A DNA stretch of 64,000 nt from Myxococcota bacterium (GTDB lineage Bacteria; Myxococcota_A; Bradymonadia; UBA7976; UBA1532), in the NCBI GenBank assembly GCA_963169045.1, contig CAUJDF010000038.1, forward strand, positions 1 through 64,000, read 5' to 3'. The translations under genes were made by a program, and so were the position numbers. Position 1 is the stretch's first letter. The number at the start of each line of letters is the position of its first letter. Of this stretch, positions 1 through 64,000 are shown piece by piece. The notes beneath the pieces were generated by a model that saw nothing but the letters and a program-made list of their open reading frames with translations, searched no databases and had not been told where the DNA came from.

Positions 1-1260
1 GATATAGTCGGGGTAGCGCACGCGCCCCTCGGGCAGGATGACCTGCTCGCTGAGCACGTGATCGAGCTGCGGCGGCAACGACACGGTGATCGCCTCGGTG
101 CGATACCACGGGCGCTCGCCCGGGCCCGAGTTGAGGCGGCAGACCGTGTGCTCGCGGTTCGGCTTGTTCTGCGCGAGCATCTGCGCACAGACGTAGTCTT
201 CGTACTCCTTCCACTGCATGCGCTGCGGGCCCGCGCAGATCGCGCCCTCCGGCTCGCACTCGTCGGGATCGATCCGGTAGTTGCCGTCGGGCGGCAGGTT
301 TCCGCCCTCGGGACCGGCCGACAGGAACCCTTTGAGCGTGAAGTCCTGGTCGTGTCGGGCCCAGGTGCCGGTCGGCTCGCAGTGCGGCTCGACGGGGTCG
401 TCGGGGCCGCAGCCGAGCAGGCCCGGCCGGCCGTTGTCCACGTCGGGCTGGACGACGCACTCGCGGTCCCGCTCGGCCGTGTTGTCGAGCGTGTTCTGGC
501 ACTCGCACGCGTCGCCGAGCCACAGCCCGCCGCTGTCGGCCTGCTCGGGGTTGGGCTCGTCCGGGCAGTTGTCACAGGCGTCGTCCCGGACGTCGAGGTC
601 GGAGTCGGTGCCGTCATATGTGTTGGCCGCGGACGCGCCCTCGGCGATGCACCACTCGAAGTCGAAGATCGTCTGGAGCAGCTCCTCGACGGTGCGGGGC
701 GCCGGGAGCCGCCACTCGACGCCCCACGGCTCCTGGGCGATCTCACCGCCGGTCTGGACGAGGCAGGCCGCCGCGGTCACGACCGCCAGGTCGGAGAGCT
801 CCTCGGGCGTGGGCATCTCCTGTCGCGCCACCGCGAAGAGCTCGATGATCGTGCGGGGCACCCCGTCGGCCTCGACGACGTGCCGCAGCGATCCCACCCG
901 CTCGAAGCACGCCTGCCCGCAGGTCTCCCGCGCGTCGGCCTCGAGCACGATGTCGTGGTCGTGGTTCACCTTGGTCACCGCGTCGTTGACCAGCAGCCCG
1001 AGCGGCTGCCCCTCGCGCAGATCGCGGGGCTTCGTCGTCGTCTTGAACGTGGCCGTCGGACGCCAGCACCCGCCCTGGAACGGCGCCAGCTGCACCGGCG
1101 GCACCAGGATGGTCTTCGTCTCCGGATCGACGGGGCCGCCGTCGGGCCCCGACGGCGAGCCCCAGTCGGGGAATTCCGGGGCCGGCTTCGGAGCGGCCGG
1201 CTCACAGCCGGCGAGCGCCAGCAGCGCGCACGCGACCACCCAGCGATCAGCGGCACGCAT
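1..1260 (-). CDS. Secreted lipoprotein with TSP3-like calcium-binding stretch (3' end beyond left edge)
   Basis: An open frame of 420 codons starts at an ATG at 1260 and runs off the left edge without a stop. The first 20 residues form a lipoprotein signal ending in the lipobox LALAGC, so the product is predicted to be exported and lipidated. About 240 residues in, an Asp-rich segment (DSDLDVRDDACDNCPDEPNP, then GDACEC) resembles a thrombospondin type 3 calcium-binding repeat. Cysteine pairs are scattered through the second half. The start lies inside the last 14 bp of the upstream lipoprotein gene, so the two are probably co-transcribed and translationally coupled. No enzymatic motif was recognised. 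Confidence 0.75.
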   Translation of the reverse strand, partial: MRAADRWVVACALLALAGCEPAAPKPAPEFPDWGSPSGPDGGPVDPETKTILVPPVQLAPFQGGCWRPTATFKTTTKPRDLREGQPLGLLVNDAVTKVNHDHDIVLEADARETCGQACFERVGSLRHVVEADGVPRTIIELFAVARQEMPTPEELSDLAVVTAAACLVQTGGEIAQEPWGVEWRLPAPRTVEELLQTIFDFEWCIAEGASAANTYDGTDSDLDVRDDACDNCPDEPNPEQADSGGLWLGDACECQNTLDNTAERDRECVVQPDVDNGRPGLLGCGPDDPVEPHCEPTGTWARHDQDFTLKGFLSAGPEGGNLPPDGNYRIDPDECEPEGAICAGPQRMQWKEYEDYVCAQMLAQNKPNREHTVCRLNSGPGERPWYRTEAITVSLPPQLDHVLSEQVILPEGRVRYPDYI

Positions 1261-1801
1261 GGCTCAACCCTCCCAGCGTGGCCTTCATGTCACGGACCAT
1301 GGAGGCGCGGGCCAGCGGCGACATGTAGCGCGGACCGTCGATGCGGGCCTCGCCGCCCACGCCCGCGAAGCCCCGCGAGCGCTTCGTCTCGAACGACATG
1401 CCGATCGGGTCGAGCACCTTCGCGACGCGCGTGGTCGCGTTCCAGCCGACGTTGACCTTGTATTTCGTGTTCCAGAAGAAGAGATACTGCGTCGGGCCCT
1501 TCTTCAGGATCTTCGCCGGACACATCGTTCGGGTGCGCGCCAGCAGGCCGCGCAGATCGACGCTGAAGTTCGTGAGCTGGAAGTAGCTCGTCCCGCTCAC
1601 GCGACGCGTCGTCGTGAGCGCCGACTCTTCTTCGGCCGTGCCCGTCGGCTCGTCCTCGATGTCGCCGTGAGCCTCGCCCTCGCCGAGCAGCACCCACTCC
1701 TCGTCGGACGCTTCCGCGCCGTCGCCGTCGGTGTCGAGGCCGGCGCCCTCGACGCACCCCATCATGAGGAGACACGTCACCCACCAGAACACACGTCGCA
1801 T
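1247..1801 (-). CDS. Small lipoprotein, function unknown
   Basis: This encodes 184 residues. The N-terminus has Arg-Arg, a short hydrophobic stretch and the lipobox-like LLMMGC, which predicts a lipoprotein. A 40-residue acidic linker (Asp/Glu-rich, including DTDGDG) follows, then a compact C-terminal region of about 110 residues with no recognised family. It is the first gene of a two-gene unit and overlaps the next lipoprotein start by 14 bp, so the products may act together at the envelope. The assignment as a real gene rests on the signal peptide, codon pattern and coupling. Confidence 0.7.
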   Translation of the reverse strand: MRRVFWWVTCLLMMGCVEGAGLDTDGDGAEASDEEWVLLGEGEAHGDIEDEPTGTAEEESALTTTRRVSGTSYFQLTNFSVDLRGLLARTRTMCPAKILKKGPTQYLFFWNTKYKVNVGWNATTRVAKVLDPIGMSFETKRSRGFAGVGGEARIDGPRYMSPLARASMVRDMKATLGGLSHACR

Positions 1802-2018
1802 GTGTCAGCCCTTCGCCCCTCGGGGCGGAAATGGAACGCACCGCCGCCTCTGCGGCGGCGCGCTCGCGAACATGGGAAAGGCGGCGGAGATGGACCCGGG
1901 TCGAACTGGCCGCTCGAACGTCATTCGGTCAGCGGCGGCGCGTGTCGCAGAAAAGTGATCCGGGGCGTGCGCTTTTTCTCCGGGCCCGCCGCCCGGAGGT
2001 CACGACGGCCCCGCCGAC
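1802..2018. other. Intergenic region with two small hairpins
   Basis: This stretch separates the leftward lipoprotein pair from the rightward broken Cys-rich gene. It contains a short palindrome at 1815-1826 (GCCCC/GGGGC) and a 7-bp stem with a 4-nt loop at 1841-1858 (CCGCCGC-CTCT-GCGGCGG). No convincing promoter boxes were picked out. Confidence 0.4.
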
Positions 2019-3186
2019 ATGGCCTCCACGGATCCCGGCGACGACGCGTCGCCGTCGCGCTGCGGTGACGCCGCGGCGAGTTGCCATGGCGCCGCGCCGC
2101 ACTGCCTCGACGGCCGGCGGTGCGTCGAGTGCACCGCGAACGAGCACTGCCAGGGCAGCGCGCGCGGCGCGCTCTGCCTCGCCGACAACACCTGTGGTTG
2201 CGACGCCGGGGGCGGATGCGCCGACGGATCCGTCTGCGACGGGGGCGCCTGCCGCCCGGACGCCGGCCAGCAGGCGTGCGCGGCCGACTGCGCGCAGGCC
2301 GGCCAGCTCTGCGACGCCGCCGGGCATTGCCGTGCCTGCGCGTCGAAGGACGATTGCGCCGCCCATCCCGCCGGGCGCTTCTGCGCGGACGGGCGATGCG
2401 TCGCCTGCCTCTCGTCGTCGCCACAGGGCTGCGGCGATCCGGCGCTCGGGCAGTGCGTCGCCGGTGTCTGCATGCGTTGCGACGCAGCCACCCACCAGGT
2501 GTGCGACGCCCCGGGGCCCTACTGTCTCGAGGGGCGTGCCTGCGTCGAGTGCACGACGAACGACCAGTGCGGCGACGACCCGCGCGGCCGCGTCTGCCGG
2601 TGCGGCGGCGCGACGCCCCTCTGCCGCGACGACGGCAGCGCCAGTGCGCCGACGACCAGGCGTGCGCCGGACATCCGGCCGGGTCCGCCTGCATCGACGG
2701 CACGCGTTGCGGCTGCGTCGGCACCCGCGAGTGCGGCGACGCTCCTGCACACGGGGAAGATGCGCGGGGTGCATCAGTGATGGACAGTGCGAGTCCAGCG
2801 CCAGCGGGAGCATCTGTCGCCGCGACGGCGTCTGCGGATGCGACAGGCTGGCCGGCTGCGGACTCACAGCGGCGGCCATCCAAGTGGACGACGCCTCGCT
2901 TGTCCCGCAAGGCGAGCGCCCCTTCGGGGCGAGCCCACGGCCCCGTCAGGTCGAGGGCCTCGGCTCCGTTCCGGCCCCTCGACAGGACTACGGCCCTGCC
3001 TTCGGGGCCGCGCCTCGCTCTCGCCTCGCCGTCCGGCGCGGTCCATCGTCCACTTGAACGCCCGCCGCCGTCACCCGCTGGACCTGCGGCGACGATGTCA
3101 TCTGCGTCAGCTGCCAGCAATCTCTCTCCATCTGTCGCGGCGGGATCGCGGCGTGCCAGCCCGACGGCACGTGCCGGTTCCGATGA
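2019..3186 (+). pseudogene. Remnant of a Cys-rich repeat protein, frameshifted and interrupted
   Basis: Three reading frames in turn encode the same type of Cys-rich repeat (patterns such as CLDGRRCVECT and C-x2-C-x(4-6)-C). The first frame is good from 2019 to about 2640. A second frame carries it from about 2641 to 2745 (CADDQACAGHPAGSAC), and a third from about 2746 to 2880 (GQCESSASGSIC). After an intervening 176-bp palindromic element (2881-3056) the same kind of sequence resumes and ends at a TGA at 3184-3186. Each shift is consistent with loss of one base. No signal peptide is found upstream of 2019, although relatives of this protein type are normally exported, so the 5' end also seems lost. 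Sequencing error is possible, but the inserted element argues for real decay. Confidence 0.65.
2881..3056. mobile_element. 176-bp palindromic element with 11-bp terminal inverted repeats (MITE/REP-like)
   Basis: The ends are perfect 11-bp inverted repeats: CAAGTGGACGA at 2881-2891 and its reverse complement TCGTCCACTTG at 3046-3056. The interior holds several smaller palindromes, for example CGCCCCTTCGGGGCG and a GGCCC...GGGGCC pair. It encodes nothing recognisable and lies inside the broken Cys-rich gene, whose coding character stops at its left end and resumes beyond its right end. No clear target-site duplication was seen. A transposase-less mobile palindrome is the best description; no second copy was found in the window. 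Confidence 0.55.
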
Positions 3187-3258
3187 GGTCCGGCGCCCGT
3201 CCCGAGGCCGCCGCCGTGACATGGTCGCGGCACGAACGCGACGCAGGGGGGCGGGAAC

Positions 3259-3976
3259 GTGACGAGGCGAATCGCGGCGCTGTTGGCCGCGCTGATGTTC
3301 GCCGGCTGTGAGGATGACGAGACGTCGTCCGCCGCGGATGCCGCGCCGACGGATGCGCATCATCGGGCCGAGGCGGGACGGCCGGACGCCGCGCCGCCGG
3401 ACGCGGCCGACGCGAGCGGCGCCAGAGACGCCGCCGTCGATGCCTCCGGCGCCCGGGACGCCGCCGTCGATGCCTCCGGCGCCCGACGCCCGCGTGCCCG
3501 ACACGGGAGCGCCGGACGGGGGCGAGGTCGCCGACGCCGGTCCCGCGCTGCATGCCACGTCCCTCGACGCGATCGCGCGCGCGGCCGTGTACCTCGGATC
3601 ATGCGTCCCCGACGACGGCGTCGGCGCCTTCGCGCGACGGCTCCACGACGGCGCCCTCGGGACCGACTTCGGCGACAACATCCTGGGCTGTGAGGGTCGC
3701 CGCCTGCGGCAGTGCACGGGCAACGCGGAGTCGGTCGTCGACTGCGCGCGCCGGCATGCGGCGATGAACTGTCGCGTGACGGGCGAGCAGGCGTTCTGCG
3801 GCGTGGAGGCGGCCTGTGATCCGCTCTCGACCGCTCCCCGCTGCGAGGGCGACACGATCGTGCTGTGCAATGCCGGTCGCGTGGAGCGCGTGGATTGCCG
3901 CGCCCTCGGCTTCGCGCGGTGTGATCCGCACCTGCGGAGGGGCGCGATCTGCGGGCCGGTGCCCTGGCTGCCGTAG
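3259..3976 (+). pseudogene. Lipoprotein gene with a 2-bp deletion in a tandem repeat
   Basis: A GTG start at 3259 with a G-rich ribosome-binding region opens a lipoprotein signal ending in LMFAGC. A linker rich in Asp and Ala follows. The frame is then lost near 3485 and the continuing Cys-containing protein (to the stop at 3974-3976, ending in CGPVPWLP) is in the next frame. The shift coincides with a 30-bp tandem repeat (3421-3450, 3451-3480, and a start of a third copy). The third copy reads GCCCGACGCC where the second has GCCCGGGACGCC, so two Gs are missing. Restoring them gives one continuous protein of about 239 residues. The C-terminal domain has about 10 cysteines and no recognised family. 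It could be a recent pseudogene, a phase-variable gene or a sequencing error. Confidence 0.65.
3421..3490 (+). repeat. 30-bp tandem repeat (two copies plus partial third)
   Basis: Two 30-bp units differ at two positions and encode the decapeptide ARDAAVDASG. A partial third copy lacks two Gs relative to the second, and this breaks the reading frame of the host lipoprotein gene. Confidence 0.7.
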
Positions 3977-4092
3977 ACACCTTCCGCTCGGACCGGGCAG
4001 GGCTCCTCCCGCGCCTCGGGGCAGCGGGGGTCGCGTCGCAGGAAGAGGAACTCGCGGCGCGCGCATGGGCCGCCGTCACGCGTCGGTCCGGC

Positions 4093-5094
4093 TCACCGCC
4101 GGCGCGCGACCGGACGGACCGCGCGCGGGTCGGTCGGCCGGAGCTTGCAGCGCGTGACGATCTTCGTCCCTCGTTGCGAGAAGCGTGGCTCGCCGGATGC
4201 GCAGAACCGCAGCGGCCGCACCGTGACGACCTCGGGATCCCGCTGCGCCTCCGGGAGGTCGTCCAGATAGTGCTCGTCGGCGACGACCTCGAAGCGCGTC
4301 TCGCGAGCGACCTCGGCGCGCGCGCGGTAGGTGAAGTCGATGGAGATCGGGACCCCGGCCGGCACTGTGACGTTGCCTCCGCTCGGCGAGACGATCTGCA
4401 GGATGCCATCACGGTCGCCATCCAGGCTGCGGGTCTCGAGGTCGAGCTCCAGACTCTCGCTGGCATGGAGTTCGTAGCCGGGGATGCTGAGGTTGCCGGA
4501 GCCCTCGTTGGTCCCCGTCAGGACCGGGTCGTGGAGGCGCAGTCGGGGGCTCGGCGGCACGTCGACCGAGAGCGTCGCGGTGCGGTTCGAGCCTACGATG
4601 CGGTCCTCGCGATCGATCGCGACGGCGTTCACGGTCGCCTGCCCGGCGCTCTCGACGAGCCTGGCTCGGAAGGTGTACCGCCGCTGCCTCTGGGGCTGCG
4701 GCGGCCGGAAGACGTCGGTGCCGCCGGTCGCTTCGGCGACGTTGGAGTCCGGGGCGCGCACGACCAGCTGTGCGCCTCCGAAGAAGTCCCGCCCGCCGGC
4801 GTGGAGGCCGAAGGCCGCCGGGTTGTTCGTGCTGACCCGGACGCAGGCCTCCTCGTCCGGGGCGAGCGTCCGGTCGAACGTGAAGCGGAGCGTCACCGGC
4901 TGCACGCGGCCACCGCGGATCGGCTGCGCGTCGACGATCTCGAGGCGCTCGAGGGCCGGCGGGTCGTCGCCGCCGCACTCCGAGTGCGCGGCCCCGAAGC
5001 TGACGCCCTGGGCGTGTGCCGCGGGCGAGCCGCCGACGAGCAGGGCGATGGCGAGCGGGAGTCGGCGAGCGTGGTGGTGCAGTCGGGTCTTCAT
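4093..5094 (-). CDS. Exported protein of unknown function
   Basis: This encodes 333 residues. The start at 5094 was chosen because it gives a classical signal peptide ([19 protein letters not shown] then AHAQG) and sits 7 nt behind AGGAGA; the upstream in-frame ATG lacks both. The mature protein contains runs that look like beta-sandwich (immunoglobulin-like) domains, for example around residues 45-130 and 190-290, but no named family was recognised. It is transcribed divergently from the DUF4157-amidase gene. Confidence 0.7.
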
Positions 5095-5317
5095 CTTCGT
5101 TCTCCTGCCGTGTGTGTCGTCCGTCGGCGGGGAGCGATTGCGAGCGCCGTGCCACGCGCCCGAGCGAAGCGGGGCTTGCATCGAGGCGCGCCGAACGGCG
5201 GGGAAGTGTTCCGAGGGAACGCTCCATCGGAACGTTTCATCGGCGCCGCAGCGGACGGCTGCGGTTGCGACGTCGGACGGTCCCGGATATCGTCGCGACG
5301 AACGGGGGTGACGCAGC
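5095..5317. other. Divergent intergenic region
   Basis: This region lies between a leftward exported-protein gene and the rightward DUF4157-Tae4 gene. The rightward promoter candidate at 5265-5293 is listed separately. No leftward promoter was recognised. Confidence 0.4.
5265..5293 (+). promoter_or_regulatory. Candidate sigma-70-type promoter for the DUF4157-Tae4 gene
   Basis: TTGCGA at 5265-5270 is followed by a 17-bp spacer and TATCGT at 5288-5293. This would place the transcript start near 5300, 18 nt before the ATG. The same TATCGT -10 box appears in front of gcvP. Confidence 0.45.
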
Positions 5318-6442
5318 ATGGGTGCGACGCGCGACCAGGCGCCGGCACGGACGCCGGAGAAGAAGGCCGACGGCGAACAGAAGCAGGGCGGCGGCGCGGC
5401 GCCTCAGGCGCGCTCGGCCTGGCAGAGCTACGTGAAGGCCGTGCAGGCGAAGGGCGCCATGCAGCAGCTGGGCGCCGCGGCGCAGGCGACCGCCGCGGCG
5501 GGTGTCCAGGGGAGCGGCGGCGCGCTCCCGCACGGCGATCGCATTCAGGCCGCGTTCGGCAAGCACGACGTGGGCGGCGTGAAGGCGCACGTCGGCGGCG
5601 CGGCGGCCAGGGCGAGCGACGAGCTCGGCGCCGAGGCGTACGCGGTCGGCGACGCGGTGGCGTTCGGCAAGTCGCCGGACCTGCACACCGCGGCCCACGA
5701 GGCGGCGCACGTGGTGCAGCAGCGCGGGGGCGTGCAGCTGAAGGGCGGCGTGGGGCAGTCCGGCGACGCCTACGAGAAGCACGCGGACGCGGTCGCCGAC
5801 AAGGTCGTCGCCGGTCAGAGCGCCGAGGGGCTGCTCGACCAGATGGCCGGCGGCAGGTCCGCGGGGGCGGCGGCGGGCAAGGCGGTGCAAAAGAAGGAGA
5901 AGATGCCCGCCGGCCAGGAAGAGTTCGACAAGATGTGGGAGGCCCACCCCCACAACTACCAGGACGACGAGAGTCAGAACACGGACAGCGAGGACCTGCT
6001 GGCGGACCACGGTCTGCCCTCGGGTTACAACACCTGCGCCATCCGCATGAGCATCATGCTCAACAAGCTCGGCTTCCGCATCACCCCGGCCAAGACGGCC
6101 GCCGCCGGCCTCAAGCGCAAGCCCACGTACAGCAGGAAGACGAAGGAGTATTACATCCTCGCCGCCTCCGAGATGTGGCAGTACATGGCCAAGAACTTCC
6201 GAAAGGCGGACAAGATCTTCCCGGCCGACAAGTCCTACAAGGACGCGGCGGCGTTCGACGCGGCCTACGAGACGGACATCAAGCCGGTCGTCTCCTCGCG
6301 CAAGGGCATCGTCGCGTTCGAGAAGATCTACGGCTACGGCGGCACCGGGCACGTCGATCTGTTCGACGGCGAGAAGCTCTCGGACGCCGATGGCTGGTAT
6401 CCGTGCCAGAAGCTCCACCTCTGGTACATCGTCGTGCCATGA
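5318..6442 (+). CDS. DUF4157 (eCIS-associated) domain fused to Tae4-like peptidoglycan amidase toxin
   Basis: This encodes 374 residues and has no signal peptide. The N-terminal 60 residues are Ala/Gln/Gly-rich. Residues 70-165 form a DUF4157 domain with the zinc-protease-like motif HEAAH (127-131) and a downstream Glu-x3-Asp (153-157). DUF4157 is known as a frequent companion of toxins carried by extracellular contractile injection systems. Residues 200-374 resemble the type VI effector Tae4, a cysteine DL-endopeptidase that cuts the peptide stem of peptidoglycan: NTCAIRMS carries the presumed nucleophile Cys240 and GHVDLFDG the presumed His345. It is predicted to be a secreted antibacterial or lytic effector. 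The next gene overlaps its stop by 4 bp. No injection-system structural genes are in the window. Family assignments are confident; delivery route and target are inferred. Confidence 0.85.
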
Positions 6443-7020
6443 GGTGGGGCTGGGCGCTGGTGGTGAGTGTCGTGTCGGCGACGGGCGCCGCGATGGAGGC
6501 ACCGGTGAAGAGCGGCTGGGAGATCTCGGGGAAGGGCGTCGGCGAGGCCCGGCTCGGCGAGGCGGTGCCGAAGTCGCTGCGCCCGGCGGACCTGCGGGCG
6601 CGGTACTTCGCGCGGTACTTCGCCGACTTCCAACCCGAAGAGGGCTTCCGGTTCCAGGACCCGCCGATCGAGGTGGCCATCGCCGACGGGCCGTTCACGC
6701 GCAAGGCGGAGAGCGAGCCCATCGAGCCGGACGCGGCGGCGTTCGCGGCGGCGGCGGTGAAGGCCGTCGAGGCCGGCGCGAAGGTGCGGTCGATCCGCGT
6801 CCTCGGCGAAGGGCCGAAGACGGCGGCGGGCGTCGGCGTCGGCAGCACGCTGGCCGAGCTGCGCGCCGCCCATCCCGACGCCAAGGCGCGCCGGGTGCCG
6901 CCGACGCTCGGCCGAGACGAGTGCGTGGCGATGGCGCCCGCGCTGGACGGCGTCTACTTCCACCTCGCTGCCTGCAAGGACGACGAGCGCGTCGTCCGCA
7001 TCGACGTCCGCGCCCCCTGA
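6439..7020 (+). CDS. Exported protein, candidate immunity partner of the Tae4-like toxin
   Basis: This encodes 193 residues from an ATG that overlaps the toxin stop (ATGA), so translation is coupled. The N-terminus is a short signal peptide ([17 protein letters not shown]), which would send the protein to the periplasm. That is where immunity proteins against Tae4-type amidases act. The mature part is Ala/Glu-rich, with two Cys residues near the C-terminus and no recognised family; it does not obviously match known Tai4 proteins. The immunity role is inferred from position, coupling and predicted location only. Confidence 0.75.
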
Positions 7021-7155
7021 CATCCGGGTCCCTCCGCGCTCGTCCCATCGGGGCGGAATGGGGCGACGCGCATCCGCCGGCGCGCCGCGCCGCCGTGGCA
7101 CGCGCCTCGCAGCCTCCCGGCGCCGGAGCCCCGGGAGCCGCGGGAGCTGCGCACG

Positions 7156-7824
7156 ATGACGAACGAGTTCCGGAGGTTTCGCGATCGGCGGGACGCGGGT
7201 CGGCAGCTGGGCGAGCGGCTGCGGCCGAAGGTGAAGGGCGAGCGTGTGGTGGTGCTGGCGCTGCCGCGCGGCGGCGTGCCCGTCGGCTACGAGGTGGCGG
7301 AGGCGCTCGACGCGCCGCTCGACGTCTTCCTCGTCCGCAAGCTGGGGGCGCCGCACAACCCGGAGCTGGCGATGGGCGCCATCGCGACCGGGAGCGTCCA
7401 GGTCCTCAACGAGGACATCGTGCAGGCGCTCGCCGTGCCACGGGAGGTCATCCACGAGGTGGCGGCGCGCGAGCTCGAGGAGCTGCGGCGTCGAGAGCGC
7501 CTGTACCGGGGCGACCGGCCCCGCCCGCCCATCGACGGGCGGACGGTGGTGCTGGTTGACGACGGGCTCGCAACCGGCGCGAGCATGCGCGCGGCGATCG
7601 AGGCCCTGCGGGTGCTCGGGCCGGAGCGGCTCGTGGTGGCGGTGCCGGTGGCGCCGGAGGAGACGTGCAAGCGCCTCGCGGTCTCCGTCGACGCGATGGA
7701 GTGCCTGCTGACGCCGACACCGTTCGGCGCGGTGGGGCTCTGGTACGAGCAGTTCGCGCAGACGACCGACGACGAGGTGCGGGCGCTCCTGCGGGCAGCC
7801 GAGGGGCACCACCACGCCGCGTAG
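7156..7824 (+). CDS. Phosphoribosyltransferase family protein
   Basis: This encodes 222 residues. The PRPP-binding motif VVLVDDGLATGAS lies near residues 130-142 and a conserved LALPRGGVPVG segment near residue 33. This is the pattern of the stand-alone phosphoribosyltransferase-domain proteins often annotated as ComF- or Rv0571c-like. Substrate is unknown. It stands alone, 135 bp after the exported immunity candidate. Confidence 0.85.
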   Translation: MTNEFRRFRDRRDAGRQLGERLRPKVKGERVVVLALPRGGVPVGYEVAEALDAPLDVFLVRKLGAPHNPELAMGAIATGSVQVLNEDIVQALAVPREVIHEVAARELEELRRRERLYRGDRPRPPIDGRTVVLVDDGLATGASMRAAIEALRVLGPERLVVAVPVAPEETCKRLAVSVDAMECLLTPTPFGAVGLWYEQFAQTTDDEVRALLRAAEGHHHAA

Positions 7825-7915
7825 CGGCGGCCTCTGAAGCTTCCGACGATCCGATTTGTGTCGCACGCCGTACGTGGGGCAGTCTTCCGGCGATTTCCCG
7901 GGGGAGGTCCTGGCG

Positions 7916-9421
7916 ATGCGGCGGTGTCTGGGGTTCGTCTTGACGGGCGCGCTCGCGCTGGCGGCTTGTGGTGAGGATGCGGGCGGCGACGGCGGGGCCG
8001 GCGGTGGCATCGGCGGCGCCGGCGGCGCTGGCGGCGCAGGCGGCGCAGGCGGCGCCGGCGGCATGGGCGGCGCCGGCGGCATGGGCGGCGCTGGCGGCAT
8101 GGGCGGCGCCGGTGGCGAAGGCGGCATGGGCGGCGCCGGTGGTGAAGGCGGCGCCGGTGGCTCGCTGACGAACCCCTACACGCCCGGCGTCCCGCAGAGC
8201 GGCCTCTGGTACGTCCTCATCAGTCTGACGGAGTTCGGCGACATCGAGATCCCGTTCCAGGCCGAGGTCGCTTCGACGACCGCCGATGGCGCCGGCTCGC
8301 TCGACGAGGTGAAGCTGCGCGCGGTGAAGGACGGGATGGTGAGCGACGTGATCGCCACCGCCACCGACGTCCCCGTCGACGCCGAGGGCCGCTTCACGCT
8401 GACCTTCGCCGACGCGGTGCTGCCCGGCGCCTTCTCGCCGACGAGCTCCGACATCGAGCTCACGGTGCACTTCGAGGCGGTCGCCGGCACGGACGGCATG
8501 TGCGGCCTCGTGACCGGTCGCGTCGAGACGCTGCAGACCGACCTGACCGCCAGCACGTTCGCGGCGGTGCCCTGGGGCACCGAGGGCGCGACGCCGGCGG
8601 CCTCGTGCGGCGGCGGCGACGAGACGTTCGAGCCCATCGCCGAGTGTCCGGCGCTCACCGAAGGCCGCAACGGCGCGTTCCCCTCGGCGGGCCTCGAGCG
8701 CGTCTTCCACGTCGTGCTGCCGGAGCCCGGCGACGGCCCGCGGCCGCTCGTGTTCCTCTACCACGGCCTCGGCGACGAGGTGGACCCGTACGAGCCCATC
8801 GACAGCATCGCCGACTACAGCGGGATGGCCGAGGCGGCCCAGCGCGAGGGCTTCGTGCTGATCATCCCCGGCTCCCAGGTGGGCCTGGGCTCCGAGTGGC
8901 AGTCGGCGGCGCTGCGGCCGTCGGAGGACCTGCAGTTCTTCGACGACATGCTGAAGTGCGCGCAGGAGGCGTGGGACATCGATCCGAACCGCATCCACGT
9001 CGTCGGCCACAGCGCCGGCGCGCTGCACACCGCCTTCCTGACGGTGGCGCGCTCCGAGAGGATCGCGTCGACCGCCGGCATGTCGGCGGGCCTGCTGATC
9101 GATTACCCCGACCCGGCGGTGAAGCTGCCGTTCATGCTGAACTGGGGCGGCCCGAACGACGAGGCCTACGGCCAGAACTTCGACCGCTTCGCCGACGACC
9201 TGCTCGACAAGCTCGCCGGCAACGGCCACACCGTCGTCGCCTGCAACCACGGCGAGCTGCCGCTGCCCGACGGCGACACGCGCCACGACTGGCGCAGCGA
9301 GGCCACGCCGCTCATCCTGCGCTTCTTCCAGGACCACCCGAAGGGCGTGACGCCGGATCCCTACGCCGGCGGGCTGCCCGAAGACTTCCCCGCCTGGTGC
9401 GGCCTCGGCACCGCCGACTGA
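7916..9421 (+). CDS. Lipoprotein alpha/beta-hydrolase (PHB depolymerase/feruloyl esterase-like)
   Basis: This encodes 501 residues. The start at 7916 lies 9 nt after GGGGGAGG and gives a lipoprotein signal ending ALALAACG; the longer upstream frame has no ribosome site. About 60 residues of Gly-Ala-Met repeats form a flexible linker. A 150-residue beta-rich domain follows, then a hydrolase domain from about residue 255. There FLYHGLGDE forms the oxyanion region and VVGHSAGAL is the nucleophile elbow with Ser in GHSAG. The family includes LpqC-type poly(3-hydroxybutyrate) depolymerases and feruloyl esterases, acting on extracellular esters. Exact substrate unknown. Confidence 0.8.
   Translation: MRRCLGFVLTGALALAACGEDAGGDGGAGGGIGGAGGAGGAGGAGGAGGMGGAGGMGGAGGMGGAGGEGGMGGAGGEGGAGGSLTNPYTPGVPQSGLWYVLISLTEFGDIEIPFQAEVASTTADGAGSLDEVKLRAVKDGMVSDVIATATDVPVDAEGRFTLTFADAVLPGAFSPTSSDIELTVHFEAVAGTDGMCGLVTGRVETLQTDLTASTFAAVPWGTEGATPAASCGGGDETFEPIAECPALTEGRNGAFPSAGLERVFHVVLPEPGDGPRPLVFLYHGLGDEVDPYEPIDSIADYSGMAEAAQREGFVLIIPGSQVGLGSEWQSAALRPSEDLQFFDDMLKCAQEAWDIDPNRIHVVGHSAGALHTAFLTVARSERIASTAGMSAGLLIDYPDPAVKLPFMLNWGGPNDEAYGQNFDRFADDLLDKLAGNGHTVVACNHGELPLPDGDTRHDWRSEATPLILRFFQDHPKGVTPDPYAGGLPEDFPAWCGLGTAD
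7981..8165 (+). repeat. Gly-rich coding microrepeat
   Basis: An imperfect repeat of GGCGCCGGCGGC and GGCATGGGC units encodes Gly-Gly-Ala/Met tripeptides. It forms the linker between the lipid anchor and the esterase. Confidence 0.8.
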
Positions 9422-9429
9422 CCGAGCTC

Positions 9430-9726
9430 TCAGCGGACGGCTTCGAGCTTGATGGCCTTCTCGGGGCAGGCCTTCACGCAGAGGCCGCAGCCGTGGCAAT
9501 CGGCGGCGCGGACGGCGTAGGCCTGCTTGTTGCCGTGGAAGAACGCGCGAACCTTGCCGCGCAGCGAGAGCGCGCCGCGCTCGGCCTCGCTCAGCCGGCC
9601 AATCTGGAAGACGTCGAACGGGCAGACGGCGACGCAGTCGGCCTTGGCCTCGCAGCGCTCGCGGTCGATGCGCGGCACCCAGCGTCCCGCGTCGGGCTTG
9701 CAGGGGTCCTTCTCGGCGGCGGGCAT
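9430..9726 (-). CDS. Small 4Fe-4S ferredoxin with a substituted cluster ligand
   Basis: This encodes 98 residues. The second motif CHGCGLCVKACP (about residues 77-88) is a complete 4Fe-4S site. The first motif reads CEAKADCVAVCP (about residues 26-36), with Lys where the second cysteine of a normal C-x2-C-x2-C-x3-CP motif stands, so this site may hold a 3Fe-4S cluster or be altered. A cytoplasmic electron carrier is likely; its partner is not evident locally. It shares a strand with the small protein gene ending at 9781. Confidence 0.85.
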   Translation of the reverse strand: MPAAEKDPCKPDAGRWVPRIDRERCEAKADCVAVCPFDVFQIGRLSEAERGALSLRGKVRAFFHGNKQAYAVRAADCHGCGLCVKACPEKAIKLEAVR

Positions 9727-9780
9727 GGACGCTCCTCGGACGTTGGACGCGAGAGCGTAGCGGATCGCCTCGGCCTTCGG

Positions 9781-10056
9781 TCAGTCCTCGGCCCGGCGGC
9801 CGAGCACATAGCCGACCGCCAGGCCGGCGAGGGCGGCGGCGAGGAGACGGCGCAGGTCGTGCGCGGGCACGAAGCGGGTGCGGTCGTGGGTGACCTCGTA
9901 GACGCCGAGAGGGACGACGCCGCCGCGCGCCACCGGCACCAGCGTGCGCCCGCGCAGCTCGATCGGATCGCCGTAGACGCGCTTCACGTTCGCCGCGCGG
10001 ACGCGGCCGTCGCGCGTCGACTCGGCGCCGCGGGGCACGAACTCGTTGTCTTCCAT
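9781..10056 (-). CDS. Small GerW/YtfJ-like protein with C-terminal membrane anchor
   Basis: This encodes 91 residues. The segment NVKRVYGDPIELRGRTLVPV (residues 24-43) resembles the N-terminus of the GerW (YtfJ) family, whose members share a GEPI/GDPI...G.T..PVA pattern. The C-terminus has a predicted transmembrane helix (LLAAALAGLAVGYVLGRR). It is shorter than typical GerW proteins, so the similarity may be only partial. The start is supported by GGAGG 9 nt upstream. Function unknown. Confidence 0.7.
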   Translation of the reverse strand: MEDNEFVPRGAESTRDGRVRAANVKRVYGDPIELRGRTLVPVARGGVVPLGVYEVTHDRTRFVPAHDLRRLLAAALAGLAVGYVLGRRAED

Positions 10057-10217
10057 GGGGAATCGCCTCCGTGCCGGCCGCCCGGTGTCCCGAAGTTAGC
10101 CACATCCGTGCCAGTTCCGGGTGCGCGCGCGCGCGGACGGGCGTATGACTCCGGCTTTAGCGTGACGCCGCGCCCGCAGGCGCGGCATCGATCTCGGATG
10201 ACGAGAGGAGATCGTCG
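10057..10217. other. Intergenic region with a perfect hairpin before the GST gene
   Basis: A perfect 8-bp inverted repeat with a 4-nt loop lies at 10167-10186 (GCCGCGCC-CGCA-GGCGCGGC), about 30 nt before the start codon and just upstream of the GAGAGGAG ribosome site. An alternating GC run lies near 10122-10136. No clear promoter boxes were found. Confidence 0.45.
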
Positions 10218-10883
10218 ATGATCGAGCTGCTGACCGCGCCCACCCCGAACGGCTGGAAGATCTCCGTCGCGCTCGAGGAGCTGGGGGTGAAGTACGCCGT
10301 GCGCGCCATCGACCTCGGCAAGCGGGTGCAGAAGGAGCCCTGGTTCCTCGAGCTGAACCCGAACGGGCGCATCCCGGTCATCATCGACCACGACGCCGGC
10401 GGGTTCGTGGTGTTCGAGTCGGGCGCCATCCTCGAGTACCTCGCCGAGAAGCACGGGCGCCTGATGCCGACGGACCTGCAGGGCCGGTCGCGCGTGATGC
10501 AGTGGGTCATGTTCCAGATGGGCGGCGTGGGTCCGATGATGGGCCAGGCGAACGTCTTCTCCCGCTATGCGCCGGAGAAGATCCCGTATGCCATCGAGCG
10601 CTATCAGCGCGAGAGCCGGCGTCTGTTCGAGGTGCTCGAGTCGCAACTGGCGAAGACGCGGTACCTCGCCGGCGACGAATACACGATCGCCGATATCGCG
10701 AACTGGTGCTGGGTGCACACCTACGAGTGGTCCGGCGTGAGCGTCGACGGCCTGCCGAGCCTGAGGCGCTGGATCGACGAGATCGCGGCGAGGCCGGCGG
10801 TGCAGCGCGGCAAGGCGGTGCCGTCGAAGGACGACCTGCCCGACGACGACCGTCTGGGCGCCGCGCGCAACATGCTGGCCTGA
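10218..10883 (+). CDS. Glutathione S-transferase (YghU/GstB-like)
   Basis: This encodes 221 residues. The N-terminal thioredoxin-like domain begins with [17 protein letters not shown], the signature of the Nu/YghU group, and contains the cis-Pro segment GRIPVI and the glutathione-binding ESGAILEYL. The helical C-terminal domain carries the conserved YTIADIA. It probably detoxifies electrophiles or peroxides with glutathione in the cytoplasm. GAGAGGAG lies 8 nt before the ATG. The macrolide-kinase-like gene starts 1 nt after its stop. Confidence 0.9.
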
Positions 10884-10884
10884 C

Positions 10885-11760
10885 ATGCTCGAAGACATCC
10901 TCGACGCCGCCCGGCGACACGGTCTCGACGTCGCCGCCGATCCCGAAGACTTCGACAACTCGGGGCTCGACTTCGCCGTGGTGCACGCCCGCGCGCCCGA
11001 CGGCACGCTGTGGGTGCTGCGCGCGCCACGGCGCCCCGACGTCTTCGCCGAATCGCAGGTCGAGGCGAGCGTGTTGTCGCTCGTGCGTGGCCGCCTGCCG
11101 GTCGCGGTGCCGGAGTGGCGGGTCCACGCGCCCGATCTGATCGCCTACCCACGCTTGACGGGCGAGCCGGCCTGGTCGTATCGACCCGGCCACGGCGTGG
11201 TCTGGAACGGCATCGACCCCGCTTCGCCGCCCGACGCGCTCGTCGACTCGCTCGCGCGCACGCTCGCGGCGATGCAGACCCTCGACGGGGGCGCGCCGGT
11301 GGTCTCGATCGCCGAGGTCCGCGAGGAGCTCGCGCGCGGCATCGCCGACACGACGAAGCTGCTCGCGGTGCCCGACGCGCTACAGGACCGCTGGCGGCGA
11401 TGGCTCGACGACGAGGGCATGTGGCCCGCCGCGCCGAGGTTCGTGCACGGCGATCTCCACCCGGGACACATGCTGATCGACGCTGAGCGCCGCGTGGTCG
11501 GCATCCTCGACTGGACGACGGCCCGCATCACCGATCCCAGCGTCGACTTCGCGATGTTCCTCGGCTGCTTCGGCCGCCCGGCGTTCGATCGGCTGCTCGC
11601 GCGGTTCCGCGCCCACGGCGGCGAGGCGTGGCCGCGCTTCGAGGCGCACGTCACCGAGCGCTGGGCCGCGTATGCGGTCTACGTGGCGATGTGGGCGGAG
11701 AAGACGGGCAGCGAGGCGGCGCTCGAGCACGCGAAGATGCACATCGCCGCCCACTCCTGA
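10885..11760 (+). CDS. Macrolide 2'-phosphotransferase-like APH family kinase
   Basis: This encodes 291 residues. It has the aminoglycoside-phosphotransferase fold motifs: the catalytic loop HGDLHPGHMLID (about residues 189-200) and the metal-binding GILDWTTARITDP that follows. The N-terminal LRAPRRPDV and YPRLTGEPAWSY stretches match macrolide kinases (Mph) better than aminoglycoside kinases. It probably phosphorylates the 2'-OH of macrolides with GTP or ATP, as known for the family; the true natural substrate is not shown. It is co-transcribed with the GST gene, which suggests a small detoxification unit. Confidence 0.8.
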   Translation: MLEDILDAARRHGLDVAADPEDFDNSGLDFAVVHARAPDGTLWVLRAPRRPDVFAESQVEASVLSLVRGRLPVAVPEWRVHAPDLIAYPRLTGEPAWSYRPGHGVVWNGIDPASPPDALVDSLARTLAAMQTLDGGAPVVSIAEVREELARGIADTTKLLAVPDALQDRWRRWLDDEGMWPAAPRFVHGDLHPGHMLIDAERRVVGILDWTTARITDPSVDFAMFLGCFGRPAFDRLLARFRAHGGEAWPRFEAHVTERWAAYAVYVAMWAEKTGSEAALEHAKMHIAAHS

Positions 11761-11761
11761 C

Positions 11762-12640
11762 TCATTCGCCGAAGAAGCGCAGGTACCACGCGCGGATCTC
11801 CGCGGGATCGTCGAGTCCGGCGATGTCGAGCAGCTCGATCGCGGCGTCCGGCAGGCGCAGCGGCGCGAGCGCGCGCCCCACGGCGTGGTAGGGCGCGAGA
11901 TCGCCGGCGAAGCGCGGGGCGGGGCCGGCGGCGATGACGATGCCGTCGGCGACCGGCGCGACGTCGAGGCCGTCCAGGGCGCCTGCGCGCAGGCGCAAGG
12001 CGGCCCCGAGGAAGGTGAGCCAGCCGATCTGTGTGAGCCCTTGCCCGATGAAGGGATAGAAGGTGAAGGGATCGGACCAGCTCGCGCCCGGGTGGTCGAG
12101 CAGGAGCTCGCGGCGGCGGCCGAGCTCGCGCTCCATGCGCGTGTCACCGCTGTCCCAGTACCAGGAGTAGCCGGCGTGGCCGCTGAAGGGCGGCGAGGCG
12201 GCGGCGCAGGCGATCGCGAGGTCTCGCGCATCGGCTTCCGGCGGCAGGCACAGACGCACGAACGTACGGCAGAGCAGCGCCCTGCGGTCCTTGCGCTCTT
12301 CGGAGAACACCTCCAGCGACGGGACCCGGCAGTCGACGGCGCGGTCGCCGGAGTGCAGCTCGAGGCCGACGTTGCCGGGCTTCGCGAAGGCCGGGCCCGA
12401 GACGAAGCGCTTCACGAGGGTCGCCGCGTCGGCGTCGGCGCGCGCCGCGCGCTTCATCACGTTCGACTTCGACCAACCGAAGTCGCCGCCGGCGCGCTCG
12501 ACGAACAGCGCGAGCGCGCGCCCGAGATCCTCGGCGATCGTGGCGCGCGGCCGGTCGTAGTGGAGGACGATCTCGAAGCACGGGCGGGCCGGCGCGCCTC
12601 CCGCGTCGGGGTGCGGGACGATCAGGTCGTCGAAGCCCAC
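11762..12640 (-). CDS. Type VI immunity-like protein (TsiV/DUF3396)
   Basis: This encodes 292 residues from a GTG at 12640, 5 nt after the serA stop. No better start exists in frame, so translation probably depends on reinitiation after serA. The sequence has the layout of DUF3396/TsiV proteins: an early IVLHYDRP segment, a central GYSWYWDSG, FYPFIGQGLTQIGWLTFLG, and a C-terminal pair of hydrophobic strands. This family protects against type VI effectors. No toxin gene adjoins it. The family call is from memory of the pattern and moderately sure. Confidence 0.75.
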   Translation of the reverse strand: MGFDDLIVPHPDAGGAPARPCFEIVLHYDRPRATIAEDLGRALALFVERAGGDFGWSKSNVMKRAARADADAATLVKRFVSGPAFAKPGNVGLELHSGDRAVDCRVPSLEVFSEERKDRRALLCRTFVRLCLPPEADARDLAIACAAASPPFSGHAGYSWYWDSGDTRMERELGRRRELLLDHPGASWSDPFTFYPFIGQGLTQIGWLTFLGAALRLRAGALDGLDVAPVADGIVIAAGPAPRFAGDLAPYHAVGRALAPLRLPDAAIELLDIAGLDDPAEIRAWYLRFFGE

Positions 12641-12645
12641 GGGGT

Positions 12646-13872
12646 TCAGAAGAGTGTACGCACGCGGATCGTCTCGGGAATTCGTGCGAGTCCGTCCTTG
12701 ATGGCTTCGCCCGCCGAGGAGTCCACGTCGATGATGCAGTAGGCGTGCTTCGGATCGGACTGCAGGTACTCGGCGGCGATGTTCACGCCCGCCCCGGCGA
12801 TCATCGTGTGCAGCTGGCCGAGCACGCCGGGCACGTTGCGGTGGAAGTGCAGGATGCGGTGGTGGTCGTGGTGCAGGACCGGCAGCTCGACCTCGGGCAC
12901 GTTCACCGCGCCGGTCGTCGTGCCCACGTTCATCAGCTTGATGAGACGACCGGAGGCGAACTCGGCGATGGCGTGCTGCGCCTCGGCCGTCGAACCGCCG
13001 ATGTGCGGCGTGAGAATGACGTTCGGCAAGCCCTGCAGCGGGCTCTTGAACGGCTCCTCGTTGGACTCGGGCTCCTCGGGGAAGACGTCGACGGCCGCGC
13101 CGGCCAGGCGGCCGCTCTTCAGCGCCTCGGCGAGCGCCTCGATGACGACCACGTCGCCGCGCGCGTTGTTGATGAGGTACGCGCCCTTCTTCATGAGGGC
13201 GAGCTGCTCGCCGCCGATCATGTGCTTCGTGCCGGTGCCGCCGGGCACGTGCAGCGTGACGACATCGGCGACCTCGAGCAGCGCGCCGAGCGAGGGCATG
13301 CGCGCGGCGTTGCCGTGGGGCAGCACGTCGACGATGTCGTAGAAGACGACGCGCATGCCCATCGCCTCGGCGAGGACCGACAGCTGCGAGCCGATGCGGC
13401 CGTAGCCGACGATGCCGAGGGTGCGGCCGCGGATCTCGTGCGCGCCCGTCGCCGACTTCAGCCACCTGCCCTGGTGGACCTCGCGGCTGCGGTCGAACAG
13501 GTGCCGGTGCAGGGCGACGATCTCGGAGATCGTCAGCTCGGCGACGGAGCGCGTGTTCGAGAACGGCGCGTTGAACACGGGCACGCCGTGGGCCGCGGCG
13601 GTCTTCAGGTCGATCTGGTTCGTTCCGATGCAGAACGCGCCGACGGCCCAGAGGCGCCGGGCGTTCTCGAAGAACTCCTTCGTCAGGCGCGTCTTCGAGC
13701 GGATGCCGACCATGTGGGCGTCGCCGGCGACGTCGAGGAGCTCCTGGCCGGTATAGGCCTTCTTGTGATGCTCGACCGTGAAACCGGCGGCCTCGAAGAG
13801 CTCGACCGCCCGGGGGTGGATGTTCTCGAGCAGCACGACCTTGATCTTGTGCAGCGGATACGAGGTGGACAC
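12646..13872 (-). CDS. serA: D-3-phosphoglycerate dehydrogenase
   Basis: This encodes 408 residues, the length of the short E. coli-type SerA. It oxidises 3-phosphoglycerate to 3-phosphohydroxypyruvate with NAD, the first step of serine synthesis. The Rossmann motif GIVGYGRIGSQL lies near residue 153. The catalytic set Arg (NNARGDVV), Glu (PEEP) and His (TPHIGGST) is present. A C-terminal ACT domain (about residues 335-408) would sense serine. The immunity-like gene follows 5 nt downstream. Confidence 0.95.
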   Translation of the reverse strand: MSTSYPLHKIKVVLLENIHPRAVELFEAAGFTVEHHKKAYTGQELLDVAGDAHMVGIRSKTRLTKEFFENARRLWAVGAFCIGTNQIDLKTAAAHGVPVFNAPFSNTRSVAELTISEIVALHRHLFDRSREVHQGRWLKSATGAHEIRGRTLGIVGYGRIGSQLSVLAEAMGMRVVFYDIVDVLPHGNAARMPSLGALLEVADVVTLHVPGGTGTKHMIGGEQLALMKKGAYLINNARGDVVVIEALAEALKSGRLAGAAVDVFPEEPESNEEPFKSPLQGLPNVILTPHIGGSTAEAQHAIAEFASGRLIKLMNVGTTTGAVNVPEVELPVLHHDHHRILHFHRNVPGVLGQLHTMIAGAGVNIAAEYLQSDPKHAYCIIDVDSSAGEAIKDGLARIPETIRVRTLF

Positions 13873-13986
13873 GGGCGCGACCTCCGGTTGAATCCCCGCG
13901 GTTTACCCCTTCGGGACGGGCTCGTCGAGAGGCGCGCATTTCCGCGCGCGCCGAAACGTTATAAAAGGCTCCGGAGGCCACCCGAC
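13873..13986. other. Divergent intergenic region between serA and ccmH-like genes
   Basis: This short divergent promoter region has a GC-rich inverted repeat near 13932-13950 (GGCGCGC...GCGCGCC). An AT-rich patch ACGTTATAAAAGG at about 13954-13967 could hold the -10 element for the rightward CcmH-like gene. Confidence 0.35.
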
Positions 13987-14472
13987 ATGCGGACCCTGCT
14001 CTTCACGCTCCTGCTCGGCTTCGCGGCGCCCGCCCTGGCGCAGGCCGCGGCGCCCGCGTGCGCCATCCGGTACGAAGAGGCGGCGCGGCTCGCGACGGAG
14101 CTCGCCGCCGACCTCAAGAGCCCTTACTGCCCGGGCAAGACGCTGCAGACCTGCACGAGCTCGCAGGCCTACGACCTGCGCGGCGAGATCCGCGACCTGT
14201 ACTGCGCCGGCCGCTCGCGGGACGAGGTGGTGGCGCTCATGCAGGCGCGTTTCGGCGAGGACATCGCGAATCCGCCGCAGCCCTGGTACACGGCGCTCAT
14301 CCCCTTCATCCCGTTCATTCTCGGCATCCTGCTCATCCTGTGGGCGGTGAAGCGGTGGCGCCGCGGGGGGCCCACGAAGGGCGCCCACGTCGACGACGCC
14401 GCGCCGCTCAGCCCAGAAGACGCGGAGCGCCTGGCGCGCCTCCGCCGTCAGATCGCGTCCGATCCCGAATGA
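13987..14472 (+). CDS. CcmH-like cytochrome c biogenesis protein
   Basis: This encodes 161 residues. A signal peptide (MRTLLFTLLLGFAAPALAQA) is followed by the helical CcmH domain with SPYCPGKTLQTCTSSQA and then YDLRGEIRDL. A transmembrane helix (LIPFIPFILGILLILWAV) follows near residue 105, then a short Arg/Pro-rich tail. CcmH reduces or holds apocytochrome thiols during haem attachment. The two cysteines are spaced C-x7-C instead of the usual LRCxxC. The downstream CcmI-like lipoprotein starts 17 nt later, so the pair fits a partial Ccm module; the other ccm genes are not in the window. Confidence 0.8.
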   Translation: MRTLLFTLLLGFAAPALAQAAAPACAIRYEEAARLATELAADLKSPYCPGKTLQTCTSSQAYDLRGEIRDLYCAGRSRDEVVALMQARFGEDIANPPQPWYTALIPFIPFILGILLILWAVKRWRRGGPTKGAHVDDAAPLSPEDAERLARLRRQIASDPE

Positions 14473-14489
14473 AATCAGGAGTTTCTCTG

Positions 14490-15236
14490 ATGATCCGCCC
14501 CGCCATGCTGCTGGTCGCCGCCCTCGCCTTCGCCGGGTGCGGAAAGCAGGAGGACGAGAAGCCCGCGGCGAGCAGCGACAACAAGCCCGCCGTCGCCCCG
14601 GTGCAGAAGGCGCGCGTCGTCGGCGGCAGCGGCGCCGCTGCCGATCCGGCGGCGATGCCCGCCGGCCACCCGCCCGCCGGCGCGCAGATGCCCGCCGGCC
14701 ACCCGCCGATGGGCGGCCAGGCCATGCCCGCCGGCCACCCGCCCGCCGGCGCGCAGATGCCCGCCGGCCACCCGCCGATGGGCGGCCAGGCCATGCCCGC
14801 CGGCCACCCGCCGATGGGCGGCCAGGCCATGCCCGCCGGCCACCCGCCGATGGGCGGCGGCGGCGCGGCCGCCGGCGGCGGGCGCATCGAAGGCACGATC
14901 ACGCTCGCGCCCGACGTGCAGGACGGCGCCAAGGCCGGCGCGCAGCTCTTCCTCATCGCGCGCCAGGACGTCGGCGAGGGCGTGAAGGGCCCCCCGCTCG
15001 CCGTCAAGAAGATCCCGGTCACCGGCCCGCAGATGTTCCCGCTGAAGTACGAGCTGACCGGCGGCGACCTGATGATGGCCGGCACCCAGCTCCAGGGGAA
15101 CGTGCGCCTCGAGGCGCGTATCGACCAGGACGGCGACGCGATCAGCAAGACCCCCGGCGACGTCGTCGGCAGCGCGGCGGGCGCGAAGCCCGTCGGCGGC
15201 GCCCCCATCGACTTCTCCCTGAACCAGAAACTGTAG
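14490..15236 (+). CDS. Lipoprotein with CcmI/CycH C-terminal-like domain and MPAGHPP repeats
   Basis: This encodes 248 residues. The ATG at 14490 was preferred to the one at 14469 (which overlaps the ccmH stop) because AGGAG stands about 9 nt before it and it begins a clean lipoprotein signal ending AFAGCG. Residues 55-130 are tandem repeats of MPAGHPP(M/A)G. The C-terminal 110 residues (IEGTITLAPDVQ, LFLIARQ, MFPLKYELTGGDLMM, GDVVGSA) match the periplasmic domain of CcmI/CycH, which presents apocytochromes. Function with the adjacent CcmH is inferred. Confidence 0.8.
   Translation: MIRPAMLLVAALAFAGCGKQEDEKPAASSDNKPAVAPVQKARVVGGSGAAADPAAMPAGHPPAGAQMPAGHPPMGGQAMPAGHPPAGAQMPAGHPPMGGQAMPAGHPPMGGQAMPAGHPPMGGGGAAAGGGRIEGTITLAPDVQDGAKAGAQLFLIARQDVGEGVKGPPLAVKKIPVTGPQMFPLKYELTGGDLMMAGTQLQGNVRLEARIDQDGDAISKTPGDVVGSAAGAKPVGGAPIDFSLNQKL
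14651..14860 (+). repeat. Tandem coding repeats, MPAGHPP units
   Basis: Six near-identical units start with ATGCCCGCCGGCCACCCGCC and are spaced 33 or 36 bp apart. They encode MPAGHPPMGGQA or MPAGHPPAGAQ. The near identity at DNA level suggests recent expansion. Confidence 0.85.
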
Positions 15237-15357
15237 TCCGGATCACCGAGGCCGAAAGATCGCCCCGGGGCGGCGTCGGGTGACGGTGCGAGCAGCGCGC
15301 GGTCGACGTCGACACGTCTCCGCGCGCGCTGGTATCTTCACGCGTTCCCCGAGGACC

Positions 15358-16401
15358 ATGTTCTTGGCTCGATCGACACCTCCGCCGTTCGACCATCGTC
15401 TCCCCCGCGCCGCCGCCTGGCTGCTCGCGCTGGCTGTGACCGCCTGCGGCGGCGACGCCGGGCGCGAGGACGAGGCGCCCGCCTGGGCGATCGTGCACCA
15501 GGGCCTGCCCGGCGCGCTCCTGTCGGTCTGGGGCACGGCCGCCGACGACGTGTGGACGGTGGGCGGCGACACGCGCGACGGCCGCGGGCCGCTCGTCCTG
15601 CGCTACGACGGCGCCGCCTGGACGCGGCTCGAGACGGGCGAAGCGAGCGGCGATCTGTGGTGGGTCTACGGCTTCGCCGGCGGCCCGGTGTACGTCGGTG
15701 GCACGGGCGGCGTCATCCTCCGTTACGAGGGCGGCCGCTTCACGAAGATGCCCACGCCCGGCACCGGCACGGTCTTCGGCCTGTGGGGCGCGCAGCCCGA
15801 CGCCATGTGGGCGGTCGGCGGCGAGGCCGGCGCCGCCGGGTTCGTCTGGCGGCTCCAGGGCGGCGCCTGGGTGCCCGAGCCCTCGCTGCCGGCCGACGTC
15901 GCGGCGAGCACCGCCATCTGGAAGGTCGCCGGCCGCGGCCCCGACGACGTGCGCTTCGTCGGCGAGAACGGCCAGGCCTTCGGCTGGGACGGCGCCGCGC
16001 TCGCGCCGCGGACCACGGGGGTGAGCACGTCGCTGTTCACCGTCCACGCCAGCGCCGAGCGCTTCGCCGCCGTGGGCGGCCAGGTCTCCGGCGTCGTCCT
16101 CGAGGACGAGGGCGACGGCTGGCGCGTGGCGTTCGACGGCGCGGACCAGGGCCTGACGGGGGTCTGTCTCGGCGAGGGCGAGACCGGCTGGGCCGTGGGT
16201 CTGTACGGGGCGGTCTATGCGCGCGACGCCGATGGCTGGCGCGCCGAAGAGACCGGCCTGCGGTTCCGCGCCGATCTGCACGCCGTCTGGGTCGACCCGG
16301 ACGGCGGCGTCTGGGCGGTGGGCGGCAAGACGATCAGCCCGCCGCTGACCGACGGCATCTTGATTCACCGGGGCGAAACAGTCGAAGGGGGAGGCATCTG
16401 A
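15358..16401 (+). CDS. Beta-propeller lipoprotein
   Basis: This encodes 347 residues. The start at 15358 follows GAGG by 4 nt and gives a hydrophobic signal with lipobox LAVTACGG. Repeated blades of about 45-50 residues carry motifs such as LLSVWGTAADDVWTVGG, VFGLWGAQPDAMWAVGG and LHAVWVDPDGGVWAVGG, a pattern common in secreted myxobacterial propellers. No enzymatic residues are obvious. It is the first gene of a five-gene lipoprotein operon; the next starts 3 nt after its stop. Confidence 0.8.
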   Translation: MFLARSTPPPFDHRLPRAAAWLLALAVTACGGDAGREDEAPAWAIVHQGLPGALLSVWGTAADDVWTVGGDTRDGRGPLVLRYDGAAWTRLETGEASGDLWWVYGFAGGPVYVGGTGGVILRYEGGRFTKMPTPGTGTVFGLWGAQPDAMWAVGGEAGAAGFVWRLQGGAWVPEPSLPADVAASTAIWKVAGRGPDDVRFVGENGQAFGWDGAALAPRTTGVSTSLFTVHASAERFAAVGGQVSGVVLEDEGDGWRVAFDGADQGLTGVCLGEGETGWAVGLYGAVYARDADGWRAEETGLRFRADLHAVWVDPDGGVWAVGGKTISPPLTDGILIHRGETVEGGGI

Positions 16402-16404
16402 GCC

Positions 16405-17613
16405 ATGCGCATGTTGTCGTGGATGGCAGCGACGCTCACCGCCGGCACGCTCGTGTTGCCAGGCTGCGGAGAAGAGACGTCGAATGATGAGACGACGCCG
16501 TCGCACGACGGTCCGGCCGACGATCCCTGCGCGGGTCAGGCCTCAGGGACGGCGTGCACGTGGCTCGGCATCAAGGGTGACGAGGGCTACAACGGCGACG
16601 GGCACCTGCGGTACCAGACGCGGCTGAACCAGATTCAGGACCTGATCTTCCTCGAGGACGGGACGGCCTGGTTCACCGACTTCAACAACTACCTCGTCCG
16701 CAAGGTGCGCGCCGACGGCACCGTCGAGAGCGTCGTCGGCTGGACGGATCCCGTCTTCCCCGGCGACGGCCCGCCCGGCGGCCCCCGGCCCGAGGGCCGC
16801 GACGGCGCCGAGTGGCAGCTCAACCACCCCACCCAGCTGCTGGCGATGCCCGACGGCTCGGTGATGCTGGTGGCCTGGCACAACCACAAGCTGCTGACGA
16901 TCGACACCCGCAGCGGCCTCGTGAAGGTGGTCTGCGGGGCAGGCGCGGGCTTCGCGGGCGACGGCGGCCCGGCCAAGGCGGCGCTGTTCAAGCAGCCCGT
17001 CGACGCCACGCTCGACGGCGCCGGCAACATCTACGTCGTCGACCAGCAGAACTGGCGCGTCCGCAAGCTCGACGTCGACGGCAACATCGGCACCATCGCC
17101 GGCGTTGGCACGCCCGGCGGCGAGGGCGACGGCGGGCCGGCCCTCGAGGCGCAGTTCTCGTGGGAGGCCGGCTCCAACCCCAACCCGAGCGGCGGCATCG
17201 TCCACCACCAGGGCAAGCTCTACGTCTCCGACACCGAAGCGAACCGTGTCCGCGTGATCGATCTGGCCGCCGGCACCATCGACGCCTTCGCCGGCACCGG
17301 CGAGGCCGGCTTCAGCGGCGACGGCGGCCCGGCGAAGGACGCGAAGCTGCGCGGCCCGCGGGACCTCGAGATCGGCCCCGACGGCGACCTGTACTTCGCC
17401 GACACCGACAACGGCGCGGTGCGCGCGGTCGACCTCGACACGGGCGTCATCCGCACCGTCGTCGGCACCGGCACGCTCGGCATGAGCGAGGAGGAGCAGC
17501 TGCCGGCAGCGCAGACGTTGCTCCGGCGGCCCTTCGGCATCGCCTTCGACCGCGAAGGCAATCTGTACGTCGTCGACACGCTCAACGACCGCGTGGTGAA
17601 GGTGGCGAAATGA
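16405..17613 (+). CDS. NHL-repeat lipoprotein
   Basis: This encodes 402 residues, with a lipobox near residue 21 (TLVLPGCG). At least five NHL blades are visible as LxxPxGIAxDxxGNLYVVDxxNxRVxKV-type segments, joined by the usual GDGGPA loops. NHL propellers bind proteins, peptides or sugars, or act as lyases; no catalytic signature was recognised. It overlaps the next NHL gene by 4 bp (ATGA). Confidence 0.85.
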   Translation: MRMLSWMAATLTAGTLVLPGCGEETSNDETTPSHDGPADDPCAGQASGTACTWLGIKGDEGYNGDGHLRYQTRLNQIQDLIFLEDGTAWFTDFNNYLVRKVRADGTVESVVGWTDPVFPGDGPPGGPRPEGRDGAEWQLNHPTQLLAMPDGSVMLVAWHNHKLLTIDTRSGLVKVVCGAGAGFAGDGGPAKAALFKQPVDATLDGAGNIYVVDQQNWRVRKLDVDGNIGTIAGVGTPGGEGDGGPALEAQFSWEAGSNPNPSGGIVHHQGKLYVSDTEANRVRVIDLAAGTIDAFAGTGEAGFSGDGGPAKDAKLRGPRDLEIGPDGDLYFADTDNGAVRAVDLDTGVIRTVVGTGTLGMSEEEQLPAAQTLLRRPFGIAFDREGNLYVVDTLNDRVVKVAK

Positions 17614-18929
17614 AGACGAGCCGTGTGATCTCCCTGGGGCTGGCCGTCTTCGTGGGCGGCTGCGGCGGCGGGGACGACGAGGGAACGTCGGGCCCCGAGG
17701 CCTGCGACACCAGCGTCGTCGGCGACATCTGCACCCTCATCGGCAGCGGCGAGAACGGGTACGACCCGAACGCCGACACCGAGGCGATCCCCGCGCTCGA
17801 GGCGCGCCTCTCGCTGCCGCAGGACACGCTCACCGCTGCGGACGGCACGGTGTACGTCCTCGACTGGAACAACCACCGCATCCGGCGACTCGATCCCGAC
17901 GGGATGCTGCGCTGGGTGGCCGGCTTCGGCGAGCTCGGCGGCGGTCTCGACGACCCGGCCAACTCCGACTTCAACCACCCGACCAACATGATCTTCGACC
18001 GGTCGGGCGATCGCCTGATCGTCGCCGCCTGGCACAACAGCAAGATCCGCACGGTGTCGTTGAGCACCGGCGAGGTCGTCGATGCCTGCGGCGACGGCAA
18101 ACGCGCCTACTTCGGCGACGGCGGGCCGGCGGCCGCCTCGTCGCTGGACCTGCCGACGGCCCTGGCGATCGACCCGCAGGGCCGGCTGGTGATCATGGAC
18201 CAGGCGAACCAGGTCATCCGCCGTATCGAAGACGACGGCACCATCGTGAAGATGGCGGGCCAGTGCATCTACGACGCGCCGGCGCCCGCCGGCCCCGGCG
18301 CCTGCGCCGAGGGCGTCGCGCCGGTGCAGTGCCCCGCCGGGCCCAACGGCGTGCCGTCGGGCAAGTGGACGTGCGGCGACCCCGCCGCGACCTGCGCGAC
18401 GAGCAAGTGCACGCCCGGATACGCCGGCGACGGCGGCCCCGCCAGCGAGATGCGGATGAACCAGCCGTTCGGCCAGTCGGCGACGCCGGCGGGCCGGATG
18501 GCGTACAGCGCCGACGGCGAGCTCTACTTCGCCGACACCGGCAACAGCCTCATCCGCAAGATCGACCGCGACGGCAACGTGCAGCGCGTCGCCGGCCGGG
18601 CGCCGGTCGACGGGGTGCCGCAGCACGGTTACGAGGGCGACGGCGGCCCGGCCACCGACGCGCTGCTCGACACGCCGGTCGACCTCGCGTTCGGCGAGGA
18701 CGGCACGCTGTACTTCAGCGACGTGTTCAACCACTGCGTGCGCGCCATCGACCCCAGCGGGACCATCCGCACCGTGGCCGGCAAGTGCGGGGAGAAGGGC
18801 ACGGGCGGCGACGGCGGCCCGGCCACCGAGGCCCGCCTGAAGCTGCCCTTCGGCGTGGAGTACGCCGACGGCGTCCTGCACATCGCCGACTCCGGCAACA
18901 TGGTCATCCGCAGCGTGCGCGTCCGCTGA
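17610..18929 (+). CDS. NHL-repeat lipoprotein with Cys-containing insertion
   Basis: This encodes 439 residues. The signal peptide ends FVGGCGGG. Six or so NHL blades are seen (LYFADTGNSLIRKID, LYFSDVFNHCVRAID). A 45-residue insertion with six cysteines (about residues 220-265, including CAEGVAPVQC and CATSKC) interrupts two blades and is absent from the neighbouring NHL proteins. Its ATG overlaps the stop of the previous gene, and its TGA overlaps the ATG of the P460-like gene. Confidence 0.85.
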   Translation: MKTSRVISLGLAVFVGGCGGGDDEGTSGPEACDTSVVGDICTLIGSGENGYDPNADTEAIPALEARLSLPQDTLTAADGTVYVLDWNNHRIRRLDPDGMLRWVAGFGELGGGLDDPANSDFNHPTNMIFDRSGDRLIVAAWHNSKIRTVSLSTGEVVDACGDGKRAYFGDGGPAAASSLDLPTALAIDPQGRLVIMDQANQVIRRIEDDGTIVKMAGQCIYDAPAPAGPGACAEGVAPVQCPAGPNGVPSGKWTCGDPAATCATSKCTPGYAGDGGPASEMRMNQPFGQSATPAGRMAYSADGELYFADTGNSLIRKIDRDGNVQRVAGRAPVDGVPQHGYEGDGGPATDALLDTPVDLAFGEDGTLYFSDVFNHCVRAIDPSGTIRTVAGKCGEKGTGGDGGPATEARLKLPFGVEYADGVLHIADSGNMVIRSVRVR

Positions 18930-19396
18930 TGGCGTCGTCGCGCGCATGGCTCGCCGCGCTCCTCCTCGCCGCCTGCGGTGGCGGCGAGGAGGAGACCGAC
19001 GACGGGCCGCTCTTCCCCGCCGACTACGCCGCCACCTACACCGAAGTGCGAAACTGCCGGCAGAGCGGCGACCACGACCTCAACCGCATCCGCATCCTCG
19101 CCGATCCCCAGGCGCTCGGTCCGTACACGCGACGCGACGGTCCCTTCCCCGTCGGCGCGATCGTCCTCAAAGAGGAGTTCGACTTCGCCGACACGGGCTG
19201 CGCCGGTCCCGTCACGCAGTGGACGGTGATGCAGCGCCTCGAGGACGGCGCGGCGCCCGATCAGCTCGACTGGCGCTGGCAGCGCGTCGACGCGGACCGG
19301 AAGGTCACCGGCGACGGCGAGCCGCGCTGCGCCGGCTGCCACGCGGGCTGCGATGCGGCCGCCGACGGCCATGACTGGACCTGCGCCGTCCCGTAG
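18929..19396 (+). CDS. Cytochrome P460-like haem lipoprotein
   Basis: This encodes 155 residues. After a lipobox (LLLAACGG) the domain shows the cytochrome P460 pattern: VGAIVLKEEFD, a WTVMQRL strand, W-x-WQ (DWRWQRVD), and a C-terminal haem c motif CAGCH followed by another Cys. P460 enzymes carry a lysine-crosslinked haem and oxidise small nitrogen compounds or detoxify NO; whether this one has the crosslink lysine is not settled. It is embedded between two NHL genes with 1-bp coupling upstream. Confidence 0.75.
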   Translation: MASSRAWLAALLLAACGGGEEETDDGPLFPADYAATYTEVRNCRQSGDHDLNRIRILADPQALGPYTRRDGPFPVGAIVLKEEFDFADTGCAGPVTQWTVMQRLEDGAAPDQLDWRWQRVDADRKVTGDGEPRCAGCHAGCDAAADGHDWTCAVP

Positions 19397-19406
19397 AGTC
19401 GAAGGG

Positions 19407-20486
19407 ATGCGCGCGCTCCTGCCCCTCGCCCTCTGTCTGGCCTGCACGGCGTCGCCCGAGGCGCCGGCCTGCGACGATCCCGGCGTGATCTGCCGCGTCG
19501 CCGGCACCGGCGAGCAGTCGTACAACGGCGACGGCCTGCCCGCCGACGAGACGGCCCTCAACCTGCCGAGCGTCGCGCGGCCGGGCCCGGACGGGCTGCT
19601 CTATGTCATGGACTTCAACAACATGCGGCTGCGGTGCCTCATGCCGGACGGCACCCTCCGCACGGTCGCCGGCAACGGCGAGCACGCGTACGCCATCGCC
19701 GGCGCCGACGCGCGCCGCTCGCCGCTCGAGAACCCCATCGACTTCGCGTTCGCGGCCGACGGGCGCATCGTGCTCGTGGCGCTGCACGACCCGCGCGTGC
19801 TCACGATCGCGCCCGACGGCACGGTGGGCGTCCTCGCCGGGCGCGGCGACGGCGACGCCGGCGACGGTGGCTACGCGCGCGCCGCGCTCTTCACCGAGCT
19901 GACGTCGCTCGCGATCGGGCCGGACGGCAGCGTCTTCGTCGCCGACGGCGGCGCGCACCGCGTCCGCGTCATCCGGCCCGACGGATCGATCCACGCGTAC
20001 GCCGGCACCGGCGAGGCGGGCGACGACGGCGACGGCGGCCCCGCGACCGACGCGCGCCTGAGACGCCCCGCGCAGCTCGCGCTCGACCCGCAGGGCAACC
20101 TGTACGTCGCCGACATGGACGCGAGCCGCGTCCGCCGCGTCGACGCCGCGACGGGCCGCATCGCGACCGTGGCCGGCACCGGCGAGCACGGCCTCTCCGG
20201 CGACGGCGGCCCGGCCACCGAGGCCCGCCTGCGCTGGCCGATGGGCGTCGCCGTCGGACCCGGCGGCGCGCTCTACATCGCCGACACCGCGAACCATCGC
20301 GTCCGGCGCGTGGATCCGGACGGCACGATCACCACCGTCGCCGGCAGCGACCGCGGCGCCGACGGCGACGGCGGCCCCGCCGCGGAGGCCCGTCTGCACG
20401 GCCCCGGCTACCTGGCCGCCACCGAGTCCGCGCTCTACGTGGCCGACATGCGCAACCAGGTGGTGCGCACGATCACCCTCCCCTGA
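19407..20486 (+). CDS. NHL-repeat lipoprotein
   Basis: This encodes 359 residues. The short signal peptide ends LALCLACT. Six NHL blades with GDGGPATEARL loops are regularly spaced (for example LYIADTANHRVRRVD and LYVADMRNQVVRTI). It starts 10 nt after the P460-like gene and closes the operon. Its last 14 bp overlap the 3' end of mobA on the opposite strand. Confidence 0.85.
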   Translation: MRALLPLALCLACTASPEAPACDDPGVICRVAGTGEQSYNGDGLPADETALNLPSVARPGPDGLLYVMDFNNMRLRCLMPDGTLRTVAGNGEHAYAIAGADARRSPLENPIDFAFAADGRIVLVALHDPRVLTIAPDGTVGVLAGRGDGDAGDGGYARAALFTELTSLAIGPDGSVFVADGGAHRVRVIRPDGSIHAYAGTGEAGDDGDGGPATDARLRRPAQLALDPQGNLYVADMDASRVRRVDAATGRIATVAGTGEHGLSGDGGPATEARLRWPMGVAVGPGGALYIADTANHRVRRVDPDGTITTVAGSDRGADGDGGPAAEARLHGPGYLAATESALYVADMRNQVVRTITLP

Positions 20487-21015
20487 CGCGACGCAGGTCC
20501 TCGGGCGTGTTCACGTTGAAGAACGGCGCCGCCGAGGGGGCGTCGACCACCGTCACGTCGAGCGCCGCCGCGATCGTGCGGAAGCCCGGGCTGCCGGCCT
20601 CGAGCGCGCGACGGATGCGCGGCTCGGCGCGGGTGTGCCAGAAGCCGGCGAGCGGCTGCAGGTAGTCGCCGGCGCGCCAGAGCACGGCGTCCTGGTCCGC
20701 GAGCCGCGGCCGCAGCCCGTCGATCACCCCGGCGTCGAGCGCCGGCAGGTCGCACGCGGCGACGAAGACCCAGCCTGGGGCGGCGTGGACGAGCGCCGCG
20801 TGCACACCGCCCGGCGCGCCCTTGCCGGGGATCACGTCGCCGACGACGCGGACGCCGAAGCGAGCGTAGGGCGCCGCGTCGTCCGCCACCACGAACGCGC
20901 CGGGGAGCAGCCGCATCAGGCGCGCGAGGATGGGCTCGCCGCCGACCTCGAGCAGGCCCTTGGCGAGGCCGCCGAGGCGGCGCGCGCGGCCGCCGGCGAG
21001 GATCGCCGCGTTCAC
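20473..21015 (-). CDS. mobA: Molybdenum cofactor guanylyltransferase
   Basis: This encodes 180 residues. The N-terminal LAGGRARRLGGLAKGLL is the nucleotide-binding signature of MobA, and ACDLPALDAG holds the metal-binding Asp. MobA joins GMP to molybdopterin to make the guanine dinucleotide cofactor. The GTG at 21015 overlaps the stop of the amidotransferase gene (GTGA), so translation is coupled. Shorter than E. coli MobA by about 14 residues. A related nucleotidyltransferase of another pathway is possible but less likely. Confidence 0.85.
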   Translation of the reverse strand: MNAAILAGGRARRLGGLAKGLLEVGGEPILARLMRLLPGAFVVADDAAPYARFGVRVVGDVIPGKGAPGGVHAALVHAAPGWVFVAACDLPALDAGVIDGLRPRLADQDAVLWRAGDYLQPLAGFWHTRAEPRIRRALEAGSPGFRTIAAALDVTVVDAPSAAPFFNVNTPEDLRRVRGG

Positions 21016-21719
21016 CGCAGCCAATTCCGGAAGAAGTTCGCGAGGATGCGCGGCCCCGACGGCACGGTCGCGGGCGTCGCGGCGAGCAGCCTCGCCGCCG
21101 TCCCGTCGCCGTGGTCGCGGTCGATCTCGGCGCCCATCGCCTGCACGTGGTCGCGGGCGGTCTCGGCGTCGAACTCCGGGTGGAACTGCACCGTGCGAAC
21201 GTTCGCGCCGATGGCCATCGCCTGGTTGGCCGTGTTCCCGTTCGTCGCGAGGATCCGCGCGCCCGGCGGCGCGACGGTGACGATATCGCGGTGGGCGGCG
21301 ACCACCGGCAGGTCGCGCGGCAACCCTTCGAAGAGCGGGTCGTCTTCGAGGATCGAGACCGTGACGACGCCGGTCTCCCGGCCTCGCGGGTTGCGGCCCG
21401 TGGCGCCGCCGAGCGCGTCGGCGAGGAGCTGGTGGCCGTAACACACGCCGAGGATGGGTACGCCGGCGCCGGCGGCGGCGACGAGCCACTCGCCCGCCCG
21501 CACCGACCAGGGCTCGCGCTCGTGCACCGTCGCCGCGCTGCCGCTCACGATCACCCCGTCGACGCCGCGCGGATCGGGCAGGGCGTCGACGGCGGCCTCG
21601 TAGATGGCGAAGTCGCGCTTCGGCCAGCCCGAGTACCGGGCGAACCAGTCGTCGAAGTCTCCGCGCGCCGAGCGCAGCTCCGGGTAGGTGTGCCCGGTCA
21701 TCAGGATGACGGGTCGCAT
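21012..21719 (-). CDS. Class I glutamine amidotransferase-like protein
   Basis: This encodes 235 residues. The nucleophile elbow GVCYGHQLL carries Cys near residue 94, and VQFHPEFD carries the His of the triad. The family includes GuaA-like stand-alone amidotransferases. The C-terminal 50 residues are Ala/Asp-rich. It is coupled with mobA, but a shared pathway is not established. Confidence 0.85.
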
Positions 21720-21745
21720 CGCCCCGGAGCATAGCGGGCGCTCGC

Positions 21746-21773
21746 TTGTGCGCGCGCGCGGTTCCGGTATCGT
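21746..21773 (+). promoter_or_regulatory. Candidate promoter of gcvP
   Basis: TTGTGC at 21746-21751, a 16-bp spacer and TATCGT at 21768-21773 would start transcription about 17 nt before the ATG. There is no room for a glycine riboswitch. Confidence 0.4.
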
Positions 21774-21796
21774 GTGCCCGTTTTCGGAGCAGAAAC

Positions 21797-24664
<2,868 letters not shown>

Positions 24665-24718
24665 CCCGGAGCCCTCGGCGTCGATCGCCGATCGATTTTC
24701 GGGGTCGTACGCGCCTGA

Positions 24719-26695
24719 CTACCGGTCGGCGAGCCGGTTCCAGAGCCAGGCGAGGGCGTTGGTGTCGGGCAGGTCCATCGAGAGGCGGACGTGCTGGCCG
24801 GCGCGCAGGGCGCCGTCCGGGTTGGGGACGCGCGCCTCGAGCGTGAAGGCGCCGTCGGCGTCGGCGACGGGCGAGGTGCCGCCGAGGGCGATGTCGAGCC
24901 GGCGGTCGGGGAAACCCTCGGGCGTGAGCACGGCGCGGTCGCGCCCCTCGACGGCGCCGAGCCAGGCGCCGGGCACGCGGGCGCGCAGGTGCAGGCGCGA
25001 GAGGTCGGCGATGACGAAGAGCGACTCGCCACGGGTGACGGCCTGGCCCTCGCGGGGCGCAGGATCGGCGACGAGCACGCCGCTGGCCGGCGCCGTCACC
25101 TGGACGCGCAGGCGGCCTTCGAGCGCGGCGCGCCGGCGGAGCACGTCCTCGAGCTTCGCGACGGCGCCGGCGTCGGGCGCCGTGCTGACGACGCGGCGGC
25201 GGCTGCGCGCAGCCTCGGCCTCGCGGCGGAGCGCGTCGGCCCGGACGCGCGCCGTCTGCACCGCGCGGCGCGCCGTCTCGAGCGCGTCGATGGTGGCGCG
25301 GCGCTCGTTGAACTCCTGGTCACGCAGACGCTCGACCTGGGACGCGTTCTTGACCTCGGTCTCGGCGTCCTCGATCTGGCGCAGCACCGACGGGGGCACC
25401 TCGCCCTCGACCACCTGCGTCTTGCCGAGCAACCGGCCCTCGAGGCCCCGCTCCTCGGCGGCGAGACGGTCGAGCTCGGCCTGCACCTCGAGGTCGGCGA
25501 CCCAGGCCACGGGATCGCCGGCCACGACCTTGTCCCCGGGCCGGAAGTAGACCTTCTCGAGCCGCCCGCGGACCGGGCTGGGCAGCGGTCGCTCCTCGCC
25601 GGCGGCGAGCACGCCCGACAGCTCGAGCGTCCGCGGCACCGGCACCAGCGCCGCCGCGCCGGCCATCGCGCCGATCACGAGCGGCGGCGCGACCCAGCGC
25701 AGCCAGCGCCGCTTCTTGCGCGCGCGCTTCGCCGGCACCAGACGCCGCGGCACCTCCGGGTGGATCGTCGGCTCGCGGCGCGTCGTCAGCTCCGGCGGAT
25801 CCGTGGGCGCCAGCAGCACCTCCGCCGGCGGCCGCGTGTCGGCGACCGTGGAGTCGTCGAGGCGCTGTCGCAGCGCGCGCATCTGGTCCGACGACATCTG
25901 CACCGCGGGGTTCGCGCCGCGCAGGCCCGGCGCCTCGCCGACGAGCAGCGTGCCGGCGCCGCGCGGGATCTCCTCGAGCAGGCCGGAGTCCTCGGTGACG
26001 CGCAGCAGGATCTCGTGCGGGCCGATCCGCAGGCGGTCACCGAGCCGCGCCGGCACGACCCCGCGGACCCGCTGGTCGTTCAGCCATGTCTCGGCGCCGG
26101 TCTTCAGCGTGGCCACGAACACGAGGTCGCGACCGTAGGCGTCGATGCGCGCGTGCTGCGGCGCCACGCCGACGCCCTGCAGGTTCACGCCGCAGTTCAG
26201 GCGCCCGATCGTCGTCGAGGCGCCGAACGCCGGGATCGTCTTGCCGGCGTTGGGGCCGTCGACGAAGTCGAGGACGAGCTGCACCGGGCTGCGCCGGTCG
26301 CTGAGCAGGAAGCGGATGTCGGTGGCGCCGAACCGCAGCACATCGCCGTGCCGCAGGCCGGCCTCGCGCACCGGCTCGTCGTTGAGCAGCGTGCCGTTGG
26401 TGCTGCCGAGGTCGCGCAGGAGCAGCTCGTGCTCGCCGGCGGCGATGCACGCGTGGCGGGCCGAGATCGAGGCGTCCGCCAGCACGATGTCGCAGCCCGG
26501 CGCCCGCCCCAGCGTGAAGTAGCGCCCGCCGGCGAAGCTGCGGGGCGTCAGCGCGTACCACGAGATGCGACCGCTCGGGTCGAACACGTACAGGTTGGCG
26601 CGGTAGGCGCCGCCGGGCAGCGCGACGTCGGTGATCGACGCGTCGTCGCCCAGGTCGCGCGGCAGGGGCAGCTGTTCTCCGGACTGCACCGACAA
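24719..26695 (-). CDS. Double FHA domain protein fused to a membrane HlyD-like adaptor
   Basis: This encodes 658 residues. Two forkhead-associated domains lie at about 60-130 (GR, SARH, STNGT all present) and 160-232 (second copy diverged, with GRLNCGV and QHARID). FHA domains bind phosphothreonine. A basic linker and one transmembrane helix (about 331-350, WLRWVAPPLVIGAMAGAAAL) follow. A membrane-fusion-protein domain occupies about 355-648, with lipoyl halves (SPVRGRLEKVYFRPGDKV; APASGVLVADPAPREGQ) around an alpha-hairpin. The FHA part should be cytoplasmic and the HlyD part periplasmic. No transporter partner is adjacent. The fusion suggests an export or envelope complex assembled under Ser/Thr-kinase control. 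Confidence 0.85.
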   Translation of the reverse strand: MSVQSGEQLPLPRDLGDDASITDVALPGGAYRANLYVFDPSGRISWYALTPRSFAGGRYFTLGRAPGCDIVLADASISARHACIAAGEHELLLRDLGSTNGTLLNDEPVREAGLRHGDVLRFGATDIRFLLSDRRSPVQLVLDFVDGPNAGKTIPAFGASTTIGRLNCGVNLQGVGVAPQHARIDAYGRDLVFVATLKTGAETWLNDQRVRGVVPARLGDRLRIGPHEILLRVTEDSGLLEEIPRGAGTLLVGEAPGLRGANPAVQMSSDQMRALRQRLDDSTVADTRPPAEVLLAPTDPPELTTRREPTIHPEVPRRLVPAKRARKKRRWLRWVAPPLVIGAMAGAAALVPVPRTLELSGVLAAGEERPLPSPVRGRLEKVYFRPGDKVVAGDPVAWVADLEVQAELDRLAAEERGLEGRLLGKTQVVEGEVPPSVLRQIEDAETEVKNASQVERLRDQEFNERRATIDALETARRAVQTARVRADALRREAEAARSRRRVVSTAPDAGAVAKLEDVLRRRAALEGRLRVQVTAPASGVLVADPAPREGQAVTRGESLFVIADLSRLHLRARVPGAWLGAVEGRDRAVLTPEGFPDRRLDIALGGTSPVADADGAFTLEARVPNPDGALRAGQHVRLSMDLPDTNALAWLWNRLADR

Positions 26696-26817
26696 GCGGA
26701 CCTCCCCGCGCGGGCCTGTGGCGGACTGCGAAAAAAGTGTAGGCGGGCGCGCGGCGGGCCGCCACTTCGACCCGGCCCCTTGCGCCGCGCGGTCGCGACT
26801 ACGCTAGCCTGCGTTGC
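26696..26817. other. Divergent intergenic region
   Basis: This short region lies between the FHA-HlyD gene (leftward) and the RraB-like gene (rightward). It includes a run of six A residues near 26734 and a possible -10 (CTAGCCT) about 10 nt before the rightward ATG. No firm promoter call is made. Confidence 0.3.
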
Positions 26818-27552
26818 ATGTCGAACCGCGAAGACTGGGATTTCTATCTGACCCGGGTCGGTGAGCGTCCCGCCGCGATCTTCTGCGACCTCGCCGCCGA
26901 TCCCGATCCGGAGCGGCCTCTGCGCCTGCGGGTCCGGGTGAGGCTCCAGTTTCCGCGGCCCGAGGACGGGCTCGCCAGCGCCGACGAGTCGGCGGGGCTC
27001 AACGCCGTCGAGGACGCGCTCGTGGAGCGCCTCGCCGAGGCCGGCACGCGCTACGTGGGCCGCTGGACGTGCGACGGCTTCCGAGAGTTCGTCTTCTACG
27101 CGCCCGAGGACGCCCCCTTCGAGCAGGGCCTGCGGGCGGTCGCCGAGGCCTTCCCCGACTACCGCCCGACGACCGAGGTCAGCGAGGACGCGGGCTGGGA
27201 CATGTTCCGCGAGCTGCTGTTGCCCGGCCGCTGGGAGCTGCAGTGGATCCTCGACCGGCGCGTGGTCACCAATCTGCGCGAGGCTGGCGACGAGAACGAC
27301 CTGCCGCGCCCGGTCGACCACTACGCCTACTTCTCCGACACGGGCGCGCGCGACGCCTTCATGCGCGAAGCGCGCGCGCTCGGCTTCGCGGTCGAGGTCA
27401 CGCTCGGGCGCGTCGGCGCGCACCTCGTGCGCCACGATCCGGTCGACCTCGAGCACATCCACGGCGTCGTCTGCGAGCTCATCGACCTCGTCGACCGCCA
27501 CGGCGGCGATTACGACGGATGGGGCGCCCCCGTCGTCCGCACCATCGGGTGA
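26818..27552 (+). CDS. DUF695 plus RraB-like domain protein
   Basis: This encodes 244 residues. The N-terminal half (WDFYLTRVGERPAAIFCDL) matches DUF695 and the C-terminal half (HYAYFSDTGARDAFMREARALGF, shortened here) matches the ribonuclease E inhibitor RraB domain. Proteins with this pair are widespread and of unknown role; direct RNase E control is not implied by the domain alone. Cytoplasmic, no signal peptide. Confidence 0.8.
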   Translation: MSNREDWDFYLTRVGERPAAIFCDLAADPDPERPLRLRVRVRLQFPRPEDGLASADESAGLNAVEDALVERLAEAGTRYVGRWTCDGFREFVFYAPEDAPFEQGLRAVAEAFPDYRPTTEVSEDAGWDMFRELLLPGRWELQWILDRRVVTNLREAGDENDLPRPVDHYAYFSDTGARDAFMREARALGFAVEVTLGRVGAHLVRHDPVDLEHIHGVVCELIDLVDRHGGDYDGWGAPVVRTIG

Positions 27553-27568
27553 CCGCAGCGTCACGACC

Positions 27569-27597
27569 TTGACAGGCGCGGCCGCGGTGCTTACTCC
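27569..27597 (+). promoter_or_regulatory. Sigma-70-type promoter of the FmdB-like gene
   Basis: TTGACA at 27569-27574, a 17-bp spacer and TACTCC at 27592-27597. This would place the transcript start near 27604, about 25 nt before the ATG at 27629. Confidence 0.5.
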
Positions 27598-27628
27598 GTG
27601 TCCTCGCCTGACCTCTGGAGATTCCCCC

Positions 27629-27904
27629 ATGCCGATCTACGAGTACCGGTGTTCCGAGTGCGGGCACGAGATGGAAGTCTGGGCGAAGATCAGCGATCCG
27701 CCGCCCGAGGCCTGTCCCTCGTGCAGCGCCGCCGCGATGAAGAAGGCGGTCAGCCGCACGACGTTCGCGCTCAAGGGCGGCGGCTGGTATGCGCAGGGGT
27801 ACGGCGGCGGTGGCGGCGGTGGCGGCGTCGCCGCCAAGAGCGCCGACAGCAAGCCCGCCGAGACCAAGACCGAGAAGTCGTCGTCGAGCGCCTCGGCCGA
27901 CTGA
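27629..27904 (+). CDS. FmdB family zinc ribbon protein
   Basis: This encodes 91 residues. MPIYEYRCSECGHEMEV and ACPSCSA supply the two CxxC zinc-binding knuckles of the FmdB/putative regulatory family. A Gly-rich stretch (residues 58-66) and a Ser/Lys/Ala tail follow. The start at 27629 is fixed by the canonical MPxYEYxC N-terminus. Regulatory role in the family is not proven. A lipoprotein gene begins 2 nt after its stop. Confidence 0.9.
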   Translation: MPIYEYRCSECGHEMEVWAKISDPPPEACPSCSAAAMKKAVSRTTFALKGGGWYAQGYGGGGGGGGVAAKSADSKPAETKTEKSSSSASAD

Positions 27905-27906
27905 CG

Positions 27907-28410
27907 GTGCGGCGCCTCGCCCCGTGCCTGCTCGCGGCGACGCTCGCCGCCTGCGACGACCCGGCGCCCGCCACCTCGGAGCCGACCCTCTGCGGAGAGG
28001 GTGACGCCACCCTCGAGATCGGGGTCGGCCATCCCTTCGCGCCCATGCCCGAGCCGCCCGTCGTCCCGGTCGAGCGCGGCCTGCAGGGTGGTTTTCACAT
28101 CCTCGTGTCGCTGCGCGTGGTGGGGGCCTTCGACGGCGACCACGGCGACGTGGCGCTCGAGCTCTTCGACGGCGAGCGCCCCCTCTCGAACCACCGCAAC
28201 ACCGACGTCCCGTTCACCGCCGACGCGTCGCTGACCGGCTGCTCCTATGACCAGGCGCGCCTGGTGATGCTCGACGAGGATGGCGGCCTGATGACCGAGG
28301 ACGCCGTCCTCGCGCTCGTCGGGCGCACCGTGGAGCTGGCGGCCACGTTGACGAGCGACGCGGGCGACGCCGAGGGCCGCTTCCGGTTCACGCTCGGCGC
28401 GCTGCAGTAG
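27907..28410 (+). CDS. Small lipoprotein, function unknown
   Basis: This encodes 167 residues from a GTG at 27907. The signal ends in the lipobox LAATLAACDD. The mature part (ILVSLRVVGAFDG, VALELFDGERPL) looks like a beta-sandwich. There are three cysteines in the mature protein counting the lipidated one. It lies directly after fmdB-like and overlaps the epimerase gene tail-to-tail by 23 bp. Confidence 0.7.
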   Translation: MRRLAPCLLAATLAACDDPAPATSEPTLCGEGDATLEIGVGHPFAPMPEPPVVPVERGLQGGFHILVSLRVVGAFDGDHGDVALELFDGERPLSNHRNTDVPFTADASLTGCSYDQARLVMLDEDGGLMTEDAVLALVGRTVELAATLTSDAGDAEGRFRFTLGALQ

Positions 28411-29323
28411 AGGCCAGCAGCCGGGCCAGGCCCTCCTCCACGGTGTGCGCCGGCTCGAAGCCGAGCACCTGCCTCGCCGCGGCGATGTCGGCGCGCGAGT
28501 GGCGGATGTCGCCGGCCCGGGGCTCGGCGAGGATCGGCTCCGGCCCGCCGCCGATCAGGCGCCGCAGCGTGTCGTACAGCTCGCGGACGCTCGTCTCCTC
28601 GCCGCGCGCCACGTTGAAAGTGCGCCCGCTGGCCTCGGGCACGGATGCGGCGAGCAGGTTCGCGCGCACCACGTCCGCGACGTAGACGAAGTCCCGCGTC
28701 TGGCCGCCGTCGCCGTAGATGGTCGCCGGTCGGCCGGCCTGCAGGCGGTCGACGAAGATGCTGATCACGCCGGAGTAGGGGCTCGACGGATCCTGGCGTG
28801 GGCCGAAGACGTTGAAGAACCGGAGCGTCACCGTTTCGAGGCCGTAGAGCTGCGACCAGACGCGCATGTACTGCTCGCTGGCGAGCTTCTCGATGGCGTA
28901 GGGCGACAGCGGGCGGGGCGTCTCCGACTCGCGCAGCGGCAGCGCGGGGTTGTCGCCGTAGGCCGCCGCCGAGCCGGCGAACACGACACGGCGCGCGCCC
29001 GCGGCGCGAGCCGCCTCGAGCACGTGGAGCGAGCCGCCGAGGTTCACCGCGCTCGTGTCGATCGGCGCTTCGACGGTACGCTGGACGGAGGCCACCGCCG
29101 CCAGGTGGAAGACCACCTCGCAGCCTTCGACCGCGCGCGTCACCGCGTCCAGATCGGCCACGGAGCCCACGTCGAGGCGCACGTCGCCTCCGGCCGTCGC
29201 GAGGTTCTCGCGCCTGCCCGTCGACAGGTCGTCGAGGACGGTCACCGCGTCCCCGCGCGCGACCAGCGCGTCGACGAGGTGCGACCCGATGAATCCCGCG
29301 CCGCCGGTCACCAGCACCTTCAT
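28388..29323 (-). CDS. NAD-dependent sugar-nucleotide epimerase (UDP-glucose 4-epimerase-like)
   Basis: This encodes 311 residues of the extended short-chain dehydrogenase family. VTGGAGFIGSHL is the NAD-binding motif; YAIEKLASE provides the catalytic YxxxK. RFFNVFGPRQDP, TIYGDGGQTRDFVYV and a C-terminal LGFEPAHTVEEGL are typical of WbpP/GalE-like enzymes that act on UDP-hexoses or UDP-HexNAc for surface polysaccharide. GGAGG lies 6 nt before the ATG. No polysaccharide cluster is adjacent, so the exact sugar is unknown. Confidence 0.9.
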   Translation of the reverse strand: MKVLVTGGAGFIGSHLVDALVARGDAVTVLDDLSTGRRENLATAGGDVRLDVGSVADLDAVTRAVEGCEVVFHLAAVASVQRTVEAPIDTSAVNLGGSLHVLEAARAAGARRVVFAGSAAAYGDNPALPLRESETPRPLSPYAIEKLASEQYMRVWSQLYGLETVTLRFFNVFGPRQDPSSPYSGVISIFVDRLQAGRPATIYGDGGQTRDFVYVADVVRANLLAASVPEASGRTFNVARGEETSVRELYDTLRRLIGGGPEPILAEPRAGDIRHSRADIAAARQVLGFEPAHTVEEGLARLLASTAARRA

Positions 29324-29545
29324 GAGGATCCTCCGCAGCTTCCAACCACCACAGGACGCCCCGTTCTCCCGGAAAGCCGCGTCTCGATCAACGTTCGCCG
29401 GTGTCAAGCGCACGCGACACCTGGCGGGGATTGTCGGCCACCGTTGACACGGGTGGCGGCCACGGGCCGCGTCACAGCGTGTCGCCCGGGTGGCACACAT
29501 GGTGCAAAATCTTGATTCAGACGGACGCAGTGGGGGGGTTAACCC
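29324..29545. other. Intergenic region upstream of the Cys-repeat lipoprotein
   Basis: A 222-bp region that is less GC-rich than its neighbours. It contains a sigma-54-like site at 29491-29506 (listed separately) and an isolated TTGACA at 29444-29449 without a convincing -10 partner. Confidence 0.5.
29491..29506 (+). promoter_or_regulatory. Sigma-54-type promoter for the Cys-repeat lipoprotein
   Basis: TGGCACACATGGTGCA matches the -24/-12 consensus TGGCACG-N4-TTGCA except at two positions, with the GG and GC dinucleotides exactly 10 bp apart. Transcription would start about 12 nt downstream, near 29517, ahead of the ATG at 29546. An enhancer-binding activator would be needed. Confidence 0.55.
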
Positions 29546-31279
29546 ATGGGCCAGCAGCAATCCCGTCGTGCCTTCCGGTGGGGCGCGACTTTGTTCTTCA
29601 TCGGCCTGAGCGCCTGCGGGGCGCCCGAGCCTGACGACGGCGTCGGCGAAGAGGCCACCGACGTCGAGAGCATCGTCAGCGAGCTCGGAGGCGAGTGCCG
29701 CGCGGCGTGCGCCGAGCGCCTGCATGCGATCGCCGAGCGCTGTCGCGACGAGGGCGTCGAGCCCCGGCGCTGTCACGTGCGCCTCGCCGAGGCCCGCGAG
29801 CGCTGTGCCGAGGCCTGCGAGGTGCGCGAGCCACGGCGCCATCCGCCGCGCGGGTGCGCGGCCCGTTGCGAGGTCCAGGCGCACCACGACCTCCGCGCCT
29901 GCATCGCCGACGGCGGCGAGGCGGCCGACTGCGCGCAGGCCGCCCGCGAAGGCGCGCAGGCCTGCCGTGAAGAGCGCTGCGACGACCGCCCCGAGCGCCC
30001 GCGCTGCGAGGAGAGCTGCGCCGCCCGGGCTCGCGCCGTGACCGCGCAGTGCATCGAGAACGGCGGCGACGAGCGCGCCTGCCGCCGCCGCGGCGAGGCG
30101 TTCGGCCGCCAGTGCGCCGAGGATCACTGCGCGCCGCCCCGGAACGACCGCGGCGAGTGCGCCGACCGCTGCGGCGCCGAGGGCCGCGAGATCGAGCGCG
30201 AGTGCCGCGAGGCCGGCCACGACGGGCGCGCCTGCCGCGAGCGCGCGGCTCGATTCGTCGCCGGCTGCATCGCCGATCGCTGCGAGCGTCCCCAGCCCCC
30301 GCCGCCGCCCCCGGCCGACCGGTGCGAGGACGCCTGCGCCGAGCGCGCCCGCGCCATCGGCGCCCGCTGCCTCGAGGAAGGCGGCAGCCGCGAGCGCTGC
30401 GCGGCCCACGCCCGCGAGTTCGCCGGCGCTTGCGTCGCCGAGCACTGCGACGGCGGCGAAGAGCCCCCGCCGCCCGCCTGTCAGGAGCGCTGCGGCGCCG
30501 AGGGCCGCCGCATCCACGCCGAGTGCCTCGAGGCCGGCGGCGCCGAGGAGCGCTGCTCCGCCCGCGCCCGCGAGTTCGTCGGCGCTTGCGTCGCCGAGCA
30601 CTGCGACGGCGGCGAGCAGCCCCCGCCCGAGCCGCCTGTTTGCGAGGAGCGCTGCGGCGCCGAGGGCCGCCGCATCCACGCGGCCTGCGTCGAGGCGGGC
30701 AACGACGCCGAGGCGTGCGCCGCCCGCGCCCGCCACTTCGTCGAGGAGTGCACCGCGCGCTGCGGCGGCGAGGAGCCCCCGCCCCCGCCGCCCGAGGAGC
30801 CGAGCTGCGAGGACCGCTGCGCCCGCGAGGGTCGCGTCGCGTACGAGCAGTGCGTCGCCGCCGGCCACGGCGATGACGCCTGCGCCCGCCGCGCCCGCGA
30901 GGTGACCGCCGCGTGCGCCCGGAACAACTGCGGCGGCGGCGAGCAGCCCCCGCCCCCGCCGCCCGAGGAGCCGAGCTGCGAGGACCGCTGCGCCGCCGCC
31001 ACCGAGGCGTTCCTCCGCGAGTGCATCGCTGCGGGCAACGCCGCGGACCGCTGCCGCGCCGCCGCCGCCGAGCGCCAGCGCGCCTGCGCCGCCAGCTGCG
31101 ACCGCGAGCCGCCCCCGCCGCCGCCCGAGGAAGGCCCGACCTGCGCCGACCGCTGCGAGATCACCGCGAACGAGGTGTTCCGCATCTGCGTCGAGCGCAC
31201 CCGTGACGAGGTCGCCTGCCGCGAGCAGCGCGCGCGCTCCATCCGCGCCTGCATCGCCGAGCGCTGCCAGCAGCCCTGA
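29546..31279 (+). CDS. Lipoprotein with ten six-cysteine helical repeats
   Basis: This encodes 577 residues. A signal with twin Arg and the lipobox IGLSACGA precedes ten repeats of about 44-55 residues including linkers. Each repeat follows C-x3-C-x10-C-x9-C-x10-C-x(3,4)-C, for example starting RCEDACAERARAIGARC. The spacing suggests a helical hairpin stapled by disulfides. Repeats 4 to 10 are separated by Pro-rich linkers (PPPPPP, PPPEPP). Later repeats are nearly identical (GAEGRRIHA occurs twice), indicating recent duplication. An extended, rigid, disulfide-rich surface fibre is plausible; function unknown. A sigma-54-like promoter lies upstream. Confidence 0.85.
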   Translation: MGQQQSRRAFRWGATLFFIGLSACGAPEPDDGVGEEATDVESIVSELGGECRAACAERLHAIAERCRDEGVEPRRCHVRLAEARERCAEACEVREPRRHPPRGCAARCEVQAHHDLRACIADGGEAADCAQAAREGAQACREERCDDRPERPRCEESCAARARAVTAQCIENGGDERACRRRGEAFGRQCAEDHCAPPRNDRGECADRCGAEGREIERECREAGHDGRACRERAARFVAGCIADRCERPQPPPPPPADRCEDACAERARAIGARCLEEGGSRERCAAHAREFAGACVAEHCDGGEEPPPPACQERCGAEGRRIHAECLEAGGAEERCSARAREFVGACVAEHCDGGEQPPPEPPVCEERCGAEGRRIHAACVEAGNDAEACAARARHFVEECTARCGGEEPPPPPPEEPSCEDRCAREGRVAYEQCVAAGHGDDACARRAREVTAACARNNCGGGEQPPPPPPEEPSCEDRCAAATEAFLRECIAAGNAADRCRAAAAERQRACAASCDREPPPPPPEEGPTCADRCEITANEVFRICVERTRDEVACREQRARSIRACIAERCQQP

Positions 31280-31367
31280 CGAAGCCCCCGCCTTCCTTTC
31301 CTCTTCGTCTCCGATCCGCCATCATCCGCCCGACGCCCCACACCACCTTCCGCAGGCGAGGGACCCC

Positions 31368-32459
31368 ATGAGCCAGGAGAAGCTGGCGAAGCTGCGCGCG
31401 CAGATCGGCGCCATCGACGACGGCTACCAGGTGCAGTTCGCGGGACATCCGCGGATCACCCGCGACCCGACGCTGCTCGACCGCATGGCGACCGACGTCG
31501 GCCGCGCCATCGAGGCGCTCGGCGCGCTGCCCGCCTCGCCCGACCGCGACGCGCTGCTGAACGACGCGCGCTCGCGCCTCGACCTGTACCGCAACGAGGC
31601 CGTCGCGGTCCGCGACGCCCAGGCCGGCGGACAGGACGCGCTCGAGGCGCACTACCTCGGCGAGTGGTCCCGCTTCGTCTTCCACCGCTACCGGCGGCAC
31701 TTCGCCGGCCAGTCGCGAGCCACGCGCGACCTCGGCGTGCTCGCCGAGATGATCGCCGACCTGCGCCGCATCAAGGCCGAGGCCGAGGCGCTCAAGAAGC
31801 GCCGCGGCGACCCGGGCCTCGGCGACACGATCGAGCGCGTCGACCGCAACCTGCAGCTCTACCTCGACGAACGCGGCGAGATCGTCAGCTCGCGCGGCGA
31901 GGGCACCCTCGAGCAGCAGGCCGACGTCCTCGCCGCCGTCGCCAACGACCAGTTCGCGCTCTACGCCCGCCACTTCGCCGGCAAGTCGCGCCTCTCGCGC
32001 CGCCCGGCGCTGCTCCAGCGCATCATCGACAACCTCGACGTCATCAAGGACCGCATGATCGTGGTGCGCGACGGCGGGCTCGGCGACGGCAGCCACACGA
32101 AGAACATCGAGATCGTCGAGAGCCGCGCCACCTTCTACCGCGGAGAGCTCGACGCCATCCGCAAGGTGCGGCGCGAGGCGAGCATGCCGGATCTCGTGGG
32201 CGCCCTCGGCACGGCGGCGAACGAGCTGTTCGCGGAGTACCAGGAGCACTTCGCCGGCAAGGACCGCCGCACGCGCGACGTCGCGCGTCTCACGCAGCTC
32301 TGCGACGCGCTCGAGGAGATCGGCCGGCAGATGGACGAGATCGACCGCGCCCGTCCCGACGAGACCAACGCCGCGAACCTGCACATCGTGCTCGACACGC
32401 TGCGCCTGTACGTGCGCGAGTACGACGCGGTCCGCGAGGCCCAGACGCAGAATGCCTGA
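31368..32459 (+). CDS. Cytoplasmic protein of four FAG-R repeats, unknown family
   Basis: This encodes 363 residues with no signal peptide. Four repeats of about 85-90 residues each begin with a block like YxxHFAGxxRxTRDxxLLxxM (FAGHPRITRD, FAGQSRATRD, FAGKSRLSRR, FAGKDRRTRD), followed by two or three predicted amphipathic helices and a closing LxLYxxE segment. The start at 31368 begins just before the first repeat. The family was not recognised. Its last codons overlap the acylphosphatase start by 8 bp, so the two are translationally coupled. Confidence 0.8.
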   Translation: MSQEKLAKLRAQIGAIDDGYQVQFAGHPRITRDPTLLDRMATDVGRAIEALGALPASPDRDALLNDARSRLDLYRNEAVAVRDAQAGGQDALEAHYLGEWSRFVFHRYRRHFAGQSRATRDLGVLAEMIADLRRIKAEAEALKKRRGDPGLGDTIERVDRNLQLYLDERGEIVSSRGEGTLEQQADVLAAVANDQFALYARHFAGKSRLSRRPALLQRIIDNLDVIKDRMIVVRDGGLGDGSHTKNIEIVESRATFYRGELDAIRKVRREASMPDLVGALGTAANELFAEYQEHFAGKDRRTRDVARLTQLCDALEEIGRQMDEIDRARPDETNAANLHIVLDTLRLYVREYDAVREAQTQNA

Positions 32460-32730
32460 GGCCCGCGCCCACCTCCTGATCGACGGTCGCGTCCAGGGCG
32501 TCTACTACCGCGAGAGCGCCCGCCAGACCGCGACCGCCCTCGGGATCACCGGGTGGGCGCGCAACCTGCCCGACGGCCGCGTCGAGGCCGTCGCCGAGGG
32601 CCCGCGCGAGGCCGTCGAGCGTTTCGTCGCCTGGTGCCACGAGGGACCGCCCGCCGCCCGGGTGACCGGTGTCGACGTGCAGTGGTCCGAATTCACGGGC
32701 GACTTCACCGGCTGGACGACCCGCCGCTAG
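32452..32730 (+). CDS. acyP: Acylphosphatase
   Basis: This encodes 92 residues, the normal length. GRVQGVYYRESAR carries the catalytic Arg and phosphate loop, and GWARNLPDGRVE carries the catalytic Asn. It hydrolyses carboxyl phosphates such as acetyl phosphate or 1,3-bisphosphoglycerate. It overlaps the upstream repeat-protein gene by 8 bp and hemB tail-to-tail by 26 bp. Confidence 0.93.
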   Translation: MPEARAHLLIDGRVQGVYYRESARQTATALGITGWARNLPDGRVEAVAEGPREAVERFVAWCHEGPPAARVTGVDVQWSEFTGDFTGWTTRR

Positions 32731-33730
32731 TGGGGTGCCTGCGGCCGGCCTCTTCGTTGAGCCAGCGGGCGGCCTGGCGGGCGAAGTAGGTGAAGATCAC
32801 GTCGGCGCCGGCGCGGCGGATGGCGACCAGGCTCTCGGTCACGGTGCGACGCTCGTCGAGCCATCCGTGGGCGGCGGCGGCCTTGAGCATCGCGTACTCG
32901 CCGCTCACCTGGTACGCGGCCACGGGCAGCGTCGTCGCCTCGCGCAGCGCGCGGATCACGTCGAGGTAGGGGCCCGCCGGCTTCACCATCACGAGGTCGG
33001 CGCCCTCGGCCTCGTCGAGCGCCAGCTCCCGCAAGGCCTCGCGCGCGTTGGCCGGGTCCATCTGGTAGGTCTTCTTGTCGCCGAAGCGCGGCGCCGAGTC
33101 GAGCGCGTCGCGGAACGGCCCGTAGAACCCGGACGCGTACTTCGCCGTGTAGGAGAGGATCGACACGTCGGTGTGCCCGGCGTGGTCGAGCGCGCGGCGG
33201 AGGGCGCCCACGCGGCCGTCCATCATGTCGCTCGGGGCCACGATGTCGGCGCCGGCCTCCGCCTGGGCGACCGCCTGCCGGCAGAGCACCTCGACGGTCT
33301 CGTCGTTGAGCACGCGCCCGTCGGGGCCGACGATGCCGTCGTGGCCGTCGCTCGAGTACGGGTCGAGCGCCACGTCGGTCACGACCACGAGCTCGGGCCA
33401 CTCCACCTTGAGGCGGCGGATCGTCTTCGGGACGAGGCCCTCGGGGTTGAACGCCTCGTCGCCGCGCTTCGACTTGAGGTCCTCGGCGATCGCCGGAAAG
33501 AGCACGATCGACCGCACGCCCTCGTCGAGGGCCGCCGCCACCTCGCGCAGCAGGCCGTCGTGGCCGAGCCGCGAGCAGCCGGGCATCGAGGCGATCGGCA
33601 CGTCGGTCGATCCGTCGTGGATGAACAGCGGGTAGACGAAGTGCTGCGGGGCGAGCCACGTCTCGCGGTGGAACGCGCGGACGACGGCGTTCTTGCGGTT
33701 GCGGCGCGGGCGCTGGGCGAGATCGAGCAT
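32705..33730 (-). CDS. hemB: Delta-aminolevulinic acid dehydratase (porphobilinogen synthase)
   Basis: This encodes 341 residues. It condenses two 5-aminolevulinates to porphobilinogen in haem synthesis. The Schiff-base lysines lie in SYTAKYASGFYGPFRDA and MVKPAGPYLDV. The metal-site region reads DVALDPYSSDGHDGI without the cysteine triad of zinc enzymes, which indicates a Mg-dependent type. The start at 33730 follows GGGAGG by 5 nt and removes an 11-residue unsupported extension. Divergent from fur. Confidence 0.96.
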   Translation of the reverse strand: MLDLAQRPRRNRKNAVVRAFHRETWLAPQHFVYPLFIHDGSTDVPIASMPGCSRLGHDGLLREVAAALDEGVRSIVLFPAIAEDLKSKRGDEAFNPEGLVPKTIRRLKVEWPELVVVTDVALDPYSSDGHDGIVGPDGRVLNDETVEVLCRQAVAQAEAGADIVAPSDMMDGRVGALRRALDHAGHTDVSILSYTAKYASGFYGPFRDALDSAPRFGDKKTYQMDPANAREALRELALDEAEGADLVMVKPAGPYLDVIRALREATTLPVAAYQVSGEYAMLKAAAAHGWLDERRTVTESLVAIRRAGADVIFTYFARQAARWLNEEAGRRHPTSGGSSSR

Positions 33731-33832
33731 GCGGGCCTCCCGGGACGGCGCGGAGGATAGCACGGCAGAACGTCGCCGCCGACGCGTGCTACCCTATGCG
33801 GACATGGCCCCTTGTGCTATGAGCCGGCCCCG

Positions 33833-34312
33833 ATGAACTCCGACGACGCCGTCAACACGCTGGTGAGCTACCTCGAGCGCAAAGGGCTCAAGTTCACGAG
33901 CCAGCGACGGACGATCACCGAGGCGTTCTTCGATCCGCGCTTCCGCGACGAGCACCCGAGCGTCGAAGAGCTGTACGCGCGCGTCCGCGCTCGGGACGCG
34001 CGGATCGGCTACGCGACCGTGTACCGCACGCTCAAGCTCCTGGTCGACTGCCACCTGGCCTCGCCACGCCAGTTCGGCGACAACCAGACGCGCTACGAGC
34101 CCGAGATCCCCGGCGAGCACCACGACCACCTCGTCTGCCTCGACTGCAACTCCATCGTCGAGTTCGAGAACGACGAGATCGAGGCCCTGCAGGACCGCGT
34201 CGCCCAGGAGCTCGGCTTCAAGATCGAGCAGCACCGCATGATCCTCTACGCCCGCTGCCGGCGCGGCTGCGTGGTGCCCGGCGACCGGGCGCCGCGGCCG
34301 GCGCCGCAATGA
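33833..34312 (+). CDS. fur: Fur family metalloregulator
   Basis: This encodes 159 residues. The N-terminal winged helix (KFTSQRRTITEAFF, TVYRTLKLL) is followed by the metal-binding dimer domain with EHHDHLVCLDC and a C-terminal Cys pair (CRRGC). It represses iron-uptake genes with Fe(II) in well-studied homologues; specificity for iron rather than another metal is inferred. The ppx/gppA gene overlaps its stop by 4 bp. The start at 33833 gives the usual N-terminal length. Confidence 0.9.
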   Translation: MNSDDAVNTLVSYLERKGLKFTSQRRTITEAFFDPRFRDEHPSVEELYARVRARDARIGYATVYRTLKLLVDCHLASPRQFGDNQTRYEPEIPGEHHDHLVCLDCNSIVEFENDEIEALQDRVAQELGFKIEQHRMILYARCRRGCVVPGDRAPRPAPQ

Positions 34313-35250
34313 CCGCCCTGCCGCCGATCGCCGCCGTCGACGTCGGGTCGAACTCGATCCATCTGACGCTGGCGCGGGTCGGCGCCGGCGGCTCGATCGA
34401 GGTGCTCGCCCGCCACAAGGACGCGGCGCGGCTCGCGGCGCACCTCGACGGGCACGGCCGGCTGGCCCCCGACGCGATCGACCGCGCGCTCGAGACGCTG
34501 CGCCGCTTCCGCCAGCTGGCCGACGGCCACGGCGCCGACCTTCGCGCCACCGCGACGGCGACGATCCGCGCCGCGCGCAACGGGACGGACTTCCTGCGGC
34601 GCGCCGACGAAGAGATCGGCGTCCGCGTCGAGGTGCTGTCCGGCGCCGACGAGGCGCGGCTCACCTACCGCGGCGTGCTGCACGGCGCGCCGCAGCTCGC
34701 CAGCCGGCGCATCCTGTGCGTCGACGTCGGCGGCGGCTCGACCGAGCTGCTCGTCGGCGAGAACGGGCGGCCGCTGCTCGTCGCCAGCGTGCCGTGGGGC
34801 TCGCTGCTCGCCACCGAACGCCTGCTCTGCCCGGAGCCCTTCCGCGCCCGCGACGTGCGCCGGGCGCGGCGACGCCTCGCCGCCGTGTTCCGCCGGGCGC
34901 TGCGCGGCGTCGCCGCGGTCGGCTTCGACGACGCGATCGCCACCTCCGGCACCGCGCAGCGCCTCGCCCGCATCGCGCGCGCGCTCGACGGCGGCCCCGG
35001 CGACGGCAACGTCGACGGCGAGGAGCTCGACCGCGACCGCCTCGCGCGCATCATCGGCCACCTGCTGCGCGCGCCCACCCGCGCCCAGCGCCTCGGCGTC
35101 CCCGGGCTCGACGCCGAGCGCGCCGACAGCATCGTGGGCGGCGCCCTCATCTTCGAGGCGCTCACGACGCCACTGCCGCTCAAACGCTGGACGATCTCGA
35201 CCGCCGCGCTGCGCACCGGCCTCGTGCTCGACACCTGGCATCGGCGCTGA
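34309..35250 (+). CDS. Ppx/GppA family exopolyphosphatase
   Basis: This encodes 313 residues, the short form without the HD-like extension. AAVDVGSNSIHLTLARV and CVDVGGGSTELLVG are the two phosphate-binding motifs of the actin-like ATPase fold. It degrades polyphosphate or pppGpp from the chain end; which one is not decidable from sequence alone. It is coupled to fur by ATGA. Confidence 0.9.
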   Translation: MTALPPIAAVDVGSNSIHLTLARVGAGGSIEVLARHKDAARLAAHLDGHGRLAPDAIDRALETLRRFRQLADGHGADLRATATATIRAARNGTDFLRRADEEIGVRVEVLSGADEARLTYRGVLHGAPQLASRRILCVDVGGGSTELLVGENGRPLLVASVPWGSLLATERLLCPEPFRARDVRRARRRLAAVFRRALRGVAAVGFDDAIATSGTAQRLARIARALDGGPGDGNVDGEELDRDRLARIIGHLLRAPTRAQRLGVPGLDAERADSIVGGALIFEALTTPLPLKRWTISTAALRTGLVLDTWHRR

Positions 35251-35525
35251 CGGGCTTACTCCCCGGTAGAGACGTCGCCGCCCGCCGACGCTGCGCGCGC
35301 CCGTCCGCGAGACACCGCACGCGTGCCTCGACGGCACCCGCCCGACGCCGGCGGCGTCCGTGCGCGCTCCGAGGCGGCGCCACCTTACCCGAGTATGACA
35401 GTGCGCGGTTCGAGACGCCCCCGCGGGAATGTGTCAACGAGGCGCCCGGTTCGTACCGCCACTCGGCATCCCCTGGAGGATGGTGGCCCCCGCTTCGAGG
35501 CCGGGGGCCCGTCCTCCGAGTCAGG
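35251..35525. other. Convergent intergenic region
   Basis: This 275-bp space lies between the ends of the ppx/gppA gene and the PAP2 gene. Apart from the strong inverted repeat at 35475-35517 nothing recognisable was seen. No coding pattern stands out. Confidence 0.5.
35475..35517. terminator. Large inverted repeat, likely bidirectional terminator
   Basis: Arms GGCCCCCG (35485-35492) and CGGGGGCC (35502-35509) close a 9-nt loop. Outer arms GGAGGA (35475-35480) and TCCTCC (35512-35517) pair after a small internal loop. It stands between two converging genes. No T-run follows, so it may act as a factor-assisted terminator. Confidence 0.55.
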
Positions 35526-36173
35526 TCAGTGCAGCTCGACGACGGCCCAGCCCACCGCAGCGCCGACGAGGGCGCCGGTGGCGACGTCGGTCGGGAAGTG
35601 GTTGCCGGCGGCGATCTGGAGCGCGCCGGCGCCGAGCGCGAGCGCCGGGCCGGCGGTCCACGCCACCCAGCGCGCCGGGGATGCGGGGTGCCGGCGGTCG
35701 ACGAGGCGCGCCAGCGCGACGGCCGCCGCCATGGGCACCGCGGTGTGGCCGGACCAGAACGAGGCGTAGTTCACGCCGTCGCCGTTCTGCTCGGCGAACA
35801 CACGGTCCGAATACATGTAGGGATACGGCCGCGAGAACACGACCTTGGCGGACTGTGTCAGCAGGCCGGTGATGGCGGCGGCTTCGGCGACGAGCAGCGC
35901 GTCGCCCGCCTCCATCGCCGCCGCAGCCAGCGGCGCGGCGATCAGCGTGGCCGCGGCCAGGCCGTCGGCGGCCCGCTCCGCTCCGCCCACGTGCAGGCCC
36001 ACGGCGCGCCGGTCGAACGCATTGACGTCGCCGCGCGCACAGGGACATGAAGGGTCGGCGAGCTCGCCCTCGTTCGCCGCGAGGCCGGCCCACACGCCCG
36101 CCGCGCCGAGCGTCAGCGGGACGTCCACCCAGGGCTCCGGCCCCGCGAGGAGCGCGAGGGCCAGCGCCCACAT
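35526..36173 (-). CDS. PAP2 family phosphatase, membrane protein
   Basis: This encodes 215 residues with a hydrophobic N-terminus and several membrane segments. The three phosphatase motifs are KVVFSRPYPYM, YASFWSGHTA and AAGNHFPTDVATG, with His in SGHT and His-x3-Asp in the third. The Arg of the usual SRxxxxxH motif is replaced. Family members dephosphorylate lipid phosphates such as undecaprenyl pyrophosphate. The ATG at 36173 overlaps the mscL stop; a GTG 3 nt earlier is also possible. Confidence 0.85.
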   Translation of the reverse strand: MWALALALLAGPEPWVDVPLTLGAAGVWAGLAANEGELADPSCPCARGDVNAFDRRAVGLHVGGAERAADGLAAATLIAAPLAAAAMEAGDALLVAEAAAITGLLTQSAKVVFSRPYPYMYSDRVFAEQNGDGVNYASFWSGHTAVPMAAAVALARLVDRRHPASPARWVAWTAGPALALGAGALQIAAGNHFPTDVATGALVGAAVGWAVVELH

Positions 36174-36598
36174 CACCGCTTCTTCAGCAGGTCGCGGATC
36201 TCCTCGAGCAGCACCTCCTGGCGGGGCGGCGCGGGCGGCGGCGCGGCCTCCTCGTGCTTGCGGCGCAGCTTGTTCATCGTCCGCACGAGCATGAACGTGG
36301 CGAAGGCGACGATCAGGAAGCTCACGATCGCGTTGAGGAAGGCGCCGTAGCCGACGACGACGGCGCCCGCCTTCTGGGCGGCGTCGAGCGTCGCGTAGGG
36401 GCCGGCCGTGGCGCCCTCGCGCAGCACGAGGAACAGGTTGGTGAAGTCGACCTTGCCGAGCGCGAGGCCGATCGGCGGCATGAGCACCTGGTCGACGAGC
36501 GCCTTGACGACCGTCGTGAACGCGGCGCCGATGATGATGCCGACCGCCATGTCGACGACGTTTCCTTTGACCGCGAACTCCCGGAATTCCTTGAACAT
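36173..36598 (-). CDS. mscL: Large-conductance mechanosensitive channel
   Basis: This encodes 141 residues. MFKEFREFAVKGNVVDMAVG is the classical N-terminal helix, followed by the pore helix, a periplasmic loop, TM2 (FLIVAFATFMLVRTMN) and a C-terminal bundle helix ending LLEEIRDLLKKR. It opens under membrane tension to release solutes during hypo-osmotic shock. Co-transcribed with the PAP2 gene. Confidence 0.97.
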   Translation of the reverse strand: MFKEFREFAVKGNVVDMAVGIIIGAAFTTVVKALVDQVLMPPIGLALGKVDFTNLFLVLREGATAGPYATLDAAQKAGAVVVGYGAFLNAIVSFLIVAFATFMLVRTMNKLRRKHEEAAPPPAPPRQEVLLEEIRDLLKKR

Positions 36599-36667
36599 CG
36601 AGACGGTTCCTCTGTGGTGGGCGCAGCCTGGTCGGCGTCGCGCGGCGTCATGCTATCAGGAGGCCTG

Positions 36668-37522
36668 ATGAGCGAGCGGATTCAGTTCGACGCGCTTGTG
36701 GAACGCTACGGCGCCTTCCTGCTCGATGGCTACGGCGTGCTGGTGACCGAGGGCGGAGCGCTGCCCGGCGCCGCCGAGGCGCTCGCCCGCCTCGAGCGCG
36801 CCGGCCGCCGCTGGCTCGTCGTCTCCAACGACGCGTCGCGGCTCCCCGAGACATCGGTCGCGCGCTATCGCTCGCTCGGCCTGCCGGTCGAGCGCGAGCG
36901 CCTGCTCACGTCGGGCGACCTCATCGCCGATCACTTCGCGCAGCGGGGCCTCGTCGGTCAGACGGTGGTCGTGCTCGGCACCGAGGACTCGCGCCGCCTC
37001 GTCACCGGCGCCGGCGGCCTGCTCGCCGAGCCGGGCGACCGCGCCGCCGCCGTCGTGGTGATCGGCGACGACGACGGGTACGCGTTCCGCGAGGCCATCG
37101 AGGCGACGCTCGACGCCGCCGCCTGGCGCGTCGAGCACGGCGAGCCGCTGCACCTCGTCCTCCCCAACCCCGACGTCGTCTTCCCGCGCGGCGGCGGCCA
37201 CATCGGCCTCGCCGCCGGCGCCATCGCGCTCCTGATCGAGGCCGGCCTGCGCGTCCGCTTCGGACCGCGCGCCCCGCGCTTCACTGCCCTCGGCAAGCCG
37301 GGCGCGACGCTCTTCGCCGCCGCCCTCGCGCGCCTCGGCGGCCCCGACAAGCGCGACGTCGTGATGGTCGGCGACCAGCTCGCCACCGACATCCGCGGCG
37401 CCGTCGCGTTCGGCATCGACGCCGTCCTCGTGGGCACCGGCCTCACGCCGCTGAGCGAAGCGGAGGGCGATCCGGAGGCGCGCCCGACGTGGCTCATGGA
37501 CGCGTTCGCGCCGGAGGCGTGA
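36668..37522 (+). CDS. HAD-superfamily class IIA hydrolase (NagD/TIGR01459-like)
   Basis: This encodes 284 residues. Motif I reads LLDGYGVL, with the Asp nucleophile but Tyr at the +2 position, as in the TIGR01459-like group where Trp is usual. VVSNDASR is motif II, LGKPGATLF motif III and MVGDQLATDIRGA motif IV. Probably a small-molecule phosphatase. AGGAGG lies 5 nt before the ATG. Confidence 0.85.
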   Translation: MSERIQFDALVERYGAFLLDGYGVLVTEGGALPGAAEALARLERAGRRWLVVSNDASRLPETSVARYRSLGLPVERERLLTSGDLIADHFAQRGLVGQTVVVLGTEDSRRLVTGAGGLLAEPGDRAAAVVVIGDDDGYAFREAIEATLDAAAWRVEHGEPLHLVLPNPDVVFPRGGGHIGLAAGAIALLIEAGLRVRFGPRAPRFTALGKPGATLFAAALARLGGPDKRDVVMVGDQLATDIRGAVAFGIDAVLVGTGLTPLSEAEGDPEARPTWLMDAFAPEA

Positions 37523-37560
37523 GCGGGGTGGGGCGGAATGTCTCACGGTGAGGCAGGTTG

Positions 37561-38472
37561 CTACAGACAGGCGCGGCGCGCCTCGCGCAGGACGCTCGCC
37601 GAGCGCTCGAGGGCCTCGCGCTCGCGGGCATCGAGCTCGGGCTCGACGACGCGCACGGCGCCCTCCTTGCCGACCACGGCGGGCAGCGACAGCGCCACGC
37701 CGCGCAGGCCGCAGGCGCCCTCCTGCAGACGCGAGACGGTGAGCAGGCGGCGCTCGTCGCGCAGCGACCACTCGAGCAGCGCCGCGGTGACGACGCCGAT
37801 CGCGTGGTTCGTGGCGCCCTTGCGACGGATGATCTCGTAGGCGGCGCAGCGCACCTCGTCGGCGAGGCGCGCCTCGTCGTCGGGCCGCCACCCCTGCCAG
37901 CCGCGCAGCGCGCGGTTGCCGACCCGCGCCGACGACCACAGGACGACCTCGGAGTCGCCGTGCTCGCCCACGACCTGGGCGTGGATCGAGTGGGACGACA
38001 CCGCCAGTTCGCGCGCCAGCACCTGCCGCAGGCGCGTCGTGTCGAGCAGCGTCCCGGTGCCGAGCACCCGCGCCGGCGGGAGGCCCGAGGCCTCGGTGGC
38101 CACCTCGGTCATGAGGTCGACCGGGTTCGTGACCAGCACCAGGATGCCCCGCAGGCCGGCGAGGCGGCCGGCGAGTTCGCGCACGACGCGCGCGTTGTCG
38201 CGCGACAGCTCGAGTCGCGTCTCGCCCGGCTTGCCGCCCCGGCCGGCCGCGATGACGACCGCGTCGGCGTCGCGCATGTCCTCGATCGCCGCCGCCGCGA
38301 TGCGCACGCTCCCGGGGAAGAACGAGGAGCCGTGACGCAGATCCATGGCCTCGCCCTCGGCGAGGTCGGCGCGCAGGTCGTTGAGCAGCACCTCGCTCGC
38401 CACGCCCGTCTGCAGGGTGGCGTGCGCGACGCTGGTCCCGACCCAGCCGAGCCCGATGATGCCGATCTTCAC
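37561..38472 (-). CDS. L-lactate/malate dehydrogenase family protein with unusual specificity loop
   Basis: This encodes 303 residues. The NAD-binding motif is IGLGWVGTSVA. The active-site His is in VGEHGDSEVVLWSS, typical of lactate dehydrogenase, and Arg in KPGETR. The substrate-specificity position (Gln in lactate dehydrogenases, Arg in malate dehydrogenases, the fifth residue of the loop AGRGGKPGETR) is Gly here. The 2-hydroxyacid used is therefore uncertain. The GTG at 38472 overlaps the stop of the 145-residue gene upstream (GTGA). Confidence 0.8.
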   Translation of the reverse strand: MKIGIIGLGWVGTSVAHATLQTGVASEVLLNDLRADLAEGEAMDLRHGSSFFPGSVRIAAAAIEDMRDADAVVIAAGRGGKPGETRLELSRDNARVVRELAGRLAGLRGILVLVTNPVDLMTEVATEASGLPPARVLGTGTLLDTTRLRQVLARELAVSSHSIHAQVVGEHGDSEVVLWSSARVGNRALRGWQGWRPDDEARLADEVRCAAYEIIRRKGATNHAIGVVTAALLEWSLRDERRLLTVSRLQEGACGLRGVALSLPAVVGKEGAVRVVEPELDAREREALERSASVLREARRACL

Positions 38473-38906
38473 ACCAGCTGCGCCTGCGGGCGGCGCTCGC
38501 CGCTCGACATGGCCTCCACGAGGAACTCGGGCGTCTCGGAGCGGGCGCCGAAGGCCGCGATCGCCTGGCGCACGTCGAGATCGGCGCGCCTCAGCGCGAA
38601 CGCGCACGACTTGAACGCCACGGGCCCGAGGCGCTGCGCCAGGGCGCTCAACAGCAGGAAGGCGACGGCGATCGGGGCGCCCGACATCTGGTGGAGGGCG
38701 AACGCGGTGACGCAGCTCGTCTCGCCGCGGGCGCCGGCCAGCACGACGCCGACCATGCGCCCGCCTTCGCGCGCGACGAGCGCCACCCGTTCGGGCAGGT
38801 CGGCGGTCAGCCAGGCGTCGATGTCGCGCGTGTCGACGAGGCGGCGCACCTCGGTCGAGGCGACCAGCTCGCTCGGCAACAGCTCGGAGATGTTCACGTG
38901 GCTCAT
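38469..38906 (-). CDS. Conserved-looking hypothetical protein
   Basis: This encodes 145 residues with no signal peptide. Hydrophobic strands VALVAREGGRMVGVVLAG and a helix with ALHQMSGAPIAVAF suggest a compact alpha/beta fold, perhaps acetyltransferase-like, but no GNAT signature was seen. GGAGG lies 6 nt before the ATG. It is coupled by a 4-bp overlap to the dehydrogenase gene. Confidence 0.7.
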   Translation of the reverse strand: MSHVNISELLPSELVASTEVRRLVDTRDIDAWLTADLPERVALVAREGGRMVGVVLAGARGETSCVTAFALHQMSGAPIAVAFLLLSALAQRLGPVAFKSCAFALRRADLDVRQAIAAFGARSETPEFLVEAMSSGERRPQAQLV

Positions 38907-39073
38907 GTCGTTCCTCCCCACGCAGCCGGACCGCGGCGATGCATCATCCAGGCCACGCGTCCGAATTCGCGACGGGTATGGGCCGGCGTGCCGCCGACCG
39001 AGGCAGGATGCCCCGGCCAGGTAACAGCCCGGCGAGACGATTGTTTCGCTTCCGTGGCAGCGTTTCGGCGCGG

Positions 39074-39877
39074 CTACAAAAGGCGCGGCTCGACGCCGAG
39101 GACCTCGCGCACGGGCGCGAACGAGCGACGGTGAATGGGACAGGGGCCGAGGCGGGCGAGGGCGTCGACGTGGGCGCGGACCGGGTAGCCCTTGTGACGC
39201 GCGAACCCGTACCCGGGGAAGCGGGCGTCCATCTCGACCATCAGCGCGTCGCGCGTCGTCTTGGCGAGGATCGAGGCGGCAGCGATCGACAGGCTCTTGC
39301 CGTCGCCGCCGACGATCGCCTGCTGCGGGCAGGCGAGGTTCTTCACGGGGTGCCGGCCGTCGACGAGGACCGCCTCGGGGACCACCGGCGCGAGCGCCTC
39401 GAGGGCGCGGCGCATCGCCAGCAGGCCGGCGTGGTGGATGTTGATCGCGTCGATCTCCTCCGGCTCGCAGCGCCCGACGCCCCAGGCGACGGCGGCCGCG
39501 CGGATGACCGGCGCCAGGCGTTCGCGGGCGGCGGCGTCGAGCTTCTTGGAGTCGTCGACGCCGGGCAGGCGGCAGTCGCGCGGGAGGACGACGGCGGCGG
39601 CGACCACCGGTCCGGCGAGCGGGCTCATGCCGGCCTCGTCGACGCCGGCGACGACGGATGCCCCGCGCGTCCACCAGGCGCGCTCGAAGGCGAGCATGGT
39701 GTCGAGGCGCGTCTCTTCGCCGGCGGCGCGATCGCGGCGCCGGCGCAACGTCGCGAGCAGCGCGGCCACGCCGGCGCGACCGTCGGCGGCGAGCGCGGCC
39801 TCGGCCTCGGGCGTGAGGGGCTCGTCCGCTTCGAGGAAGCGCTGGCGCAGCGCGGCGAGGGTCGGCGGTGCGGTCAC
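39074..39877 (-). CDS. rnhB: Ribonuclease HII with variant GRG motif
   Basis: This encodes 267 residues from a GTG at 39877 (an ATG at 39919 would add 14 residues). It cleaves RNA of RNA-DNA hybrids and misincorporated ribonucleotides. The catalytic acids are seen in AGVDEAG (Asp, Glu), AVLVDGRHP (Asp) and LAKTTRDALM (Asp). The motif after the first acids reads GMS where family members usually have GRG, the loop that contacts the ribose 2'-OH. An N-terminal helical domain of about 60 residues resembles the extension of Bacillus RNase HII. Confidence 0.88.
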   Translation of the reverse strand: MTAPPTLAALRQRFLEADEPLTPEAEAALAADGRAGVAALLATLRRRRDRAAGEETRLDTMLAFERAWWTRGASVVAGVDEAGMSPLAGPVVAAAVVLPRDCRLPGVDDSKKLDAAARERLAPVIRAAAVAWGVGRCEPEEIDAINIHHAGLLAMRRALEALAPVVPEAVLVDGRHPVKNLACPQQAIVGGDGKSLSIAAASILAKTTRDALMVEMDARFPGYGFARHKGYPVRAHVDALARLGPCPIHRRSFAPVREVLGVEPRLL

Positions 39878-39990
39878 GGGCGCACGGTAGTGCAAGGCAA
39901 CGCGCCCGAAAAGGCGCATCCTCGCGGTCGTCGCCGGCGTCGCACCCTCCCGGGGTCGACGCCGGCCGCCGCCCTGCGGGAGAGGACGAG

Positions 39991-41502
39991 ATGGTGCGAC
40001 GGTGGTTGCGGCTGTGGCCGATCGCGGGCGCGCTGGTCGCGTGCGGCGAGGAGGGCGTGCTCGAGAGCGAGGGCCGCGCGCCCGGCGCGGACGTTGACGC
40101 GGGCGACGTCGGCCCCGGCGACGACGCCGGCGAGGGCGACGCGGGTCCCGAGGCCGACGCGGGTCCCGAGGCAGACGCCGGCGAGGCCGACGCCGCTCGA
40201 CCGCACGCCGACGCGGAGGCGCCGCCCGCAGACGCCGCACTGCCCGCGGAAGACGCGGCCCCCGAGGATCTCGACGGCGGCGCCCCCGACATGGCGCCGC
40301 CGGGTCCCCCCGTGTACCCCGCGGACCGCACCCTCTCGCCGCTCACGCCGGCCATCGTCGAGCGCCTGCGGGCCGTCCGCGCCACCCACCCGGATCGCGC
40401 CGACGACGTCTTCGCCAAGATCGGCGACTCCGGCACCGTGAGCACTGCGTTCCTCCACTGCTTCGGCCAGGACCGCGGCCGCATCGACCTCGCCGGCCGC
40501 GACGCGCTCTGGGCGACGATCGACCGCTTCCGCGGTGGCGACGCGGCGGGCACCGATCCGTTCCGGCGCGAGAGCGTGGCCGCCGTCGTCGGGTGGAGCG
40601 CGCTGCACGCGCTGCAGGGCGATCCCTCGCCGCTCGACCGCGAGGTGGACGCGCTGCGGCCGCGCTTCGCCGTCGTGATGTACGGCTCGAACGACATCGA
40701 GCGCGGCGACATCGACCGCTTCGCGAGCGACATGCTGACCATCGCCGACCGGCTGCTCGCGCGGGGGGTGATCCCGGTGCTCAGCGCGATCATGCCGCGC
40801 GACGACCGGCCCGAGTCCGACGCGCAGGTGCCGAGCTACAACGCGGTCGTGCGCGGCGTCGCGCAGTCGCGGCAGGTGCCGTTCATCGACCTGCACCGCG
40901 AGCTGCTGCCGCTGCCCGACCACGGCCTCGGCCCCGACGGCCTGCACTCGAGCGCGTACCGGACCGGCGGCGCGTCGCGGCCGTGCGTCTTCACGCCCGA
41001 CGGCCTGCAGCACGGCTACAACTGGCGGAATCTACTGACGATCCAGTCGCTCGACCGCCAGCTGCGCAGCGTGGTCGACGGCGAGCCGGCGCCCGACGCC
41101 GACGCGCCGACGCAGCGCGGCGCCGGCGCGCCCGACGACCCGGTGCTCGTCCTCGCGCTGCCGTTCACCGACGTCCGCGACACGCGCGAGTCGCCGCACA
41201 CGAACGTCGACGGCTACCCGGGCTGCGACCGCGGCCAGGACGAGTCCGGCCCCGAGTACGTCTACCGCTTCGACGTCGCCCGCCCCACGACCGTGCGCGC
41301 GTTCGTGCTCGACCGCGACGGGGCCGACGTCGACCTGCACCTGCTCGGCGATCCGGGCGACGGCGGCTCGTGCGTCGCGCGGCACGACCGCACGCTCGAG
41401 GCCGACCTCGCGCCCGGCACCTGGTACTTCGTCGTCGACACCTTCGTCAGCGGCGGGACGCCTCGCGCGGGCGAGTTCCTGTTCGCGATCGTCGAAGAGT
41501 GA
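39991..41502 (+). CDS. SGNH/GDSL hydrolase lipoprotein
   Basis: This encodes 503 residues. The lipobox GALVACGE is followed by an Asp/Ala/Glu-rich linker of about 75 residues. The SGNH-like domain shows the nucleophile in KIGDSGTVST, block III in YGSNDIERGD and a C-terminal DGLHSS with the candidate His. A beta-rich domain of about 110 residues (pre-peptidase C-terminal-like, GTWYFVVDTF) ends the protein. It probably deacylates extracellular esters or polysaccharides. AGAGGA lies before the ATG. Confidence 0.82.
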   Translation: MVRRWLRLWPIAGALVACGEEGVLESEGRAPGADVDAGDVGPGDDAGEGDAGPEADAGPEADAGEADAARPHADAEAPPADAALPAEDAAPEDLDGGAPDMAPPGPPVYPADRTLSPLTPAIVERLRAVRATHPDRADDVFAKIGDSGTVSTAFLHCFGQDRGRIDLAGRDALWATIDRFRGGDAAGTDPFRRESVAAVVGWSALHALQGDPSPLDREVDALRPRFAVVMYGSNDIERGDIDRFASDMLTIADRLLARGVIPVLSAIMPRDDRPESDAQVPSYNAVVRGVAQSRQVPFIDLHRELLPLPDHGLGPDGLHSSAYRTGGASRPCVFTPDGLQHGYNWRNLLTIQSLDRQLRSVVDGEPAPDADAPTQRGAGAPDDPVLVLALPFTDVRDTRESPHTNVDGYPGCDRGQDESGPEYVYRFDVARPTTVRAFVLDRDGADVDLHLLGDPGDGGSCVARHDRTLEADLAPGTWYFVVDTFVSGGTPRAGEFLFAIVEE

Positions 41503-41515
41503 GCGCCGGGCAGGG

Positions 41516-42742
41516 TCAGCGGCGACCGTCGAGGATGGCCTGGAAGGAGCGCGTGCGCAGCTCGGCGAGGCTGAGGCCGGTGGCGAGCGCCTCCGCCTCG
41601 GTGAGCGCGCCGCACGCGAGGCCGCGCAGGAAGTAGTTCAGCAAGCCCTGGCCGGTGGCGGCGTCGTCGAAGAGGTCGCCCACGCGCGTCGCCTGCGCCG
41701 CGGCGTCCACGAAGTGGCGCAGGCGCCGCGAGGCCGCCGGCAACCCCTCGAGGAAGTACGCGTAGACTGCGCCGTAGCGCGCCGGGAGCTGCGCCGGGTG
41801 CAGATCCCAGCCCTGGACGAAGCCCTGGTCGAGCGCGCGCCGGACGTTCTCGGCGTGCAGTCGCCACGCGGCGTGCACCACCGCGCGGTTCTCCGCCCGC
41901 TGCGCATCGTCGAGCTCGCCGCGATGCGGGCCGATCGGCATCACGTTCGTCGGCCCGTCGGAGAGCTGCACCCCCGTCCCGGCGAGCGCCACCTGCATCA
42001 TGCTGCGCGCGAAGTCGCACGCCGGATGCGACAGGCGCTGGCTCTGCGCCGTGACGTCGAGCGCCGCGGTGTAGTCGTACGGACCGAAGTGGACCGCGAC
42101 GCAGCGCCCGCCGGCGGCGCGCACGAGCGAGGGCAGCGCGACGTTCCCCCAGGCGTCGAAGATCGCCGCCGGCGCCTCGACCATCAGCTCGATCTTGAGC
42201 GCGCCGGTGGAAAGGCCGAGCTTCTGCTCGATCTTCGCGCACGCGTCGGCGAGGACCTCGACCTCGTCGGTATCGACGACCTTGGGCAGCGTGACGCGGA
42301 AGTTGGCGGGCAGGCCGACGCTGCCGGCGAGGCGCATCACGAAGCGGTGGAGCGTGCGCAGCGCGCGGTCGCGCGTCGGCCCGCGCAGCGCCTTGATGCG
42401 CAGGCCGGTGAACGGCGGCAGCGCGCCCGCCTTGTGCGCCTGCGCCATCGCCTCGGCGGCGCGCGTGGCGTGCTGGTCCTCCTCGGCGTCGGGCCGGAAG
42501 CCGAAGCCGTCCTCGAAGTCGACGCGGAAGTCCTCGACCGGCTCGCGGCCGAGCTTCTCGCTGACCCGCGCGTGGACCGCGTCGGCGAGCGACGCCGGAA
42601 TCCCCAATGCTTCCGCGAAGGTGGCGGGGTCGGGCGCGGCGTCGGCGAGCGCGCGGCGGGCGAGCCTGCCGAGCTTCGCGGGCGTGTCGGCCTCGAAGAG
42701 GTGCGCGCCGCCGTAGACGACGTGGACGGGCTGGCGGGTCAC
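41516..42742 (-). CDS. DUF6986 family protein, HpcH/HpaI aldolase (CitE)-like
   Basis: This encodes 408 residues from a GTG at 42742 that overlaps the stop of the propeller gene (GTGA). VDFEDGFG and LMVEAPAAIFD carry the acidic metal ligands of the CitE-like TIM barrel; the C-terminal region includes WDLHPAQLPARYGA and AYFLEGLP. The family is related to citrate lyase beta and malyl-CoA lyases, but the reaction of DUF6986 enzymes is not known. Confidence 0.8.
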   Translation of the reverse strand: MTRQPVHVVYGGAHLFEADTPAKLGRLARRALADAAPDPATFAEALGIPASLADAVHARVSEKLGREPVEDFRVDFEDGFGFRPDAEEDQHATRAAEAMAQAHKAGALPPFTGLRIKALRGPTRDRALRTLHRFVMRLAGSVGLPANFRVTLPKVVDTDEVEVLADACAKIEQKLGLSTGALKIELMVEAPAAIFDAWGNVALPSLVRAAGGRCVAVHFGPYDYTAALDVTAQSQRLSHPACDFARSMMQVALAGTGVQLSDGPTNVMPIGPHRGELDDAQRAENRAVVHAAWRLHAENVRRALDQGFVQGWDLHPAQLPARYGAVYAYFLEGLPAASRRLRHFVDAAAQATRVGDLFDDAATGQGLLNYFLRGLACGALTEAEALATGLSLAELRTRSFQAILDGRR

Positions 42743-43827
42743 GGCGCGGTCACCTTGACGATGCCCGACTCGCGCGCCTCCTGGTCGAACACGCCCAGGT
42801 ACACGTCGTCGCCGTCGACGGCCAGGCTGTGGAGCTGGCGCGTCCGCTCCGGCAGGCAGAAGAGCTTCGTCGCCTCGCCGCCGCCGTGCGGGACGGCCCA
42901 GACGTCCTGGAGCGTGCTGATCACGACGCGGTCGGGCGTCCCGGCGACGTCGACGACGAGGTCGGCGGGGAAGTAGCCGGGGATGAGGCGCTCCGGCGCG
43001 CCGCCGCCGACGGGGACGCGGTAGACGCCGGCGCCGTTCACGAGGTCGGGGCCGACGACGTTGAGGAAGACGTGCGTGTCGTCGGCGCCGACGACGCCGA
43101 AGCGCAGCGCGGCGCCGGCGATGTCGACCACCTCCACGCCGCCGGCGACCGGGAAGCGCTTCAGCGTGCTGGTGCCGTCGTCCTCGCGCGCGGCCATGAA
43201 GATCGCGCCGCCGTTGACGGCGAACGGCGCGTTCTCGCCCCGATCGATCGTGGCCAGCTCGCGCGGCGCGTCGCTGCCGAGGTCGAGCGCGAAGAAGCGG
43301 ACGAGGGGCGGGTCGTCGAAGCCGCCCTCCTGGTGCTTGGCGTAGAGCGTGTCGCCGACGACGAACGCGCCGCGCGTGCCGATCGGCGTGCCGGAGACCG
43401 TGAACCCGTCGGGGAGTGTTGCGAGCGGCGTCGCGGCGAAGTCCGTCTTGGCGACGGAGACGAGGTCTTCGGCCGACGAGAGCACGACGACGTGGTCCGC
43501 GCGCGGGAAGAACGGCAGCGTCATGGCGTTCTGGTGATCGTAAGCGACCTGCGGATCGCCGCCGGACCGGGGCGCCGTCCAGAGCTTCGAGACGGTGTCG
43601 AACCACAGGCGGTCGCCGTCGACGGCGATGCCGTAGAACACCGAGTCCGCGTCGTGCTTCGCGAACGGCACGATCGTCTCGCCCGCGACGCAGCCGCCCG
43701 GCGGGCCGGCGTCGGGCGCGCCGCCCAGGCCGCCGCCGTCGGCGCCGCCGGTGCCCACCGCATCGTCGCCGCCGCCGTCGTCGCACGCGGCGCAGGCCAC
43801 GAGCGCCGCCATCCACCAGTGTCGCAT
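42739..43827 (-). CDS. Beta-propeller lipoprotein
   Basis: This encodes 362 residues. The lipobox ALVACAACDD is followed by a Gly/Asp linker. The rest has repeated blade-like segments (GIAVDGDRLWFDTVSKLW, HSLAVDGDDVYLGVFD), characteristic of secreted propellers of the DUF5050/TolB-like type. Calcium-binding or ligand-binding role unknown. Coupled to the DUF6986 gene. Confidence 0.78.
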   Translation of the reverse strand: MRHWWMAALVACAACDDGGGDDAVGTGGADGGGLGGAPDAGPPGGCVAGETIVPFAKHDADSVFYGIAVDGDRLWFDTVSKLWTAPRSGGDPQVAYDHQNAMTLPFFPRADHVVVLSSAEDLVSVAKTDFAATPLATLPDGFTVSGTPIGTRGAFVVGDTLYAKHQEGGFDDPPLVRFFALDLGSDAPRELATIDRGENAPFAVNGGAIFMAAREDDGTSTLKRFPVAGGVEVVDIAGAALRFGVVGADDTHVFLNVVGPDLVNGAGVYRVPVGGGAPERLIPGYFPADLVVDVAGTPDRVVISTLQDVWAVPHGGGEATKLFCLPERTRQLHSLAVDGDDVYLGVFDQEARESGIVKVTAP

Positions 43828-43989
43828 CGCCCCTCCTCCGCGCCGCAGGATGGCACGTCCCGCCGAGCCGTGTCAGCCGGAGGCGCGCGCTGCTCGTGGG
43901 GCGCCACTGTCGGCGCGGACGCGCTCGCGGCGCGCCAGGGGCGTCGCCGCGCCTTGCCTGCACGGACGCGCTCGCGGCACTCTGGCGCC

Positions 43990-45132
43990 GTGAACGCGCG
44001 ACTCCCCGCCCTCCTCGCGGCCCTGCTGGCGGCGTGCGCGCCCGGCGCGCAGCCGGCGCCCGACGGCGACGACGGGCCCGACGACTGCTTCGCGGCGCTC
44101 GGCCTCTCGCGGCCCGACTTCGGCACGCCCGTCCCCGCCGGCGCGCCGGTGCCGGTGTGGTGCGGCGGCCGCCTCGACCCGACGGCGCCGGCGATGACCG
44201 CCGAGCCGCCGGCGCCCGGCGTCTGCCGCGCGGCGGTCTTCGCCAGGGACGTCCGCGTCTCGACCACGACCTACACCTCCATGGACGGCAGGCTCGTGGC
44301 CTGGCGCACCGCCGACGGCGCCGGAACCGAGCGGGCCCGGGCCTCGATCGAGCGCGGCCCCGGCGGCCGCGTGCTCGCGTACCGCGAGTGGCAGGGCGGC
44401 CCCGATCCCGCCGTCGTCGCCGACTACCGCGAGGACGGCCGCCCGCTCCGCTTCGAGTCGCCCGGGGGCCGCGCGGTCTTCACCTACGACGACACCGGGC
44501 GCCTGCGCCACATCGAGGCCACCGACCGCACGGGCACCCGGGTCGAGGAGATCGACGCCACCGGCGCCCGCACGTCGCTCACCACGAACGGCAGGCGCGC
44601 CGAAACCCGATACGAGTCGGACAGTTACGTCACGACCGAGCAGGGCGCCGAGACCGTCCGCTTCGCCTGCGACGCCGCCGCCCACATGCTCTGGGACCGC
44701 GGGCGCGCCCAGTCGCGCACCTTCGCCTACGACGCCGAGGGCCGCCTCGTCCTGGTACGGCTGCCGAACGGCGCCCTCGGCCGCTACGCCTACGACGACG
44801 AGGACCGCGTCCTCCGCATCTCGACGCCCTCGCTCACGCCCGGGGCGCCGCCCGTCGAGGAGACGCGCGCCTACGACGAGGACGGCCGCCCGCTCTGCGT
44901 CCAGCGCGCCCTGCTTCAGCCGAGCGGGGGCAGCTACACCTTCGTCCAGCAGCGCACGCTCTACGAGTACGGGCCCGACGGCGCCCTGCGCGCGACCCGC
45001 CGCGACGACGGCGCCGACGGCACGATCGACGCCGTCGTGCCCGCGCTGAAGGAGCGCCGCGACGCGGACGGCCGCCCCGTCGAGCGCGTCCTCGGGGACC
45101 AGCGCACCGTCTTCGAGTACGACTGCGACTGA
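43990..45132 (+). CDS. YD-repeat (RHS-like) lipoprotein
   Basis: This encodes 380 residues from a GTG. The lipobox LLAALLAACAPG is followed by about 90 residues with two Cys pairs, then a series of YD-type repeats (FTYDDTGRLRHIEA, FAYDAEGRLVLVRL, YAYDDEDRVLRI, RAYDEDGRPLCV). YD repeats build the shell of RHS toxins, but there is no C-terminal toxin domain here; the protein ends in the last repeat. The stop abuts that of the acyl-CoA synthetase gene. Confidence 0.8.
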   Translation: MNARLPALLAALLAACAPGAQPAPDGDDGPDDCFAALGLSRPDFGTPVPAGAPVPVWCGGRLDPTAPAMTAEPPAPGVCRAAVFARDVRVSTTTYTSMDGRLVAWRTADGAGTERARASIERGPGGRVLAYREWQGGPDPAVVADYREDGRPLRFESPGGRAVFTYDDTGRLRHIEATDRTGTRVEEIDATGARTSLTTNGRRAETRYESDSYVTTEQGAETVRFACDAAAHMLWDRGRAQSRTFAYDAEGRLVLVRLPNGALGRYAYDDEDRVLRISTPSLTPGAPPVEETRAYDEDGRPLCVQRALLQPSGGSYTFVQQRTLYEYGPDGALRATRRDDGADGTIDAVVPALKERRDADGRPVERVLGDQRTVFEYDCD

Positions 45133-47835
45133 TCAGCGCACGGCGACGCGCGCGTCGATGATGCGGTAGCCGCGCCCCGGCTCGAGCGCCATCACCGGAT
45201 TCATGTCGATGGCGCCGAGCTCGGGCACCGCGTCGACCAGGCTCGACACGCGCAGCAGCGCCTCCCGCAGCGCGGGCACGTCGGCCGCCGGGTGGCCCCG
45301 GTAGCCCTGCAGCAGCGGAAAGCCGCGGATGCCGCTCACCATTTCGCGCGCGTCCTTGTCGGTCAGCGGCGAGACGCGGAAGACGACGTCGCGCAGGATC
45401 TCGACGTGGATGCCGCCGAGGCCGAACGCGACGAGCGGCCCGAACACCGGGTCCGGCTCGACGCCGATCATCACCTCCGCCGCGCCCTTGACCATCGGCT
45501 GCACCAGCGCGCCCTGCATCGCGTCGCCGAGGCGCCCCCGCATGTCGTCGAACGCGGCACGCACGGCGTCGGCGTCGCGCAGGTTCAGGACGACGCCACC
45601 GTGCTCGGTCTTGTGGGTGATGGCCAGCGACACGAGCTTCACCGCCACCGGGAAGCCCACCTCGGCGGCGATCCGCGCCGCCTCGTCCGCGGACGTGGCG
45701 ACGCCGCCGGGCGGCAGCGACAGGCCGGCGCACTCGAGCACCGCCCGCGCCTCCTGCGCCGTCAGCCAGCCCGGACCGCGCGCCTCGAGCGCCTCGCGGC
45801 AGATACGCCGCGCCTCGGCCAGCCGCTGGTCGGGGAACTCGGGGAACGTGCCGGGATCGGCGCGCCGCCACTCCGCGTACTCCGCGATCTTCCCGAGCAC
45901 GCGCCCCATCTCCTCGGGGAACTCGTAGGCGGGGACGACGGTCCCGCGCGGCGTCTCGATGGCGTAAGTCTCCGCGTCGCCGCCGATCACGCACGCGAAC
46001 ACCGGCTTGTGCGGGGCGCCGGCGGCGTCCACGCCGAGGGCCACCGCCGCACGGACCGCGTCGGTGTCGTACATGCCGACCGGCGTGTAGATGACGATCA
46101 GCGCGTCGACCTCGTCGGCGCACAGCACGCGCTCGACGGCGCGCCGGTACGCCTCGGGATCGGCGGACGCGATCATGTCGACCGGGTTGCGCGTGCTCGC
46201 CTCGGGCGGCAGGAAGCGCGCGAGGGCGGCGCGCGTCTCGTCGCCCAGCGCCTCGACCCTCAGCCCCGCCGCCTCGAGCGCGTCCGTGCAGAGGATCGCC
46301 GGGCCGCCCGAGTTCGTGACCACCGCCACGCGCCGCCCGCGCGGCAACGGCTGCTTCGTGAGCGCGCGCGCGATGCCGAACATCTCCTGCAGCGTGTCGG
46401 CGCGGATGATGCCCGTCTGCCGGAAGAGCGCGTCCACCGCCGTCTCTGCCGCGGCCAGCGCCGCGGTGTGGCTGCTCGCCGCCGCGCGCCCGGCCTCGCT
46501 GCGCCCCGCCTTGACCGCCACGATCGGCTTGCGCCGGCCCACGCGCCGCGCGATGCGCGCGAACTTGCGCGGCTGCCCGAACGACTCGAGGTAGAACATC
46601 ACCACGTCGGTGCTCGGGTCCTCCTCCCAGTACTCGAGCAGGTCGTTGCCCGACACGTCGGCCTTGTTGCCGACGCTCGCGAACGACGACAGGCCGAGCC
46701 CCAGGCGCCGAGCGAGCGCGATGATCGCCACGCCGAGCGCGCCGCTCTGCGAGCACAGGCCCACCGTGCCGCGCGGCGGCATCTCGTCGGTGAACGTCGC
46801 GTTGAGCCGCACCTCGGGATCGGTGCTGATGAACCCCAGGCAGTTGGGGCCGATCATGCGCATGCCGTGGCGTCGCACCTGGTCGACGAGCGCGTCCTGC
46901 CGCGCCTTGCCGGCGGGGCCCGTCTCCGCGAAGCCGGCGGTGACGACGACGAGGCCGCGCGCGCCCACCGCCGCGCACTCCTCGACGACGGCCGGCACGT
47001 GCTCCGCGGGGACGGCGATGATCACCAGGTCCACCGGCGCGCCGATCGCGCGCAGGTCCGGGTACGCGCGGATCGACCCCACGTGCGCCGACTTCGGGTT
47101 CACCGGATAGACCGGCCCCTCGAAGCCGTTGCGGACGAGCGAGACCAGGATGCGGTAGCCGACGGAGTCGTGCCGGCGCGAGGCGCCGACGACCGCCACG
47201 GAGCGCGGCCGGAAGACCGGGCGCAGCGAGGACGTGGCGAAGATGCGCGCGCCGAGGTCCGTCGGGGCGGGCACGCGCGTGTCGAAGCGGTAGGTGTCGT
47301 AGTCGCCCTCGCGCGTCGTCTCGGCCTCGAAGCCGCCGCCGCGGAAGAGCTCCGAGAGGGCGGTGTTGCCGACGTGGGCGACGCCGACGAGCGTGCGCAC
47401 GCCGCGCAGGGCCGCCAGCAGCGCCACCCGCTCGAGCAGCAGCGCCCCGATGCCCAGGCCGCGCCGATCCGCCTGCACCGCCAGGCCGAGCGCCGCCGCG
47501 TCGCCGCCGGGCAGCAGCCGGTAGCCGCCGAACGCCAGCAGGTCCGGCCCCTCGTCGCCGCGGACGAGGAACGCCTCGCCCTCGCCCCCGGTGACGCCGC
47601 GCAGGAAGCCCTCCACCGCGTCGCCCGACAGCCGCAGACTGCGCTCCACCTCGAGCCGCTCGTCGTCGGGCAGCCGGCCGAGGAACGCCTGCACGAGCCG
47701 CGCGTCCTCCGGCAGCGCCCGCAGGAGGCCGATCGCGTTTCCGTCGCGTAACACGAACGTGCCCGCTTCGCGTCCCTCGCGCTCCACCGCCGGCCGGAAG
47801 TCCGGCCTCACCACGCCCCGCCGCTCGTCGTTCAC
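45133..47835 (-). CDS. GNAT acetyltransferase fused to ADP-forming acyl-CoA synthetase (Pat-like)
   Basis: This encodes 900 residues. An N-terminal GNAT domain (about 30-190, acetyl-CoA loop in QADRRGLGIGALLL) precedes a CoA-binding domain (about 205-330, SVAVVGASRRHDSVG), two succinyl-CoA-synthetase-like domains (about 340-660) and a C-terminal ATP-grasp domain (about 685-895). The order matches type II protein lysine acetyltransferases such as SlPatA. The motif ASSHTAALA keeps the His that is phosphorylated in active ADP-forming acetyl-CoA synthetases, so the ligase half may be active. Cytoplasmic; likely acetylates acyl-CoA synthetases. Confidence 0.88.
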   Translation of the reverse strand: MNDERRGVVRPDFRPAVEREGREAGTFVLRDGNAIGLLRALPEDARLVQAFLGRLPDDERLEVERSLRLSGDAVEGFLRGVTGGEGEAFLVRGDEGPDLLAFGGYRLLPGGDAAALGLAVQADRRGLGIGALLLERVALLAALRGVRTLVGVAHVGNTALSELFRGGGFEAETTREGDYDTYRFDTRVPAPTDLGARIFATSSLRPVFRPRSVAVVGASRRHDSVGYRILVSLVRNGFEGPVYPVNPKSAHVGSIRAYPDLRAIGAPVDLVIIAVPAEHVPAVVEECAAVGARGLVVVTAGFAETGPAGKARQDALVDQVRRHGMRMIGPNCLGFISTDPEVRLNATFTDEMPPRGTVGLCSQSGALGVAIIALARRLGLGLSSFASVGNKADVSGNDLLEYWEEDPSTDVVMFYLESFGQPRKFARIARRVGRRKPIVAVKAGRSEAGRAAASSHTAALAAAETAVDALFRQTGIIRADTLQEMFGIARALTKQPLPRGRRVAVVTNSGGPAILCTDALEAAGLRVEALGDETRAALARFLPPEASTRNPVDMIASADPEAYRRAVERVLCADEVDALIVIYTPVGMYDTDAVRAAVALGVDAAGAPHKPVFACVIGGDAETYAIETPRGTVVPAYEFPEEMGRVLGKIAEYAEWRRADPGTFPEFPDQRLAEARRICREALEARGPGWLTAQEARAVLECAGLSLPPGGVATSADEAARIAAEVGFPVAVKLVSLAITHKTEHGGVVLNLRDADAVRAAFDDMRGRLGDAMQGALVQPMVKGAAEVMIGVEPDPVFGPLVAFGLGGIHVEILRDVVFRVSPLTDKDAREMVSGIRGFPLLQGYRGHPAADVPALREALLRVSSLVDAVPELGAIDMNPVMALEPGRGYRIIDARVAVR

Positions 47836-47887
47836 CGTGCCGTCCTCCGCCGTGTCGCGCGCACCGTCAGCAATCCGCGTGCCCCGG

Positions 47888-47916
47888 TTGACACGCGCCC
47901 CGCGCCGGACCTAAGC
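47888..47916 (+). promoter_or_regulatory. Candidate promoter of the second GST gene
   Basis: TTGACA at 47888-47893, a 17-bp spacer and a weak -10 (CTAAGC) at 47911-47916. The start of transcription would lie just before the ribosome site GGAGGAGG of the gene at 47936. Confidence 0.4.
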
Positions 47917-47935
47917 CATGGCGGAGGAGGCGCCC

Positions 47936-48550
47936 ATGGAGCTCTACGTCTTCCCCCCGTCGCCCAACTGCCGCAAGGTCCTCGCCACCGTCTACCACCT
48001 GGGCCTGCCGGTCGACATCCGCCACGTGAACGTGCCCGGCGGCGAGCAGCGCCGCCCCGAGTTCCTGGCGATCAACCCCAACGGCCGCGTGCCGGCGCTC
48101 GTGGACGGCGACTTCCGCCTTTGGGAGTCGAACGCGATCGCCCAGTACCTGTGCGAGGTCGCCGGCGACGGGCGCCTCTGGCCCTCTGACGCGCGCGGCC
48201 GCGCCGACGTCGCCCGCTGGATGTCGTGGCAGCTCGCCCACTGGGGCCCGGCGACGAACGCGCTCATCTGGGAGAACCTGGCGAAGCGCATGGCGGGCCT
48301 CGGCGGTCCCGACGAGAAGGCCCTCGCCGAAGCATCCGAGAAGTTCCACGCCGTCGCGCGGATCCTCGACGCCCACCTCGCCGACCGGCCGTTCGTCGCC
48401 GGGGAGGACGTGACGCTCGCCGACTTCGCGCTCGGCGGGAACATGACCTACGCCGTGCCGGCGCGCTTCCCGCTCGAAGGGTACGCACACATCCGCGCCT
48501 GGTGGGAGCGCCTCGAAGGCATCGAGAGCTGGCGGCGGAGCAGACCGTGA
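47936..48550 (+). CDS. Glutathione S-transferase family protein
   Basis: This encodes 204 residues. MELYVFPPSPNCRKVLAT opens the thioredoxin-like domain; NGRVPALVDGD and WESNAIAQYL supply the cis-Pro and glutathione-binding segments. The helical domain includes DVTLADFALGG. The ATG at 47936 was preferred to 47918 because GGAGGAGG stands 6 nt before it. Its stop overlaps the next start (TGATG), so it forms an operon with the ADP-ribosylglycohydrolase gene. Confidence 0.88.
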   Translation: MELYVFPPSPNCRKVLATVYHLGLPVDIRHVNVPGGEQRRPEFLAINPNGRVPALVDGDFRLWESNAIAQYLCEVAGDGRLWPSDARGRADVARWMSWQLAHWGPATNALIWENLAKRMAGLGGPDEKALAEASEKFHAVARILDAHLADRPFVAGEDVTLADFALGGNMTYAVPARFPLEGYAHIRAWWERLEGIESWRRSRP

Positions 48551-49476
48551 TGCCATCGCTGCGCGAACGCATCGAGGGCGGCCTCGTCGGGCTGCTGGTG
48601 GGCGACGCGCTCGGCGTGCCTTACGAGTTCCACCGCGCGGAATCGCTGCCGCGTGTGATCGAGATGACGCCGCCGCCGGACTTCCGCCGCAGCCACGGTC
48701 GCGTGCCGCCGGGCACGTGGTCCGACGACGGCGCGCAGGCGCTGTGTCTGTTGGCGTCGTTGCTCGCGCACGGGCGCCTCGACCCCGACGACCTCGGGCG
48801 CCGCTTCCTGAACTGGCACGAGCACGGGTACCTGGCCGTCGATGGCATCGTCTTCGACGTCGGCAACCAGACGTCCGCGGCGCTGCGCGCCCTGCGCGCG
48901 GGGTCGCCGGCGCTCGGGGCCGGCCCCGCCGGCGAGTACGACAACGGCAATGGCTCGCTGATGCGCGTCCTGCCGCTGGCGCTGTGGCACACGGGCAGCG
49001 ACGCGTCGCTCGTGGCCGACGCCCACGCGCAGTCGCGGGTGACCCACGGACACCCGCGCTCGCTGGCCTGCTGCGCGCTCTACTGCCTGTGGGCGCGGCG
49101 CACGCTCGACGGCGCCGCCGATGCCTGGAGCGAGGCCGTCACCACGCTGCGCCGGCTCTACGGTGAGGACGCCCCCGAGCGCGCCGAGCTCGAGGCGCAC
49201 GTCCGGCCCGACGACCCGGCGGGTGGCCACGGCTCCGGCTACGTCGTCGACTGCCTGCGATCCGCCCGCGCCGCGCTCGAGGCCGGCCCCTACGAGGCCG
49301 CCGTGCGCGCCGCCGTCGCGCTCGGCAACGACACCGACACCACCGCGGCGGTCGCCGGCGGCCTCGCCGGCGTCCGCGACGGCGTCGCCGCCATCCCCGC
49401 GCGCTGGCGCGACGCGCTGCGGGGCCGCGAGCTGCTGTCTCCCCTCCTGCAGGCGCTGCTCGCGCACCGTTGCTGA
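48550..49476 (+). CDS. ADP-ribosylglycohydrolase family protein
   Basis: This encodes 308 residues. GLLVGDALGVPYEFH is the typical N-terminus. TWSDDGAQALCLL and GNDTDTTAAVAGGLAG contain the acidic residues that bind the two Mg ions. The family removes ADP-ribose from proteins or DNA (DraG type). In the first metal motif Gly-Ala-Gln replaces the usual Thr/Ser after Asp-Asp. Target unknown. Confidence 0.88.
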   Translation: MPSLRERIEGGLVGLLVGDALGVPYEFHRAESLPRVIEMTPPPDFRRSHGRVPPGTWSDDGAQALCLLASLLAHGRLDPDDLGRRFLNWHEHGYLAVDGIVFDVGNQTSAALRALRAGSPALGAGPAGEYDNGNGSLMRVLPLALWHTGSDASLVADAHAQSRVTHGHPRSLACCALYCLWARRTLDGAADAWSEAVTTLRRLYGEDAPERAELEAHVRPDDPAGGHGSGYVVDCLRSARAALEAGPYEAAVRAAVALGNDTDTTAAVAGGLAGVRDGVAAIPARWRDALRGRELLSPLLQALLAHRC

Positions 49477-49532
49477 ATCTCGTGCAGTTTTTCCGCTAGG
49501 ATGGATCGAACGTCGCGAGGGGGTCGAAGGCG

Positions 49533-49910
49533 GTGGCCGAAAAGGGATGGTCGGGCTTCACGGGCGTCGAGTGCGTCTTCCGCGAAGACGCCAATGCGCG
49601 CCGTCGTCTGCCGCCGAAGCGCCCGAAGCCGGCGCTGCCGCCCGCGCCGCCGCCACCGGTGGTCGAGCTCGCCCCCGAGCCCACCGCCGTCGACCTCGCT
49701 CCCGAGCCCACCGCCGTCGACCGCGCTCCCGAACCGACCGCCGTCGACCTCGCTCCCGAACCGACCGCCGACGTCGCCGCCTCCTCGCCGGTCGAGCTCG
49801 CCCCCGAGCCGACCGCCGACGTCGCTGCCCCCGAGCCCCCGCCGGACGCGACCGCCGAGGCGCCGCGCCGCAAGAACGGCCTGCGCTGGTGGGTGAACCC
49901 GGAGCGCTGA
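49533..49910 (+). CDS. Pro/Glu-rich repeat protein
   Basis: This encodes 125 residues from a GTG. A 28-residue head (GWSGFTGVECVFRED) precedes six copies of a 9-12-residue repeat APEPTAVDL or APEPTADVA, and the tail reads RRKNGLRWWVNPER. The DNA repeats are nearly perfect (27 bp). No signal peptide or family was recognised. A head and tail conserved around a variable repeat would resemble a scaffold or adaptor; this is speculative, and so is the start. Confidence 0.5.
   Translation: MAEKGWSGFTGVECVFREDANARRRLPPKRPKPALPPAPPPPVVELAPEPTAVDLAPEPTAVDRAPEPTAVDLAPEPTADVAASSPVELAPEPTADVAAPEPPPDATAEAPRRKNGLRWWVNPER
49680..49840 (+). repeat. 27-bp-period coding repeats
   Basis: Repeats of CTCGCTCCCGAGCCCACCGCC-like units encode APEPTAVDL. 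Copies differ mostly at third positions (CCGAGCCC versus CCGAACCG). Confidence 0.7.
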
Positions 49911-50001
49911 CCCCGGCGAATTCGTGTCGTGGGCGCGCCGGGTGCGTCGCCTCCCCTCCCGAACCGCGGCGAAGCAATCCGCGGCACGGAGAGGAGACCC
50001 C

Positions 50002-52218
50002 ATGCGACGCATCCTTCCCCTGTTGCTGGCGCTGACGTCGCCGGCGCTGGCCCAGGACAAGTTCGCCGAGCTGCAGATCGACGCGGCGCCGTTCGCCGCC
50101 TTCCTGGGCGCGGCCATCATCCAGGAGGCTGGCGATCTCTGCCCGGAGCCGGCCCCCGCCCAGCTGTGCAACGGGCAGACGTGTTACCTCGACCGTCTCG
50201 ACGTGCAGCCGGGCGGCACGTTCCGCCGGTCGAACACCGCCGTCCAGGTGACCGTCGATGGCGACCTGCCGGCGCTCTCCACGGCGCAGCTGCAGTACGT
50301 CCAGCCGCTGCGCGCGCACTTCAAGTCGCTGAGCTGCATCCGAAATCCGAGCTGCGCCCGCGACGACTGGGCGCAGGTCGTCGACCTGCACCTGCTGCTC
50401 GACCTCGGCGTCTCGGGCAACCAGCTCTGCGTCACGCCGGCAGGCTTCCTCGAGCCGGTGCCGGCGGACGTGTTGCCGTCGTCCGATCCCATCTGTGCGC
50501 CGCTCGCGCTCGGCGCCATCCGGCAGCTCGCGGGCCCGGAGATGGAGGTCGTCGCGCGCGGCCTCAGCGCGAACGACGACGAGAGCGTGCTCGCCGTCCG
50601 CGTCGAGCTGCTGCAGGAGGGGCTCGCAAGCGTGCTCTCCGCCCCGGCCGCCGCGGCGCTGGCCACGGCGCGGACGAACGCGTGGCAGGCGTTCCTCGAC
50701 GGCGACCTCGCGGCGGCGCCCGTGACCGGCTCGCCCTCGTGGCGTCTCCACCTGACCGACGACCTGCTGCGCACCGCCATGGCGCGGCGCTTCGCCGCCG
50801 CCGTCCACGACGACCCGGACACCTCCCTCGACGGCCCGGTCGACGGACTGTGGTGGCCCTTCACCGGCGATGGCATCCTCGGCGCGCACTTCTTCGCCGA
50901 GATCGACACCCACATCTGCCCGAACCTCATCGGCGCCGAGGTCCATGCCAGCCTGCCGCTGGCGCTCGACGGCGATGCGTTCCGGGTCGAGGGCAAGGTG
51001 ACCTGGGACACGAACGACGCCGACGTCGGCCTCTGCGGCGCCCTCTTCGGCGGCTTCGTGTTCGCGCCTGTCACGATGCCCATCGCCGCCGCCATCGCCG
51101 ACTCGTTCTCGCCCGATCCGAGCGAGCTCGGCGCTCCCGCCGAGTGCGACGCCGTCGAGTCGCAGACCGAGGACAACACGGTCGACCTCGACTGCACCTT
51201 CCCGCTGGCACTGCCGGACGTGCGCGTCGGCAACGCCTTCCTCGACCTGCAGCTCGCCGACTCGACGCCCTCGCCCCTCGGCCTGACGATCCACGGCGCC
51301 GCCCATGGCGGCGGTCCCGGCCAACAGATCCCGGCGACCGAGGCGACCGTCGATGGCGGCTTCGGCTATGGCATCCACGGCAACTGCAGCGCCGGCTTCA
51401 GCCAGGGTTACTCCGGCGGCGTCTCGCTGCGCGGTCCGCGGCTGTGCGACACCGACATCCTGTCCGATCCGCACCACGTGTTCGACGTCGAAGGCACGAG
51501 CGAGACGACGTACGACGGCATTCGCACGAACATCGACGTCGACTTCCCGGCCTTCGCCTCGGTGATGTGCCCGGTGAGCCCGGGCGTGTGGGCCGCGTGC
51601 CCGCCCGGCCAGGCGCCGCTCGACCAGTACTGGCTGTCGCCCTACCCCCTGACAATGACGCTGTGGACGACGCGGGGCGCGTTCACCGTGCAGGTGCCCG
51701 GGCCGGTCAAGGTCACCGAGCAGCAGCAGCTCGCGCTGTCGTTCCAGGCCGTCAACCTGCGCGTGAACTGCATGGCGCCGCAGACCGGTCTGTTCGGCAT
51801 CCCCGGTCTGTACGACCCGCGCTGGGACATTGATCCGCCGCCGTATCTGCCGCTCGAGCGCGTCACGCGCCTGGGACGCGAGCGCATCGGCCAGGTCGCG
51901 CTCACCGACCTCGTGGTCTCGGCGCCCGAAGGCATGCTCGACCGGCTCGGCGCGCTGCGCACGCGTGGCGTCCCGCTGCAGTACCGCGCGACGGCGGTGA
52001 TCGACGCGGGCCGCGCCGGGCGCTACCGCGTCCCGGTGACGATCCCGCTCTCGGTGGGCTGGCGCGCGGAGGGCGTCGGGTCCCGCGTGAGCGCGCTCCG
52101 CACGAGCGCCGCGGTCTCGGCGGCCGTCGACCTGACGCGCGCGCTGCCCTCGTCGCTGGCCGGCGCGGGCTTCACCCTGCAAGTGCCGGCCGGGGCCATC
52201 GGCGTGTCCGGGCGCTGA
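50002..52218 (+). CDS. Large secreted protein, family not recognised
   Basis: This encodes 738 residues. The start at 50002 follows GAGAGGAG by 6 nt and gives a signal peptide (MRRILPLLLALTSPALAQ). The mature protein carries about 17 cysteines, including CPEPAPAQLCNGQTC near residue 48 and later spaced pairs. Segments such as RFEVEGKVTW-like strands and PLALPDVRVGNAFLDLQL suggest repeated beta domains. No catalytic motif was seen. It is not a lipoprotein. It may be a lipid-binding or adhesin-like protein; function unknown. Confidence 0.75.
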   Translation: MRRILPLLLALTSPALAQDKFAELQIDAAPFAAFLGAAIIQEAGDLCPEPAPAQLCNGQTCYLDRLDVQPGGTFRRSNTAVQVTVDGDLPALSTAQLQYVQPLRAHFKSLSCIRNPSCARDDWAQVVDLHLLLDLGVSGNQLCVTPAGFLEPVPADVLPSSDPICAPLALGAIRQLAGPEMEVVARGLSANDDESVLAVRVELLQEGLASVLSAPAAAALATARTNAWQAFLDGDLAAAPVTGSPSWRLHLTDDLLRTAMARRFAAAVHDDPDTSLDGPVDGLWWPFTGDGILGAHFFAEIDTHICPNLIGAEVHASLPLALDGDAFRVEGKVTWDTNDADVGLCGALFGGFVFAPVTMPIAAAIADSFSPDPSELGAPAECDAVESQTEDNTVDLDCTFPLALPDVRVGNAFLDLQLADSTPSPLGLTIHGAAHGGGPGQQIPATEATVDGGFGYGIHGNCSAGFSQGYSGGVSLRGPRLCDTDILSDPHHVFDVEGTSETTYDGIRTNIDVDFPAFASVMCPVSPGVWAACPPGQAPLDQYWLSPYPLTMTLWTTRGAFTVQVPGPVKVTEQQQLALSFQAVNLRVNCMAPQTGLFGIPGLYDPRWDIDPPPYLPLERVTRLGRERIGQVALTDLVVSAPEGMLDRLGALRTRGVPLQYRATAVIDAGRAGRYRVPVTIPLSVGWRAEGVGSRVSALRTSAAVSAAVDLTRALPSSLAGAGFTLQVPAGAIGVSGR

Positions 52219-52407
52219 AGCACGAGGGCCGCGCGCCGGCCCGGATCGCACACGGCGCTCACCGCCGCCGCTTTCCGACAGCCGGCGCGCACGTCGTCCG
52301 CAACCCAACGGACGGAAAGCGGAATTCACGACGCGGGCACTTCTTCGTCGGGCGGCGCGCCCGGCCCGCGCCTCCCCGTCGCACACCGAAGACGAAGGAG
52401 GCGCTCC
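52219..52407. other. Intergenic region
   Basis: A GC-rich 189-bp spacer between two rightward secreted-protein genes. It holds the ribosome site GAAGGAGG 7 nt before the ATG at 52408. No terminator or promoter was clear. Confidence 0.35.
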
Positions 52408-53658
52408 ATGTCCACGAACCATCCGCTCGACGCTCGCTGCCTGACGATCGCCCTGACGCTGCTGCTGGGGGCCGGCGCCGCCGAGGCACGGACCTGGTAC
52501 GTGCGCGCCGACGCGCCGGCGGGGGGCGACGGCAGCCGCTGGGGCCGGGCCTTCCGGACGCTGCAGGCGGCGTTCGACGCGGTCGGGCGCGGCGACGAGA
52601 TCCTGGTCGCCGGCGGGACGTACGCCGGCGGCGCCCGGCTCGACGTGGGCAACGTCACGATCCGCGGCGTGGGCAGCGTCGTCGACGGCCGCAACCAGGT
52701 CTCGAGCGGCATCGTCGCCGACGGCCTGAACGGCGACGTGACGGTGGAAGGCATGGACTTCCGGAACTTCCGCGACGCCGGCCTGCGCATCGGGGAGCGG
52801 AGCAGCGGAGCCACCGTGCGCGACTGCGCCTTCTCCGGCAACCGCATCGCCCTCGACGCGCGCGAGGACACGACCGTCGAGGACAGCCGGTTCACGGTGG
52901 CGGACGGCGGCTACGGCGTCGTCGCGCGCGCCAACGCGCACTACACGGTCCGGCGGAGCGTCTTCACGGCGGCGCGTCCGGGCCGCGGCCGGGGCCTGCA
53001 CATGATGAACTGGGCCTACTCGCGGCTGTCGATCCGGGAGAACACCTTCTCCGGCCTCGAGATTGGCTTGAACCTGGTCGGCGCCGAGAACCGCGGCGAG
53101 GTCGAGGAGAACACGTTCGTCGGCGGCGGCACGGCCATCCGCGTCGAGGGCGGCGAGTTCGACATCGTCCAGAACGTGGTGCGCGACGCGGACCGCGGCC
53201 TCTGGACCACCGGCAGTACCAGCAATGTGGTGTTCAACACGTTGCTCGACGTCGACGAAGGCATCCGCTGCACCGGTGACTTCTGGTGGGAGGATGCGCT
53301 CATCGCCAACAACGCCGTCCGCGCGAACGTCACCGCCTTCGCCGGCGAGCAGGGCTGCCGCGGGCGCCTGCGCACCAATGCCTTCCACGGCGGCGAGCGG
53401 CACGTCACCGGCCCGTACGAGGACGAGGGCGCCAACCGTGTCGGGCGCTGGTTCGATGTCACCGCGTCGTACGCGCCGACCGCCGCCGACTCGATCCTGG
53501 TCGACGCCGCGACGACCTATGACGGGCTCACGCCCGAGCTGGACTTCGGCAACCGCGTCCGCACGGCGATTCCCGACATCGGCGCGGGCGAGTGGTCGAA
53601 CGTGGCCGTCCTCCAGAATCCGGACCTCGTCGACTTCCGCGCGCGCATCGGCTTCTGA
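52408..53658 (+). CDS. Secreted right-handed parallel beta-helix protein
   Basis: This encodes 416 residues. A signal peptide (LTIALTLLLGAGAAEA) is followed by WYVRADAPAGGDGS and GRAFRTLQAAFDAV, typical of DUF1565/beta-helix proteins. About nine coils of 20-25 residues follow (VTIRGVGSVVDG, VEDSRFTVADGG, LSIRENTFSG, RGEVEENTFVGG). Such folds occur in polysaccharide lyases and hydrolases; no catalytic residues are certain. GAAGGAGG stands 7 nt before the ATG. Confidence 0.85.
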   Translation: MSTNHPLDARCLTIALTLLLGAGAAEARTWYVRADAPAGGDGSRWGRAFRTLQAAFDAVGRGDEILVAGGTYAGGARLDVGNVTIRGVGSVVDGRNQVSSGIVADGLNGDVTVEGMDFRNFRDAGLRIGERSSGATVRDCAFSGNRIALDAREDTTVEDSRFTVADGGYGVVARANAHYTVRRSVFTAARPGRGRGLHMMNWAYSRLSIRENTFSGLEIGLNLVGAENRGEVEENTFVGGGTAIRVEGGEFDIVQNVVRDADRGLWTTGSTSNVVFNTLLDVDEGIRCTGDFWWEDALIANNAVRANVTAFAGEQGCRGRLRTNAFHGGERHVTGPYEDEGANRVGRWFDVTASYAPTAADSILVDAATTYDGLTPELDFGNRVRTAIPDIGAGEWSNVAVLQNPDLVDFRARIGF

Positions 53659-53682
53659 GCGGGCGCCGGCGACACCGCTCCC

Positions 53683-54996
53683 TCACTCCTCGCCGGGCGG
53701 GCGGACGACCATCACCGGGCGGCGGCTCCGGCGCAGCATCGCTTCGGCCACCGAGCCGAGCGCGACGCGGCCGAGGCCGCCGCGCCCGTGGGACGCGACG
53801 CAGACGAGGTCCGCGCCGAGCCGCTCCGCCAGCTCCGAGAGGGCGCGCGGCACGTCGGCGCCGCGCACGATCTCCGTCCGGGTGACGACGCCGCGCGCCT
53901 CGGCCGACGGCGGCACGAGGGCGCGCAGCCGGGCGGTGATCTCCGTCTCCTCTTCGAAGGAGACGCCGCCCGGGGGGACGACGTGCGCCAGGAAGACCTC
54001 GCCGCCGCCGCGGTCCGCCAGCAGGGCGTAGGCGAACGGGATCGCGTGGTCCGCGAAGGCCGACAGATCGGTGGCGACGAGCACGCGGCGGAGCGGCGGG
54101 ATGTCGCCGACCGGCCTCCACCCCGCGGGCCGAGGCACGACGGCGACCGACGAGTGGCTGTCGTGCAGCACGAGGTTCGTCACCGAGGTCCAGCGCGCGA
54201 GGCCCCGCTTCCCGCCCGTGCCGAGGACGACGAGGTCGGCGCGCTCGGCCTCCGCCAGCGAGAGGACGTGGTCGCCCGGCATGCCGAAGCGCGGCACGGC
54301 GACGAGGCGGGTGGTCCCCGCCCCGCCGAGATCGCCGACGAAGCGCTCGAGGTCGCGCCGGACGAGCCGCTCCACCTCGGGATCGGCGCGCTCGAGGTCG
54401 CGCGGCGGCCCGAGGCCGTAGCGCCGTCGCGCCTCCCATTCGTCGTAGACGCGGCCGGCGACCACATCGCACGCGCCGTGGGCGCGCAGGCGCTTCACCC
54501 ACTCGACGGCGGGCTCGCTGTCGGCGGGCTCGCCGACGCCGAGCAGGACGCGGAGCGGGCGCGTGCCCTCGGCCCAAGCGACGAACGGCGTGGCGTCGCG
54601 GACCACGAGCACCGGCACATCGGCGGCGGCGGCCACGCGCTCCGAGTTGCCGCCCAGCCGGAAGCGCGACGAGCGTCCGTGGCCGCGGGACGCGACGACC
54701 ACCAACGCCGCCCGGTGAGCCTGCGCGACATCGAGCAGGACCTCGGCGGCCGAGCCGCGCTCGAGCGCCACCCGGAGGCGGGGCCCGCCCTCCGCGGAGA
54801 GGCGCACCGCCGTCGCCTCGAGGCGGTTGCGCAGCGCGTGCTCGGAGGGCCCGTCCTCGGCGCTGGACGCGAGCGCCGGATCCATGGCGTGAACCAGCCA
54901 CACCTCGGCCTCGCCGAGCCGGGCGGCAAGCGCGCGGGCGGCGGCGAGCGCCGGCTCCGCGTTCACGGAGAAGTCGGTCCCGCAGACGATCGTCAT
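53683..54996 (-). CDS. Triple-domain universal stress protein
   Basis: This encodes 437 residues with three UspA domains at about 1-143, 150-287 and 295-437. ATP-binding signatures are SRGHGRSSRFRLGGNSERV in the first, GTGGKRGLARWTSV in the second and SHGRGGLGRVALGSVAEA in the third. Only the first and third fit the G-x2-G-x9-G(S/T/N) pattern well. The start at 54996 follows GAGGAGA. It lies 80 bp after hypE on the same strand, so it may be read through from the hydrogenase operon. Confidence 0.9.
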   Translation of the reverse strand: MTIVCGTDFSVNAEPALAAARALAARLGEAEVWLVHAMDPALASSAEDGPSEHALRNRLEATAVRLSAEGGPRLRVALERGSAAEVLLDVAQAHRAALVVVASRGHGRSSRFRLGGNSERVAAAADVPVLVVRDATPFVAWAEGTRPLRVLLGVGEPADSEPAVEWVKRLRAHGACDVVAGRVYDEWEARRRYGLGPPRDLERADPEVERLVRRDLERFVGDLGGAGTTRLVAVPRFGMPGDHVLSLAEAERADLVVLGTGGKRGLARWTSVTNLVLHDSHSSVAVVPRPAGWRPVGDIPPLRRVLVATDLSAFADHAIPFAYALLADRGGGEVFLAHVVPPGGVSFEEETEITARLRALVPPSAEARGVVTRTEIVRGADVPRALSELAERLGADLVCVASHGRGGLGRVALGSVAEAMLRRSRRPVMVVRPPGEE

Positions 54997-55076
54997 GGCT
55001 CTCTCCTCGGCCCCCAACGATCGCCTGTCCGATCAAGGCACGTGCCACCGCTCCGATCGCACGTGCGGCGGGTCCG

Positions 55077-56096
55077 TCAGCAGATGCGCGGGAGCTGCTC
55101 GCCCGAGAGCAGGTCGAGGACGCGCTCGCCGCCGAGCGGGCCCTCGAGGACGACGACGCCGGGCGGGCCGGCGACGACCTCGCCGACGCGGGCCGGCGCC
55201 CCGCCGCGGGCGCGGAGCACGGCGAGGGCACGGTCCGCGTCGCCGGGCGCCACGAAGGCCACGAAGCGCCCCTCGCAGGCCACGTAGAGCGGATCGAGGC
55301 CGAGCAGCTCGCAGACGTCGGCGACCTCGGGGCGCACGGGCACCGCCGTCTCCGTCACGCGGGCGCCGACGCCGGCGGTGCGCGCGATCTCGTTGAGAAC
55401 ACTGGCGAATCCGCCGCGCGTCGGGTCGCGCAGGCAGCGCACGTCGACGCCCGCCGCGAAGAGCGCCAGCACGTCGGCGACGACCGGCGCGGCGTCGCTC
55501 GCGAGGTCGACCTCGAGCCGCTCGCGCGCCGCCATCACGGCGACCCCGTGCTCGCCGACCGGGCCGCTCACGAGGATCGCGTCGCCGGGCCGCACCCGGG
55601 AGGGCCGCGGCGCCTCGGGCGCGACCACCTCGCCGACGCCGGTGGTGGTGACGAAGACGCCGTCGCCCTTGCCGCGCTCGACGACCTTGGTGTCGCCGGT
55701 GACGATGCGGGCGCCGACCTCGCGCGCGGTCGCCGCCATCGAGGCCACGATGCGCTCGAGCTCCACGAGCGGCAGCCCCTCTTCGAGCACGAAGCTCACC
55801 GCCAGGGCGTGCGGGCGCGCGCCGCACATCGCGAGGTCGTTGACCGTGCCCGAGACGGCGAGCCGGCCGATGTCGCCGCCGGGGAAGAACAACGGCTTCA
55901 CCGTGAACGCGTCGGTGGTCATCGCCACGGGCCCGGCGAGGCGCAGGAAGGCGCCGTCGTGGGCCAAGGCGAGCGCGGGGTCGGCGAAGGCGCGCACGAA
56001 CAGATCCTCGATGAGGCGCAACATCACGCGGCCGCCGCCGCCGTGGGCGAGGACGACGCGGTCGTAGTCGGAGAACGGCAGCGGGCACTCGCTCAT
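55077..56096 (-). CDS. hypE: Hydrogenase maturation protein HypE
   Basis: This encodes 339 residues. It dehydrates a carbamoyl group on its C-terminal Cys to make the cyanide ligand of the [NiFe] centre. The C-terminus LPRIC ends in the required Cys. GTVNDLAMCGARP, GDTKVVERGKGDG and a GPVGEHGVAVMAARE segment are conserved. Its start overlaps the hypD stop by 4 bp. Confidence 0.97.
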   Translation of the reverse strand: MSECPLPFSDYDRVVLAHGGGGRVMLRLIEDLFVRAFADPALALAHDGAFLRLAGPVAMTTDAFTVKPLFFPGGDIGRLAVSGTVNDLAMCGARPHALAVSFVLEEGLPLVELERIVASMAATAREVGARIVTGDTKVVERGKGDGVFVTTTGVGEVVAPEAPRPSRVRPGDAILVSGPVGEHGVAVMAARERLEVDLASDAAPVVADVLALFAAGVDVRCLRDPTRGGFASVLNEIARTAGVGARVTETAVPVRPEVADVCELLGLDPLYVACEGRFVAFVAPGDADRALAVLRARGGAPARVGEVVAGPPGVVVLEGPLGGERVLDLLSGEQLPRIC

Positions 56097-57193
56097 CGCG
56101 GGGCCTCCCGGTGGCGGCGGTGTTGGAACCAGGCCGCGCAGGCGCCCTCGGTCGAGACCATCGGGGCGCCGAGCGGGTGGTCGGGGGTGCAGGCGCGGCC
56201 GAACTCGGGGCAGGCCACGGGCTTGATCAGGCCGCGCAGCACGTCGGCGGCGCGGCAGGCGGCCGGCTCCGCGACGGCGCCGACGTCGACGGGGAAGCGG
56301 CGCCGCGCGTCGAGGTCCGCGTAGGCGGAGCGCAGCGCGAGGCCGCCGCGGGGCACGACGCCGAGGCCGCGCCAGGGCCGGTCCGCGACCTCGTAGACGG
56401 CGTCGACCGCCGCGCGCGCCGTCGGGTTGCCGTCGGGCGCCACGACGCGGTCGTAGGGGTTCTCGACGACGTGACGGCCCGCCGAGAGCTGCCGGACGGC
56501 GGCGAGCAGGCCCAGCAGCAGGTCGAGGGGCTCGAACCCGGTGACCACGATGGGGACGCGGAACCTCGCCGCGAGGGCCGGGTAGTCGCGCAGGCCCTCG
56601 ACGGTGCACACGTGCCCCGCGGCGAGGAACGCCTGGACCCGATTTTCGGGGTCGGCGAGCAGCATCTCCATGGCCGGCGGCACGCGGACATGCGCGACCA
56701 GCAAGGAGAAGTTGCGCAGGCCGAGCCGTCGCGCCAGCAGCGCGGCCGTCGCGGTCGCCGGCGCCGTCGTCTCGAAACCCACGCCGTAGAACACCACCTC
56801 GCGGTCGGGCGTCGCGGCCGCCAGCCGCACCGCGTCCACCGGCGAGGTGACGACGCGCACGTCGGCGCCGCGGGCCCGCGCCGCCAGGAGGTCGCCGTCG
56901 AGGCCCGGCACGCGCAGCATGTCCCCGAAAGCGCAGAGGATCACGCCGGGCAGCGCCGCGATGCGGCACGCCGCCTCGATGGTCTCGAGCGGCGTCACGC
57001 ACACCGGGCAGCCGGGGCCGTGGACCAGCGTCAGCGCGGGCGGCACCAGGTCCTCGATGCCGAAGCGCGCGATGGTGTGCGTCTGCCCGCCGCAGATCTC
57101 CATCACGGTCCACGGCCGCGTGGTCTCGCGCCACAGCGCGTCGAGCACGCGCCGCACGCGCGCTGGGTCGCGGAACTCGTCAACGTACTTCAT
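56093..57193 (-). CDS. hypD: Hydrogenase maturation protein HypD
   Basis: This encodes 366 residues. It is the scaffold on which Fe(CN)2CO is assembled with HypC. VMEICGGQTHTIARFG and HGPGCPVCVTP carry the conserved cysteines; GHVCTVEG and CPEFGRACTPDHPL add the cluster ligands. The start lies within the last 14 bp of hypC. Confidence 0.97.
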   Translation of the reverse strand: MKYVDEFRDPARVRRVLDALWRETTRPWTVMEICGGQTHTIARFGIEDLVPPALTLVHGPGCPVCVTPLETIEAACRIAALPGVILCAFGDMLRVPGLDGDLLAARARGADVRVVTSPVDAVRLAAATPDREVVFYGVGFETTAPATATAALLARRLGLRNFSLLVAHVRVPPAMEMLLADPENRVQAFLAAGHVCTVEGLRDYPALAARFRVPIVVTGFEPLDLLLGLLAAVRQLSAGRHVVENPYDRVVAPDGNPTARAAVDAVYEVADRPWRGLGVVPRGGLALRSAYADLDARRRFPVDVGAVAEPAACRAADVLRGLIKPVACPEFGRACTPDHPLGAPMVSTEGACAAWFQHRRHREAPR

Positions 57194-57413
57194 CGTCGCC
57201 GTCCAGCAGCGCCAGCGTGCGCCGCGCCGCCGCCTCGTCGAACCGCTGGATGGCGAAGCCCACGTGCACGACCACCCAGTCGCCGGGCACCGCGTCCGGC
57301 GTGCACGCGAGGCAGACCTCGCGCACCACGGCGCCGAAGCGGACGCGCGCGAACGGCAGGCCGCCCTCGCCGTCGAAGCGCGCCAGCACCTCGCCGGGCA
57401 CCGCCAGGCACAT
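57180..57413 (-). CDS. hypC: Hydrogenase maturation chaperone HypC
   Basis: This encodes 77 residues. The N-terminus MCLAVPGEV presents the essential Cys2 once Met is removed. The small beta-barrel (VREVCLACTPDAVPGDWVVV shortened in part) is complete. It shuttles the iron centre between HypD and the large subunit. The ATG overlaps the hypF stop by one base. Confidence 0.97.
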   Translation of the reverse strand: MCLAVPGEVLARFDGEGGLPFARVRFGAVVREVCLACTPDAVPGDWVVVHVGFAIQRFDEAAARRTLALLDGDDEVR

Positions 57414-59557
57414 CAGACGTCCCTCCGCGCCGCCACCCAGGCCTGCCCCAGGGAGAGCCCGCCGTCGCCCGGCGGGACGCGCTCGGGGACCAGCACGCGC
57501 ACGCCGCGCGCTTCGAGGGCGCCGGCGACGCCCTCCAACAGCAGGCGGTTCTGGAAGCAGCCGCCGGAGAGCGCCACGACCGGGGCCCCGGCGACGGCCG
57601 CCACCGCCATCTCGACCAGCGTCGCGTGGAAGCGCGAGGCCACGCGCGCCGCGTCGCCCCGCTCGCCGAGCATCGCCGCCAGCATCGGCCTCCAGTCGAG
57701 CTCGCCGTCGGCCGCGCCGAACGGGTAGGGCGCCGCGCCGGGCGTCGCCGCCGCCTCGACCGCCATCGCCGCCTGGCCCTCGAACGTCGAGCGCTCCAAG
57801 AGCCCGGTCAACGCCGCCACCGCGTCGAACAGTCGGCCGACGCTCGTGGTCGGCGCCGCCAGGCGCGTCCGGGCCACCGCCTCGTGACGCCGCGCGGCCG
57901 CCGGCGCCTCGATCCCGGCGGCCACGCACAGCCCCGCCAGCGCCCGCGTCCCGTCCCGCGCCGCCGCGTCGCCCCCCGGCAGCGGGAACGGTCGCAGCGC
58001 CGCCACGCGCCGGTACCCCGCCGGCGAGACGTCGAGCACCTCGCCGCCCCACAAGGCGCCGTCGTCGCCGAGGCCCACGCCATCCCAGGCGAGCCCGCGC
58101 GCCGCGTCGACGCCGTGCTCGGCCAGGCACGCCGCGACGTGCGCGTGGTGGTGCTGCACCGCCACGCACGGCCGGCCCGCCGCCCAGAGCGAGCTCGCGT
58201 AGTCCGGGTGCCGATCGGTGGCGACCCGCGCGGGCACGACGTCGAGGAACGCCTGCAAGCCTTCGATCGCATTGGAGAAAGCGGCGCGCGCCCGCGGCGA
58301 GTGGAGATCGCCGACGTGCGGCCAGAGCACGGCGCGGTCGCCGGTGATGAGCGCCGGCGCGTTCTTGAGGTGGGCGCCGACGCCGAGGACCGGCGCGCGG
58401 GCCGTGAACTCCAGGGGCAGCGCCAGCGGCGCGAGGCCGCGGCCGGCCCGGAGCACGCGCGTCCGCCCGTGCGCCACCTGCACGACCGCGTCGTCGCAGC
58501 GGTGGGCGATGGGCCGATCGTGCGTCAGGCAGACGTCGGCGACGCCGCGCGCCTCGGCCGCGTCGATGGCGAGCGGCTCGCCGTGCAGGTTGCCGCTCGT
58601 CGCCACCACGGGCCGACCGAGCCGGCGCAGAAGCAGGTGGTGCAGCGGCGTGGTGGGCAGAAACGCCCCGACGCGCGGGTTGCCCGGCGCCACGGACGGG
58701 GCGAGCCGCCCCGGCGTCGCGCGCACGAGCACGATCGGGCCGGCGGGCGACGTCAGCGCGGCGCGCTCCGCCTCGTCGAGCCGGGCCGGCACGTCCTCGA
58801 GCCGCGCGACCATCACCGCGAACGGCTGGTGGGGCCGCCCCTTGCGCGCGCGCAGCCGAGTGACGGCGGCTTCGTCCGTCGCGTCGACGAGCCACTGGAA
58901 GCCGCCCACGCCCTTCAACGCCACGACCAAGCCGCGCCGCAGGGCCTCCACCGCGCCGCCGAGCGCCGCGTCGCGCCGGGCCAGCACCGCCCCCCCGCCA
59001 TCGAGCAGCGTGAGCGACGGACCGCAGGCGGGGCACGCGATGGGCTCGGCGTGGAAGCGCCGGTCCGCCGGATCGCCGTACTCGCGCGCGCAGTCGGCGC
59101 ACAGCGCGAAGGCCTCCATCGTCGTGCGCGCGCGGTCGTAGGGGAGGGCCCGCGTGATCGTGAAGCGCGGGCCGCAGTCCGTGCAGTTCGTGAACGGGTA
59201 GGCGTGACGCCGGCCCGGCGCGTCGACCTCCGCGAGGCAGGCGCCGCAGACGGCCAGGTCCGGCGGCAGCGTGAGCCGGGCGGCGCCTCCGGTCCGGCTG
59301 TCGTCGATGTGGAACGTGCGCTCGCCGCGGTCCGGCACGTCCTCGCCCCGGACGCGCTCGACGCGCGCCGCCGGCGGCGCTTCGGCGACCAGGCGTCGCT
59401 CGAAGGCGGCGACGTCGGCGCCCTCGACCTCCACCACCACGGCGCCGGCGTCGTTGCGCACGTGCCCGCCGAGGCCGAGCGCCCGCGCGAGCCGCGCCGC
59501 GTGCGGCCGGAAGCCCACCCCCTGCACGGTCCCTTCGACGACCAGGCGGCGCCGCAC
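57413..59557 (-). CDS. hypF: Carbamoyltransferase HypF
   Basis: This encodes 714 residues from a GTG at 59557, 2 nt after the hypA stop. Domains in order: acylphosphatase-like (1-90, EGTVQGVGFRPHAARLA), zinc fingers (about 105-185, CGACLAEVD, CTDCGPRFT, CADCAREYG, CPACGPSL), YrdC-like (about 195-370, LKGVGGFQWLVDA) and Kae1-like (about 385-714, VQHHHAHVAACLAEHG). It converts carbamoyl phosphate to carbamoyl-AMP and loads HypE. Confidence 0.97.
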   Translation of the reverse strand: MRRRLVVEGTVQGVGFRPHAARLARALGLGGHVRNDAGAVVVEVEGADVAAFERRLVAEAPPAARVERVRGEDVPDRGERTFHIDDSRTGGAARLTLPPDLAVCGACLAEVDAPGRRHAYPFTNCTDCGPRFTITRALPYDRARTTMEAFALCADCAREYGDPADRRFHAEPIACPACGPSLTLLDGGGAVLARRDAALGGAVEALRRGLVVALKGVGGFQWLVDATDEAAVTRLRARKGRPHQPFAVMVARLEDVPARLDEAERAALTSPAGPIVLVRATPGRLAPSVAPGNPRVGAFLPTTPLHHLLLRRLGRPVVATSGNLHGEPLAIDAAEARGVADVCLTHDRPIAHRCDDAVVQVAHGRTRVLRAGRGLAPLALPLEFTARAPVLGVGAHLKNAPALITGDRAVLWPHVGDLHSPRARAAFSNAIEGLQAFLDVVPARVATDRHPDYASSLWAAGRPCVAVQHHHAHVAACLAEHGVDAARGLAWDGVGLGDDGALWGGEVLDVSPAGYRRVAALRPFPLPGGDAAARDGTRALAGLCVAAGIEAPAAARRHEAVARTRLAAPTTSVGRLFDAVAALTGLLERSTFEGQAAMAVEAAATPGAAPYPFGAADGELDWRPMLAAMLGERGDAARVASRFHATLVEMAVAAVAGAPVVALSGGCFQNRLLLEGVAGALEARGVRVLVPERVPPGDGGLSLGQAWVAARRDV

Positions 59558-59559
59558 GC

Positions 59560-59808
59560 TCAGCGCCCCACCTCGATGGCCGTGATCTCGACGCCCGTGG
59601 GCTGCTCGGGCGCCTCCTCGATCGTGAGCCGGGGGAGGGTCATGCCGAGCCGCTGCGCCTCGATCTCGAAGTGCTCGCGCAGGTGGTCCGGGGAGCCGCC
59701 CGCCAGCGCCCCCAGCCGCACGTGCACCGCGGCGAGCGGACCGCCGCGCCGCGCCGCCTCCTCCTGCGCCACCCTCAGCAGCCGACGGATCAATCCGCTC
59801 TCGTGCAT
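59560..59808 (-). CDS. hypA: HypA-like nickel chaperone lacking the zinc domain
   Basis: This encodes only 82 residues; standard HypA has about 113. MHESGLIRRLLRVAQEEA keeps the N-terminal Met-His-Glu nickel site, and the central VHVRLGALAGGSPDHLREHFE matches HypA. The zinc-finger loop with two CxxC motifs is absent, and the protein has no cysteine at all. The C-terminal strand (GVEITAIEVGR) is retained, so the loop seems neatly excised rather than the gene truncated. Start is fixed by the invariant MHE. It overlaps the protease gene by 19 bp. Confidence 0.85.
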   Translation of the reverse strand: MHESGLIRRLLRVAQEEAARRGGPLAAVHVRLGALAGGSPDHLREHFEIEAQRLGMTLPRLTIEEAPEQPTGVEITAIEVGR

Positions 59809-60251
59809 GCCTTCTCTCCCAGCGCCGCCGCGGCCTCGAGGATCGCCGCCCGCAGCGCATGCAACGCCTGCGTCACCGCCGGCGACGGCGCCTCGCCGAC
59901 ACCGAACCGTTCGCCCGTGATGCCGACGAAGATCCCCGGCGGCAGCGTCCGCCCGAGCGCCCGGCCGAGCCGCAGCGCCTCGGCGGGGCCGAAGCCGTGC
60001 GACGACAGCGGCGACGAGCCGCACACCGCATCCGGCAACCCATCGAGATCACAGACAATTACGCGTCCCGCCGGCGACGCCCGCACCACGTCGACGAGCA
60101 CCGTCGGTGTGTCGCCCTCGAGCAGGTCGAGCAGCCCCGCGCCGGGTCGCCCTGCCGCCTCCACGTCGAGCGGCAGGCCCTCTGCCGCGAGCAGCGCCGC
60201 CGCGTCGTCGCCCCCGTGGGGGCTCCCGAGCACCACCACCCGCACCGTCAC
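59790..60251 (-). CDS. Hydrogenase maturation protease (M52 family)
   Basis: This encodes 153 residues from a GTG at 60251 overlapping the large-subunit stop (GTGA). VVVLGSPHGGDDAAALL carries the Asp of the nickel-sensing site, although the usual GxGNxxxxDD form is altered. VLVDVVRASPAGRVIV and SSHGFGPAEALRLG hold the second Asp and the conserved His. It should remove the short C-terminal tail of the large subunit after Ni insertion. Confidence 0.88.
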   Translation of the reverse strand: MTVRVVVLGSPHGGDDAAALLAAEGLPLDVEAAGRPGAGLLDLLEGDTPTVLVDVVRASPAGRVIVCDLDGLPDAVCGSSPLSSHGFGPAEALRLGRALGRTLPPGIFVGITGERFGVGEAPSPAVTQALHALRAAILEAAAALGEKACTRAD

Positions 60252-61540
60252 GGGGTCACTCGCTCGATGTCGAGGGTCAGGAAGTGCGTCGCGCACGAAA
60301 TGCACGGGTCGTAGGCCCGGATGAGCTGCTCGCACAGCCGGGTCGCCCGCTCGTGCTCCATCGTGAGCAGCTGCGGCGCCATCCCGATCAGGTCCTGCTC
60401 GATGCGGGCCTGATTCTGCGACGTCGGCGGCACGATCGCGGCCTCGCGCACGAGTCCGTCGGGGCCGATCGCGTAGCGGTGGTACAGCAGGCCCCGCGGC
60501 GCTTCGGTGGCCCCGAGCCCCGTCGACTCGCGCGGCGCCGCCTCGAGGTACGCCGGCCCCTCGGGCGCATAGGCCTCGATCAGGTCGAGCGCCTCCGCCA
60601 GCGCGTGGACGATCTCGACGCAGCGCACGACGATCGAAGCGTGCGGGTTCCGCACCGGCGCCGGCGGCGCCAGCGCCGCCGCCCGCGGGTGGAGCCGCGC
60701 CGCGTTGTGGGCGAAGCGCGCCAGCGGCCCGGTGAGGTACGTCCGGCCGTCGTCGAGCCGCGCCTGCAGCGCGTTCGACCACGGCACCTGCGCCTCGACG
60801 CAGACCCGCTCGAAGTCCGCGATCGGGAGGGTCCCGCGGCCCGACACCGCGAATTCGTCCGCCCACTCGAGGGGATACGCGTCGCCGACGAGCGACACGA
60901 AGACGTAGTCCTGCTCGAACGCGGGGAAGTCCAGGCCCGCGGCCCAGCGCGTCGCGATCTCGGCCTCGTCCAGCGCGCGCGCCACGTCGTCGCGCAGCGC
61001 CCCGAGCTCCGCCGGCGTCGGCAGCCGCGTGAAGCCGCCGACCCGCGCCGAGATGGGGTGCACCGCGCGCCCGCCGATGCGCTCGAGGATCGCGTTGCCC
61101 ACCTTCTTGATGCGCAGGCCGCGCTCGACGAGATCGCGGTGCCCGGCGGCGGCCATCTCGAGCGCCCCCGGGAAGCCGAGGAAGTCCGGCGCGTGGAGCA
61201 GGAACACATGCAGCGCGTGGCTCGAGATCCACTCGCCGCAGTAGAACAGACGGCGGAGCGCCCGCAGGGTGGGCGTGGGCGACAGGCCGAGCGCCTCTTC
61301 GAGGGCGCGCACCGCGCTCATCTGATAGGCGACGGGACAGATGCCGCAGATGCGCGCGACGATGTCGGGCACCTCGAAGATGGAGCGCCCGCGAACGAAC
61401 GCCTCGAAGAAGCGTGGCGCCTCATAGATGCTCAGGACCGCGCGCTCGACGACGCCGTCGCGGACGCGCAGCTCGAAGCGGCCCTCGCCCTCGACGCGCG
61501 TCATCAGATCGACGCGGAACGTCCGCTCGCCGTCGGTCAT
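60248..61540 (-). CDS. [NiFe]-hydrogenase large (alpha) subunit, group 3b-like
   Basis: This encodes 430 residues. The Ni-Fe ligands lie in ARICGICPVAYQMSA (L1) and the C-terminal DPCISCATH (L2). After that His an 11-residue tail remains, the expected maturation-protease substrate. RVEGEGRFELRV and the shape SHALHVFLLHAPDFLG match the cytoplasmic sulfhydrogenase-type group (HydA of Pyrococcus), which couples H2 to NAD(P)H. The ATG overlaps the small-subunit stop by 4 bp. Confidence 0.93.
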   Translation of the reverse strand: MTDGERTFRVDLMTRVEGEGRFELRVRDGVVERAVLSIYEAPRFFEAFVRGRSIFEVPDIVARICGICPVAYQMSAVRALEEALGLSPTPTLRALRRLFYCGEWISSHALHVFLLHAPDFLGFPGALEMAAAGHRDLVERGLRIKKVGNAILERIGGRAVHPISARVGGFTRLPTPAELGALRDDVARALDEAEIATRWAAGLDFPAFEQDYVFVSLVGDAYPLEWADEFAVSGRGTLPIADFERVCVEAQVPWSNALQARLDDGRTYLTGPLARFAHNAARLHPRAAALAPPAPVRNPHASIVVRCVEIVHALAEALDLIEAYAPEGPAYLEAAPRESTGLGATEAPRGLLYHRYAIGPDGLVREAAIVPPTSQNQARIEQDLIGMAPQLLTMEHERATRLCEQLIRAYDPCISCATHFLTLDIERVTP

Positions 61541-62310
61541 GGCTTCTCCCGGCGCGCGCTCTCGGCGCGGAACGGCGGCGCCCACCCGTAGATCAGCCGG
61601 AAGCGGCGCGCCACCTCCGCCGGCGGCAGCCCCTTGCGCTCGAGGTCGTCGGCGAGCGAGCCGGTGTTCGCGTTCTCGCGCGGGCCGAAGCAGCTGTAGC
61701 ACCCGCGGCGCTTGCCGGGGCACAGCGCGCCGCAGCCCGCCTGGGTGACCGGTCCGAGGCAGGGGATACCATACGCCACATGCACGCAGACGTGGCCGGC
61801 GCGCTTGCACTCGAGACAGACGCTCTCGGACCGGATGTTGGGCCGCCGCCCGACGAGGAACGCGGTGATGACCTCGAGCAGCTGATGCCGGTCGGGCGGA
61901 CAGCCGTTCAGCTCGAAGTCCACGGGCACGAGCTCGGAGACGGGCTTCGACTCGGCCAGCGTCTCGATGTACTCGGGGCGCGCGTAGACGAGCGACAGGT
62001 ACTCCTCGTGATTCGCCCAGTTGCGCAGCGCCTGCAGGCCGCCGGTGTTCGCGCAGGCCCCGATGGCCACGAGGCGCTTCGACATCGCGCGCGCGTGTCT
62101 CACGATGGGAATCTGTCTCGGCTGCGAGACCGAGCCCTCGATCAGCGTCAGATCGAACGGACCGTCGGGATCGAAGCGCGACGAGGCCTCGGTGAAGTGC
62201 GCGACGTCGAGCGCCTCGCCGATCGCCAGCAATTCGTCTTCGAGGTCGAGGAGCGTGACCTGGCAGCCATCGCACGAGGCGAGCTTGATGACGGCGAGGC
62301 GCGGCTTCAT
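61537..62310 (-). CDS. [NiFe]-hydrogenase small (delta) subunit, group 3b-like
   Basis: This encodes 257 residues with no twin-Arg signal, so it is cytoplasmic. Proximal cluster ligands are in KLASCDGCQVTLL, GACANTGG and NGCPPDRHQ. C-terminal motifs CLECKRAGHVC, GIPCLGP, GCGALCPG and GCYSCFGP supply further Fe-S ligands. It passes electrons from the Ni-Fe site to the diaphorase-like subunit. Overlaps the fused subunit gene by one base. Confidence 0.93.
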   Translation of the reverse strand: MKPRLAVIKLASCDGCQVTLLDLEDELLAIGEALDVAHFTEASSRFDPDGPFDLTLIEGSVSQPRQIPIVRHARAMSKRLVAIGACANTGGLQALRNWANHEEYLSLVYARPEYIETLAESKPVSELVPVDFELNGCPPDRHQLLEVITAFLVGRRPNIRSESVCLECKRAGHVCVHVAYGIPCLGPVTQAGCGALCPGKRRGCYSCFGPRENANTGSLADDLERKGLPPAEVARRFRLIYGWAPPFRAESARREKP

Positions 62311-64000
62311 CAGAAGCCCTCCTGGTCGAACAGACGGGCGATGCGATCGAATCGGAACACCGGCCCGTCGCGACAGACGAAGTACGGCCCGAGCTGACAC
62401 CGGCCACAATGCGCGACGGCGCAGGCCATGTTTCGCTCCATCGACACGTACGCGCGCTCCGCGGGCAGCCCCGCCGCGCACAGCGCGCGCACCGAGAAGC
62501 CCATCATCATCTCGGGGCCGCAGACCAGCGCGACGGCGTCCGGCGGCACGTCCGTGATCAGGCGTGTGACGACGCCGACGTCGCCGCGCCAGTCGGCGCC
62601 GGCGTGGTCGACGGTGACGCGGACGGCGAATCGCGGATCGGCGGCCCAGCGCTGAAGGTCGTCCGTGAACAGCAGGTCGGCGGGTGTGCGCGCGCCATAC
62701 AGCAGGCGCACCGAGGGGTAGTCGAGCGGTCGGGCCGCCATCGTGTCGAGGGCGGCCCGCAGCGGCGCGAGGCCGACGCCGCCGGCCACCACGACCACCG
62801 GCCGCCCGACGCACGCCTCGAGCGGCCAGGCGCTGCCGAACGGACCGCGAATGCCGAGGGCATGGCCGGGCTCGAGCGCCGCGAGCGCGCCGCTGACCGC
62901 GCCCACGGCGCGGATCGTGTGGTCCACCGAGCGGCCGTCGCCGCCGGCGATCGAGATGGGCACCTCGCCGATCGCCGGCAGCCCCAACATGTGGAACTGC
63001 CCGGGACGAAAGGCGATCTCGTGCGCGATCCGCAGCGTGACCACGTCGTCGGTCTCGCGGCGCACGGCGGTCACGCGCGCGGTCGCCGGCACCATCGGTT
63101 CGCGCACGGCCGGCGCCGGCGCGGGCGGCGGCGGCATGGCCACTGCCGGACGGGACGTCGCGCGGATGGCCGCGACCTCCTCGGTGAGGTCGATCCCCAC
63201 CGGGCACCAGGCGATGCACCGTCCGCAGCCGGTGCACCCGCTCACGCCGAACTGCGAGACCCACGCGCCGAGCTTGTGGGTCAGCCACTGCCGGTAGCGG
63301 TCCTTGATGCGCGGACGAAAGGTGGCGCCGTGGATCTGTCCGTGCTGCACCGTGAAGCAGGAGTCCCAGGCGCGGTCGCGCCGGGCCTCGGTGCCCGACA
63401 GGTCCGACACCGTCTCCACCGAGAAGCAGAAGCAGGTGGGACAGACGAGCGTGCAGTTGGCGCAGGCGAGGCAGCGCGCCGCCACGTCGTCCCAGCGCGG
63501 GTGGTCGAGGTTGCCGAACAGCAGGCCCGGCAGGTCGTCGGCCTGCATCGTCCGGCCCATGTGCGCGCGGGCGTCGTCGAGGCCGTCGCGCCGCCGGCGC
63601 TCGTCGCCCGCGGGCGCCGCGCGCAGGGGCAGCCGGGCGGCGACCGAGGCCCCGCGGGCGCTGCCGACCGCGACGAGGAAGCGCGGCCCCAGCTCGGTCA
63701 GACGCAGGTCGAAGCCGCGCTCCACGCCGGGACCCGTGCCCATGGAGGCGCAGAAACACAGGTCGCCGGCCTCGAGGCAGTCGACGGCGACGACGAACGC
63801 CGCCCGCCGGCGTGCGTCGTAGCCCGGGTCGACGTGCCGCCCGCGCATGAAGGTGCGGTCCTGCACCTCGATGGCGGCGAGGTCGCAGCCGCGCACGCCG
63901 AGGAACGCGAGCGGCGCGGCGTCGCGGGCGGCCGGCCGGTGCTCGAGGGCGCCGTCCTCGCGCCGCATCTCGACGAGCCGCTCCCGCGACGGGAACAGGA
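62310..64000 (-). CDS. Fused hydrogenase electron-transfer subunit, HydB (Fe-S) plus HydG (FAD/NAD) (5' end beyond right edge)
   Basis: This encodes at least 563 codons; the frame is open to the right edge (LFPSRERLVEM precedes the first in-window Met). The N-terminal half matches HydB/AsrA-type proteins: GVRGCDLAAIEVQDR and two 4Fe-4S motifs, CLACANCTLVCPTCFC and CTGCGRCIAWCPVG. The C-terminal half matches HydG/AsrB: FAD-binding RPGQFHML and VPISIAG, NAD(P)-binding VVVVAGGVGLAPLRA, and a 2Fe-2S site MACAVAHCGRCQLGPYFVC. In Pyrococcus the two halves are separate genes. It delivers electrons between NAD(P)H and the hydrogenase. Confidence 0.92.
   Translation of the reverse strand, partial: LFPSRERLVEMRREDGALEHRPAARDAAPLAFLGVRGCDLAAIEVQDRTFMRGRHVDPGYDARRRAAFVVAVDCLEAGDLCFCASMGTGPGVERGFDLRLTELGPRFLVAVGSARGASVAARLPLRAAPAGDERRRRDGLDDARAHMGRTMQADDLPGLLFGNLDHPRWDDVAARCLACANCTLVCPTCFCFSVETVSDLSGTEARRDRAWDSCFTVQHGQIHGATFRPRIKDRYRQWLTHKLGAWVSQFGVSGCTGCGRCIAWCPVGIDLTEEVAAIRATSRPAVAMPPPPAPAPAVREPMVPATARVTAVRRETDDVVTLRIAHEIAFRPGQFHMLGLPAIGEVPISIAGGDGRSVDHTIRAVGAVSGALAALEPGHALGIRGPFGSAWPLEACVGRPVVVVAGGVGLAPLRAALDTMAARPLDYPSVRLLYGARTPADLLFTDDLQRWAADPRFAVRVTVDHAGADWRGDVGVVTRLITDVPPDAVALVCGPEMMMGFSVRALCAAGLPAERAYVSMERNMACAVAHCGRCQLGPYFVCRDGPVFRFDRIARLFDQEGF

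Follow-up and report, generated by a model that had tools for sequence, protein, structure and literature searches.

Positions 29546..31279 (+) of the window, the whole 64,000-nucleotide stretch of DNA analysed here, carry a gene whose product is probably a sigma-54-induced, lipid-anchored surface string of ten disulfide-stapled hairpins, acting as a multivalent tether or display array. In each repeat of about 42 residues, two antiparallel helices would be stapled into a hairpin by three nested disulfides, two of them (C1-C6 and C2-C5) placed along the helices and the third (C3-C4) beside the turn; flexible Pro/Glu/Gly spacers would join the ten beads, and the lipid at the N-terminus would hold them at the cell surface. 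As judged by sequence searches, the hairpin repeat is a family without a model in the libraries searched (Pfam, NCBIfam, PHROG and PDB sequences).

Repeat array and lipid anchor

Features of the window were as follows.

29491..29506 (+), sigma-54-type -24/-12 element TGGCACACATGGTGCA, an exact match to TGGCAC-N6-TGCA 39 bp before the ATG
29546..31279 (+), hairpin-array lipoprotein gene, 577 aa, with ATG at 29546 and the stop ending at 31279
29546..29617 (+), lipoprotein signal peptide with lipobox L-S-A-C24, by inspection and pattern
29696..29818 (+), hairpin repeat 1 (sequence)
29855..29980 (+), hairpin repeat 2 (sequence)
30005..30130 (+), hairpin repeat 3 (sequence; helix-loop-helix in the AlphaFold2 model)
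30158..30283 (+), hairpin repeat 4 (sequence; helix-loop-helix in the AlphaFold2 model)
30323..30448 (+), hairpin repeat 5 (sequence)
30479..30604 (+), hairpin repeat 6 (sequence)
30641..30763 (+), hairpin repeat 7 (sequence)
30806..30931 (+), hairpin repeat 8 (sequence; helix-loop-helix in the AlphaFold2 model)
30932..30976 (+), Pro-rich spacer GGGEQPPPPPPEEPS (sequence; non-helical and of low confidence in the model)
30977..31099 (+), hairpin repeat 9 (sequence; helix-loop-helix in the AlphaFold2 model)
31142..31267 (+), hairpin repeat 10 (sequence)
31368..32459 (+), downstream gene with four HFAGK-type repeats, no Pfam family

Long antisense frames are also present in the DNA of the window (about 74% G+C), which gives the coding test its weight; the array frame was taken as coding because G+C at codon positions 1/2/3 was 0.80/0.64/0.94 and homologous frames occur in other genomes. 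The protein contains 61 cysteines, C24 of the lipobox and 60 in the repeats. Gaps between the repeat cysteines were 3, 10, 9, 10 and 3 or 4 in 10/10 repeats without exception, giving C-x3-C-x10-C-x9-C-x10-C-x(3,4)-C, and in 5000 shuffles of the protein this motif occurred a mean of 0.0004 times, against ten observed. With all 60 cysteines in register, the ten tandem repeats of fixed spacing described in the initial annotation were confirmed; the spacers, which it also described as Pro-rich, are clearly so beginning with repeat 4, and the three before that (EVREPRRHPPRG, DDRPERPR and APPRNDRGE) are only mildly Pro-rich. The protein ends with repeat 10 and has no distal domain.

The near-identical copies reported earlier were not found in the window. 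The closest pairs, 6/7 and 5/6, shared 67% and 62% of their amino acids and 75% and 76% of their nucleotides, respectively, and mean amino acid identity among the ten repeats was 37%. An array that is still expanding, as had been proposed, is not supported by the window copies, although relatives show recent duplications; in genome G008, from the same family, the neighbouring repeats 3 and 4 are nearly identical, with one difference in 44 residues.

Of 18 homologous genes with a located start, 17 had a lipobox (LSAC24 in the window), which upholds the lipid anchor noted earlier. The signal peptide of the array protein also contains a Tat-like SRRAF motif; none of the 17 further homologs checked, of which 16 have a lipobox, shares it. 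As the motif was unique to the window copy, the Tat route was set aside. Judged from the signal alone, the protein would be exported, lipid-anchored and placed on the outer membrane or cell surface.

Relatives, predicted fold and disulfide pairing

The hairpin module was found in at least 23 of 377 sampled Myxococcota genomes (profile search, E 1e-4, with at most 19 candidates scored per genome), in 1-10 tandem copies and nearly always in lipoproteins; a first contig scan, queried with the whole array protein, found no relatives. Other architectures in the phylum include Ser-Asp-rich tails and a secreted protein, L063, in which two hairpins are combined with Kazal inhibitor domains; low-complexity, stalk-like stretches in relatives consist of Ser-Asp or Pro-Glu. 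The only clear lipoprotein paralog in the host genome lies on contig C102 and has 278 aa, counted from its ATG, with three hairpins; in addition, contig C14 encodes a large secreted protein with two hairpins at its C-terminus, and protein L018 of contig C103 ends in a single motif match. In G008 and G012, both of the same family as the host, arrays with (PE)n spacers in place of polyproline adjoin the same downstream gene. The module had no match in phage and plasmid collections, and with sampling that covered these and the 377 genomes of the phylum, its range may extend beyond Myxococcota.

Lipoproteins L143 (G008, contig C161) and L144 (G012, contig C58) consist of four-cysteine C-x10-C ... 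C-x10-C hairpins without C1 and C6, separated by Pro-Glu or Gly-Asp-Trp spacers, and are predicted to represent a sister, two-disulfide form of the module. Repeats of L024 (G011, contig C16) start with C-x2-C and may be a further subtype with a shifted helix register.

AlphaFold2 was run on residues 126-247 from single sequence and on repeats 8-9 aligned with the window's own repeat pairs. A helix-turn-helix was predicted in each modelled repeat (3, 4, 8 and 9), with helix pLDDT mostly 91-98. The spacers had pLDDT of about 63-70 and the two models pTM of 0.56 and 0.45, so that the mutual orientation of the hairpins is undefined, as for beads on a string; these values speak against the rigid surface fibre suggested originally.

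Among homologs, the C3-C4 loop had lengths of 5, 8, 9, 10, 11, 12 and 16, while the gaps C1-C2, C2-C3, C4-C5 and C5-C6 were fixed at 3, 10, 10 and 3/4. Since only the C3-C4 gap varies much and the helix-side gaps do not, C3-C4 was assigned to the turn. The positions of the paired cysteines sum to a constant (5+37, 16+26 and 1+41 all give 42, and 1+42 gives 43 in copies with an extra residue), a pattern expected where residues face each other across an antiparallel hairpin; it supports nested pairing. The same face of the hairpin carries small residues (positions 9 and 30) and hydrophobic ones (12/13 and 33/34).

Cysteines were then counted in 116 repeats, of which 84 had all six and 23 lacked exactly C1 and C6. 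The correlation between C1 and C6 was phi = 0.87 (Fisher p about 8e-20, a value that overstates independence, as repeats within a gene are related); the next highest, C2/C5, was phi 0.50 from few cases, and C3 and C4 were invariant. These repeats were gathered with a six-cysteine profile, and the co-loss cases are not independent events: the 14 of the 23 that were listed came from six genes (L062, L064, L027, L051, L011 and L034). The remaining patterns were mostly shifted (C-x2-C or C-x5-C) rather than unpaired. In the C102 paralog, repeats 1 and 3 have six cysteines and repeat 2 lacks C1 and C6. Co-loss of C1/C6, variation confined to the loop and constant position sums together argue for nested C1-C6, C2-C5 and C3-C4 disulfides. 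The disulfide-stapled helical hairpin put forward in the initial annotation is thus supported, as a predicted fold and pairing, by structure prediction and by co-loss, and the cysteines would be in the oxidised state. Four VKOR-family disulfide-forming genes were present in the host genome.

Putative sigma-54 promoter and proposed role

The element upstream of the array gene has the GG and GC dinucleotides at sigma-54 spacing, with two departures from the extended consensus TGGCAC-N5-TTGCA (G7 to A and T12 to G), and rpoN is present in the host genome. Exact TGGCAC-N6-TGCA sites numbered 13 in the 9.0 Mb genome, against 38 for the reversed-pattern control; as the sites are fewer than in the control, base composition does not make the motif common. 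An exact site also lies 50 bp before the start of the C102 paralog, and the chance of finding two of 13 sites within 100 bp upstream of the array gene and its paralog was about 1e-8. The same element stands 51-81 bp before the hairpin lipoprotein genes L048, L142 (G008) and L049 (G012). It was not found before the G012 array gene or before more distant members, and at the G008 array gene the contig ends. For most of the 13 sites, a same-strand open frame begins 25-100 bp downstream.

The genes behind the 13 sites (L126-L138), named by inspection, include many for lipoproteins or secreted proteins, among them an astacin-like protease lipoprotein (L129), together with genes for a Ser/Thr kinase, a universal stress protein (L131) and a RIC/YtfE-like protein (L128); a FlgD-like gene (L132) lies farther from its site, at 173 bp.

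The promoter match suggests that the array gene is transcribed via sigma-54 and encodes a condition-specific surface protein. A comparative study has proposed that sigma-54 mainly controls the bacterial exterior (PMC3162934), and reading the array gene as one for a surface protein fits that proposal.

The downstream gene, which has a FAG[KQH]xRxTR-type motif in each of its four repeats, is a core gene of the class (42 of 57 genomes). Its named relatives are from Myxococcota, including Lujinxingia (Bradymonadales), and place the group in this phylum. Among orthologs whose flanks were read, it adjoins a hairpin array only in G000, G008 and G012 (genera g1 and g9). A functional link between the two was rejected, as this is a core gene and the other orthologs read have no hairpin neighbour; it is probably an accidental neighbour of the array. 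Other neighbours are ordinary chromosomal genes, namely a divergent NAD-dependent epimerase, ALA dehydratase, Fur, Ppx/GppA, glycine-cleavage P-protein, HypD and HypF. Elsewhere in the window, 26818-27549 (+) encodes a DUF695 domain fused to an RraB-like domain (regulator of ribonuclease activity), and 24722-26695 (-) encodes FHA domains (Pfam matches to FHA and to a T3SS inner-membrane cytoplasmic domain) joined to an HlyD-type membrane-fusion segment.

In the scheme favoured here, the sigma-54 promoter would restrict production of the array protein to conditions in which an enhancer-binding activator has been switched on. The array would then form a tough, protease-resistant and extended tether or display, the similar hairpins of which could contact the matrix, other cells or prey multivalently. 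Contact or tethering would be the most likely function and is the least certain step. The wider proposal, that Myxococcota use an undescribed three-disulfide alpha-hairpin domain in modular arrays for surface contact under sigma-54 control, for instance with prey or kin, and with copy number and spacers varying by lineage, is possible but rather doubtful.

Several other explanations were weighed against a tether or display array. That the protein is a passive rigid stalk or fibre, which only distances the protein end from the membrane, we regard as unlikely: it is repetitive, lipid-anchored and Pro-rich, and the stalk-like Ser-Asp and Pro-Glu stretches of its relatives would suit such a part, but the array has no distal domain to hold out, and its spacers are flexible in the models, leaving relative orientation undefined. 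Somewhat less probable still is a tandem array of protease inhibitors or defence peptides, in which the hairpins block proteases or attack membranes and the lipid keeps them at the surface. This would agree with a scaffold type shared with alpha-hairpinins, several of which are trypsin inhibitors (PMC7191063), with the joining of two hairpins to Kazal domains in L063, and with the astacin-like secreted protease (named by inspection) behind another sigma-54 site of the genome. However, the loop, in which the reactive site of an inhibitor would be expected to vary, is structural rather than hypervariable, with Gly20 in 50 of 65 aligned repeats and acidic residues at 22-24, and it has no conserved P1 residue; nor are there obvious cleavage sites between the hairpins, and the family has no conserved surface charge.

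A rod for storage or binding of metal (copper or zinc), with reduced cysteines lining the helices as in copper-storage proteins, had been offered originally as an alternative to the fibre and is very improbable. Its attractions are the 60 cysteines, some arranged as C-x3-C pairs along helices, and the SRRAF motif, through which a protein already folded, reduced and loaded with metal could be exported. Against it, paired loss of cysteines across the helices and non-Tat signals in the 17 other homologs point to oxidised cystines, the genome encodes VKOR-type oxidases, His and Met are conserved at no position, and no metal-storage genes are found in the neighbourhood.

Comparison with known hairpin and cysteine-rich systems

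The array protein had no match in Pfam, NCBIfam or PHROG, even at E 10, and the PDB sequence search returned none with either the protein or a profile of 24 repeats. When 24 single repeats were compared with Pfam, two weakly matched the CX9C model (PF16860), the better at E 0.0027, which falls short of significance over 24 queries; one touched Ole_e_6 (E 0.013) and one Hefutoxin (E 0.84), neither significantly. Single repeats gave only noise in NCBIfam, and the Pfam Tim10/DDP model matched neither the array protein nor its repeats. Comparison of the hairpin models with the PDB by Foldseek and VIA-align returned generic helical bundles and designed repeats, with a best Z of 5.8, which is below the informative level for helical models. 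The earlier view that the repeat stands outside named families therefore holds in these libraries, which at present miss it, and a testable disulfide topology can be derived purely from sequence. The module is a compact and presumably very stable scaffold, and its tie to sigma-54 control in one Myxococcota family offers a handle on the function of that regulon.

Ole e 6, a pollen allergen, and the hefutoxin scorpion toxins are small cystine-stapled helical proteins. They differ from the array in being single-domain eukaryotic proteins, and with matches below any cut-off the resemblance is probably convergent. The EGF-like repeats of the Myxococcus TraA type are Cys-rich repeats on myxobacterial surface proteins, but they have a different motif with shorter spacing, and NCBIfam models did not match the array.

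The array protein works like an alpha-hairpinin or a CHCH hairpin and is a member of neither, as it departs from both defining spacings. Like CHCH or twin CX9C proteins (PF16860; Cox17 and other Mia40 substrates), it is predicted to have an antiparallel helical hairpin in which the four inner cysteines are nested. All copies have C-x10-C ... C-x10-C, however, instead of C-x9-C, and they have six cysteines and occur in bacterial lipoproteins rather than in proteins of the mitochondrial intermembrane space. The small Tim chaperones (twin CX3C) also have C-x3-C on both antiparallel helices, whereas the array adds a C3-C4 pair, has another intervening length and is in tandem on one chain.

Plant alpha-hairpinins are helix-loop-helix peptides with nested cysteine pairs, made from precursors with as many as 12 motifs in tandem, and several inhibit trypsin (PMC7191063). 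They and the vicilin-derived precursors resemble the array in the nested-disulfide helix-turn-helix (predicted here), in C-x3-C pairs and in the tandem arrangement after a signal peptide. They differ from the array in having four cysteines and shorter helices and in lacking both the third, turn-side disulfide and a lipid anchor, and their precursors are cleaved. Relative to their C-x3-C-xn-C-x3-C pattern (pairs 1-4 and 2-3), the outer four cysteines of the array repeat are similar, with 31 residues and two cysteines between them; no sequence relation was detectable in the PDB profile search. Fixed helices, a free loop and the paired loss of one disulfide parallel both alpha-hairpinins and CHCH proteins, likely by convergence.
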